From: a virus
Length of the DNA: 38,263 nt
Reading direction: 5' to 3' (one strand)
Virus record (IMG/VR): IMGVR_UViG_3300021956_000027
Location: 1 to 38,263 of that record
The notes under the pieces were generated by a model, which saw nothing but the letters and a program-made list of their open reading frames with translations, was not told the DNA's origin and did not search any database. Positions 1 to 38,263 of the stretch are shown piece by piece. A program made the position numbers and the translations under genes. Position 1 is the stretch's first letter, and each line of letters opens with the position of its first letter.

Positions 1-145
1 TCGCCATCGGTCTTCGCCGGCTGGTCGCCCTCGGGCTTCGCAGCCTTGGTCGCATCCGCGACTTGCTGCTCCTGCTCCTTCGGTGCCTGCTGCGTGTTCC
101 CATACAGCGCCTCGGCCGTCGCCGCGACACGGTCATGGGTGGGAG
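1..145. repeat. Terminal direct repeat, left copy (contig closure overlap)
   Basis: Bases 1-145 match 38119-38263 at every position but one (A at 127, C at 38245). The repeat lies inside the scaffold gene: the gene's start is only at this end and its body only at the other. It therefore reads as an assembly overlap showing that the genome closes, not as a packaged terminal repeat of known phage type. The closed length would be 38,118 bp. The mismatch changes one scaffold residue (Val here, Gly at the right end) and is either a population variant or a read error. Confidence 0.93.
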
Positions 146-200
146 ATGCCGGGATGCCGTTAGTTGGGGTTGCGGCTTCCGTCATCGTTGGGTCGGTCAT
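1..200 (-). CDS. Capsid scaffolding protein, N-terminal part (continues at 38263)
   Basis: This is the first part of a 238-residue protein whose remainder is at 37602-38263 across the contig junction. The start is the ATG at 200-198, preceded on the minus strand by AAGGAA at good spacing; the product begins MTDPTMTEAATPTNG. The N-terminal half is rich in Ala, Lys, Glu, Gln and Pro and looks disordered, as expected for scaffolding proteins that fill the procapsid. The gene sits directly upstream of the major capsid gene, the usual scaffold position in BPP-1-type podoviruses. Its first 41 bases overlap, out of frame, the end of the Bbp19-like gene. The role comes from gene order and composition; no catalytic motif for a head protease was seen. 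Confidence 0.75.
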   Translation of the reverse strand, partial: MTDPTMTEAATPTNGIPASPTHDRVAATAEALYGNTQQAPKEQEQQVADATKAAKPEGDQPAKTDG

Positions 201-504
201 TTGCCTGTTCCTTCATCATCACGGGGTAGTGTTCGGGACATAGCGCATGGATCTGCGCCAGCGTGCGAAGCCCGTAGTTCCTGTTGCCTTCCGCAAAAGC
301 CATTGCCATTGCGTTGGTGTTGAACGACGAGCGGAACACGCCTGCCTGGTCCAGCAATCGCCACACAATGCGGCGACCGCGCTTGTTTCCCATCAGCCAA
401 CGGATGTCTGATTCCTCCGATTCCCGCTCCAGGCGACCGCGCAAGTCCTTGTCAGACCTGTCGCGATCCTGTGACTTGATGTCAAGCGGGTCGTAGTTGG
501 TCAT
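160..504 (-). CDS. Bbp19-like phage protein
   Basis: A 114-aa protein with a charged N-terminus (DRDRSDKDLRGRLER) and a compact helical core containing WLMGNKRGRRIVWRLLD and FAEGNRNYGLRTLAQIHAL. These match my memory of the Bbp19-like family, named after Bordetella phage BPP-1, which is usually found between portal and capsid genes. Its biochemical role is not known to me; a head-assembly accessory is the natural inference. The start ATG (504-502) lies just past the stop of the upstream 86-aa gene with no clear Shine-Dalgarno, so translation is probably coupled. Its last 41 bases overlap the scaffold gene start. Confidence 0.8.
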   Translation of the reverse strand: MTNYDPLDIKSQDRDRSDKDLRGRLERESEESDIRWLMGNKRGRRIVWRLLDQAGVFRSSFNTNAMAMAFAEGNRNYGLRTLAQIHALCPEHYPVMMKEQANDRPNDDGSRNPN

Positions 505-505
505 T

Positions 506-766
506 TCAATAGAGTGCGACCATCAAGGTCGCGGTGGTGTTCGTCGAGTTGACGCGACGCAGGCGAACAGGGAGCAGCGTGCTGGCTGCAACGGTGAACT
601 GCACGACATCACCATTGTCAAGGACACCAGCGACAACTCCTGCGCCACCAACCCACAACGCACGGCACAGACCCGTCAGGTTCACGGTGTCGCTCTTGGT
701 CACGGTTTCCGCATAGTCGTAATTGATCGATGCGCTTGCGACTGCAATTCCAGTTGGTACTGCCAT
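506..766 (-). CDS. Short spike-base-like structural protein
   Basis: An 86-aa protein with an AAAGGAAC ribosome binding site. The body is short beta strands with the pattern CRALWVGGAGVVAG and, near the end, RVNSTNTTATLMVALY. This resembles the small spike base protein family first named from the Rhodobacter gene transfer agent (RCAP_rcc01079), which is common in tailed phages. It lies between a 350-aa beta-rich protein and the Bbp19-like gene, so the pair may form a capsid or vertex spike: the small protein as base and the long one as projection. The family is recalled from sequence pattern; the pairing is inference. Confidence 0.65.
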   Translation of the reverse strand: MAVPTGIAVASASINYDYAETVTKSDTVNLTGLCRALWVGGAGVVAGVLDNGDVVQFTVAASTLLPVRLRRVNSTNTTATLMVALY

Positions 767-781
767 GTTTGTTCCTTTCGA

Positions 782-1834
782 TCAGGACACCGCGACCTGA
801 TAGCCCTGAAGCGTGGTGACCTCGTTTGCGGTCGCCATCATCGTCTTGAACGCAAGCGTGAGATCGGTGGTGTAAGCAAGCGTCAGCGCCTGATATGCGG
901 TCGTGGCGGTGCCGTGTCCCGTGGCTGCCGCCGGGCTGGTCACGACGGTTCCCGTGCCGCGCGCCCACGCGATCTTGTTCACGTTGACCGTGGTGGTCGT
1001 GGTCAGGTTGCCGCTGTTGTACAGGTCGCTCGCGCCGTAACTGACCGACAGCACCTTGTTGTTCGCGCTGGAGGTGATGCTGAACAGGCCATTCGCCTCG
1101 ATGTTGCCGCCCGTGGTGAGCGTGTTGCCCTCCACGGTGAACGACGCAAGCGTGATGGTGTTCGTCGCAGCAGTCGAGCCAGCGGCGATGACCGCCGCGC
1201 TGCCGTACCACAACGTGCAGGTGTGCGTGCCGCTGCCGGCGCTGTCAAAGGTGAGGTCCGTGCCGCCAACCGTGCTGGCGACCGTGAACGAGTTCGCGCT
1301 CGTCACGCTCTTGACATAGAACACGCCGCCGCCCTGAAGTTGCGTCGGGAGCGTGCCGGTCGTGGTGAACTTGATCGCGTCACCAGCAACGCGACCATGC
1401 GCGGTGTAGTTCACGACGCCGGGGGTGCCGGCGGTGCAGGTGACCGTGCCAGCGACATACGGCAGGTTGATCGTGATCTTGGTTCCGCTGGTGTCAACAT
1501 CAAGCGCCGTGACGGGGTACACGCCGCTGACACCGTTGCCGCCCGTCCAGGTCACATAGACGCCCGTGTTGATGGCGGGCGTGATGATCGCCGCCGTGGT
1601 CAGGCCGTGCGCACCCGTGCCGTTCAGTCGCACGTTGCCGCTGTTGGAGTCGTAACTGCCGACAGCGCCAAACGTCGAGGCGACCGCGGTTGCGCTGACG
1701 CCAGCGAACGAGGTGAACGTCTTCGGGCTGAAGCGGTTGACGGTGCCATCGGGGTTGATGACGCCGACCGGGTTGTTGGAAGCATCGAACGCGATCAGTC
1801 CGTTGCTGCCGCGAAGGGAGTAACTGATTGGCAT
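782..1834 (-). CDS. Beta-rich virion protein with repeated AHG domains (capsid fibre or spike candidate)
   Basis: A 350-aa protein, almost entirely Thr/Ser/Gly/Val-rich beta sequence, with an AAGGAC ribosome binding site. After an N-terminal part (about 1-65) it has two related beta modules marked by GAHGL (about residue 73) and YTAHGRVAGDAIKFTTTG (about 150-170). The second continues with FYVKSVTSANSFTVAS, the pattern of a small domain widespread in phage surface proteins (FCCH-like). A C-terminal part (about 225-350) follows. There is no enzyme motif. Position between the ferritin-like gene and the spike-base-like gene, in the head-gene operon, points to an externally displayed head or spike protein. 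The exact attachment site is not visible. Confidence 0.6.
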   Translation of the reverse strand: MPISYSLRGSNGLIAFDASNNPVGVINPDGTVNRFSPKTFTSFAGVSATAVASTFGAVGSYDSNSGNVRLNGTGAHGLTTAAIITPAINTGVYVTWTGGNGVSGVYPVTALDVDTSGTKITINLPYVAGTVTCTAGTPGVVNYTAHGRVAGDAIKFTTTGTLPTQLQGGGVFYVKSVTSANSFTVASTVGGTDLTFDSAGSGTHTCTLWYGSAAVIAAGSTAATNTITLASFTVEGNTLTTGGNIEANGLFSITSSANNKVLSVSYGASDLYNSGNLTTTTTVNVNKIAWARGTGTVVTSPAAATGHGTATTAYQALTLAYTTDLTLAFKTMMATANEVTTLQGYQVAVS

Positions 1835-1848
1835 GGTGTGTGTCCTTG

Positions 1849-2280
1849 TTAGGCGAGTCGGTTCAGCTTGTACAGCGCGCTGGCAAGCAGCGTCGCGATG
1901 CCGTCGATCTCGTTCTGAATGTGCGTTTCATTGCCCATTGCCGTGCGGGCAGTCTCGATGTACTCGTACAGCGACTGCACATCACCGACGCAATCGCCGC
2001 CGAGCGTGAACTGCCCGCCACGGAACGTGAGCGGAGTCCCGGTGCAGCCGATGTACGCCTCGGCGAGCGCGTCCACGGCGTCAGCCAGCTCGTTGTACAT
2101 GTCGAGCGCCTTGTGCTTGGCAAACGAACCCGGACCCGTCACCATCAGGTGGTGCATGTGGATCACGGTCACGCCGTGCAGAAGGCGGGTGATGAACTCG
2201 GACGCCGCGCTGGCGTCGCCCTTGTCGCTCTCGTACAGAAGCGACGCGGCCTTGGGCTTGGCGTTGGGGTACATGCTCAT
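1849..2280 (-). CDS. Ferritin-like four-helix phage protein (DUF5856-like)
   Basis: A 143-aa all-helical protein from ATG 2280; an in-frame TTG two codons upstream is possible, but GAGG is better spaced for the ATG. Residues about 25-85 contain FITRLLHGVTVIHMHHL and KHKALDMYNELADAVDALAE. This is the long-helix layout with spaced His and Glu/Asp seen in Dps- and ferritin-like proteins, and it matches my memory of the phage family DUF5856. It lies immediately after the portal gene (4-bp stop/start overlap region) in the late operon, so a virion or head-assembly role is plausible. Metal binding or iron storage is not shown. A purely structural helical bundle is the alternative. Confidence 0.65.
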   Translation of the reverse strand: MSMYPNAKPKAASLLYESDKGDASAASEFITRLLHGVTVIHMHHLMVTGPGSFAKHKALDMYNELADAVDALAEAYIGCTGTPLTFRGGQFTLGGDCVGDVQSLYEYIETARTAMGNETHIQNEIDGIATLLASALYKLNRLA

Positions 2281-2282
2281 GG

Positions 2283-4001
2283 TCAAACCTCGATGGGTGA
2301 AGGTGATCCGTAACCGGAGAACTGGTTCATCATGTCGGACAGCGCGTTGGGCTGCTGACCACCAGTCGGCGCCTGCGCCAGGTTGCGCACGGTCTGCGAG
2401 TTCTGCTGCATGGCCTGCGCCTGCGCCTGCGCCGCCTGCGCCTTGGCACGCGCATCGCGCACCACGGCGACCTGCTTGTCAGCGATGATGAGGCTGGGAT
2501 CGACGCCGAGCATGTCGCTGTAGGCGTCCGCCCATTGATCCGCATCGAACTTGTCCAGCACGTCGGGCTTGAAGCGCGCGACCATGCCGAGGTTGCCGAC
2601 GAACCTATCAACGCTGTTCGTGCCAATCGCGCGCTGCGCCTGCGCCAGCATGCTGACGAACTCAATCGACAGGTCCATGCCATGCAGTTCGGGTGGCGCC
2701 GGCGGCAGCGCGCCGATCTCAATCATGTGCTGGAATGTGATGTCAACCAGCGGATCCAGCAGTTCGTTGTGCAGGCGCTCGATGACGGGGCCAAGCATGA
2801 GCAGCTTCTCCTCATGCCGTTCCGCCACCTCGGTCGCGGTCATCCGCGTGTCCGTCGCGTTCGCCAGCATCAGGAACAGGTCGGCGTAGAACGCGCCACG
2901 GACGCGCTCGCGGCAATCCTGAATGTCCATCAGCAGGTGCTGGAGGTTCAGGTTTACGTCGAATGCCGTCCGGATGGGCGCCGTCGCGTTGTCCACGAAG
3001 GTGATTCCACCCGGAAGCGTGTCAACGTCCCTGTTCTTGTAGGCCGTCGGGATTTGCAGCGGCGGCTTTGTCTGGTAGTCGATGACCTGCGCCTTTCGCA
3101 ACTGCTCATGCTGAAGCTGCTTGACATCGCCGAGCGCCTCCATGCCAGGACTGTTGCCATAAATGTCGCCGCCAGCCAGCGCCCAGCGCGGGACCACGCA
3201 CGGGAATTGCCTGTAGCCGCCGACGCGCAGGAACTTGCCAGCCTCGCCACCGATCTCAAAGTAGTACGAACCCCACGGCATGTTCTTCGCGTCGCGCTTC
3301 GACATGTCGCGGTCAGCGCGCGGCTCGATTGCGTGGATGAGCGGGATCCATGTGTCGAGGCTTCCGCGCTCGTACATGTGCTTCACGCTGTTGGAGCAAT
3401 TCTCCAGCCCGAACTCCTTGACAATCTCGCCCACCGTCTTCTCAAACTCGCGGTAAAGCGTGCAGACGCGACCCTGATAGTCGTGCGCAATGCAATACTC
3501 GCCAGTCGTGACCGGGTAGTGGTGGATGACGTTCTTGAAGTCGGGCAGCACAATCGAGCCGGCGGTGCCGAACGCACCCAGCTCCTCGTACATCTGATGC
3601 AGCGTGCGGTAGGTGTTGCTCTTCGCGAACACGACCAGCATGCGCTTGGTCACATCATCAAGCCACAACTTGACGGGCTGGTACTTGTTCAGGTCCGGGT
3701 CGGGCGTAGCCAGCCGAAACCACGGACGCGCGGGGCTGGTCGCGCCAGCCATCATGCCCGCGCCGAGCGTGCGCAGCGCGCGCGTACCCGTGTTGTCGTA
3801 GATGCTGTTGTGGCGGCGCCAACCCTTGTCGCGATCCTGCCTGAAATAACGACCGTTTCGCGGCAGCAGGAAGGTGGTGATCTCCTGCCAATGCGCCCAC
3901 CAGGTCGCGCGCTCGCTCTTCAACTGACCCCACCGGGTGAACAGCCGGTCGCGCGTTGGCGCGTCGGGGTACGAGTTGGCGTCGCCTGTGTATTGGCTCA
4001 T
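2283..4001 (-). CDS. Portal protein (podovirus head-to-tail connector)
   Basis: A 572-aa protein of the podovirus-type head-to-tail connector family. It forms the dodecameric ring at the unique capsid vertex through which DNA enters and leaves. The N-terminus has the family pattern of a helical region with WGQLKSERATWWAHWQEI and FLLPRNGRYF, then IYDNTGTRALRTLGAGMM. Length fits the usual 500-750 range. The C-terminal about 60 residues are low-complexity (AKAQAAQAQAQAMQQ), probably a crown extension. It follows the terminase block and precedes the head genes, the standard order. The upstream Shine-Dalgarno is weak (GGCGG). Confidence 0.93.
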   Translation of the reverse strand: MSQYTGDANSYPDAPTRDRLFTRWGQLKSERATWWAHWQEITTFLLPRNGRYFRQDRDKGWRRHNSIYDNTGTRALRTLGAGMMAGATSPARPWFRLATPDPDLNKYQPVKLWLDDVTKRMLVVFAKSNTYRTLHQMYEELGAFGTAGSIVLPDFKNVIHHYPVTTGEYCIAHDYQGRVCTLYREFEKTVGEIVKEFGLENCSNSVKHMYERGSLDTWIPLIHAIEPRADRDMSKRDAKNMPWGSYYFEIGGEAGKFLRVGGYRQFPCVVPRWALAGGDIYGNSPGMEALGDVKQLQHEQLRKAQVIDYQTKPPLQIPTAYKNRDVDTLPGGITFVDNATAPIRTAFDVNLNLQHLLMDIQDCRERVRGAFYADLFLMLANATDTRMTATEVAERHEEKLLMLGPVIERLHNELLDPLVDITFQHMIEIGALPPAPPELHGMDLSIEFVSMLAQAQRAIGTNSVDRFVGNLGMVARFKPDVLDKFDADQWADAYSDMLGVDPSLIIADKQVAVVRDARAKAQAAQAQAQAMQQNSQTVRNLAQAPTGGQQPNALSDMMNQFSGYGSPSPIEV

Positions 4002-4004
4002 CGG

Positions 4005-4412
4005 TTAGCCGCCAAGCAGCGAGGATCCACCGAGCGAGGATGCCGCCGTGCTTGCGCCACCGGGACCAGTCAGCATCGTGCTGCTCGGTCCACCACCAGC
4101 GTTCGCCTGCGCGCTCGACATGATCGCGCCGACATCAGGCGAGCGGCGGTTGACAGCTGCCTCGCGCTGGCGGCTCGCCTCTTCCGAGGCGTTCGCGCGC
4201 GCCATTGCCTGGTTCTGCTGGCGCTGCTGCGCAGCCATCGCGGCCTTCTGCTGCTGGTTGCCAGCGATGCCGAGTCCAAGGGATGCGGCGCCACCAGCGG
4301 CGCCGGCAATCGCCGAAGTCGCCAGCGCACCAACGGTTGCAATCGCTTCCGCGCTCGCCGTGGCGGCGGCAGAACCAAGGATCGCGGCACCGAGACTAGA
4401 GAAGAATGGCAT
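4005..4412 (-). CDS. Small Ala/Gly/Gln-rich virion-associated protein
   Basis: A 135-aa protein with an Ala/Gly-rich hydrophobic first third (LGAAILGSAAATASAEAIA, then AGAAGGAASLGLGIAGN), a Gln/Arg/Ala-rich helix (QQKAAMAAQQRQQNQA) and a Ser/Gly tail ending GGSSLLGG. This composition is common for short ejected or membrane-interacting proteins encoded near podovirus portals; a 256-aa protein at 31588-32358 has similar composition. The start overlaps the stop of the GNAT gene (TAATG), so translation is coupled. No enzyme motif is visible and the function is unassigned. Confidence 0.65.
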   Translation of the reverse strand: MPFFSSLGAAILGSAAATASAEAIATVGALATSAIAGAAGGAASLGLGIAGNQQQKAAMAAQQRQQNQAMARANASEEASRQREAAVNRRSPDVGAIMSSAQANAGGGPSSTMLTGPGGASTAASSLGGSSLLGG

Positions 4413-4870
4413 TAGCGTGTCTCCTTCGTGTAGGTTCGCTCGCTTTGTGCGTAGCCCATCCTGCGCAACATATTAGCAACGCGCTCCGATTCCCCATTAT
4501 TCAGCGATGACATTGCAATGATTTGCGCACCGTGGTTGATTGCCCACGCTTCGTATTCCTTGACCAGCCTCACCGCGACCGTGGTGCCGCGCGCCTCGGG
4601 CTGCACCCACCATGCCAGTTCGGCGGCCATCACGGTGGACGGCGCGAACCACGGCGCGGTCAATGTTCCGACGAGCATGCCGACCACCCGACCGTCAATC
4701 TCGGCGACCAGCATTGCCACCGCATCACCCAGCGACACCAGGTCTGCCACCCGTTGCGCCAACTGCTCGTCCGTGATGGACATGAAGATCGGATGATTGC
4801 CGTACTGGATGAACTCGCGCGCCATCGCGACGAGCGCGGGCGTGTCCTCAATCGTTGCGTGGCGGATCAT
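4412..4870 (-). CDS. GNAT-family N-acetyltransferase
   Basis: A 152-aa protein of the GCN5-related acetyltransferase fold, which transfers acetyl from acetyl-CoA to an amine. Visible elements are the N-terminal IRHATIEDTPALVAMAREF, a central strand MLVAEIDGRVVGMLVG, and the core ELAWWVQPEARGTTVAVRLV. In the last the usual R/Q-x-x-G-x-G/A acetyl-CoA loop appears as EARGTTVAV. The fold ends with a helix and AINHGAQIIAMSSL. ATG 4870 overlaps the TerL stop (ATGA) and the gene's own stop overlaps the next start, so it is embedded in the packaging operon. The open frame continues upstream to 5161, but that part lies antiparallel to no known domain and inside TerL. The substrate is unknown. Confidence 0.85.
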   Translation of the reverse strand: MIRHATIEDTPALVAMAREFIQYGNHPIFMSITDEQLAQRVADLVSLGDAVAMLVAEIDGRVVGMLVGTLTAPWFAPSTVMAAELAWWVQPEARGTTVAVRLVKEYEAWAINHGAQIIAMSSLNNGESERVANMLRRMGYAQSERTYTKETR

Positions 4871-6195
4871 TTGTTCATCCTCGTATACGGGTCGTACTCG
4901 TCGGCTGTCCTGCGCACCAGCCGCTCGCGTACTTCGCGTGGCATCTGCTTGCGCACGGGATACGCAAACGTCAGCGCCAGCGCATCGGCGATGTCGGGCG
5001 ACGCGCCACCCTGTAGCCGCTTCTTGATATCGTCCTTCGGCTCCAGCACCTTGCGCCCGACCTGGTCGAACCAGTAGATGGGCGTGGACAGTTCCGCCTT
5101 CAACGCCGTCACGTTGGGGATCGCGCCGCCCTGTGCCAGCCATTCGCGCATCGCCCACCACATCTCGGTGCGACGGTTCACGAACTGGTCGGGCTGCACA
5201 GCCTTGCCGCCGAATGGCACCTCGATTACGTCGTACTCCAATTGGCGCAACCTGTCGATCACACCAGCACCCGCGCCCGCGTCGATGAACACCGCGTCGG
5301 GATCGTGCTGCTCAATCAGGTTGGCGACGCGCGCAGCCAGCTCCATGTTGTCGATGCCGCGATAGACCTCGGGCGTGAACGCCTGCAACCCCCGCCGGCG
5401 GATCACCACGCTGCGGTCATCGCCGAATCGCGCCGGATCCACCCCGACGATGAGCGGGGTTTCCATCACATCCTTGTCTGTGTACACGCGCTGCGCCGCC
5501 GCCTCGACCTCGGACAGACCGATCAACTGATCGTCGCCGGCTGCGCTGAAGTCGCACAGGTATTCGCGAGCAAACGCCTGGTCAGGCATGTCGCGCTTCA
5601 GGCGCTCGACCTCGTCCGCCTCGATGGCGTGCGTGTCGTACACGGTGTAGCGCGCTGCGTGCCAATCCGGCAATCCCGTCGCACGGAAATACAGTTCGCT
5701 GAACAGGTTGAGGCCCGCCGGCGTGCCGATGAACATCGCCCAGCCACGGCGGTCGGACAACGCGGGCTGCACGATGTCGTTCCAAACCTCGGGCTTGATC
5801 TGCGCGACCTCGTCAATCACGACGCCGTCGAGCCGCACGCCGCGCATGGCATCCGGGTTGTCGCCGCCGAAGATGCGGATGGTCGATCCGTTGTGCCTGA
5901 AATGCACGGACAGGTCGCCCTCGTTGATGTCAACACCGCCCGATGACAGCAGCGGGATCAGTTTCTGTTTTAGACGCGCCCAGGCAATTGCCTTGCCCTG
6001 CTTTAGCAAGGGGGCGATGTACACAAACAACCCGAGTTCCCGCTGGCAACGCAATGCCTTGTCGATCAATTCCATCAGCGCCAGTTCCGTCTTGCCGGCG
6101 CGACGGTGCAGCGCCAGCACGGTGAACCGCCGCTTGCGCTGATGGCATTCGCGCTGCCACGGACGCGGGGAATAGTCAAGACCTATCGCTGTCAT
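4867..6195 (-). CDS. terL: Terminase large subunit (packaging ATPase/nuclease)
   Basis: A 442-aa packaging motor. ATPase domain: Walker A LHRRAGKTELA near residue 30, Walker B GVVIDEVA near 125, and coupling motif GTPAG near 160. Nuclease domain (RNase H-like): VGVDPARFGDD near 250, VFIDAGAGAG near 300, and a C-terminal SPDIADALAL near 410 supplying the last acidic residue. It cuts concatemers and pumps DNA through the portal. The start overlaps TerS by 20 bases and its stop overlaps the GNAT start. Full length for the family. The packaging type (cos or headful) cannot be read here. Confidence 0.96.
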   Translation of the reverse strand: MTAIGLDYSPRPWQRECHQRKRRFTVLALHRRAGKTELALMELIDKALRCQRELGLFVYIAPLLKQGKAIAWARLKQKLIPLLSSGGVDINEGDLSVHFRHNGSTIRIFGGDNPDAMRGVRLDGVVIDEVAQIKPEVWNDIVQPALSDRRGWAMFIGTPAGLNLFSELYFRATGLPDWHAARYTVYDTHAIEADEVERLKRDMPDQAFAREYLCDFSAAGDDQLIGLSEVEAAAQRVYTDKDVMETPLIVGVDPARFGDDRSVVIRRRGLQAFTPEVYRGIDNMELAARVANLIEQHDPDAVFIDAGAGAGVIDRLRQLEYDVIEVPFGGKAVQPDQFVNRRTEMWWAMREWLAQGGAIPNVTALKAELSTPIYWFDQVGRKVLEPKDDIKKRLQGGASPDIADALALTFAYPVRKQMPREVRERLVRRTADEYDPYTRMNK

Positions 6196-6667
6196 CAGGC
6201 GGCACTCCCGTCACCACGGAGATTGACACACCGCCGGAATGCTCGACAGCGGCGCGAGTCCCGTACTTGGCTGGGTTCCAGCAAGCGAGCAGCTTCAGGC
6301 GCGTGTCCACGCGAAGGCGATGCCATTGCACCGCACCCGGATCTATGCGCGTGTTCCCGGCTGCGTCCGTGTAAGTCATCGGCATCGACTCGGCAAGGCG
6401 CGCCGTGTCCTCGGCAATGACATCGCAGCCTCTATCGCGCGCGCGCGCGAGGCGTTCGGCAAATTGCTTGTCCTTCTCCGCCCAATCGTAAACCGTTGTC
6501 CTGCCTGCCTTGCCTGGAATCCTGCACCATTCCGTGAGCGGCTTGCCCTGTGCGATCCATTCGCAGACTTCGTCGGCGAGGGCGGCGGGGACAGGGGCAG
6601 GCGGTCGGCCGCGCTTGCGTGCGGGCGTTGCTACTTGGATCGCTTTTTCCGCAGGATCAGGTGCCAC
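6176..6667 (-). CDS. terS: Terminase small subunit
   Basis: A 163-aa DNA-recognition subunit of the packaging enzyme. After a basic, Pro-rich N-terminus (ARKRGRPPAPVP) comes a helix-turn-helix with EWIAQGKPLTEWCRIP and RTTVYDWAEKDKQFAERL, the pattern of the phage small terminase (homeodomain-like) family. It then has a helical oligomerisation region ending WNPAKYG. The start is GTG at 6667, well spaced from AGAGGA. The first 37 bases overlap the end of the 56-aa gene upstream and the last 20 overlap TerL, so the three are translationally linked. Confidence 0.93.
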   Translation of the reverse strand: MAPDPAEKAIQVATPARKRGRPPAPVPAALADEVCEWIAQGKPLTEWCRIPGKAGRTTVYDWAEKDKQFAERLARARDRGCDVIAEDTARLAESMPMTYTDAAGNTRIDPGAVQWHRLRVDTRLKLLACWNPAKYGTRAAVEHSGGVSISVVTGVPPDDSDRS

Positions 6668-6801
6668 GGGGTTTTCCTCTTGGTGTCTGCCTTGTTGAAC
6701 TCGCGCGCGACGGATTGCGGCACTCCGACCTTCTTGGCGAAGGCGGGGTTGTGGGCGGCGGCTGCCATGAGGCGCGCCTGTGCTTCGGACCTACTTGGCA
6801 T
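6631..6801 (-). CDS. Small basic phage protein (56 aa)
   Basis: A 56-aa protein, MPSRSEAQARLM then AAAAHNPAFAKKVGVPQSV, ending in a Lys/Arg-rich tail (LILRKKRSK). The pattern of Ser-x-x-Gln, AHNP-FAKK-GVPQSV and a basic tail is a recurring small phage protein of unknown function, often found near terminase or capsid genes; this is recalled, not searched. Its start lies inside the end of the 94-aa gene and its end overlaps TerS by 37 bases. A nucleic-acid-binding role would fit the charge but is inference. Confidence 0.8.
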   Translation of the reverse strand: MPSRSEAQARLMAAAAHNPAFAKKVGVPQSVAREFNKADTKRKTPWHLILRKKRSK

Positions 6802-7075
6802 CGTCATCATCCTCCATCTCGGTGTGGACTATGGCGGGCGTTCCTGTTCCGCGCCAGTTCCCTTCCAAGGTGGAGGCAATGTATTCCCGTGCATCGAGGT
6901 CGGACATCCCGAGTTTGCAGTAATGCGCGACGAGTTTGGAATAGTCGTAGGCGATGACAGCGACCTGTCCTGGTCGCCTGAACGTGCCGATGATGGCGGC
7001 TTCCGCTCCGGGGATCACAAGGGTGCGATCCATCACGGGTTCCTGCATGGGACCGTATCGGCTGCGCCTGCTCAT
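6791..7075 (-). CDS. Hypothetical protein (94 aa)
   Basis: A 94-aa protein of unknown family, beginning MSRRSRYGPMQEPVMD, with beta-type stretches (RTLVIPGAEAAIIGTF, GQVAVIAYDYSKL) and a helical half (SDLDAREYIASTLEGNW), ending in an acidic tail EMEDDDDAK. AAAGGA lies upstream of ATG 7075. It follows the probable regulator by 3 bases and overlaps the 56-aa gene by 11, so it belongs to the start of the late operon. No function is proposed. Confidence 0.75.
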   Translation of the reverse strand: MSRRSRYGPMQEPVMDRTLVIPGAEAAIIGTFRRPGQVAVIAYDYSKLVAHYCKLGMSDLDAREYIASTLEGNWRGTGTPAIVHTEMEDDDDAK

Positions 7076-7078
7076 GGG

Positions 7079-7351
7079 TCAATCCTTTGCGGGCGCACGG
7101 GCTGGGACCATGACGAGGTCGAAGCCGGCAAGCCTTGCCAATTGGATGGCGGTTTGCAGGGACGGCACGCGCTTGCCTGTTGCCTTGTCTGCGTCGGCGA
7201 GAAGGCATTCGGCGGAATGCACGGAACACAGGTCGCGGGCGTTCGCGAGGCGCACGAATGCGTACCGCGACACGTTGTGCTGCGCGAGCTGCTTGCGCAT
7301 CGCGGCCTTCCATGCCGCAGGGGTGTCGAGTTGGGTGGGGGTACTACTCAT
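7079..7351 (-). CDS. Probable helix-turn-helix regulator at the head of the late operon
   Basis: A 90-aa protein from ATG 7351. A TTG at 7369 and an ATG at 7300 (with GGAAGG in front) are alternative starts. The pattern AMRKQLAQHNVSRYAFVRLA, then a Cys/His stretch (DLCSVHSAECLLAD) and PSLQTAIQLARLAGFDLVMV, resembles Xre/Cro-type DNA-binding folds, where the last part is a conserved helix pair plus strand. It is the first gene after the terminator that closes the early region and sits upstream of TerS. A late-gene activator or repressor is therefore the natural guess, but DNA contacts are not proven. Confidence 0.6.
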   Translation of the reverse strand: MSSTPTQLDTPAAWKAAMRKQLAQHNVSRYAFVRLANARDLCSVHSAECLLADADKATGKRVPSLQTAIQLARLAGFDLVMVPARAPAKD

Positions 7352-7369
7352 GCGCGTAGGGTACGTCAA
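7341..7369 (-). promoter_or_regulatory. Possible leftward late promoter (weak)
   Basis: TTGACG (7369-7364) and TAGTAC (7346-7341) are 17 bases apart on the minus strand, just past the early-region terminator. The -35 is near consensus but the -10 is poor. A start near 7334 would favour the internal ATG at 7300 behind GGAAGG. Location is the main argument; a phage-specific activator may be needed. Confidence 0.3.
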
Positions 7370-7423
7370 TGCGGAGCGAATGCACTACACATGCGCGCGG
7401 TTGTGGTGTCTTTGCACCGCTTC

Positions 7424-7465
7424 AATAAACACAACCGCCCCGGCTCCGTCGTGGGGCCGAGGCGG
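7424..7465 (-). terminator. Intrinsic terminator closing the early region
   Basis: On the minus strand a 13-bp stem (7465-7453 with 7447-7435, one or two wobble pairs) with a 5-base loop is followed by TTGTGTTTATT. It lies 24 bases past the stop of the 96-aa gene and before the first late gene, so it separates early from late transcripts. Confidence 0.8.
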
Positions 7466-7488
7466 GTGTGCATGCGGGTGGTGCGTTG

Positions 7489-7779
7489 TCAGTCTAACTC
7501 GACTGGCGCGTCCTGCATCCATGCAGGTACGTCGGACGCATACACACCGCGTGCGTTCATCGCGTTGATGCGGGCGAGGTTGACCATGCCGGCAGCGCGC
7601 GACAGGATGTCGGAAGCCTGGGTGAGGCGCTGGTCCTGCTGGAGCAGGTCGGCGGCACGGTGCGGGCTGGCGCCGGGGAGGCCGTTGCGGACGCACTCGC
7701 GGCGCCGCGCAATCGCGTACTGGACCTCGTCAAGTTGTGCGTTCGTGAATGTCACGGTGATGGTGATGGTGTCAATCAT
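7489..7779 (-). CDS. Hypothetical protein (96 aa)
   Basis: A 96-aa protein from ATG 7779, which follows GAAGGA at good spacing and overlaps the previous stop by 8 bases. It begins with a Thr/Val beta strand (MIDTITITVTFTNAQLDEV), followed by helices including RRRECVRNGLP and LLQQDQRLTQASDILSRA, and ends VPAWMQDAPVELD. It is the last gene of the 8.65-kb promoter unit, with a strong terminator downstream. No family recognised; probably cytosolic, since no signal or membrane segment is seen. Confidence 0.75.
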   Translation of the reverse strand: MIDTITITVTFTNAQLDEVQYAIARRRECVRNGLPGASPHRAADLLQQDQRLTQASDILSRAAGMVNLARINAMNARGVYASDVPAWMQDAPVELD

Positions 7780-8137
7780 TGGAGTCCTTCGGGTCTTCGC
7801 CGCTTTCGATGGCGATGTCTGTGGCAACATCGGTCAACAGTTCCCAATGGCTTGAGGTTTCGTCGAGCGTCTGTTCATCACCGTCGATGAACGTGGTGAC
7901 GCTTTCCAATTCGATCTCCGCGACCTCAAAGTAGCCAGTCAGGTATCCGGCCTCGGGTTCGGCTGGCTGCATTTCCCAGTACGCGACGAATTGCATGTTC
8001 ACGGTGGTGCGGGGACCGAACGCCTGGACGAGCTGCGCCTGGAGTTTGGGCTGGTACTTCGCCCACCAGCAGGCGTCGAGGTTGTCGGTGCTGAACTCGA
8101 CTTCGTGCTGGGTGTAGTGCCTGTACGACTTGCTCAC
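7772..8137 (-). CDS. Hypothetical acidic protein (121 aa)
   Basis: A 121-aa protein starting at GTG 8137, which overlaps the stop of the upstream gene (GTGA-type coupling). It opens MSKSYRHYTQHEVEF, has a Trp-rich stretch (ACWWAKYQPKLQAQLVQAF) and a strand-rich middle, and ends in a strongly acidic tail. No known domain, signal peptide or membrane segment is visible. The acidic character would fit a DNA mimic or host-protein inhibitor, but nothing specific supports that. Confidence 0.75.
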   Translation of the reverse strand: MSKSYRHYTQHEVEFSTDNLDACWWAKYQPKLQAQLVQAFGPRTTVNMQFVAYWEMQPAEPEAGYLTGYFEVAEIELESVTTFIDGDEQTLDETSSHWELLTDVATDIAIESGEDPKDSND

Positions 8138-8361
8138 ATCGCACCGCCCTTCATCGGCTGGAGGATGGCAGCGAACATCGGGTGCAGGCGATCCTCGGCA
8201 GCCTTGACACGCCCGGTGGATTCAACGCTGCGGACAAAGGCGCGCGGGCGCAACGCGTGGGCCTGCTTAATCGCATCATCGGCATCAACCGCGTAGCACC
8301 AAAAGTTTCCGACGCTGCGGCGGTGCGGGCATTCATAGACGATCTTGAACTCGGTCTTCAT
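8134..8361 (-). CDS. Hypothetical protein (75 aa)
   Basis: A 75-aa protein from ATG 8361, preceded by AAGGAACCCAGCC, a leader almost identical to that of the 62-aa gene upstream. It begins MKTEFKIVYECPHRRS and has FWCYAVDADDAIKQA, a strand-then-helix pattern. A basic helix (RVKAAEDRLHPMF) follows and the end is QPMKGGAM. No known function. It is coupled at its stop to the GTG of the following gene. Confidence 0.75.
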   Translation of the reverse strand: MKTEFKIVYECPHRRSVGNFWCYAVDADDAIKQAHALRPRAFVRSVESTGRVKAAEDRLHPMFAAILQPMKGGAM

Positions 8362-8380
8362 GGCTGGGTTCCTTTGAAGG

Positions 8381-8569
8381 TTAATTGTCACCGTAATCGT
8401 CCGCGTTGCTGACCGACATGGCTTCATCGGCAATGTCGCGTTCCATTTCGTCTAGCGCACAATCGCAATCCGCGCACACAAAGCCGCGCAGGTAATCGCT
8501 GCGAACCATCTGCCCGTCGTCGCAATGCTCACACCACGATGCCAGTTGTCGATACTTGCGCTTGCTCAT
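8381..8569 (-). CDS. Small zinc-ribbon-like protein (62 aa)
   Basis: A 62-aa protein from ATG 8569 with two CxxC-type pairs, CEHC (about 13-16) and CADCDC (about 32-37). These are spaced about 16 residues apart as in small zinc ribbons, and an acidic Met-containing tail follows. The start codon is preceded by AGGAGTAGGAACCCAGCC. It is the first gene of the unit driven by the promoter at 8635-8662. Zinc binding is a fair inference; the target (DNA, RNA or protein) is unknown. Confidence 0.75.
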   Translation of the reverse strand: MSKRKYRQLASWCEHCDDGQMVRSDYLRGFVCADCDCALDEMERDIADEAMSVSNADDYGDN

Positions 8570-8634
8570 GGCTGGGTTCCTACTCCTGTGTCGCGCGTCC
8601 GGCGCGTTCGGTGTCGCGTTGTTGCGACGGGTGA

Positions 8635-8662
8635 ATAGTACCCTATGTCGGCGCAGGGTCAA
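8635..8662 (-). promoter_or_regulatory. Leftward sigma70-type promoter for the 62-aa gene unit
   Basis: Minus strand TTGACC (8662-8657), 16-base spacer, TACTAT (8640-8635), with a start expected near 8628. The about 58-base leader contains a GTCGC/GCGAC hairpin and AGGAGTAGGAA before the ATG. Just upstream is the terminator of the previous unit. The GGGTACT context at the -10 is shared with the promoter at 10409-10437. Confidence 0.7.
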
Positions 8663-8713
8663 GGGCATGACCACATAAATCTGTCAAGAATGTGCAGATT
8701 GTTGTAACCCCTG

Positions 8714-8753
8714 AAATAACAAGGGGCTAGAAGCCTTTCGACCTCTAGCCCCC
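8714..8753 (-). terminator. Intrinsic terminator after the recombination genes
   Basis: An 11-bp minus-strand stem (8752-8742 with 8733-8723, containing a G-U pair valid only on this strand) is followed by TTGTTATTTC. It lies 20 bases past the Gp157-like stop and directly before the next promoter. Confidence 0.8.
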
Positions 8754-8771
8754 TGTGGAGTAGGCATGGGG

Positions 8772-9281
8772 TTACTTCAGTTCAAGCCGCTGTCCGCGCT
8801 CGCCGAGCGCCGCACCAGGCACGGGCTTGCCGGCTTCCAGCGCATCGCGGATGCCATCCTTGTCGATGACTTCGGTGACGCGAGGAACACGATACTCGGT
8901 CGGCAGCGCGGTTTCGTCGGTGACGATCACAGGCACCTTGCCACCGTTCTTGCGCACGGACAACTTGAACCGCTCGGTTTCCACCTTGGGGCGATTGATG
9001 GAAATCATCGCATCCATCAGCGCACGACGCAAGCGGTCAGCGAGCGCCTCGTCTGCCTTTGCAAGCAGTTCCATGCGCTCGGCCTCCTCGCGCCGAGCAG
9101 CCGCGCGCGTTTCGCTCACGCGGATCAACTGCGCATACGCCTCTGCCTTGGTGTCAAAGCTTTCGACCAGGCTCTTGGTGGCTTCCGCAAATGCTGCTGC
9201 GGTTTCCGGATCGCCGTCCACCACGGACTCGGCAGCAAACAGGATTTCCTTCATTTCCGACGTAATGTGGTACAGGCTCAT
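8772..9281 (-). CDS. Gp157-like phage protein
   Basis: A 169-aa mostly helical protein that matches the Siphovirus Gp157 family pattern. An N-terminal MSLYHITSEMKEILFAAE is followed by a helix pair with coiled-coil character (about 35-95, including AAARREEAERMELLAKADEA). A beta segment near 110-135 (RFKLSVRKNGGKVPVIV) and VPRVTEVIDKDGIRDALEAG follow. Family members are found beside recombination and single-strand-binding genes; the original member was linked to phage resistance in Streptococcus. Here it directly follows the Bet/RecT gene (9-base gap, GAGGA site), so a role in DNA recombination or replication is likely. Biochemical activity is not established. Confidence 0.82.
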   Translation of the reverse strand: MSLYHITSEMKEILFAAESVVDGDPETAAAFAEATKSLVESFDTKAEAYAQLIRVSETRAAARREEAERMELLAKADEALADRLRRALMDAMISINRPKVETERFKLSVRKNGGKVPVIVTDETALPTEYRVPRVTEVIDKDGIRDALEAGKPVPGAALGERGQRLELK

Positions 9282-9290
9282 GATTTGTCC

Positions 9291-10349
9291 TCACTTGCTG
9301 CTGATGCGGGTCGCGCGGTAGTACACGTTCTTGCCATCACCGACGCGCTCAAAGTCCACCTGCTGGGTCGCGTCAATCTTGACCGCTGACAGCAGGTCGC
9401 TGCTGACCTGCACCCAGTTCTGCACACCGTAGGCATCCGCAAACAGCACCGCGCTGTGATGGATATCGCGGTTCACGACACGCACCGCACGGAGAGCGTC
9501 GGTTCCGCGCTGCGGCCACGGCATCGCCAAATCCGCCGCCTCGGTCTTCGCCTTGCGGGTGCGCTTCACCTCGGGTGCCGGCGCCGCCTCGGGCTTGCTG
9601 CCCTCGGAAGGCACCGCATTTGCCTCCTGCTGCGTCGGCGCAACAACCTCGGCTTCCGCCTCGACCACAACGGCGGGCGCCTCCAACGCCGTCCTAGCGG
9701 CTTGCGTGTTCTTGACAGGCTCCGGGATCACCGGGGTCAGGAAGTTGTCCTTGGCGGGGTTGTCAGCCTGCCCCATCTCCTCGGCGGTGTAGATGCCCGA
9801 CAGTTCAGCAGGAAATGCCTTGCGCAGGGCAAGGGCTTCCGCGCACTTCGCGATCATCAGGACGGGCATGCGCGGCCATTGCCCCGACAGTTCCCCCGAC
9901 TTCGTGCGCTGCGCGTACTCATCGAACAGGGCGACGGCGTACAGGGGTTGCGCAAAACCCTTGCGCATGACCCCGACCCGCGCAGCCGAAGGCGGTTCCT
10001 TTGACAGCCAAACGTCGCGCCAGACTCCATCCTCGCCGCACCAGAACGGGCCATCCTGTCCGGCGTACTCGTTCGACCGCTGCGCGATCAGGCGCGCGCC
10101 GTCGATGCTGACCTGGGTCTGCCGAACATTGCGACCCGCGCGAGCGTCCCATCGGGACACGCTGTAAATCTGACGAGCAAACGGATCAAGTCCGGTGCGA
10201 TCACAGATCGCGATGAACAGCGCCAGCTCGTCGTTGGTTGCGCCGGAGCAAATGGTGCGGGCAATGAGATCGACCTGCTGCTGGTCGAAACGACCGATAG
10301 CAGCCAGCGGACTTGCGGGCTGCGTGCGGGGTGCGCGAGACAGTTCCAT
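9291..10349 (-). CDS. bet: Bet/RecT-family single-strand annealing protein
   Basis: A 352-aa protein. Residues about 20-210 show the phage recombination protein Bet pattern: QVDLIARTICSGATNDELAL, CDRTGLDPFARQIYSV, QVSIDGARLIAQRS and KCAEALALRKAFPAELSGIY. Such proteins bind single-stranded DNA and anneal complementary strands, usually with a 5'-3' exonuclease partner. After the core there is a Pro/Ala/Glu-rich linker (about 220-275). A C-terminal domain (about 280-352) contains WPQRGTDALRAVRVV and is not part of minimal Bet proteins. The promoter at 10409-10437 lies directly upstream and Gp157 follows. No lambda-type exonuclease gene is seen next to it. Confidence 0.88.
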   Translation of the reverse strand: MELSRAPRTQPASPLAAIGRFDQQQVDLIARTICSGATNDELALFIAICDRTGLDPFARQIYSVSRWDARAGRNVRQTQVSIDGARLIAQRSNEYAGQDGPFWCGEDGVWRDVWLSKEPPSAARVGVMRKGFAQPLYAVALFDEYAQRTKSGELSGQWPRMPVLMIAKCAEALALRKAFPAELSGIYTAEEMGQADNPAKDNFLTPVIPEPVKNTQAARTALEAPAVVVEAEAEVVAPTQQEANAVPSEGSKPEAAPAPEVKRTRKAKTEAADLAMPWPQRGTDALRAVRVVNRDIHHSAVLFADAYGVQNWVQVSSDLLSAVKIDATQQVDFERVGDGKNVYYRATRISSK

Positions 10350-10386
10350 AGGTTCCTACTCCTGTTCCAGCATCCGGCTGGCGCGG

Positions 10387-10396
10387 CATCGCGATG
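10387..10396. promoter_or_regulatory. Palindrome downstream of the bet promoter (operator candidate)
   Basis: CATCGCGATG is a perfect 10-base palindrome about 6-15 bases past the expected start of the promoter at 10409-10437. A further CCAGC/GCTGG hairpin lies at 10367-10381. A repressor site at this position would block early elongation. No second copy was searched for systematically. Confidence 0.35.
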
Positions 10397-10408
10397 TGCG
10401 ATTTACAC

Positions 10409-10437
10409 ACAGTACCCTGCCCGCCCGCAGGTGTCAA
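10409..10437 (-). promoter_or_regulatory. Leftward sigma70-type promoter for bet and the Gp157-like gene
   Basis: Minus strand TTGACA (10437-10432, full consensus), 17-base spacer, TACTGT (10414-10409). The -35 overlaps the stop codon of rusA. The expected start is near 10402, giving a leader of about 50 bases that ends in AGGAGTAGGAACC before ATG 10349. This same leader wording precedes the 62-aa gene at 8569. Confidence 0.75.
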
Positions 10438-10859
10438 CCGTTGACAGGTGCGGAAAGCGGATTTATTTCGATCACCGCTCCAGCGCCATTATCGGGCGAC
10501 CAAGCGCGTTCGATTCGCAACACCGCCACCTGCCTGTCGTTGTGATAGGCGATTCCTGCAAGAGCATCGAGGATCGCGCGGGCGCCCTTGTCAACGTCGA
10601 TGTATCCCGGCCGACCTGGCGCGCTTGGCAACAGTCCGCGTTTGCCGAAATGCGATTCCGGTCGATTGAACAACAGGCAGACGCGAACGCTGACATCGCC
10701 ATCGAATGGTGCGCACCCATGTTCCAGCGCCGCCGCTGCCACGGCTGCACGCCACGGCTTCACCTTCTTGCTCTGCTCCAGCATGATCGTGCGCGCGCCA
10801 GCTCGCACAAGTCTTTTGCTGCCTTGGCTTGCGGGTTCTCCGTGGACTCTAAAGATCAT
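10434..10859 (-). CDS. rusA: RusA-like Holliday junction resolvase
   Basis: A 141-aa endonuclease of the RusA family, which resolves four-way junctions and branched DNA before packaging. It opens MIFRVHGEPASQGSKR. The catalytic block near residues 90-120 is IDVDKGARAILDALAG followed by AYHNDRQV. It retains the Asp-x-Asp pair and the later Asp, but the Lys of Escherichia coli RusA (position 76 there) aligns with Arg here, a conservative change at a catalytic residue. ATG 10859 has GGAG upstream and starts 3 bases after the PP-loop gene stop. Confidence 0.9.
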   Translation of the reverse strand: MIFRVHGEPASQGSKRLVRAGARTIMLEQSKKVKPWRAAVAAAALEHGCAPFDGDVSVRVCLLFNRPESHFGKRGLLPSAPGRPGYIDVDKGARAILDALAGIAYHNDRQVAVLRIERAWSPDNGAGAVIEINPLSAPVNG

Positions 10860-10862
10860 GTG

Positions 10863-11663
10863 TTACTCCGTGCAATCGCAGGGCATTGAATCTTCGACCA
10901 TGCATCCAAACAGCTTGCCCTGCACGGTTAGTTGCGTTCGCATTTGTTTGATGGTTGGACGGTCAAATCGAAATCGATGCCCTGTCATCTCTTCCATTTC
11001 AATCCACCAATCGGCCAAGTCCGGACGCGCTTCTAACACTCCCTGAAGTCGCGGCATTGACTTCAAAAAACACAGGTCACAATTGCCGAAGTATTTTTGA
11101 TCGTGCGGCCAAGGAAGATCAAAATCGCACCGCGCCCAAAATTGCAAGACATCTGCTTCTGTTGCTCCGGCATCAGCCAATGGAATAGCAACATCCCGGT
11201 CGGTGTTTCCGCGAATCCTGCTCACGCGCCTTGGTTCATCAGCACGAATCCCAAGAACGGCCACGAAGTCTGAAAGCCCAAGAGATTGAAGATATTTTTC
11301 CATCGGCTTCACCTTCAAATCGCTTGTGCAGAATCGCATTGGTGGAGTTGGCAATCGCTGCTTGCTGATAATCAAATCTTTGAAGTGTTGCCCAGTTCGA
11401 TCCGCTGAATCAAAATCCACCTTGGCCCATTTTGGTGCTTCGCGTCGATATTCGATCCAAGTGACCGGACACCATCGCGTTTCGACTTCATGCACAAAAC
11501 GCAGGGTTGCCTCATGCTCGCGCCCGGTGTTGGCAAACAACACATGGCCACCCTCCGGAAGCTTTCCGCCCCATGCATCAAGCACTTGATGCAACAGGTA
11601 ACCGCTCGTCCGCCCACCGCTGAATGAAATATAGAACGGGGGTTCGACTTTATACGGATTCAT
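10863..11663 (-). CDS. PP-loop enzyme, PAPS-reductase-like family
   Basis: A 266-aa protein with the PP-loop ATP-binding motif FSGGRTSGYLL (about residue 14-24), then HVLFANTGREHEATL, RFCTSDLKVKPMEKYL near 130, and GNCDLCFLKS near 205, plus WIEMEEMTGHRF. This is the phage branch of the phosphoadenosine phosphosulfate reductase superfamily, whose members activate a substrate with ATP. True sulfate assimilation is unlikely in a phage; nucleobase, tRNA or backbone modification (DndC is a relative) is more plausible. It lies in one operon with a cytosine methyltransferase and a resolvase, and its start overlaps the 62-aa gene stop (ATGA). The two Cys pairs could bind a metal. Confidence 0.85.
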   Translation of the reverse strand: MNPYKVEPPFYISFSGGRTSGYLLHQVLDAWGGKLPEGGHVLFANTGREHEATLRFVHEVETRWCPVTWIEYRREAPKWAKVDFDSADRTGQHFKDLIISKQRLPTPPMRFCTSDLKVKPMEKYLQSLGLSDFVAVLGIRADEPRRVSRIRGNTDRDVAIPLADAGATEADVLQFWARCDFDLPWPHDQKYFGNCDLCFLKSMPRLQGVLEARPDLADWWIEMEEMTGHRFRFDRPTIKQMRTQLTVQGKLFGCMVEDSMPCDCTE

Positions 11664-11848
11664 CCTTCGCTCCTGTACATGTCGTTGCGCAGCAACATGC
11701 GATCAAGCCTATCGATCTCGCGCTGCTGGTGCGTGATGCAATCGCGCGCATCCTTCAGCAATGGCAACAGCATGTGGTCCTTCATCGCTTGGTTCGCAAT
11801 CCACATGTCCAGCCTGGTCACGACCATCGACACGTTTATGTCAGGCAT
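11660..11848 (-). CDS. Small helical protein between methyltransferase and PP-loop genes (62 aa)
   Basis: A 62-aa protein from ATG 11848 (8-base overlap with the methyltransferase end), starting MPDINVSMVVTRLDMW. It is helical and charged, with HMLLPLLKDARDCITHQQRE and IDRLDRMLLRND, a short coiled coil. It ends YRSEG with an AGGAG sequence that serves the next gene. It resembles the general style of the coiled-coil proteins at 13-15 kb (arginine/aspartate-rich heptads, one Cys) but lacks their WDC[FW] ending. Function unknown. Confidence 0.7.
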   Translation of the reverse strand: MPDINVSMVVTRLDMWIANQAMKDHMLLPLLKDARDCITHQQREIDRLDRMLLRNDMYRSEG

Positions 11849-13076
11849 TGTTACCGCGCCCCTGTTCTGCGATCCGCTCACCGATCCACTCCATGCAGTT
11901 CACGGCCATCGAGTTCCCGAGCGCCTTGTAGCGCGGCCCATCAGGGCATTGATCTGCGGGCTTTCCGCGCCACGGGATCAGCGTGTAATCATCCGGGAAG
12001 CCTTGGAGGCGTTCGCACTCGCGGGGCGTGAGGCGGCGCACGGTCATAGCCTGCGTCACCCCATGCACATCCGCCTTTGTCATCGTGTACATGGAGCCAT
12101 CCGTCGATGCCCCGACGCCGTGAGGTCCACCCTTGTCGCGGCCGATCAGATTTCCCTGTATGGCGATGGTGGTCGTTCGCACATCGCTTGCATCAAACAG
12201 CGAAAGCGTGGGATTGACTTCGCCATCGACCCATGTTTCGTAATCCGTGACGGACTGCGCGCGCCTGGCCTTGGTGAAGGGGACGGGAATGTACGCCCCG
12301 TGTCCGTCCAGCTCCGTGTGCGAACGCAGGCCGCGGTTGCCGAGCGTCCCGGCGGTCAACTGGGTGGTCAGGTTGTAGCACTCGTCCCCGGCTGGTCCGC
12401 CTGTTCCCTTTGCCCACTTGCTGCTGACTGTTCCAGCGCAGCCTTCAGCATCGGCGGAAGCGACTTCTGTCGCCTTTCGCTTCTTCGAATAATCCCGCTG
12501 CACGCTTTCGGACTCAAGAAGAACCTTTGCGGCAGCGATCCAGTCTCCAGCACCTCGCTCAATGAGGCGACCGACAACGAAGACTCGACGCCTGCGCTGC
12601 GGGACGGCACGGGGATGCCCGTGTGTTCGGCACCATTGAGCGTCCAAAACCCGGTAAGCAGCTGCATACCCCAGTTCCCCCAGCGCCCCGAGGAAGGAAC
12701 CAAAGTCCCGTCCTCCCCCGGAGGACAGAACACCGGGGACGTTTTCCCACACAACCCACCGAGGCCGAAGACGTTGAGCGATCTCAAGGTAGGTAAGCAT
12801 GAGGCTGCCGCGGGGGTCTGCAAGTCCTGCCCGGAGGCCCGCAACGCTGAAACTTTGGCATGGCGTCCCGCCGCAGAGGATGTCGATGGATCCGGGTCGA
12901 ATAGGCCAGGTTGCATGTTTGGTCATGTCTCCGTAGTTGGGGACGTTGGGGTAGTGGTGCGCCAGCACGGCGCTGGGGAACGGCTCGATCTCGCTAAAAC
13001 CAACCGGGGTCCAGCCGAGGTGGTGCCACGCAACGGTGGCCGCTTCAATGCCTGAACACACGGACAGGTATCGCAT
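11841..13076 (-). CDS. DNA cytosine-C5 methyltransferase
   Basis: A 411-aa enzyme that methylates cytosine at C5 using S-adenosylmethionine. Motifs in order are I (LSVCSGIEAATVAWHHLG), IV with the catalytic Cys (CGGTPCQSFSVAG), VI (VVWENVPGVL), VIII (QRRRRVFVVG), a target-recognition region (about 180-340), IX (RRLTPRECERLQGFPDDY) and X (YKALGNSMAVNCMEWIGE). All key residues are present, so it should be active. The start is ATG 13076 (TGATG overlap with the upstream gene) or the GTG one codon earlier. No cognate restriction endonuclease gene is adjacent. Protection from host restriction is the usual role of such orphan phage enzymes. The recognition site cannot be read. Confidence 0.95.
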   Translation of the reverse strand: MRYLSVCSGIEAATVAWHHLGWTPVGFSEIEPFPSAVLAHHYPNVPNYGDMTKHATWPIRPGSIDILCGGTPCQSFSVAGLRAGLADPRGSLMLTYLEIAQRLRPRWVVWENVPGVLSSGGGRDFGSFLGALGELGYAAAYRVLDAQWCRTHGHPRAVPQRRRRVFVVGRLIERGAGDWIAAAKVLLESESVQRDYSKKRKATEVASADAEGCAGTVSSKWAKGTGGPAGDECYNLTTQLTAGTLGNRGLRSHTELDGHGAYIPVPFTKARRAQSVTDYETWVDGEVNPTLSLFDASDVRTTTIAIQGNLIGRDKGGPHGVGASTDGSMYTMTKADVHGVTQAMTVRRLTPRECERLQGFPDDYTLIPWRGKPADQCPDGPRYKALGNSMAVNCMEWIGERIAEQGRGNNA

Positions 13077-13288
13077 CACGCCTGCCCCTCAAAGCAATCC
13101 CACCCACGCCACCTCGCGTATTCGATTTGATCTTCCATCATGTCCGCATCAAGCGCGCATACCTGGCGCCGTGCCTCATCACGCTCACGCACAACAAGCT
13201 CCAGCATGTTTGCCGCTCGATCAAACAGCAGCATGCTGCTTGCCTCCGCTTCCTTGCGAAGCCGTTCAATCATCTGCCGTTCGGTCAT
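13076..13288 (-). CDS. WDCF-family small coiled-coil protein A (70 aa)
   Basis: A 70-aa protein from ATG 13288 (ATGA overlap with gene B). It begins MTERQMIERLRKEAEAS, has a coiled coil leading into VRERDEARRQVC, and ends YARWRGWDCFEGQA. It is the last member of an array of related genes between 13.1 and 14.9 kb. All share the core [LVI]R-ERDEARR followed by a Cys and, 20-30 residues on, W-D-C-F/W near the C-terminus. Members differ in the N-terminal half. No known domain; a soluble helical adaptor or inhibitor is only a guess. The next gene is the methyltransferase. Confidence 0.75.
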   Translation of the reverse strand: MTERQMIERLRKEAEASSMLLFDRAANMLELVVRERDEARRQVCALDADMMEDQIEYARWRGWDCFEGQA

Positions 13289-13611
13289 TGTTCCCTCGCC
13301 TCCAGTTCCTGAATCTGCGACAGCAGCCTGGTGTTGCGGTCGCGCAGTTCCACGTTCTTCTCGCGCAGTCGGTCGATCTCCACGACCAGCACGGCGTTGC
13401 GGTGCGCAAGCATGTCGCATTGCTTGTTTGCCTCGTCGCGCTGGGCCTGCAACCGATCCACGGTGTCCGCCAGCAAGTCGTACATGGCTGCGCGCGCAAA
13501 GTCGGCGTCCCGGTATTCGGGATAGTGGCCGTTGTTAGGAATGTCCGACCACGAATCACGCACATCCTTGGCAAGTGCGCGCAGTTGTTCCAACAGATTT
13601 TCGTCGCTCAC
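13285..13611 (-). CDS. Coiled-coil protein B in the WDCF array (108 aa)
   Basis: A 108-aa protein beginning at GTG 13611 (MSDENLLEQLRALAKDVRD). This start overlaps the stop of gene C and sits behind AAGGAGG; the open frame extends upstream to 13701 only by reading through gene C. It carries DTVDRLQAQRDEANKQC, which corresponds to the ERDEARR-C core of its neighbours. A long coiled coil (DRLREKNVELRDRN, LLSQIQELEA) replaces the WDCF ending. It is therefore a divergent or truncated member of the array. Confidence 0.72.
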   Translation of the reverse strand: MSDENLLEQLRALAKDVRDSWSDIPNNGHYPEYRDADFARAAMYDLLADTVDRLQAQRDEANKQCDMLAHRNAVLVVEIDRLREKNVELRDRNTRLLSQIQELEAREQ

Positions 13612-13640
13612 TTGCCGTCCTCCTTGAAGCAATCCCAGCC
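13604..13640. repeat. 37-base direct repeat, copy 1 (3' end of gene C / start of gene B)
   Basis: Bases 13604-13640 are identical to 14625-14661. Each copy encodes the GWDCFKEDGK C-terminus (minus strand), the stop, the AAGGAGG site and the GTG start of the following gene. Homologous exchange between the two copies would delete or duplicate genes C to F. Confidence 0.9.
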
Positions 13641-13874
13641 CTGCTTCCGTGACCACCACAACGGTTCCGATCCAAGCAGCCGCGACTGAAACAGGCAGCA
13701 CATCCGCCTCGCCTCGTCGCGTTCGGCGCGGAGTCTTTCGATCTCGTCGGCGGCTTCACCAATCAATGTGATCCTCTGTGGAAACTTCAGTTTGCCCGAT
13801 GTCCATCTCGACAATGATTTCAACTGCTCGGACCACGACCGAAGTTGCTCAACAATGTCTTGCTTGTCGCTCAC
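13608..13874 (-). CDS. WDCF-family small coiled-coil protein C (88 aa)
   Basis: An 88-aa protein from GTG 13874 (overlaps gene D stop), starting MSDKQDIVEQLRSWSEQL. The middle is EAADEIERLRAERDEARRMC, then a variable Leu/Trp stretch, and the end is KQGWDCFKEDGK. The codons of the last five residues contain AAGGAGG, which is also the ribosome binding site of gene B. Its 3' end and the 3' end of gene F share 37 identical bases, direct evidence of recent duplication or recombination. Confidence 0.78.
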   Translation of the reverse strand: MSDKQDIVEQLRSWSEQLKSLSRWTSGKLKFPQRITLIGEAADEIERLRAERDEARRMCCLFQSRLLGSEPLWWSRKQGWDCFKEDGK

Positions 13875-14236
13875 TTACCGCCCTCCTGTGGGAAGCAGTC
13901 CCAACCGCGCTCCCACGCAATCTTTCTTGCTTCGTGTTCATCGCAATTCTCCGGGATTGCGTAGCAGTACATCCGCCTCGCCTCGTCGCGCTCGGCGCGT
14001 AGCGCGTCCCGCTCTTGCCGAAATTGAATCAGCGTTTGTAGCGAATCGCCGATTTCCCGCCGTGCCTCGCTACACTCCCGCCGCAGCCGTTCGATCTCCC
14101 TGATCGCGCAGTTGATGTAGTGCGCTGCGGTGGCGGGGGAGTCAAAGTGTCCTCCGTCCTCTATGGTTGCGGCGATCTGCTGTAGTCGGGGAATGGGGTC
14201 GAAGTTGCTCATGTGTGCAGTTAGGGGTGCGTTCAT
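13871..14236 (-). CDS. WDCF-family small coiled-coil protein D (121 aa)
   Basis: A 121-aa protein from ATG 14236 (ATGA overlap with gene E, AAGGAGG in front); ATG 14212 is a weaker alternative. The N-terminus (MNAPLTAHMSNFDPIPRLQQ) and FDSPATAAHYINCAIREIER are unique in the array. A coiled coil with two Arg/Glu heptad runs leads to LRAERDEARRMYC, and the end is AWERGWDCFPQEGGK. The C-terminal codons carry AGGAGG for gene C. Longest member; function unknown. Confidence 0.78.
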   Translation of the reverse strand: MNAPLTAHMSNFDPIPRLQQIAATIEDGGHFDSPATAAHYINCAIREIERLRRECSEARREIGDSLQTLIQFRQERDALRAERDEARRMYCYAIPENCDEHEARKIAWERGWDCFPQEGGK

Positions 14237-14514
14237 TTGCCGTCCTCCTTCCAGCAATCCCAGTCAAGATCCTCTGCAATCTCTCGCTCTTCGCTTTCCT
14301 GACCGTTCTCGGCCATTGCGCGGCAGTACATCTTTCTTGCCTCGTCGCAATCGGCGCGGATGCGTTCGACTTCTCTCCTGTTCTCCTCCAACGCTGACCG
14401 CAATGCTTCGATGAGTTGCGTGGCGTTCGGTGTCGCTCCGCTCAAGCCTCGCGTCTGGGCGAGGATTCGGTCGGACTTCTGTGCGAGTATCATGGCGCAG
14501 GTGTTACTGAACAT
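14233..14514 (-). CDS. WDCW-family small coiled-coil protein E (93 aa)
   Basis: A 93-aa protein from ATG 14514, which follows AAGGAGA and overlaps the end of the 42-aa membrane-peptide gene by 11 bases. It begins MFSNTCAMILAQKSDRI, has ALRSALEENRREVERIRADC, the core DEARKMYC, and ends DLDWDCWKEDGK. Phe of the WDCF motif is Trp here. The C-terminal codons again contain AAGGAGG, here serving the ATG of gene D. Confidence 0.77.
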   Translation of the reverse strand: MFSNTCAMILAQKSDRILAQTRGLSGATPNATQLIEALRSALEENRREVERIRADCDEARKMYCRAMAENGQESEEREIAEDLDWDCWKEDGK

Positions 14515-14632
14515 GGCGAGTCTCCTTGTAGTTGATGAGTCTCCAAACAGCACGGGTCGCACACTCAAACCCAAACAGCATCCCAGCGATGAACCCCGCC
14601 AGCGATGCAACGATGATCCACAGTTCGCTCAC
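14504..14632 (-). CDS. Single-span membrane peptide within the WDCF array (42 aa)
   Basis: A 42-aa peptide from GTG 14632, overlapping the stop of gene F and behind AAGGAGG. One hydrophobic helix spans about residues 4-22 (LWIIVASLAGFIAGMLFGF), followed by a Cys and a basic tail (WRLINYKETRHVQ), so the tail probably faces the cytoplasm. The reading frame, start signal and coupling to genes on both sides support it despite its size. It is the only membrane protein in the array. Confidence 0.7.
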   Translation of the reverse strand: MSELWIIVASLAGFIAGMLFGFECATRAVWRLINYKETRHVQ

Positions 14633-14661
14633 TTGCCGTCCTCCTTGAAGCAATCCCAGCC
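14625..14661. repeat. 37-base direct repeat, copy 2 (3' end of gene F / start of membrane-peptide gene)
   Basis: Identical to 13604-13640. Here the same segment provides the end of gene F plus the ribosome binding site and GTG of the 42-aa membrane peptide rather than of a coiled-coil gene. The repeat thus carries a portable end-plus-start unit. Confidence 0.9.
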
Positions 14662-14901
14662 GCGAGACTCTGCGAAGTGGAGCATGGTTCCGTGCTTCAC
14701 ATATCCGCTCTCGTCCATAGCGGCTCGCTCACAACACATCCGCCTCGCCTCGTCGCGCTCGACGCGAAGGCGTTCGATTTCGTCTGCGGCCTGCGAAAAA
14801 ATGGTCGGCCCTTCCAGCGGTTCAATGAGCGGATTGCCGCCCGTCACATTGTGATGGCGCTGCCGAAGCAATTTCAGCAAATCAAAATCGCGATTGCTCA
14901 T
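14629..14901 (-). CDS. WDCF-family small coiled-coil protein F (90 aa)
   Basis: A 90-aa protein from ATG 14901 (ATGA overlap with the 81-aa gene), starting MSNRDFDLLKLLRQRHHN. The middle is AADEIERLRVERDEARRMCC, nearly the same as gene C, then a variable part and ESRGWDCFKEDGK. It is the first member of the array to be translated. Its 3' end is identical to that of gene C over 37 bases. No known function. Confidence 0.78.
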   Translation of the reverse strand: MSNRDFDLLKLLRQRHHNVTGGNPLIEPLEGPTIFSQAADEIERLRVERDEARRMCCERAAMDESGYVKHGTMLHFAESRGWDCFKEDGK

Positions 14902-15143
14902 TTGGCACTTTCTTCGATGCTGCGTTCTTTGTGCGTCATTACCATTGCGTTCCATCCGTACAGCGCGAAATAAGCAAGCATGACTTCAATTGGCGAGGTG
15001 TTTTTTGATCTGATTTGCGAAGCAAGTTGAATCACCGATTCAATTTCTTTGGGAGGCACTTTCATAAAGATGTCCTCCACCGCTCGTTGCCATTGATCGA
15101 CTCCGGCAAGATCGCGTGGCACATTGATATTGGCACGTTCCAT
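14898..15143 (-). CDS. Hypothetical protein (81 aa)
   Basis: An 81-aa protein from ATG 15143 with AAAGG upstream. It begins MERANINVPRDLAGVDQWQ, with helices VEDIFMKVPPKEIESVIQLA and SPIEVMLAYFALYGWNAMV, and ends HKERSIEESAK. Base composition is somewhat AT-richer than its neighbours. No family recognised. It is coupled to gene F (ATGA) and follows the 56-aa Cys-motif gene by 2 bases, so it belongs to the same transcript. The longer open frame upstream to 15434 lies over other genes and is rejected. Confidence 0.72.
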   Translation of the reverse strand: MERANINVPRDLAGVDQWQRAVEDIFMKVPPKEIESVIQLASQIRSKNTSPIEVMLAYFALYGWNAMVMTHKERSIEESAK

Positions 15144-15145
15144 GA

Positions 15146-15316
15146 TTATGCCTTTGCCTTTCTTGCTTGACCGCGCAACACGATTGCGCGGATGATCTCG
15201 GGACGGCGCTTTCGGTATTCGCGGTGGTACATGCGCACCGCATCCAGGCACCGCTTGCATTTGCATCCTCGGTCGTAGGCCGTCAATGCGGCGAATCGTG
15301 GGAACAGGCACATCAT
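15146..15316 (-). CDS. Small Cys-motif protein, RGCxCxxC type (56 aa)
   Basis: A 56-aa protein from ATG 15316, overlapping the upstream stop (ATGA). It begins MMCLFPRFAALTAYDRG, continues CKCKRCLDAVRMYHREY and ends in a strongly basic helix (RRPEIIRAIVLRGQ, RKAKA). The AY-RGC-C-C pattern also occurs in the 94-aa protein at 15901-16185, so the two are paralogues. Cys spacing and basic helix suggest a small metal- and nucleic-acid-binding module. Confidence 0.75.
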   Translation of the reverse strand: MMCLFPRFAALTAYDRGCKCKRCLDAVRMYHREYRKRRPEIIRAIVLRGQARKAKA

Positions 15317-15594
15317 CGGATTCCGTTCCTGCGAGCGTGACGGCGCAGGCTGGCGACATCAAACACACCTGCGTCCTTGAGCATGTACCCGTGGGTTCCG
15401 CGCGCCGTGCGTTCGCTGACCATGCGCACGCCATACTGCTCGCGCGCGACCTTCAAAATGTACGACACGTTTCGCGGAGTGCAGACCCAGCGGCTCGCAA
15501 GTTCCTCGCGGTTCAGTCCGGGCGACGAGTCCGTCCACAGAACGAGCTGGCACACATGTCGCCACAGATCGCTTGATGTTCCGCGTGAACTCAT
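15313..15594 (-). CDS. Winged-helix-like protein (93 aa)
   Basis: A 93-aa protein from ATG 15594 (ATGA overlap). The stretch SSDLWRHVCQLVLWTD, then LNREELASRWVCTPRNVSYI with LKVAREQYGVRMVSE, reads as helix, then a helix-turn-helix with a recognition helix, then a wing-like strand (GTHGYML). DNA binding is likely. The end is basic (ASLRRHARRNGIR). It sits beside another winged-helix gene, so early gene regulation is a fair inference. Confidence 0.7.
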   Translation of the reverse strand: MSSRGTSSDLWRHVCQLVLWTDSSPGLNREELASRWVCTPRNVSYILKVAREQYGVRMVSERTARGTHGYMLKDAGVFDVASLRRHARRNGIR

Positions 15595-15908
15595 GCAACA
15601 CCTTGGAACAAGAATGCGGGGATCGCGACACGCCACACGGTCGCTTGCCTGCCGCTGCGGGTCGGTCGCTTGCCGGCTGGTTCGACCGCGCCCGACTTCA
15701 TCAGCCGATGCACGGCCGCGGAACAGGTTTGATGAGTCAGCCCCAGCCGGACCTCGACATCATCGCAGGTTCCATCTGCATCCGTGATCGACGCCAACAC
15801 GCTCGCGTCGATGGTGCCAATGCGGGGCTGGATGGCGTTCCATGCCGCGTCCTGCGTGTCCCATCGCGTGTGCTGCTGTGCGGTGCTGCGCACATGATTG
15901 TCATGCAT
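15591..15908 (-). CDS. MarR-like winged-helix protein (105 aa)
   Basis: A 105-aa protein from ATG 15908, overlapping the upstream gene by 8 bases. After MHDNHVRSTAQQHTRWD it has the pattern DDVEVRLGLTHQTCSAAVHR followed by LMKSGAVEP and a basic wing (GKRPTRSGRQATVWRV). This is the shape of a MarR/LexA-type helix-turn-helix plus beta wing. Phage proteins with this layout usually monitor or regulate promoters or act in replication initiation. Nothing in the sequence tells which operator it binds. Confidence 0.75.
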   Translation of the reverse strand: MHDNHVRSTAQQHTRWDTQDAAWNAIQPRIGTIDASVLASITDADGTCDDVEVRLGLTHQTCSAAVHRLMKSGAVEPAGKRPTRSGRQATVWRVAIPAFLFQGVA

Positions 15909-16185
15909 TGCCAGCCGCCTTTCGCCGCGCAAGGTATTCGCGCTGCCTGGTCTTGAACTTCTCCGGATCCTTCGCGTAGGCGGCGGCCTGGCACTTGCGG
16001 CTTGCGGCACGGCGCGTGGTCACGCATTCCGCGCATCGGCATCCGCGCTGATAGGCATACAGCGCCGAGTATTCCGGAAGCGTGCAGTTCGGCCGCGCCT
16101 CCGTGTTCTTGGCGATCTTGGCGTTCCGCGATTCCGCCGCGGCCTGTTCCCGCGCCCGCTGCTGTTCCTGCTGTGCGTCAGTCAT
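15901..16185 (-). CDS. Cys-motif protein, RGCxCxxC type (94 aa)
   Basis: A 94-aa protein from ATG 16185, preceded by AGGAAAAGGAACCAAGCA. The N-terminal 35 residues are a Gln/Glu/Arg-rich helix. The core ALYAYQRGCRCAECVTTRR repeats the motif of the 56-aa protein at 15146-15316, and a basic C-terminal helix (FKTRQREYLARRKAAGNA) follows. Two-gene symmetry is seen around the winged-helix pair (Cys-motif, HTH, HTH, Cys-motif). Function unknown; nucleic-acid binding is suggested by charge and Cys spacing. Confidence 0.75.
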   Translation of the reverse strand: MTDAQQEQQRAREQAAAESRNAKIAKNTEARPNCTLPEYSALYAYQRGCRCAECVTTRRAASRKCQAAAYAKDPEKFKTRQREYLARRKAAGNA

Positions 16186-16537
16186 TGCTTGGTTCCTTTT
16201 CCTGTGTCATGTCATTGATCGCATCGAGAAGCACATTGAAGAACTGATGCTGCACGCTTTCCGGCGTGTCCCCGTTGCACACACTTGCCAAGGACTCGAC
16301 CAGCACCGCGTTGTCTGAATTGATCTCGCGCATGCACGCGCTCACGCGCCACCATTGACGAACCGTCCCGGCGACACGGTCATCAATCCGGTGCAGCATC
16401 GGCGTGTTGACATGCACCTGGATCCCCGTGGTGCTGTTCACCGACCGCATCAGATCGGTTGGGTCCGTTTGGAAACAGGACGGCCAATCCTCACGCGGCA
16501 GGTCGCTGAACTTCGGACATGTGAAGCGTTCTCGCAT
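16178..16537 (-). CDS. First gene of the leftward early operon (119 aa, unknown)
   Basis: A 119-aa protein from ATG 16537 behind GGAGAACTG. It starts MRERFTCPKFSDLPREDWPS, has TGIQVHVNTPMLHRIDDRV, a helical middle (WWRVSACMREINSDNAVLVE) and ends FFNVLLDAINDMTQEKEPSND. No recognised domain. Being first behind the promoter at 16573-16601, it is expected to be among the earliest and strongest expressed genes, a typical place for host-takeover factors; that role is inference only. Confidence 0.72.
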   Translation of the reverse strand: MRERFTCPKFSDLPREDWPSCFQTDPTDLMRSVNSTTGIQVHVNTPMLHRIDDRVAGTVRQWWRVSACMREINSDNAVLVESLASVCNGDTPESVQHQFFNVLLDAINDMTQEKEPSND

Positions 16538-16572
16538 CAGTTCTCCATACAGGCACGCGCCTGATAAATACG

Positions 16573-16601
16573 AGAATACCCATCTCCGGCATAGGTTGCA
16601 A
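16573..16601 (-). promoter_or_regulatory. Leftward early promoter
   Basis: Minus strand TTGCAA (16601-16596), 17-base spacer, TATTCT (16578-16573), with a start expected near 16566 and about 29 bases to ATG 16537. Each hexamer matches consensus at four positions. The surrounding bases are AT-richer than the genome. It is divergent from the rightward promoter at 16630. Confidence 0.6.
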
Positions 16602-16629
16602 GGGGTGTTTCGATATTCCGGCGGATTAT

Positions 16630-16657
16630 TTGACTTGCCTTTACGGATCGCTATACT
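16630..16657 (+). promoter_or_regulatory. Rightward sigma70-type promoter for the nuclease gene and RNA region
   Basis: Plus strand TTGACT (16630-16635), 16-base spacer, TATACT (16652-16657), with a start expected near 16664. Each hexamer differs from consensus at one position. It is the only good rightward promoter noticed. It leaves a leader of about 95 bases before the nuclease start. Confidence 0.75.
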
Positions 16658-16663
16658 GCCCGT

Positions 16664-16676
16664 ACCCCTATGGGGT
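16664..16676. promoter_or_regulatory. Operator candidate at the rightward start site
   Basis: ACCCC-TAT-GGGGT is a perfect inverted repeat centred on the predicted start of the rightward transcript, as expected for a repressor site. The divergent layout and the nearby winged-helix genes make autoregulation possible. Confidence 0.4.
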
Positions 16677-16759
16677 GGGGTGGCTACTGCTGCCCCTTAC
16701 TTGCCCCCGGAAGCACGGCGCGTTGAACCTCGGTTCCGCGCCGTGTTTGTTGGATGCTC

Positions 16760-17245
16760 ATGCGCGTGACCTTGACCGAACCCGAGTTCCGGATCTGCCG
16801 ATGGCTGGCGACACAGCGGCATTCGGGCGCCCGCGCAGCTGGCGTGGCTGACCAACAGATGGGACCGCAATCCGCCGAGCAAACCGACCTCGATGGAATC
16901 GGTGGAGAGTTCGCATTCTGCAAGGCTGCGAACCTGTACCCCGACATGACTATTGGCGCACGCGCTGGGGGATTCGATGCCCAGCTGCACGGCATGTCCG
17001 TCGATGTGAAGACAACCCGGTACGAAAGCGGCAAGTTGCTCGCAACGCTTGGCAAGTCAACTGCAAGCGCCGACATCTATGTGCTGGTGGTCGGCACGAT
17101 TCCCGAGTACCGAATCGCTGGCTGGGTTCACGGTGTCACCTTGATTCATCCCCGCAACATCCGCGACCTGGGACGCGGACCCGGCTATGCCCTAGACCAG
17201 CGTGACCTGCTTCCGGCTAGGTTGCTGTTGCGCACGGGTACATGA
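16760..17245 (+). CDS. PD-(D/E)XK-type nuclease-fold protein
   Basis: A 161-aa protein, the only convincing plus-strand gene. ATG 16760 (MRVTLTEPEF) has GGA at a better distance than ATG 16754. The core reads GIGGEFAFCKAANLYPD (Glu of helix 1), GGFDAQLHGMSVDVKTTRY (Asp, then Asp-x-Lys on the next strand) and ADIYVLVVGTIPEYRIAGW. This is the order of catalytic residues in PD-(D/E)XK nucleases. The C-terminus has HPRNIRDLGRGPGYALDQRD, a pattern I recall from many small uncharacterised phage proteins. DNA cleavage is inferred. Partner options are the Bet annealing protein, which lacks an exonuclease, or host-DNA degradation. The structured RNA region follows without an intervening terminator. 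Confidence 0.8.
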   Translation: MRVTLTEPEFRICRWLATQRHSGARAAGVADQQMGPQSAEQTDLDGIGGEFAFCKAANLYPDMTIGARAGGFDAQLHGMSVDVKTTRYESGKLLATLGKSTASADIYVLVVGTIPEYRIAGWVHGVTLIHPRNIRDLGRGPGYALDQRDLLPARLLLRTGT

Positions 17246-17780
17246 ACGTGGAACCACCGTGGGGGACTTTACCCCCATGACCCCGAGGGGCATCTTTGGG
17301 TTAGATCAACGGTGGTTCCCGGTGCGCTTGCATTCTGACCGGGCGGCGGTTAGGATGCGAGGTGCCTATCCTGCGCGCTCGTATCCTAGCGCAACTGTCG
17401 GAGTACGGCAAGGGCTGCGGCCCGTGGATACTGCAACTGTTCCCGGCACAGTCGGGGAACATGGTTTCGACGCGGCTCCTGACCCTAGGCCGCGCCACCG
17501 AAAGGTGCGCTCCCCCACGATGGAAGCGGCTGGCAACCTCCAGCGAAATGGTGCAATTCGTGGCTCAACCGACGCGCGGCTCCGCATGGGCTGGTTGATG
17601 TGGCCCCGCAAGGGGTCACTCCCTCTGCGCTCACCACACGGACTGAATGCGAAGCCTGGACGGTCAGCCCGTCTGTGCCTTCATGCCTTCAAAGAACAGA
17701 ATCAAAACCGCCCAGCGGAAGAGTCCCGTAGGGAAATGCCTTTGTTCAGCGTTCCCGGCTAGACAACGCTCGTTTTTTTT
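17246..17780 (+). ncRNA. Structured non-coding RNA candidate downstream of the nuclease gene
   Basis: About 530 bases without a convincing gene but dense in stems. GGAACCACCGT (17250-17260) pairs perfectly with 17309-17319, enclosing two hairpins (GGGGG/CCCCC at 17261-17276; ATG-CCC/GGG-CAT at 17277-17293). A 13-bp stem joins 17349-17361 and 17378-17390 with two G-U pairs. Further hairpins are GGGC-UGCG-GCCC at 17412-17423 (UNCG loop), CACC-GAAA-GGTG at 17496-17507, GCTGG/CCAGC at 17529-17544 and TCAACC/GGTTGA at 17565-17598. An 8-bp stem with GCAA loop lies at 17600-17619, and GACGG/CCGTC at 17659-17673. The wobble pairs and tetraloops are valid only for plus-strand RNA. A terminator ends it. 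Class unknown; the exact 5' end (primary or processed) is not visible. Confidence 0.6.
17748..17780 (+). terminator. Intrinsic terminator of the rightward transcript
   Basis: AGCGTT (17748-17753) pairs with AACGCT (17765-17770) around an 11-base loop, followed after CG by eight T (17773-17780). It ends the nuclease/RNA transcript and faces the leftward terminator 20 bases on. Confidence 0.75.
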
Positions 17781-17796
17781 GACGCGCGGTTTTTTC

Positions 17797-17840
17797 AAAA
17801 ACACGACCGCCGCTGCGCATCGGACGCAACGGCGGCGTGT
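17797..17840 (-). terminator. Intrinsic terminator of the late leftward operon
   Basis: On the minus strand a 16-bp stem (17840-17825 with 17817-17801, one bulge at 17806 and one G-U pair valid only on this strand) closes a 7-base loop and is followed by TTTTT. It lies 19 bases past the last membrane-peptide gene. Confidence 0.88.
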
Positions 17841-17858
17841 CTCCGAACAGGTGGGAGG

Positions 17859-17963
17859 CTACTGCGGTTTGCGATCATTGGACAGGCAGACAACGGCAAG
17901 CAAAGCAACGCCGATTGCCAGTCCGAACATCAAGCCGCCGAATGCCTGCAAGGTGGAGCGCAT
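17859..17963 (-). CDS. Single-span membrane peptide, last gene of the late operon (34 aa)
   Basis: A 34-aa peptide from ATG 17963, which overlaps the stop of the 40-aa peptide gene (TGATG), so it is probably translated by coupling. One hydrophobic helix (FGGLMFGLAIGVALLAVVCL, about residues 8-27) is followed by a short basic tail SNDRKPQ. With its twin upstream it forms a pair of minimal membrane peptides beside the lipoprotein and other lysis-type genes. Holin/antiholin or lysis-accessory function is inferred from position only. Confidence 0.62.
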   Translation of the reverse strand: MRSTLQAFGGLMFGLAIGVALLAVVCLSNDRKPQ

Positions 17964-18085
17964 CAGAACTTGCTGCCGTACTTCTTGCATCCGAACCAGC
18001 CGACGATGGCGCCGGCAAGCAGGGCCAGTCCGGCGAACCAAAGATTCCCCAGGAAATCCGAGAACGAGTTGGCAAGGTGAAGCAT
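17963..18085 (-). CDS. Single-span membrane peptide, holin candidate (40 aa)
   Basis: A 40-aa peptide from ATG 18085 with GAGGAAT upstream. It begins MLHLANSFSDFLGNLWFAGL; the hydrophobic helix is about residues 12-31 (LGNLWFAGLALLAGAIVGWF). A Cys and a basic tail (CKKYGSKF) follow, so the C-terminus likely stays in the cytoplasm. Size and charge would fit a very small type-III-like holin or pinholin. No sequence family is recognised. Confidence 0.65.
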   Translation of the reverse strand: MLHLANSFSDFLGNLWFAGLALLAGAIVGWFGCKKYGSKF

Positions 18086-18094
18086 GGTGATTCC

Positions 18095-18364
18095 TCACGG
18101 GTTTGAGTCTGCGATCCTGCGGTAGCCGAGCCGCCACAGCAATCGCGTGATGTCCGTGGCGGTCATTGCCACGGTTTCCTCATCCAAGGGCGTGCAGGCG
18201 TGCAACGCTTCGTGGATGATTGTGTCCAGCATATCGCGTTCGGACTGCTTGGCACGCACACGGATCAACCGCCCCTCGGCATTTCCAGGGTCCGTGCAAT
18301 CACCAAAGTCCTCCATGTTGGCGAACTTGAACTGCCACATCTTGCCGCCCAGCTTGCATTGCAT
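18095..18364 (-). CDS. Small HExxH putative metallopeptidase (89 aa)
   Basis: An 89-aa protein from ATG 18364 with GAGGTATCACC upstream. Residues about 48-56 are IIHEALHAC, a zinc-protease HExxH motif, followed by TPLDEETVAMTATDITRLLW with an acidic residue that could be the third zinc ligand. The N-terminal half is strand-rich (KMWQFKFANMEDFGDC). Such minimal zincins recur in phages; I cannot tell SprT-like from ImmA-like types. It lies between the phosphoesterase and the two membrane peptides, so lysis or host-protein cleavage are both possible. Confidence 0.7.
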   Translation of the reverse strand: MQCKLGGKMWQFKFANMEDFGDCTDPGNAEGRLIRVRAKQSERDMLDTIIHEALHACTPLDEETVAMTATDITRLLWRLGYRRIADSNP

Positions 18365-18373
18365 GGTGATACC

Positions 18374-19285
18374 TCAATGAGCAAGGTGGAAATCCGCAAC
18401 CAACGTGTATCGCGTTTGATTCTTGCCGTTTGCTTGCTTGACACTCCGGCGTTCAAAGCGCAACCGCATCCACACCGCACCCATCACCTCGGGCGTGCGT
18501 CCCTGTTCAACATGGAAACCGGCGAACCCATCATCGAACTCATCCTTGTAGGTTCCGGTGCGAACATGCCATTGAATGTCTGAAACGATGCGCGGCCCCT
18601 TCTGATCCATGACGAGGCGCTCGCGCGCAAGCGGCATCACCCATTGCTTGTGGACATGCCCGGACACCACGATGTCCGCGTCCGGCGTGACCGCCGCAGC
18701 CCGCCGCACCTTGAGCGTGTCGAAAGACATCAGCGCGGCCCCGCCCGAGCCGTGGAAATACTTCAGCGTCAGCGTGTGCCGTTCGTTGCCGCGCCTGGTG
18801 ATGAACCGCACCCAACCACCGTAGCCTCCGGAGTACACCTTGTGACCTGACTGCTGGCTCATGCGTTCGCACAGGCGCTCGGTCAGGTCTGTCTCGCAGT
18901 TTTTCAGGATCGCGGTTTCATGGTTTCCCCTGCCGATCAACACGAAGTTCTTGGCGTATGGGGAATAGAAATCCGATGCGTGGCGGACGATGCTGTCAAG
19001 GTAATCCGCTGCCAGCGCATCCTCTTCACGCACGCTGTTCTTGCTGCGGCGTGGATCAAACTTGCCCTGCATCGCGCAAAACAGGTCGCCAACATCAATG
19101 ATGCCGGCGTTGCGCGCAACGGCTTCATCGAGATGCTTGCGCTCCAGGTCATGCCTTGCATGGGGGTTGTCGTGATGCCTGTCACCTGACAGCAAATACC
19201 AGTATTCCCCGTGCTTCCCATCATCCTCCAGCTCGACGGTGTGGATGTTGCGATGGTGCTGGACCATTCGGAATGGAAGCGTCAT
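18374..19285 (-). CDS. Calcineurin-like metallophosphoesterase
   Basis: A 303-aa protein with the metal-ligand set of calcineurin-type phosphoesterases: WYLLSGDRHHDNP (Asp-x-His) near residue 35, IIDVGDLFC (Gly-Asp) near 60, LIGRGNHE near 115 and VVSGHVHKQW near 210. These bind two metals and hydrolyse phosphoester bonds. The substrate (nucleotide, DNA end or protein) is not visible. Its start overlaps the lipoprotein stop (ATGA), placing an enzyme with probable nucleic-acid role inside the lysis region, which is unusual but seen in other podoviruses. Confidence 0.9.
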   Translation of the reverse strand: MTLPFRMVQHHRNIHTVELEDDGKHGEYWYLLSGDRHHDNPHARHDLERKHLDEAVARNAGIIDVGDLFCAMQGKFDPRRSKNSVREEDALAADYLDSIVRHASDFYSPYAKNFVLIGRGNHETAILKNCETDLTERLCERMSQQSGHKVYSGGYGGWVRFITRRGNERHTLTLKYFHGSGGAALMSFDTLKVRRAAAVTPDADIVVSGHVHKQWVMPLARERLVMDQKGPRIVSDIQWHVRTGTYKDEFDDGFAGFHVEQGRTPEVMGAVWMRLRFERRSVKQANGKNQTRYTLVADFHLAH

Positions 19286-19809
19286 TTGTCCCCCTTGTCC
19301 TCTTGTGCCTTTGCCTGCTTGAAGGCCGCATCGAACGCTGGATCGGCGGCGCGCTTCGCAGCAACAAACTCCCGCGCCCCCTCCGGTCGATTGTCATCCA
19401 GCATCGCCACGGCGAGGTCGGCCTCTTGCACCTTGCGCTTCGGCAACCATCCGATGGCAATGCGTATCGCCGTTCCTAGCCCTGTCTGCCACAGCACGAC
19501 AACGATGCACACGCCGACAACCGCGACCGCAAGCCATCCGACCATGCTTGCCCACCACGGGGTCTGATCCTCCACCCCGGTCAGTTCCTTGTTGATCGCG
19601 TGCGCGTCCGTCATGTTGGCGCGCGCCCGGTTCCTGCCGGCGGTCGCCTCCGACGCAAGATCCTTGTGCGCTCGCTCAACCCGGTCCCATGCCGTGATCT
19701 CCTCCTGCGCGCGTTCGGCTATGCCGTTGGCGCGGTTGGCGATCTCCCGGCTGGGGCTGCACCCGACAGCCGCCAGCACCAGCATGATGATGACGGCGGC
19801 GCGCAGCAT
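19282..19809 (-). CDS. Lipoprotein with one transmembrane helix, one-piece spanin (u-spanin) candidate
   Basis: A 175-aa protein from ATG 19809, behind AAGGTAAGGGGAT; the open frame upstream of it is not coding. Residues 1-16 form a signal peptide ending in the lipobox AVGC with Cys17. A helical periplasmic segment (about 20-80, REIANRANGIAERAQEEI) is followed by a strong membrane helix (about 87-108, MVGWLAVAVVGVCIVVVLW) and a charged tail of about 65 residues. An outer-membrane lipid anchor plus an inner-membrane helix is the layout of one-piece spanins (T1 gp11), which fuse the membranes at lysis. The long cytoplasmic tail is unusual. Confidence 0.6.
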   Translation of the reverse strand: MLRAAVIIMLVLAAVGCSPSREIANRANGIAERAQEEITAWDRVERAHKDLASEATAGRNRARANMTDAHAINKELTGVEDQTPWWASMVGWLAVAVVGVCIVVVLWQTGLGTAIRIAIGWLPKRKVQEADLAVAMLDDNRPEGAREFVAAKRAADPAFDAAFKQAKAQEDKGDK

Positions 19810-19819
19810 CGCAATCCCC

Positions 19820-20026
19820 TTACCTTGCGTTCTGATCGAGGCGGTTCTCGATCTTGTCAAGGCGCTGGGTGATGTTCTGCTGCTGCGTCACGACCTGCAT
19901 CAGCATCCTGTCGTGATGGATGAACGCCGTCAACACACCACCCATGACGGTGACGGCGATGCCGACAATGGCAATCCAATCGCGCGCGGACAGGCGGACC
20001 ACGGTGCCATTGGATTCCAGCGTCAT
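19820..20026 (-). CDS. Small membrane protein with coiled-coil tail (68 aa)
   Basis: A 68-aa protein from ATG 20026 (ATGA overlap with the structural gene upstream). One membrane helix at about 17-36 (WIAIVGIAVTVMGGVLTAF) is followed by a heptad-patterned helix (VVTQQQNITQRLDKIENRL). It could be a holin-like or inner-membrane spanin-like component, since the neighbouring gene encodes a lipoprotein. The topology prediction is simple, but function is inferred only from position. Confidence 0.7.
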   Translation of the reverse strand: MTLESNGTVVRLSARDWIAIVGIAVTVMGGVLTAFIHHDRMLMQVVTQQQNITQRLDKIENRLDQNAR

Positions 20027-20334
20027 CGCGTCATCCCGCCTTCATGCCCGATGCGGACATTGACGGAGCTGCCGCCGTAATTGCCAGTCTTCACGCCGAT
20101 GCGGTACAGCGCACCCTCCGGCTCAAACCCATACTCCTCGGCCGTGGTCGTGTACGACTTGACATCTCGCCAGGTCGTGCCAGCATCAAACGACCGCTGC
20201 ACGGTGACGGTGCTGCCCGTCGAACCGACTGCGCCGCTCGGCAGCGAAACCGAGATGTTGAACCAGCCAAGGATGTTGATGGAGGTGTTGAACGTGTTTG
20301 CGGCGGTGATGGTTGCGGATTGTGAGACTGCCAT
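20023..20334 (-). CDS. Small beta-rich structural protein (103 aa)
   Basis: A 103-aa protein from ATG 20334 with GAGG upstream. It is strand-rich: INILGWFNISVSLPSGAV, STVTVQRSFDAGTTWRDVKS, EGALYRIGVKTGNYGGSSVN. The pattern of a single beta sandwich with an RSFDGGTTW-like turn recurs in small phage tail or decoration proteins. It follows the tail fibre and a 151-aa protein, so a tail-fibre accessory or tip protein is likely. No enzyme residues seen. Confidence 0.68.
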   Translation of the reverse strand: MAVSQSATITAANTFNTSINILGWFNISVSLPSGAVGSTGSTVTVQRSFDAGTTWRDVKSYTTTAEEYGFEPEGALYRIGVKTGNYGGSSVNVRIGHEGGMTR

Positions 20335-20336
20335 AA

Positions 20337-20792
20337 TCAGACCTCAACAAGGACTTCAATGGTGAACGTGTCAATGATCGCGGAACTGTTCGACACGTTG
20401 CGAATGGTGAAAGTGTTTGGTGGACAACCTGTTACAAAGGTTGGATCTTGTGCGTCAAACAGAACGTAATAGTTTGGCGGCACCGTGAATGTCGTGGTTC
20501 CGGCTGGCAGCGTGATGTAAGGAACGCCAACGATGCTTGCCGTGGGACAAACATAGACCGTGACAACAAGCGGAGCCGCAATCGAATGCGTGCAGCTGAC
20601 TGATATCAGGCTATCAATGCCCGTGAACTGCTGAAATGTCGTGGTGGTTTCGCTAAATGCCGACGCATTGGGCCAGTCAATTGCGTTCGGGACCACCTGC
20701 GGCAAAGTCGCCACGCCTTGGATGATTGGCTGAATGACAGTCGTGGCGTCAGCCTTGGCGATTGGACCGCTGTTGTCAACAAACCGCAGCAT
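20337..20792 (-). CDS. Structural protein downstream of the tail fibre (151 aa)
   Basis: A 151-aa protein from ATG 20792, overlapping the tail-fibre stop (TAATG). It is Thr/Val/Ile/Pro-rich with beta character and three Cys (VSCTHSIAAPLVVTVYVC, FVTGCPPNTFTIRN). The end is a long strand pair (SAIIDTFTIEVLVEV). No family recognised. Its coupling to the fibre gene suggests a part of the host-recognition apparatus or a fibre assembly factor. Confidence 0.65.
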   Translation of the reverse strand: MLRFVDNSGPIAKADATTVIQPIIQGVATLPQVVPNAIDWPNASAFSETTTTFQQFTGIDSLISVSCTHSIAAPLVVTVYVCPTASIVGVPYITLPAGTTTFTVPPNYYVLFDAQDPTFVTGCPPNTFTIRNVSNSSAIIDTFTIEVLVEV

Positions 20793-22234
20793 TACCTGGT
20801 TTCCAGCGCGGCGATGCGCGCTGCCTGCGACTGCACCATCGCGGTCAATTCCTGGATGCTCTTGGTCAGCAGCGGGATGATGTTCTGATACGCGACATTC
20901 AGGTATTCGCCGCCCTGCGACACGATGCCATCAATGTAATCCGTGCCAGCCAACGCCTGTTGCAGCTGCTGGGCAATGAAACCCGTCTGAACGGTCTGAT
21001 CCGCGCACCAGTCGGCGTTGTACTTGAAGGTCACGGGCTGGATCGCATTCACGCGATCAAGGCACGAATCGAGCGGCGTAATCGAGTTCTTGATCCGCGA
21101 ATCTGATCCGTTGACATAGGCGCCGGCACCCCAAACGCCCGTCCCGTTGCATTGCAGGTTGTATGCGCCCTGGTCGGTCGTTCCGGCAATCAAGACCTCA
21201 CCATCGGACTTGATGCGCATGCGCTCCGTGGCGGACGTGCCAAAGATCAGCGAAGTGCCTTCGTAGTTGAACACATACGCCGCGCCGCTGGAATCAACAC
21301 GCAACGCGACACCGTCGCTAACGGTCGCACCCGTGGCACCGTTGGTCAGCCTGATCTGCGTGTCGGCCGACGCGGTGTTGTGAGCGTGGAACAAACTTGC
21401 CGGACTGCTGGTTCCTACACCCACGTTGCCGCTTGTTGCAAATGTGGCAACGGCGGCATTGTTGACCAACACGCCAACCGGATGATTGGATGACGTACCA
21501 AAGTTTGCTACCGTTGCGTTTGGATACGCAAACACCTGCGTTACCGTTCCGTCAGATGCAGTACCCTGCAAAGCCGACGTTCCCGTCAGTTGCAGCTTGC
21601 GCGAAGCGCCAACGAACCGCGCGTACTCGGTGTTGTAATCCTGCACGATCACATCGCGGCCGACATTGCTGCCAGCATTGTTGGGTTGCAGCGTCACGCT
21701 GCCGCCTGCGCTGACCACGGGGTTCACCGTGCCGGACGATGCGGTCGGCGCACCGGACGCATCAAACGCCAAGTACTTGCTGGCACGGTTCTCCTTGGTC
21801 GGGAGCGTCAGCGTGGTGGTGGTCCCATCGCTGACCGGGGCAACCAGCTGCCGCGAAATGGCGTTGTTGACCTGCTGGATCTGAATGCAGGCGCGGTCCA
21901 GCGAGTTGTTGATGACATCCGGGTAGAACCCACCCTGGTTGCTCAAGTCGGTTGGCTGGAGGTTCGCAATCGTGGATGTGATCGTGATGCGCGTGCCGCT
22001 TGCCGGCGCGCCAGCGGTGATGGTGATGGTGCCGCCGGGGCTGTAGTTCTGATCGGCGTTCAGCGCCACCGTGTAGTTGGTGTTCAGCACCAGCGTCGTT
22101 TCCACCCCGGTGGACTCGTTCAGGCTCACGACATACAGGTCGGAGGACTGAAACACCTTGAACGCAAAGTCAAACGAGGAAACGGTGCCGTTGCCTTCGT
22201 ATGAAACCGACCTGGTTGTGCTGTTGATCGTCAT
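20792..22234 (-). CDS. Tail fibre with C-terminal S74 self-cleaving chaperone domain
   Basis: A 480-aa receptor-binding protein, with AAAGGAAATAC before ATG 22234. Residues about 1-140 follow the T7 tail-fibre N-terminal pattern (VSYEGNGTVSSFDFAFKVFQ, LNTNYTVALN, LDRACIQIQQ), which docks the fibre to the tail. A beta-rich shaft follows. The last about 105 residues are an intramolecular chaperone of peptidase family S74: SDSRIKNSITPLDSCLDRV gives the Ser-Lys catalytic pair, then QTGFIAQQLQQAL and a final coiled coil (LTAMVQSQAARIAALE). The chaperone trimerises the fibre and cuts itself off. No reverse transcriptase or variable repeat accompanies it, unlike BPP-1. Confidence 0.9.
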   Translation of the reverse strand: MTINSTTRSVSYEGNGTVSSFDFAFKVFQSSDLYVVSLNESTGVETTLVLNTNYTVALNADQNYSPGGTITITAGAPASGTRITITSTIANLQPTDLSNQGGFYPDVINNSLDRACIQIQQVNNAISRQLVAPVSDGTTTTLTLPTKENRASKYLAFDASGAPTASSGTVNPVVSAGGSVTLQPNNAGSNVGRDVIVQDYNTEYARFVGASRKLQLTGTSALQGTASDGTVTQVFAYPNATVANFGTSSNHPVGVLVNNAAVATFATSGNVGVGTSSPASLFHAHNTASADTQIRLTNGATGATVSDGVALRVDSSGAAYVFNYEGTSLIFGTSATERMRIKSDGEVLIAGTTDQGAYNLQCNGTGVWGAGAYVNGSDSRIKNSITPLDSCLDRVNAIQPVTFKYNADWCADQTVQTGFIAQQLQQALAGTDYIDGIVSQGGEYLNVAYQNIIPLLTKSIQELTAMVQSQAARIAALETR

Positions 22235-22273
22235 GTATTTCCTTTGCAGAAACGGTGTCAGAATACTTGTGCG

Positions 22274-25200
22274 TTACTTGTTTTTGCTTGCAGGACTTCC
22301 AACTCCGCTGACCGCGCCACGGACGTAGTCGTAGGTGCTGGTTGGCTTGATCTTCTTTTGATTGACATCCATCATGTAGCCGATGGGCTTGGCGACTGGC
22401 GCCGTCGGAACGCCGGTGAGCAAGGACATCAAGGTCATCACATCGCGCACATTGTGGCCCGTGACCTTCTTGTTCTTGGAAGTCAATCGGGCAATTGCTT
22501 CAGCGGTGCCAACAGTTGCGTTTTCCAGCGCGGCGATGGTTGGGGCGACCTCGATGTGGTCCCCGTGAAACGGCACCGGACCACCCTGAACACGCTGCAC
22601 AGCATGAGCGGTCGCGGTGATGCCCGAATAGATTTGCGACCCGCCAGGGATCATGCCGACCGCGCCATGTGCATATGACGCAAAGATGAACTCAAGCACA
22701 TCATGCAAGAGCGAGTCATGTTTCTTCTTGTTCCAATCACCCGACACGGTCTTGGCAAACCCTTCAAACACCAGCATTGGAATGGCGTAAGCCATGATGT
22801 GTGAATAGACCAGCCTGCCTGCGCCCTTTGCGATTCCCATGTCCCTCATGGACATCACGAACTCATCGGCGTTCAGGTTGGCAATGGTGTTCAGGTAACC
22901 CGTGAACGAGAACATTGCCTGCGCGAATGGCGTTCCGGTCTGATACCTGGCGACATCTTCCGCATGAGCTGAACCCTGTGTCATGCGAACGGCGGCGTCG
23001 GCCCGATGAATTGCTTCCTGCTTTGCCTCATCCATCCCGACTTCCGGACCAAGCTTCTCCATCGTTTCGTTGAACTTGCCCAGCCAAATGATGATGTCCA
23101 TCTGATTGTGCAAGGCATGCGACAGGAACATTCCGTGGTTCCTGAACCACGCTTCTGTCTTGCCCATCGGACCACGATCCTCAAGGATGTCCATCAGCCT
23201 GTCGCGCGCATCCATGACTTGGTTGTGCAGGCGCTCATCCATCATGGGGGACATCTTGGCGATGTCCGTCGCGACCTGTGACGGGTTCATCGTGTACTGC
23301 GCAAGTGCCGAATGCAACTGCCCAGCGTCAACCTTGACATACGCGGCAGTAAATCCGCCGGCATGCCCGATCTGTCGAAGGTTCGCCGCCATGAAATTGA
23401 GGCTGGTGCGGCGTCGAATCGTTGACCAAAACCGATCCACAGATGGATCAAGTCCGGGCTTGGTAATGGAGTTTCGGGCAGCGCGCTCAAGCATGGGGAT
23501 GATTAGCTTGTTGATCGCGTTGGGATCCAGTTGGTCCACCTGGCTCCTGAACTCCCTGTTATTGAGAATGCGCATGACATCCTTGATTCGTGGCGCAACA
23601 TGCACATACCGAAGCACGCTGTCAATGTGCTTGCCAATGATTCGCAGATCCAGCGCAAGGTATTCGTTGAACCCTTCACTTCGAGACTTGGTGAATCCAA
23701 ATCCGACAGATGGCATTTCCTGGCGGAAATCCGCATCAATCTGTTTGAGGTTTCGGATGGTTTCAATTTCAGAAACCAGGTATTCATCAACGGCGGCCGG
23801 GACATAGCCACCCTTGTACACACCCCACGGAGTTTCAAATGCACGGGGTTCAATCTTGTCGTAATAGCAGCCGTCCATGTCGTACTTGGCGCGCTGTGCC
23901 AAATTGCCAAGTTCCTCATTCCGGTCCCACATTGCTTGCAGGAAGTCGAAATGCTTCTTCGTAAGCACCCCTTCCTTTATCATCCGATTGACGAATGTGT
24001 CCCACTTGGTGGTGACAAGGTTTCCATCTGCATCCAAATGACCCCATCCATAGCCGAGAAGCATCTTGCGCAGATTGCTTTCGTTTCCGGCATGCGCCAT
24101 TGCACCAAGCAATTCAAGCAACCCAATACCGCCATTTGCACTTCCAAAGGTGTAACCAGGCACCTTTGCACCGGGCTTCTCAAACCGTCCATCGGTAAGT
24201 TCGTAGGCGTTGATTTTCCCCGCTGGCAAATTGAGGGCGTGAACATCGTCGCCATAGCGTTCAACGTACTTGGCATAGTCGGCGCGATATGCATCCATGC
24301 CGCCGACAATGGGGCGCCAAAGGTATTTGGTGAAGAAACCGGGACCGTTCGGACCATCCATTGCCGCGCACCAATGCTCGACCCGACGCCATACTGTCTT
24401 GAACTCATTGGCGTTGCGCATGAACCAGTCAAAGTTGCTCGCCGCACCTGAAACAGGCTTACGTTCGGGACCAATTTCCTCCATGCGTGCGCGGAACTCT
24501 TCCATTGCTTCCGCAACGGCAACGCGCTTGCCGTCGATCATCATCACCTTGTCACGCCGCGCATTTTCCCACAGCGCATTCACAGCATCCATGACCCCTC
24601 GGAACTCGACCATTGTGAGTTCGCGGTAATCCTGTGGGCCAGCCGACAGCCGGTCAAGGATGGGCTTCAAGTCGGCATACAAGGAAGGGTTGAACTGCTC
24701 AATGTTCTTTGTGTATTCCGCCGGCGTCTTGTCCGATGTGCCAAGCCCGAAATGCGCCAGGATTGACCGCGCCGCAAGCACCATGTTGAAATCACGGGTC
24801 TTGCCGATCTTCTCATCGGACCCGAAAATCTTCTTGATGCCGTCCATTGCGGCATCGACTTCATTCAATGCATCAAGCGCCGCAGTCGCGAGATGAGACT
24901 GCAACAGCTGTTGGCGCTTGGCGCGGATGGCGACCTCATGGGGATCCTTGTCGCCATACTTCTCACGGAACGCATCCAGGCGACGCTGCGCCTTTGCACG
25001 GGCATCCACAGCCGCCAGTTCCCCGGCTAGGGCAGCCTCGACCTCTGTCTTGCCATCCTTGAGGGACTGGGCAACAGCGGCCGTGCGAGCCTTCTTCACA
25101 ATCCGTTCCATGTCAATCTTCGGCGGCGTCGCCTGCACCGCATCAAGCGCCGTGCGCGCAGCCTTGGATTCCGCAAGGATGTGCTGGCGCTGATTGATAT

Positions 25201-28200
25201 CCCTGATGCGCATGCCATTGATTCGATCCATTGCGACGGATCGCGCAGCCTCTGCCATGATCTTGACAGGCTCGGTCGCACGCGCCAGCAACTTGAACTC
25301 CAGCGCGACAAACTCCCTGCGTGCCACGTTGTGGACGGCTTCATCAACAGCGCGCTGGATCTTCTTGGGATCAGTCAGGTCGCTGTGTTCGCGGATCATG
25401 CGCTGATCCGTTCGGAACTCCACCGCTTTCTCAAATGTCGGAGCGACCCACAGGCGTTCAACAAACGCCTTCCCGCTCTCAAACCCGAACATCTCGGCAA
25501 CGACATCAGGATGCACGCCATCCTTTGACAGCATGCCATACTTGCCACCACCAAGCGCGGCGGCTGCATCTTCGCCGATCATGGACACAACAACATCCCT
25601 GTTCAACTTGACCACCGTGTCCGACTTGACATCTTCGCCCTTGTCATTTCGGATCAGGCCGCGCTTGAGGAACTGCATCGCACGGTAAAGCGGTTCGGCG
25701 CTGACAGCATCGGCGATCTCCTCACGGACTGCGGCACGGATCTTCTTTGCCTTGGCAACGATGCCGCGCTTGGTGCTTTCCTCAAGGCGACCGATCCGCT
25801 CCTGCACCTGGATGCTGCGGGTGTTTAGGTCAGCGACCGACGCATCATGCGCCGATTGCTGCTTCTCCTGGTATTCCGCCCATTCCGCGTCGTTGAGCGG
25901 CGACTCCTCGCGGGTCTGCCACACGCCCTTCATCTCGCGCATCGTTTCCGTATGCGTGATGGTGTCTTCCGCCGCCATCCAACGGTCAAACACCTGCCGG
26001 ACTTCGCCAGTCAAGATCGGCAGGTCACGGCCGTACCTGGCTCGATAGTCATCATTCAACTTGCCACGGATGTCGCCGTACAGCTTCAGCATCCATTGCG
26101 ACAGGCGTTCAAACACGCCGCGCAGTTCCTCGTTCGGCGCCTTGCCTTCGGAGAAATAGACCTCGCCCGAGTAGGCAAGTGCCTCCTCATGCGGCCTGCG
26201 CTCCTCTAGGGACATCGACATGTACTTGACGCGGCGTTCCTCGGGCGTGGCGCCCTCAATGCCCATCCAACGCAACACGGTGTCGATGTCGCGCAGCACA
26301 TGCGGAGGCGCGTTTTCCATGCTGGAAATGGACAGGAAGCCGTTCCAGTATGCATGGATGAACTCATGCGCAGCTGTGCGCCAGGTCGCGCGCTTGGTAA
26401 GCATGATCTCCAGCGTGCGAAGGTTGAAAGACCCCTGCACGCCCTCGCTTGGACCAAATGCCGGCTGCTCCAATGGTCGCTGGAACAAACGCGGCTCCGA
26501 TGCGCCGCGCAGTTCTTCCTGATGAAGTGTTTCAGCTGCGCCAGCGCCACGCTCGGCAGCCTGTGTTCCAGTCAATCGCGCCCGCAGAGCAGCTTCCCGC
26601 TGCGCAAGGTTTGCTTCGGCCTGCGCAGCCTGTTCGGCGGTATGCATGGTGGCAACGACTTCGCCGCGCTGTAACACCTCACGCTGGTTTCCCGCAACGC
26701 GAACGACGCCGGGTTCTGTCACTTCCGTAATCGTTCCGCCAGTACCCGTCCCCGGCTCTCCATTTGCGGGAGGCATCCATGCAATCACATTGTGTTCATT
26801 CCCACCGTCCACAAACTCCTGCCCAATCGGATCGCTAATCTCAAGACCGCGCTGCTGCATGAATGCATCGGTCTTGGCAAGCATCGTTTCGATTGCCTTG
26901 ACCGTGTTGGCATTGAGATGTTCGCGGCTTGCCTTCAAGCGATTGCGGAGGCGCCATGACTGGCTCGCGATGTCAACTTCGTCCTTTGCATCAATAGCGG
27001 CTTGCAACTTGCGCACGGAATCGTTCAATGCGCGCCCGGCCTTGGCTTCGGGATGCGAGGCATCGCGGCCTTCATTGGCTACGCGCGCATTGTGTTCGGA
27101 CACACGCGCAGCCAATCCACCAACAGCACGCGACAGCGGATGCACATCCGACTCGGACATGGGTTCCGCTTCAACGCGAGTCGCAGGCGTTTCAGCAGTT
27201 CTTGCCGCCGTTGGTTCTCCAACGACCCGATAGCCAAACTTGCGATGCGCTTCCTCGGGTGACAGCTTCAGCGCGTTCGCCAGCCCACGAAGCATGGATC
27301 GACCAAACACACCAATGACCTGCGATTCTTCAGGTGACCGACCAGCCGCCAGCGCATCCTGCTCAAACTTCTGCTGGATGGCATCAAGTTGCCGCTCATG
27401 CTCCTCATTCTTGACCACCCGGTCATTGACCTCGCGCACCATTTCCTCGGGCGAGTCATTGAACTTCGACCGAAACCGTTCTGCCGCAACTGCTTCCGAG
27501 TATGTCGGGACATCCGGATCGGCCGTGATGTGCTGGCGCAACGCGCGACCAAGATCCGTTTCGCCAACCTTGCTGAAGAAGTCGCCGGAGTTGATCTTGA
27601 CGTAGCCGTTGATTCCAGCCTCGCCGTTGCTTTGATCCTTCAATTGTTCCGATGCACCAGGCAGGATCTGATCCAGCCGTTCAATCGGGATGTTTAGGCG
27701 CCCAAGTGCATCAAGCAGTCCCTGCTTGTTAATGTAAATGTGTGGGAACTCTGCCGCAGCCGCCGCATCATTCTGAAACGACGCAGCCGCATCGGGCGAA
27801 CGACGCCGCAAAGCAGACTCACGCGACAGGCGCAGGATGGTGTCCAACTGCGCATGGACTTCCTTTCCGCGCGAGATCGCGGCCGCTTCCTGCGCCGCAC
27901 GCATGATGGGATTGTGTTCGGTTGGAGACAGGACGCTCATGCCGGCGATGCCAATGAGCATGTACTCAAGGTTGTCGGCGACATTCTTGCCGAACTGCTC
28001 GCGTCCTTCGGGCGTTGCAATCAACGGCACCATGCCGGATGCGGCGCGAGCCTGGTCATTTGCCAGCTCCAGCCCAACAACTTGAAGTGTTGCAAATGCC
28101 GAACCCTTTAGCAGCGTTCCCGTGTATTCGCCAGCGACCCGCCGCGTTGCCGCCATCACAGACGGTTTTGCCACCGCCTGCTCAATACGGCGGGCCGTTG

Positions 28201-29722
28201 CTGCTGCAATTTCCTTTTTTGCCGCTTCCGAAGTGAACCCTGGCATGGTCAAGCGTTCAAGACCATAATTCACAATTGCCAATGGACCGGCATAGGTAAG
28301 CGCAACACTTGCCGCATCATCCTCGGGAACACCTTCCATGATGGCGCGCGAATAAATCATTCCGACCGCATCGCGAAATGCCTGTTCCGCAGCAGTTGCT
28401 CGCCATGCGATTCGCGCAGCCACCGGGCCAGTAGCAAGTGCTGGCGCACCACCAAATCCGACTCCGACAAGTTCTCCGGCGATGAATGCACCGCCAACTG
28501 TCTTTGCACGCTGTTGAAGCTTGTGCGCCTCCATGCCAATCATGTCGGCAATGATTCCGATAGGACCATGCGGGGAAAGGCTTGTCGGGGTCGGACGCAT
28601 GGCTCCGGCAGCGGCTTGGTCGGCAATGACCTTGGCTTCTTGTTCGGATGCACCGCGATCAATGGCATTGGCATATGCCGTGTCTCGCGCTTGCTTGACA
28701 TAGTCGAACAGGTAATCAGCCTTCACATGCTGAATGACAGCCATCGCCGTTGGCGGTCCTTCATTCAGCTCCTTGTTCCACGCGATGATGCGCTTTGTGG
28801 AATCGGACTTCGTTTCCACTCCGGCCAACGATTCCATGAGTGCTGGCTTGCCTGCTACCTGCGTGGCGCTGTATTCCCACATGGCTCGCGTTCCATAGCC
28901 ATGTTGAAATCCCTTTACCGCAGTCAGGTTTTCACCAACCGACTTCAAAACCTCCGGAGCCTGCGGATCAAACATCCAAAACTCGGGAGAGAAGATCGCA
29001 TCAGGATTGTTCGGAAGAACGACCTGTGATGAGTCCACGAACATGTCGGAGATGTACTTGGCGGTCTTTTCCCATGCCGACAGGTGCGAAACGTCATCCT
29101 GCGCAATCGCCGCGAAGTTTGGGTTGGTCATGTAATCAGCAAGGACCGGCGCCGAGGTTGGCAGATCCTGGTTGACCACATCATCCATGCGGTACTGCTT
29201 CTGAAACGCCGCACGGTTGCGCGTGTAGATGTCGAAGCTGGCGCCAAGTGACGCGGCTTCCTGCTGTTGCTTTGCAACCTCATCGGGGTTCTTGTCGGCA
29301 ACCAACCCCATTGACGCCCGGATGGCTCGCCGTTGTCCTTCACGGATGTTGCCAAGTGCCTCGTCCCAAATATCGGGTGCGCTACCGATGATCGGGTTGC
29401 CGTTGTTGTCCAGCGGCGCTGGCGGCGGAAGCATCATGGCAAGGTTGCCAGCCGGCGGCGTGGCGGCCGTCTTGATGACATCGACCGGGATGTTCGGGGC
29501 GGCGTTGATGTTTGCCCCCAACACGGTGTCCCACATATGCACCGCGTCGGTCAACGTCATGGGGGGTGCCTTGCGAGTTTCCTGCGGGATCAATGCCTCC
29601 GTCATTTGAAGCGGGGTGCCATACGATTCCTCGCCAACCTTGTGCAAGATGTCCTGCACGCGGCTTTCCTGGTCGATTGCGTTCGGCTCCGGGACATTCA
29701 AAGGATTGAGGTCTTCATTCAT
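22274..29722 (-). CDS. Giant internal virion protein with zinc-peptidase motif (2482 aa)
   Basis: A 2482-aa protein from ATG 29722 (ATGA overlap with the 619-aa gene). It is largely helical. Hydrophobic stretches lie near 410-440 (GGAFIAGELVGVGFGGAP) and near 590. A polyvalent-protein-type segment near 660-735 contains YINKQGLLDALGRLN and YVKINSGDFFSKVGE. Near residue 1120 is AAHEFIHAYWNGF, an HExxH zinc-peptidase motif, followed by HEEALAYSGEVYF. The rest is coiled coil and helices, with apolar segments near the end (HGAVGMIPGGSQIYSGIT). Gene order (nozzle, small internal protein, 619 aa, giant) matches ejection proteins carried inside podovirus heads, which form a channel across the cell envelope. 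A lytic transglycosylase motif was not recognised. The gene takes 19 percent of the genome. Confidence 0.8.
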   Translation of the reverse strand: MNEDLNPLNVPEPNAIDQESRVQDILHKVGEESYGTPLQMTEALIPQETRKAPPMTLTDAVHMWDTVLGANINAAPNIPVDVIKTAATPPAGNLAMMLPPPAPLDNNGNPIIGSAPDIWDEALGNIREGQRRAIRASMGLVADKNPDEVAKQQQEAASLGASFDIYTRNRAAFQKQYRMDDVVNQDLPTSAPVLADYMTNPNFAAIAQDDVSHLSAWEKTAKYISDMFVDSSQVVLPNNPDAIFSPEFWMFDPQAPEVLKSVGENLTAVKGFQHGYGTRAMWEYSATQVAGKPALMESLAGVETKSDSTKRIIAWNKELNEGPPTAMAVIQHVKADYLFDYVKQARDTAYANAIDRGASEQEAKVIADQAAAGAMRPTPTSLSPHGPIGIIADMIGMEAHKLQQRAKTVGGAFIAGELVGVGFGGAPALATGPVAARIAWRATAAEQAFRDAVGMIYSRAIMEGVPEDDAASVALTYAGPLAIVNYGLERLTMPGFTSEAAKKEIAAATARRIEQAVAKPSVMAATRRVAGEYTGTLLKGSAFATLQVVGLELANDQARAASGMVPLIATPEGREQFGKNVADNLEYMLIGIAGMSVLSPTEHNPIMRAAQEAAAISRGKEVHAQLDTILRLSRESALRRRSPDAAASFQNDAAAAAEFPHIYINKQGLLDALGRLNIPIERLDQILPGASEQLKDQSNGEAGINGYVKINSGDFFSKVGETDLGRALRQHITADPDVPTYSEAVAAERFRSKFNDSPEEMVREVNDRVVKNEEHERQLDAIQQKFEQDALAAGRSPEESQVIGVFGRSMLRGLANALKLSPEEAHRKFGYRVVGEPTAARTAETPATRVEAEPMSESDVHPLSRAVGGLAARVSEHNARVANEGRDASHPEAKAGRALNDSVRKLQAAIDAKDEVDIASQSWRLRNRLKASREHLNANTVKAIETMLAKTDAFMQQRGLEISDPIGQEFVDGGNEHNVIAWMPPANGEPGTGTGGTITEVTEPGVVRVAGNQREVLQRGEVVATMHTAEQAAQAEANLAQREAALRARLTGTQAAERGAGAAETLHQEELRGASEPRLFQRPLEQPAFGPSEGVQGSFNLRTLEIMLTKRATWRTAAHEFIHAYWNGFLSISSMENAPPHVLRDIDTVLRWMGIEGATPEERRVKYMSMSLEERRPHEEALAYSGEVYFSEGKAPNEELRGVFERLSQWMLKLYGDIRGKLNDDYRARYGRDLPILTGEVRQVFDRWMAAEDTITHTETMREMKGVWQTREESPLNDAEWAEYQEKQQSAHDASVADLNTRSIQVQERIGRLEESTKRGIVAKAKKIRAAVREEIADAVSAEPLYRAMQFLKRGLIRNDKGEDVKSDTVVKLNRDVVVSMIGEDAAAALGGGKYGMLSKDGVHPDVVAEMFGFESGKAFVERLWVAPTFEKAVEFRTDQRMIREHSDLTDPKKIQRAVDEAVHNVARREFVALEFKLLARATEPVKIMAEAARSVAMDRINGMRIRDINQRQHILAESKAARTALDAVQATPPKIDMERIVKKARTAAVAQSLKDGKTEVEAALAGELAAVDARAKAQRRLDAFREKYGDKDPHEVAIRAKRQQLLQSHLATAALDALNEVDAAMDGIKKIFGSDEKIGKTRDFNMVLAARSILAHFGLGTSDKTPAEYTKNIEQFNPSLYADLKPILDRLSAGPQDYRELTMVEFRGVMDAVNALWENARRDKVMMIDGKRVAVAEAMEEFRARMEEIGPERKPVSGAASNFDWFMRNANEFKTVWRRVEHWCAAMDGPNGPGFFTKYLWRPIVGGMDAYRADYAKYVERYGDDVHALNLPAGKINAYELTDGRFEKPGAKVPGYTFGSANGGIGLLELLGAMAHAGNESNLRKMLLGYGWGHLDADGNLVTTKWDTFVNRMIKEGVLTKKHFDFLQAMWDRNEELGNLAQRAKYDMDGCYYDKIEPRAFETPWGVYKGGYVPAAVDEYLVSEIETIRNLKQIDADFRQEMPSVGFGFTKSRSEGFNEYLALDLRIIGKHIDSVLRYVHVAPRIKDVMRILNNREFRSQVDQLDPNAINKLIIPMLERAARNSITKPGLDPSVDRFWSTIRRRTSLNFMAANLRQIGHAGGFTAAYVKVDAGQLHSALAQYTMNPSQVATDIAKMSPMMDERLHNQVMDARDRLMDILEDRGPMGKTEAWFRNHGMFLSHALHNQMDIIIWLGKFNETMEKLGPEVGMDEAKQEAIHRADAAVRMTQGSAHAEDVARYQTGTPFAQAMFSFTGYLNTIANLNADEFVMSMRDMGIAKGAGRLVYSHIMAYAIPMLVFEGFAKTVSGDWNKKKHDSLLHDVLEFIFASYAHGAVGMIPGGSQIYSGITATAHAVQRVQGGPVPFHGDHIEVAPTIAALENATVGTAEAIARLTSKNKKVTGHNVRDVMTLMSLLTGVPTAPVAKPIGYMMDVNQKKIKPTSTYDYVRGAVSGVGSPASKNK

Positions 29723-31578
29723 CGGGGCATACCTGCTTCGATCCAAGTGCGAACAATGTTGGTCGGATTCACGGCAGCGCCATTGCGCTTGAGCGACGCC
29801 TCAATCTGCTTGCGGATGCTGTCGCTAATGACAGGCACCGACACGCCGTTGCGCGTTTCCTTGGCTTGCAGAATGATGTCAGGAGAATATCCCGTGATTG
29901 GTCCGGGCAATTCACGGACGCTTTCTCCACCAAAAAGTTTGCCAACCCAATGCTGTCCCCAGGTATTTGGCATGATTTTGTACGCATTCCAGATTGATTC
30001 TGATTCCATGCGTCCAATCCGATGAACATGGCGATCAATGATCTCCTGCTTCTCGCCATACTCAAGCACCTTGCCGCCCTTGTCCTTCTGCCGTGCGTCA
30101 ATCTCGCGCTTGATGTTTTCGCGCAAAGTCAAGGACATTGCCTTTGATTCATCATCATTGGGCTGAATGAACACAAGCTGCGGCATGCCATTCTGAACAA
30201 GCGCATCGTTCACCTGTTCGGCGTTGAGCGTGACTTCGTGATACTCAACGGGGTTCGGCCTGTTGACGCGCTCACGCCATGCGAGGTACGTCGATGTGGA
30301 CAGTTGATCGCGATACTTGTCCAGGTATTCGTTGGTCAACTTTTCAGGATTGCGCGCGATCTCCTCCAGCCGCGTTATCTCATCATGTCGCTGAAGCTTC
30401 AGCATGATGTCTTCGCGGTCCTTTGGCTTCAGCGCAGCAAGTTCGTTGACAGGGATGTCCCACACCGTGGAGTTCGGATCCTCGGTGCGGGCATAGATGC
30501 TGTCGATCAACTCCCGGTACTTGACATCGTTGTCTTCCTTGATCTGCGCGTAACGGTTGCGCAGATTCGCCGTCACCAGCCGGCGCATCTCGACATCCTT
30601 GATGTTGGACGCGATGTCAAGCGCCTCGGTCATGGTCGCCGGCGCCTGCTTGCCATCCGTTGATTCCGAATATTGCTTGGGATCGCTCGGGGACACAAGG
30701 ACGCCATGCTGCATGACGTTGTCGGTCAGCTCGTCAAGCACGGCGTGCTGGCGACCGACATCAATCTCCTTGCGCATCTTCGTTTCCGCCTCGGGGTCAA
30801 GTGCTTCCTTCCCCGAGTGTGCATCAAGGAACTGTTCCGCCATCGCGTACTGCTTCTTGGACATCATCAAGTCAACAATCCCGCCAGCGACGCGGGTGTT
30901 GATCTTGGTGACGATCTGCGTGCGCTGATCGGAATCCGCAGGCAAGCCCATCAGGTCAGCGGCCGTGTTGGCTTCGGCAATGGCGGTCGCAAGGTTGGCG
31001 TGGTATTCCACGTTTCCGATTGGGTCGAACTTGCCATCCGCATCGGCCTTGGCATTGAAGGACTGCACGGCCAGGTCGATATACCGCTCGCTGCGCGCGG
31101 CGGAAGTCTTGAGCAGGTAGTTCTTTGACTGAACCTCGCGATGTTCCGTGATCTTGGTCTGAAACGCCAGCATGTTGCGTGCCACGGCAGGCGCAAGCAG
31201 TTGCCGCTGCGTGTCATTCTTCATCCGGTCCATCGCCGACTGCGCAACCGAGGAAAGCGCGTCATGCGCCGAGGCATAGCCATCGATGGCATTCTTGCCA
31301 GTTGTGTACAGGTAACCGTTCTCGCCATGCACGATGTTGGTCATCTGCTCGGCGGCCCAGGCATCACCAGCCTTGGCATCGGCTTCGTTGATCGAATCCT
31401 GCAACGCGACGCCGGCGCGGTAACCAATCATCCCCGCCTCGACCATGCGTTGGCCGACCTCGACCTCTTGCTTTGCCGCGATGTTCTCCATCGGCTGGAT
31501 GCCAGGAGCCTGGAACGCGACATTCGGGACATCGGATTCCGAAACCTGCGGGACGAATGACGAAGGGACAGTTGGCAT
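29719..31578 (-). CDS. Internal virion (ejection) protein (619 aa)
   Basis: A 619-aa, almost wholly helical protein with GAGGAAG before ATG 31578. After a Pro-rich start (MPTVPSSFVPQVSESDVPN) come long amphipathic helices (MIGYRAGVALQDSINEADAK, AVARNMLAFQTKITEHREVQ) and regularly repeated segments of about 100 residues. Composition and position resemble the T7 gp15-like middle ejection protein, which leaves the capsid with the DNA and lines the envelope channel. No catalytic motif is seen. Stop and start with the giant protein overlap, so the two are probably made together. Confidence 0.75.
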   Translation of the reverse strand: MPTVPSSFVPQVSESDVPNVAFQAPGIQPMENIAAKQEVEVGQRMVEAGMIGYRAGVALQDSINEADAKAGDAWAAEQMTNIVHGENGYLYTTGKNAIDGYASAHDALSSVAQSAMDRMKNDTQRQLLAPAVARNMLAFQTKITEHREVQSKNYLLKTSAARSERYIDLAVQSFNAKADADGKFDPIGNVEYHANLATAIAEANTAADLMGLPADSDQRTQIVTKINTRVAGGIVDLMMSKKQYAMAEQFLDAHSGKEALDPEAETKMRKEIDVGRQHAVLDELTDNVMQHGVLVSPSDPKQYSESTDGKQAPATMTEALDIASNIKDVEMRRLVTANLRNRYAQIKEDNDVKYRELIDSIYARTEDPNSTVWDIPVNELAALKPKDREDIMLKLQRHDEITRLEEIARNPEKLTNEYLDKYRDQLSTSTYLAWRERVNRPNPVEYHEVTLNAEQVNDALVQNGMPQLVFIQPNDDESKAMSLTLRENIKREIDARQKDKGGKVLEYGEKQEIIDRHVHRIGRMESESIWNAYKIMPNTWGQHWVGKLFGGESVRELPGPITGYSPDIILQAKETRNGVSVPVISDSIRKQIEASLKRNGAAVNPTNIVRTWIEAGMPR

Positions 31579-31587
31579 GGTTCTTCC

Positions 31588-32358
31588 TCAAAATCTGCGA
31601 GTCGAGACACCGCCGAGCAATTCCTCAAACCGCTTGGTGCGCAGCCATGCCGCACCCATTTCCGAAGCACTTCCAAGCAGGCTGCTGAACGCGGCAATTG
31701 GCGCGTTGATCGTGCCAGCCGTGGCTTGCAGGTTGCTGGCGGTCGCCGCATCCATCGCCGACTGGTTTTGGTAATTGATCGCCTGCATTCGATACGCCTC
31801 GGCCTGCCGGACCTTGTTGGCGTCGATGTTCAGCTTGTCGAGTTCACGAATCACATCCATGCTGCCAAGGATTTCGGCGCTGGTTCCAACGCCGCCAGCA
31901 ATGCCGCGAGCAGCCAACGACGTTGCGGCGGACGAGCGAGCCTGACCAGCGCCCATCGTGTACCTGGCATATGTCTGCTCGCCGGCATGCATTGCCGACT
32001 CCGCAACGAACTCGGCATGACGCGCGTTCAAGTTCGCCATCTGACTGGCAAACCTGGCATTCTGCGCCTGCATCTTGAGCGCGTTCGATTGGCTGCTGGC
32101 CGCGAAATACGACCCGATTGCGGCATTGATCCCGCCGATCACGCCAAGGATCGCGCCACCACGGGTTAGGGTCGAGGACACCACATCCGACGTTCCACCC
32201 ATCGATGATGTGGAGGCCGGGCTGTACGTCTTCCACGCCTGTGCCGATGAAACAGGCGTCGGATCGGTCAACAGGGTTCCAAACGTGTATGGGTTCGGGT
32301 TGCTGAACCCAAACGACGCTGGCGGCTCCACAACATCGCTGCGCGTGACGAGTCCCAT
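31588..32358 (-). CDS. Small internal virion protein, gp14-like (256 aa)
   Basis: A 256-aa protein behind GGAGGC, ATG 32358. A Ser/Pro-rich first 60 residues are followed by a hydrophobic stretch (GGAILGVIGGINAAIGSYFA, about 66-86). A long Ala/Gln-rich helical part comes next (NALKMQAQNARFASQMANLN, MHAGEQTYARYTMGAGQARS, AARGIAGGVGTSAEILGS). This is the typical make-up of the smallest podovirus ejection protein (T7 gp14 type), which inserts in the outer membrane. It lies between the nozzle and the 619-aa protein. Homology is by pattern and order, not by search. Confidence 0.78.
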   Translation of the reverse strand: MGLVTRSDVVEPPASFGFSNPNPYTFGTLLTDPTPVSSAQAWKTYSPASTSSMGGTSDVVSSTLTRGGAILGVIGGINAAIGSYFAASSQSNALKMQAQNARFASQMANLNARHAEFVAESAMHAGEQTYARYTMGAGQARSSAATSLAARGIAGGVGTSAEILGSMDVIRELDKLNIDANKVRQAEAYRMQAINYQNQSAMDAATASNLQATAGTINAPIAAFSSLLGSASEMGAAWLRTKRFEELLGGVSTRRF

Positions 32359-32359
32359 G

Positions 32360-35083
32360 TCAGCCTCCGATGCTTGCCTCGACCGTCATGCTGACAATCG
32401 TGAGCGGTAGTGGGTCGCTCTGACGGACATACACCTGCCCGCTCGATGCCCATGATGGATTCAACACGATCAAGACCTCGTCGGACTTCAATTCCGGCGG
32501 GGTTCCGTACGGTTCCGTGGTTCTCTGCTTGGCTTCGACAAGATGATCGACATCCGGGCCGATGAAGATGCCGGAGGACCGCAGCACCCGCAGCCAAGCC
32601 TTGTTGATGTTCTTCATGTGACCCTGCCCAAAACCGTCAATCTGCAACGTAAGCGGCAGGGTCTGAAGATCGCTTTCATATGGCAAACCAGCCACCACCT
32701 TGACAGCAGGGCGGTCCACGGTGATGGATCCGGAGGTCACGACCTTTTGCGTCATCACGGCGCCATCGCCAAGGATGCTGACGGTCTTGCCTTCCAAATG
32801 CGACAAACCGCTGAACGTGCCAAACGCGCTAGCCCAGCTGCTAGTGGCCACGCCACGCAATCCTGACGAAGATGGGATCACGCGATCAGGTCGAACAGTC
32901 GCATCATTGGCACCCACCACCGTGTTGATGGTCAGGCGATATTCCTCGCCATCGGTGCCTGTCAACACGATGACATCACCTACACCGGGATACCCAGGCA
33001 ATCCAAACATGCCAACAGGTGCAATGTGCAGATTGAGCAGTTCCGATGGTCCCCAAGTCGTTCCCCCGGTCAACGTCATCAATTGCGTAACGTCGGTGTT
33101 TGTGCCATCGAATGACAACCCGCTGTCAACAAAGAATGCCAGCGATGCATCCGTGATTGTCCGGCTTTGCATGCGCTCGATGTACCGAACCGTGTTGCCG
33201 TTGACAGTTCGCTTGACAATCACATACAGCGCATCCTCGGTGCCTTCCGCAACCGCCGTGCAACTCTCAAACACACCGTCCGTGTCATGCTGGTGCCATG
33301 CGCCAATCTCCTGCTCCGGCACATAGGTCAAGCCGAGCAACTTGCCAGTCGATGACACAAACCAAAGCACCTGGTATGGCGCCTTGGTGTAGCACATGTC
33401 AAGGATGTCATAGGTGTCAAACAGGTGCGTCGCCCGGATCGACAGGTCGCCCGTGACGAAGCCGCTTGCCTGCCATGAGTATCCCAGCTCGCGGACATGC
33501 CCGCCGCGCGCGGAACAATAGACAACGGTGTTGTTCACCAACGTCGGCTGGACATTGTTGGCGCCGACATACGCCTGCGGTCGCACCGAGATTGTGCTTG
33601 GTGTGATCGCGTCGCTGTTGATCGGGGACACGCGCCATTCGGCCGCACTTGTCAGCAGCAGCAACTGGGTGAGCGGAACAATGTGACGGATCGTGTTGGC
33701 TTCACGCGATGCCACGCGAATCGACACACGGTCGCCATCCTCGACGGGAATGGAGTACGACATGTCGCTCTCCGTTCCCGACCTGGTGAACCACAGGTGC
33801 TGCGGGTCATTGTTGGTGCCGGCAAACACACGCCGCTGCTCGAAGTAACTGACAGCCTGCGGATAATCGCCAGTTCCCGCAAACACGGTGTCAGCAATCT
33901 TTGGGGTGTTGCCAAGGTCCGGCGAGATGTTGTTGTCAACAAATGTGGTTGTGGACGATTGACCAATCAGACCATACAACCCGCTTTGCCGCTTGTACAC
34001 GTTGTAGCGCGCCGCGCCGGAAACAGCAGACCACGACAATTGGTTGTATGCACCATCGACGTACAGGTTGTTCACGACATGACCAGCCGGCGACACCGTG
34101 CTTTCGTTGACACCATCGGAAGCAACCGAGGTGATGACGTAATAGTTGTCGATGTCGTACGCGCGCACGCTGGCCTGCGCAAGGCCGCCAGTACCCGAAT
34201 ATGCGGTGTATGTGCTGGTGTCAACAATGACACCCGTGTCAATCTGCATTACCGAGAAAGTGGAGGTTCCAGGAACCGTGTGGACGATGTAGAACCCATC
34301 GACGAATTGCGTCATGCTGGCAGACACGCCGCTGATGTACACGCTCTGACCCTTCACAAACCCGTGTTCCGAGTTGGTGGTGAACACGCCCGGATTCGCA
34401 AGGCTGACCGCCGTGATCTTGTTGGCGCGACCACGGTACGCCGTGACAGTCGGGGCGGATGTTGGCGCCGTGACGGTGGGTGCGAATGAAATGATCGCAA
34501 GCTGCCAATTCGTCGTGCCATACCGCCGCAACTCGCGCGGCGCGTAGGACGGATGCACCAGCGTCAACACATCGGCGGATTGCACATAGTGGATGTCAAA
34601 CAGGTCCGCCTCTGCATACGGGCTGGGGATTTCGTAAATTGTCCCAGTCGGAAGCTGATACCAATACGTTGTGTTGGTAGGCAGATTTCCAGTAGTTGCC
34701 GCAATGCAGTAATACCTGCGGCTCAAATATGTAACAAGGTCGCCAATTGCATACGTTGTGGCGCCGTTGTATGCGGACAGTCCCGAGGTGGCAAGGTATG
34801 CGCCTTGCGTGTAGAACCGGATGTACCCAGCGCCCAGTTCAATCACCATTGTCTGCGTGGTGCTGTAGGTGAACGGGATGAGCCTTGACTTCTTGCTGCT
34901 GTCCTTCACGGTCGCGACGTACTTGAAACCCGGACGGTTCTCGACCGGACCCTGCGGACGCGAGATGAAGTTGCGGACCTTTGCCGCGCCCGTCTGATAG
35001 TGAACATCGTCGATGCGCCCATACATTTCGGGCGCAAGTTCACCGGAAGCGAACGACCTGAAGAATGTCCGCGTGTTTGCCAT
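32360..35083 (-). CDS. Tail nozzle / tubular protein B-like protein (907 aa)
   Basis: A 907-aa protein whose N-terminus (FFRSFASGELAPEMYGRIDD, RNFISRPQGPVENRPGFKYV) is characteristic of the large podovirus tail tube or stabilisation protein (T7 gp12-like nozzle). Beta-propeller-like repeats make up most of the rest. A surface module near residue 220-290 has TTNSEHGFVKGQSVYISGVS, related to the AHG modules of the 350-aa protein. An Ig-like fibronectin-type segment near 310-390 contains YYVITSVASDGVNESTVSPA. It forms the tail tip below the adaptor ring and controls DNA release. ATG 35083 is 3 bases past the adaptor stop. Confidence 0.88.
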   Translation of the reverse strand: MANTRTFFRSFASGELAPEMYGRIDDVHYQTGAAKVRNFISRPQGPVENRPGFKYVATVKDSSKKSRLIPFTYSTTQTMVIELGAGYIRFYTQGAYLATSGLSAYNGATTYAIGDLVTYLSRRYYCIAATTGNLPTNTTYWYQLPTGTIYEIPSPYAEADLFDIHYVQSADVLTLVHPSYAPRELRRYGTTNWQLAIISFAPTVTAPTSAPTVTAYRGRANKITAVSLANPGVFTTNSEHGFVKGQSVYISGVSASMTQFVDGFYIVHTVPGTSTFSVMQIDTGVIVDTSTYTAYSGTGGLAQASVRAYDIDNYYVITSVASDGVNESTVSPAGHVVNNLYVDGAYNQLSWSAVSGAARYNVYKRQSGLYGLIGQSSTTTFVDNNISPDLGNTPKIADTVFAGTGDYPQAVSYFEQRRVFAGTNNDPQHLWFTRSGTESDMSYSIPVEDGDRVSIRVASREANTIRHIVPLTQLLLLTSAAEWRVSPINSDAITPSTISVRPQAYVGANNVQPTLVNNTVVYCSARGGHVRELGYSWQASGFVTGDLSIRATHLFDTYDILDMCYTKAPYQVLWFVSSTGKLLGLTYVPEQEIGAWHQHDTDGVFESCTAVAEGTEDALYVIVKRTVNGNTVRYIERMQSRTITDASLAFFVDSGLSFDGTNTDVTQLMTLTGGTTWGPSELLNLHIAPVGMFGLPGYPGVGDVIVLTGTDGEEYRLTINTVVGANDATVRPDRVIPSSSGLRGVATSSWASAFGTFSGLSHLEGKTVSILGDGAVMTQKVVTSGSITVDRPAVKVVAGLPYESDLQTLPLTLQIDGFGQGHMKNINKAWLRVLRSSGIFIGPDVDHLVEAKQRTTEPYGTPPELKSDEVLIVLNPSWASSGQVYVRQSDPLPLTIVSMTVEASIGG

Positions 35084-35086
35084 GTG

Positions 35087-35767
35087 TCAGCGTCCGGAGG
35101 TCCAGGGGACAATGTGTTCGGGCTTGATGCTGCGCTGCTGCGAATCCGACTCCTGCGCTTCCTTAAGGTACGACATCATCATCTGCATGCAACGCTTGGA
35201 TTCAGCGGCGCCAGCCTCGCCCTTGAGCAGAGGGCCAGCAAGCATCGACGCAAGGTGCCACACCAGCGTCTGCGTGAACAGCGGCGAGAACAGGTTGGTG
35301 TCGGTCACATGGACGGTGTAACGCAGCACCGCCGACTCCTGGTTGGTCAGCAGCACCTGCGTGCCATCGTCAAGAGTCTCGACGGTGAACGGCTGCGGCA
35401 CATACCGCCCCGCCGCGACCATTGGCGAGTAGTTGTACAGGTACATCGGCGTGTCGCTCGGCACGAAATGCGTCGAGTAATCGTCGCCGGCGTCGGCAGG
35501 AAGCACCGCGATGATGTTGATCGCGCTGACCGGGACGCCATAGGCGTACTTCCATTCCGGCCAGTTGTTGGTCATGGACGCGAGGGCGGCGCGCCGCATG
35601 GAGAAGTTCCAGTAGTGCATCTCCAGCAGGCTGTCGCGCGCAATCGGGTAGAACCGATGGCAATGGTCGGACTGCGCCGAACCTTCCGGAGGATCAATGC
35701 TGGACAGCGTCGCGGTGTCACCGAGGTACGCCAGCGCCAGGTTGCAGATGTCAACTTCGGATGCCAT
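35087..35767 (-). CDS. Tail adaptor / tubular protein A-like protein (226 aa)
   Basis: A 226-aa helical protein behind AAAGGAGG. MASEVDICNLALAYLGDTAT and the following FYPIARDSLLEMHYWNFSMR are the hallmark of the podovirus adaptor family (T7 gp11-like). It forms a ring under the portal and connects it to the nozzle. The C-terminal helix (LKEAQESDSQQRSI) is expected to reach into the portal. Its length is normal for the family, and it directly precedes the nozzle gene. Confidence 0.9.
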   Translation of the reverse strand: MASEVDICNLALAYLGDTATLSSIDPPEGSAQSDHCHRFYPIARDSLLEMHYWNFSMRRAALASMTNNWPEWKYAYGVPVSAINIIAVLPADAGDDYSTHFVPSDTPMYLYNYSPMVAAGRYVPQPFTVETLDDGTQVLLTNQESAVLRYTVHVTDTNLFSPLFTQTLVWHLASMLAGPLLKGEAGAAESKRCMQMMMSYLKEAQESDSQQRSIKPEHIVPWTSGR

Positions 35768-35783
35768 TCAGTCCTCCTTTGCA

Positions 35784-35822
35784 AGAGAGGGGAGCCGTGG
35801 TTGCCCAACGACTCCCCTCTTT
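35784..35822. other. Hairpin between head and tail gene blocks (attenuator candidate)
   Basis: AGAGGGGAG (35786-35794) pairs perfectly with CTCCCCTCT (35812-35820) around a 17-base loop, between the 61-aa gene and the adaptor gene. The minus strand lacks a good T tract after it (only CTT), so full termination is doubtful. A partial terminator or RNA-processing/stability element that raises capsid over tail expression is possible. Confidence 0.45.
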
Positions 35823-35842
35823 GCCTTGCAGCGTCGTGAGAC

Positions 35843-36028
35843 TCACTCCGCGGCTTCAGTCACCTCGACCGCCTGCTTCCGTCCCCGCTTGACAGCGGGT
35901 TCCTTGGGCTGCTCGCCATCGGCGTATTCCACGCAGACATTGAGCGGGCCGTTCAGCTCAAACACATCGCCGGCACGCCGGAACGAGTTGTCGATGAAGC
36001 AGTCAACCTTTGCGATGACCTTTGCCAT
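35843..36028 (-). CDS. Small protein after the cement gene (61 aa)
   Basis: A 61-aa protein with AAGGAGA before ATG 36028. It starts MAKVIAKVDCFIDNSFRRAG with a short strand-rich fold (DVFELNGPLNVCVEY) and has a charged Lys/Glu tail (KRGRKQAVEVTEAAE). Short proteins with this FxxxxxRxG-DxF pattern are frequent near phage capsid genes; I know no function. A minor head or joining protein is a possible role. Confidence 0.7.
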   Translation of the reverse strand: MAKVIAKVDCFIDNSFRRAGDVFELNGPLNVCVEYADGEQPKEPAVKRGRKQAVEVTEAAE

Positions 36029-36047
36029 GTCGTGTGTCTCCTTGTGA

Positions 36048-36512
36048 TTAGATCACGCTGAAACCCGAAGCGTAGTACTTCTTGCCGTCGCCGATGTCGT
36101 TGACGACGTAAGCGTTCACGCTGCCGGTCGAGGGAGCGGTGCCAGTCACGGTGTACTTGGCACCGATGTACTGCGTCCCCTTGGAGAACAGCGCGGGGTT
36201 GATGCGGACGGCGAACTGCGCCTTTGCCGTCAGGCTGGCAAGCGCGACAGCGCCAGCCGAACCCAGCGTGACAACGCCCGTGGACAGGGCGGTGTCGGTG
36301 GCGCCGATCACATCAATCGTGAGGCTGGTCAGGTTGTTGAACGCAGCGACGATGGTGAAGACCACATACAGGTCATCGCCTTCGCCGATGTCACGGGCGA
36401 CCGACAGGTCGAGCGTGTTGGTGGAAACGGCGGTCGCCGTGATCGCCTGCCCGGTGATGACGCCGGTGGCAGGGACGGTTCCCGAGAGAATCGAGTTGTT
36501 CTCAAGAATCAT
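36048..36512 (-). CDS. Capsid cement protein (Bbp16-like)
   Basis: A 154-aa protein with AAAGAGGT upstream. MILENNSILSGTVPATGVIT and DLSVARDIGEGDDLYVVFTI, followed by alternating strands and KGTQYIGAKYTVTGTAPSTG, match the Bbp16 cement protein of BPP-1, a jelly roll that binds on the capsid surface and stabilises it. The gene is directly downstream of the major capsid gene, as in BPP-1. No membrane or signal segment. Confidence 0.85.
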   Translation of the reverse strand: MILENNSILSGTVPATGVITGQAITATAVSTNTLDLSVARDIGEGDDLYVVFTIVAAFNNLTSLTIDVIGATDTALSTGVVTLGSAGAVALASLTAKAQFAVRINPALFSKGTQYIGAKYTVTGTAPSTGSVNAYVVNDIGDGKKYYASGFSVI

Positions 36513-36545
36513 TGGGTGTACCTCTTTCTTGGTTGGATGTCAGGT

Positions 36546-37577
36546 TCAGCTGACGATCGCTTCGGTGTTGACGATGGCATCGACGCGACGCAGCGGGACG
36601 CCCAGGAACGACAGCCACGAATACGGCGTGCCGAACTGCGACAGGCCCTCGTTGACCTTCAGGACGTACTGGCTCTTGTCCATCGCCATGACCGACAGGC
36701 CGCTGTGGACGGTGCGGTTCATGTAGAACGCGGCACGACCCATCGACATGTTCGGGATGCGGTACATTGCGCGCGCCATCAGCTTGATGAGCGCGGTGCT
36801 GGCCGTGGCGGCCTGCGCGCCAGTCTGCGCGAACAGGACGCTCGGCTCGATGTTGCAGATGCGGACAACGTAGCGCCAGTCCTTCACGACCAGGCCGTTC
36901 TTCCACTGGTAGCGCGTGGCGTAAGCCTGCATGCGGTTCGCGACCGAGCCGTCCGTGGTGTACACGGTCTGCTCGCCGAGATCCTCATGGATGAGGCCAG
37001 CCTTGCTGCCCTTCGGGAACGGGCAGTACACGGTGTTGTCGCCCCACACGACCAGGTACACCGAGGTCAGCGAGCCATCGGTGGTGCCGCCAGCCGACAG
37101 CAGGTTCTGCGAGTTGCTGGACGAGGTCGAGGAGTAACGGGGGGCAAGACCGAGGAACTGCTTCGGGTCGGTGCCGGGGTTGCCGTAGAACAGCGTGGTG
37201 GCCTGCGCCTGGTTCATGGCCTCAAGGAACGCGGTGTCCTCCGACAGGCGGAACTGCGCCGTGTTGCCGTTGAGCATGGCGAGATCCTTGTCAACCTCGC
37301 TGCGGGCCTCAAGGATGCCGCAAGCCTCATCGACCTGCGCGGTCGTGGACTTGCTGCTGGGAATGCCCTGGTTGAGGGCGCGCCAGTAAACGGTCGGGAG
37401 GCCCGTGCGGATCACGACGCGCTCGCCGGTGGGCAGGTTGCCCTCCTTGAACACGCAGTCCTCAAGGACTTCGTTCGACTGCGAGAGGAGTTCCGCGATG
37501 ATCGGGATGCGACCATCCGGATCGGTGCGCTTCGCCCAATCGGCGAGCGTCAGATTGCTGCTAGAAAGCGTTGCCAT
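36546..37577 (-). CDS. Major capsid protein (HK97-like fold)
   Basis: A 343-aa protein with AAAGGAGC before ATG 37577. The N-arm (MATLSSSNLTLADWAKRTDP), IAELLSQSNEVLEDCVFKEG and VVIRTGLPTVYWRALNQGIP are the recognisable signature of the BPP-1-type major capsid family. NQAQATTLFYGNPGTDPKQF and the C-terminal VLKVNEGLSQFGTPYSWLSF complete it. The fold is HK97-like, with a topology variant known for BPP-1. It assembles on the scaffold encoded just upstream and is reinforced by the cement protein downstream. Hundreds of copies per virion are expected, matching its strong ribosome binding site. Confidence 0.93.
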   Translation of the reverse strand: MATLSSSNLTLADWAKRTDPDGRIPIIAELLSQSNEVLEDCVFKEGNLPTGERVVIRTGLPTVYWRALNQGIPSSKSTTAQVDEACGILEARSEVDKDLAMLNGNTAQFRLSEDTAFLEAMNQAQATTLFYGNPGTDPKQFLGLAPRYSSTSSSNSQNLLSAGGTTDGSLTSVYLVVWGDNTVYCPFPKGSKAGLIHEDLGEQTVYTTDGSVANRMQAYATRYQWKNGLVVKDWRYVVRICNIEPSVLFAQTGAQAATASTALIKLMARAMYRIPNMSMGRAAFYMNRTVHSGLSVMAMDKSQYVLKVNEGLSQFGTPYSWLSFLGVPLRRVDAIVNTEAIVS

Positions 37578-37601
37578 AGTGTGGCTCCTTTGTGAATGGG
37601 G

Positions 37602-38263
37602 TTAGGACTGGTTTGAGTAAAGTGCCGCCGCAGCGGCGTTGAAATCCTTGGGTGCAGGGCGACCCTGCGTGGTCCCAGCAGAACTGCCAACGTAGCGATC
37701 CTCGCTGATGGCCTTGCCGGCGCGGAACATGAACCGGATGATCTCCGGGTGATTTCCGAGTCCGGACTCATTGAGCAGCGAGCGCAGTTCAGGGGTTCCA
37801 AACGAGTCCAGCGCCTTCTTGGCGACGGACAGGTTCTCGGCGATCTTGTCGCCACCGAACTCCTTGTCAGCCTTCGATTGCTGCGTCCATTCTGCACGGA
37901 CTGCCTCAATCTGTGCCAACTGCCTTTCCACCATCTTCGGGGACATGGTGTCGAGCAGTTTCTGCGCGGCATCCTGGGTGAGGTTCAGCTCGCGGGCAAC
38001 CTCCGAAAACGTCGTTGCGAGTTCCGGGTCGAGGTCGCGGCCTTCGGGGGCCTTGAACTCGTACTTCTCCGGCGCGCCCTTGGGCTTCTCGGCTGCGGGC
38101 TTCTCGTCCGCAACCTTGTCGCCATCGGTCTTCGCCGGCTGGTCGCCCTCGGGCTTCGCAGCCTTGGTCGCATCCGCGACTTGCTGCTCCTGCTCCTTCG
38201 GTGCCTGCTGCGTGTTCCCATACAGCGCCTCGGCCGTCGCCGCGCCACGGTCATGGGTGGGAG
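37602..38263 (-). CDS. Capsid scaffolding protein, main part (N-terminus at bases 1-200)
   Basis: Codons 20-238 of the scaffold run off the right edge and continue at the left end of the contig. The visible part has a charged, Ala/Lys/Glu/Pro-rich stretch (AAKPEGDQPAKTDGDKVADE), then YEFKAPEGRDLDPELATTFS and VARELNLTQDAAQKLLDTM, a pattern common to phage head scaffold proteins. A coiled coil (VERQLAQIEAVRAEWTQQSK) follows, then a C-terminal helical domain ending AAAAALYSNQS that is expected to touch the capsid subunit. The ATG at 37946 is internal and not the start. Confidence 0.85.
   Translation of the reverse strand, partial: PTHDRGAATAEALYGNTQQAPKEQEQQVADATKAAKPEGDQPAKTDGDKVADEKPAAEKPKGAPEKYEFKAPEGRDLDPELATTFSEVARELNLTQDAAQKLLDTMSPKMVERQLAQIEAVRAEWTQQSKADKEFGGDKIAENLSVAKKALDSFGTPELRSLLNESGLGNHPEIIRFMFRAGKAISEDRYVGSSAGTTQGRPAPKDFNAAAAALYSNQS
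38119..38263. repeat. Terminal direct repeat, right copy (contig closure overlap)
   Basis: Second copy of bases 1-145, identical except C at 38245 against A at 127. Joining the ends through it restores one uninterrupted 238-codon scaffold frame, the strongest sign that the contig is complete and circularly closed. Confidence 0.93.

Follow-up and report, generated by a model that had tools for sequence, protein, structure and literature searches.

Genes and signals at the locus

The stretch analysed here (the window; an IMG/VR record of 38 kb, 38,263 nt) carries genes for portal, terminase, tail, and capsid proteins of the Bordetella BPP-1/epsilon15 group. The main genes examined that have family matches are all on the minus strand, except for a DUF5843 gene (16754-17245). 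We predict a stand-alone phage gene for a plus-strand RNA of ~284 nt (window 17363-17646), supported by comparison with related viruses, whose family is not in Rfam. The 5′ end was inferred from the promoter, and the 3′ end is that of the last conserved block, GACUGA. A sequence-only reading of the window had proposed a large RNA over 17246-17780; the conserved core is about half that size and has a different, pseudoknotted architecture.

The RNA appears to have its own promoter-like site of the sigma70 type (17328-17356, plus strand), with a −35 box TTGCAT (17328-17333) and, at a spacing of 17, a −10 box TAGGAT (17351-17356). The first T, the A, and the final T of the −10 box are nearly invariant over the 49 members of our alignment A2 (columns 3, 4, and 8). 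Most members have TTGCAT-16/17-TAnnAT at a fixed distance before the RNA and a few have TTGACA-18-TACCAT; the site keeps its place although the flanks otherwise differ. The mean best promoter score is 7.4, compared with 5.9 in shuffles. The boxes in the window score below the threshold of a generic scan, which therefore did not report them, and no such site was seen in L138 or L142. The earlier link of the RNA to a rightward transcript upstream is not supported, given this promoter-like site.

A stem-loop with an 11-bp stem (17250-17319, plus strand) ends 9 nt before the −35 box. The sequence-only reading took this stem (17250-17260 with 17309-17319) to close the RNA. The stem is real, with one compensatory change in the closest relative (L001), but it lies upstream of the promoter and outside the conserved RNA, and is likely a terminator or insulator. 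Other members have hairpins different from the window's at this position, with weak group support (mean fold z −1.64). Past the RNA, we read from the sequence an intrinsic terminator, AGCGTT...AACGCT, with a 6-bp stem followed by T8 (17748-17780, plus strand); its 11-nt loop exceeds the limits of the scanner. As first proposed, the primary transcript of the window could plausibly end here; the terminator is absent in L001 and so is not a family-wide feature. The only terminator found by the scan is that of the leftward genes (17806-17836, minus strand, 13-bp stem), which converges on the RNA gene.

Upstream, window positions 16630-16760 contain a promoter-like pair (TTGACT-16-TATACT), followed by ~100 nt that L001 and the window share without a change, and by a hairpin rich in G and C (GCACGGCGCG...CGCGCCGTG) that has a T-rich tail. 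This may be a second small RNA or the leader of the DUF5843 gene.

On the other side, window positions 18095-19285 (minus strand) encode a small HEXXH-motif protein and a metallophosphoesterase (MPE), a linked pair found beside the RNA in most members. A search of 50,697 isolated phage records gave a single relative of the window MPE. Most members have the RNA between this pair and the small terminase gene, on the terminase strand; the window RNA, like the majority, is past the HEXXH end of the pair, but is inverted. The RNA is convergent with HEXXH/MPE in the window and in L025 (on the same contig as L001), and divergent from MPE in L083, L092, L097, and L098.

We also found an orphan protein of ~150 amino acids with an LWPKW motif beside the RNA in about half of the members (e.g., L045, L090, and L108), in either orientation; it has no Pfam, PHROG, or PADLOC match. 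It was rejected as a partner of the RNA based on its two orientations and its absence from many members. The PD-(D/E)XK gene upstream of the RNA (97% identical in L001) was also rejected, as among the PD-DEXK loci read the RNA is kept beside this gene only in the window and L001. PADLOC reports nothing among the immediate neighbors of the RNA, and the neighboring genes match no known anti-defence family. Elsewhere in the window (10863-11663, minus strand) is a gene for a protein resembling PAPS reductase, which PADLOC matches to SspD (E 3e-16) and which has weak matches to DndC; it may be a gene related to DNA phosphorothioation.

Fold and covariation

Covariation supports a predicted fold with at least nine covarying helices, including three pseudoknots, in the ~284-nt plus-strand RNA. 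The 5′ pseudoknot is of the H type (17376-17431, plus strand); S1 (17376-17379/17388-17391) crosses S2 (17381-17387/17425-17431), and a hairpin, P2 (17412-17423), sits before the last 3′ strand. Its helices (1-3) are 96.6-98.8% paired with nine pairs changed on both sides, and pairs 34-45, 42-85, and 55-81 are significant in a tree-aware test (described below). In L138 and L147, S1 is replaced by a different yet complementary sequence (CAGGU/ACCUG). The UGCG hairpin noted earlier holds as the window's version of P2. We reject a 13-bp stem claimed at 17349-17361/17378-17390: it shares bases with the −10 box and would compete with the covarying pseudoknot at the 5′ end, and it is not conserved.

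The second pseudoknot (17432-17460, plus strand) has P3 (17439-17444/17455-17460) crossed by a 3-bp helix (17432-17434/17446-17448); these helices (4 and 5) are 100% and 99.7% paired, with pairs 91-108 and 100-119 significant. Next is the P4 hairpin (17471-17494, plus strand; 17471-17477/17488-17494), with the near-invariant UGACCCUA in its loop. P4 (helix 6) is 93.3% paired, with five pairs changed on both sides and pair 139-160 significant. The P5 hairpin (helix 7; 17496-17507, plus strand) is 99.0% paired with pair 166-187 significant, and has a GAAA loop in the window and GCAA, GAGA, UUCG, or longer loops elsewhere.

In the third pseudoknot (17511-17563, plus strand; helices 8-10) P6a (17511-17513/17522-17524) crosses P6 (17515-17520/17558-17563), and within it are P7 (17529-17533/17540-17544) and the invariant CAGCGAAAUGGUG. 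Pairs 194-203 and 197-244 are significant, and P6a is weak (76.6% paired, with the outer pair failing in 32 of 49 members). P8 (UCAACC/GGUUGA; 17564-17599, plus strand) surrounds the invariant GGCUCCG...GGGCU. When P8 strands were swapped between members, own strands gave −12.2 and mismatched strands −9.5 kcal/mol, and own strands were better in 30 of 36 cases. P9 (17600-17619, plus strand) is a GUGGCCCC-GCAA-GGGGUCAC hairpin, and of the 11 members folded, most form an equivalent one. The RNA ends in a 3′ block, GCGCUCACCACACGGACUGA (17627-17646, plus strand), in which CACC and CUG are near-invariant in A2. CACCA (17632-17636) may pair with UGGUG (17549-17553) as helix 11, a mostly invariant pairing and hence one that covariation cannot assess.

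We assessed 55 named base pairs in A2, in which a distant clade around L083 is slightly misregistered. The pairs are standard in 94.5% of cells, 32 are changed on both sides, and the covariation score is 0.302; with partners slid by 1-3 columns these values fall to 32-42%, 7-9, and at most 0.062. None of 500 shuffles reached any of five measures for the proposed pairs. Under a tree-aware null, 11 (uniform rates) or 13 (rates kept) of the 55 pairs are significant, compared with none of the 41,561 pairs outside the structure, so there are compensatory changes beyond phylogeny, as in covarying structured noncoding RNAs; these same sequences had in part served to propose the structure. This test is our own implementation after the R-scape idea, and we rely on its two-set form on proposed pairs, as the all-pairs version gives at best E 0.05. 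In each of the three crossings (S1/S2, the 3-bp helix/P3, and P6a/P6) both helices have a significant pair.

Helices of the 49 members contain 40 G-U and 12 A-C cells, which points to the plus strand, as the sequence-only reading had proposed. The 535-nt stretch of that reading folds better than shuffles (z −2.81 on the plus strand and −1.80 on the minus strand), and the conserved RNA alone has z −0.20; the evidence is therefore covariation and not fold stability. Minimum-free-energy folds miss the pseudoknots and were discarded as misleading. Two hairpins of the earlier reading, GAAA and GCAA, correspond to the conserved P5 and P9. A hairpin at 17659-17675 and a long-range pairing (17450-17456/17754-17760) are absent in L001, and the pairing is not conserved. 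Overall, covariation in relatives lends strong support to the proposal of a plus-strand structured noncoding RNA of unrecognized class, and we regard the predicted gene and fold as very probably real.

Family members and distribution

The RNA family comprises about 95 IMG/VR contigs. We found a 20-base string (17494-17513) in 24 IMG/VR contigs, set in a long conserved stretch, and looser gapped patterns gave 48, 93, and 87 stretches, some of them chance matches. Candidate stretches were scored by profile and then by a covariance model (R1) built from 49 members. By these models 92 loci are members, counting the window and one partial locus (L123). The window matches the profile at 17349-17646 (nhmmer, E 5e-61) and the covariance model with 241.9 bits (cmsearch, E 5e-67). 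A set of 80 loci picked only for a neighboring MPE gene added three contigs (L195, L191, and L196) with further members that are more divergent or cut. In this set, chosen regardless of the RNA, only 10 of the 80 loci have the RNA in the DNA examined per locus. Each of four records checked has one copy.

The covariance model did not find the RNA in ctEw122, DC33, ctQRb9, zth2-2, BPP-1, Jess A (a Caulobacter phage), or epsilon15 (best score 11.6 bits). The first four lack a match despite major capsid proteins 82-86% identical to that of the window, and portals of isolated relatives without the RNA are 73-76% identical. Absence from relatives could partly reflect divergence beyond the reach of the model. 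Searches with the window region or L027 (blastn) gave no match in INPHARED phages or PLSDB plasmids. A gapped motif gave seven matches in GTDB genomes, all chance by profile and model score, and the covariance model found no member in 399 genomes of one phylum, a scan without a positive control; these cellular-genome scans are weak controls.

At 15 of the 92 loci, none of 15 window proteins has a homologue in the DNA examined, some of which is short. The 38-kb contig of L138 encodes a terminase of phrog_38 and a portal of phrog_113 (phrog_2 and phrog_332 in the window), and none of the structural proteins of the window has a homologue there. The same contig has a gene similar to queuine tRNA-ribosyltransferase ~0.8 kb from the RNA (L246 4678-5760).

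L151 (743-1043) and L142 (1630-1910) keep the conserved 3′ domain, and both have a different middle domain; L142 also lacks the 5′ pseudoknot. Variable domains joined to a kept 3′ domain suggest modular evolution. A search for mosaics with the 5′ domain alone gave no further members.

Possible function and relation to known RNAs

We predict that host RNA polymerase transcribes the RNA from its own promoter and that the product would act in trans as a compact protein-binding RNA that engages a host factor as decoy, inhibitor, or scaffold. Its binding surface would consist of the invariant unpaired blocks (UGACCCUA, CAGCGAAAUGGUG, GGCUCCG...GGGCU, and CUCACC). The RNA probably benefits its phages inside the host, and may be an accessory element for host takeover or counter-defence that moves between phages. 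Variation in the downstream gene and orientation argues for action in trans rather than in cis, absence from close relatives and from most MPE loci argues for an accessory role, and the different terminase and portal on the L138 contig suggest mobility. A gene that is single-copy, promoter-driven, orientation-independent, patchy in relatives, and present in a phage with different packaging genes is best taken as a trans-acting accessory element. The suggestion that the RNA is directed at the host comes from its distribution. Host-protein binding is the most likely reading, ranked above packaging, RNA-only assembly, catalysis, and cis regulation, though as a specific mechanism we propose it tentatively, at a little less than probable. 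We are more doubtful of a bolder version, a new class of phage RNA machine, with three pseudoknots in under 300 nt, that would need no phage protein as partner to disable or redirect a protein of the host, such as an immune or RNA-processing factor, and would be traded between unrelated phages. Complementarity to the phage genome, as expected of a guide, is unremarkable (best 13 nt).

The RNA could instead serve in packaging or in the virion, working in the manner of phi29 pRNA at the portal/terminase motor or within the particle. Most members have the gene a short way ahead of those for small terminase, large terminase, and portal (at about 1-3 kb upstream of terminase in ~50 members), a position that fits packaging and counts against the host-directed reading, and compact pseudoknotted RNAs suit ring assemblies. 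In the window, however, the RNA is ~11 kb from the terminase genes, and a normal Sf6-type small terminase gene is present (6176-6667). The RNA is also not tied to one motor lineage, being absent from the relatives with highly similar capsids and portals and present with another terminase and portal type, which makes packaging unlikely.

We consider equally unlikely an orphan ornate RNA that, like GOLLD or ROOL, would homo-oligomerize to form an RNA-only particle for sequestration. The RNA is phage-borne, rich in pseudoknots, and has several invariant unpaired blocks, and its conserved 3′ domain with variable upstream parts is also a feature of GOLLD (PMC12286853). Against this are its size, ~284 nt compared with 659 nt in ROOL env-120 and often >800 nt in GOLLD (PMC12286853), and the lack of an Rfam match or of a tRNA in the window.

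A catalytic RNA (a ribozyme or RNase P-like RNA) is somewhat less likely again. The three covarying pseudoknots surround invariant unpaired residues, an arrangement typical of ribozymes, but no catalogued ribozyme matches at E up to 10, and neither spliced flanks nor the logic of a cleavage site is apparent; the core simply has its own promoter on one side and variable sequence on the 3′ side. A cis-acting leader (riboswitch or attenuator) would fit the promoter and the small LWPKW gene within ~150 nt downstream in about half of the members. Such a leader is expected to have a conserved downstream gene; here neighbors and strands vary, and the next identified gene is on the opposite strand in the window, L025, L090, and L111, so we rate it slightly below catalysis.

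That the element is a conserved coding sequence or DNA element and not an RNA is very improbable: a 186-amino acid frame is open in the window (17202-17762), but frames are broken in relatives and the covariation includes G-U pairs on one strand. The sequence-only reading likewise saw no credible protein, and in agreement the window and L001 differ by indels of 2 nt, 4 nt, and larger across the stretch, each of the six frames stays uninterrupted over the RNA in only 0-12 of 49 members, and lengths occur in all three phases. Missing covariation and a conserved protein frame, either of which would have spoken against a noncoding RNA, were both looked for and neither was seen.

Few complex phage noncoding RNAs have well-supported folds, and their function is mostly unknown. 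This RNA is short enough for direct probing, structure determination, and deletion, and with ~95 virus sequences, varied packaging genes, and presence or absence among close relatives, its function is directly testable.

Rfam 15 has no match anywhere in the window at the gathering threshold and only chance-level matches to the region at E up to 10. The covariance models of GOLLD, ROOL, and OLE have no match to the RNA at E up to 10, so it is none of these, and an ARAGORN scan of the window gave neither a tRNA nor a tmRNA. A description of the RNA was not found in open papers. The tmRNA has multiple H-type pseudoknots, as here, and a tmRNA-like string, GGUUUCGACG, occurs at 17463 in the window; this string is not conserved among members and the reading was rejected, the RNA having no tRNA-like domain and no ARAGORN or Rfam match. 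The phi29-type pRNA is also a compact phage RNA, and most members of our family are near packaging genes; here, related phages lack the RNA, an unrelated motor type has it, and a small terminase is present.

Among known RNAs, GOLLD and ROOL are the most akin in kind; the RNA departs from both in size, context, sequence, and structure. GOLLD is a phage and prophage RNA of unknown function with a complex fold, a conserved 3′ region, and a less conserved 5′ part (PMC12286853). It resembles the window family in its kept 3′ part, variable upstream parts, and elaborate fold, but is about three times as long; the RNA is not in a tRNA array and has no sequence or model match to GOLLD. ROOL is phage-borne with several pseudoknots and without a known partner (PMC12286853), and shares these features with the RNA but not its length. 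Both are often near tRNA genes, unlike the RNA in the window. Unexplained phage RNAs as such are already known; within the scope of open papers and Rfam 15, this family and its predicted fold are new.
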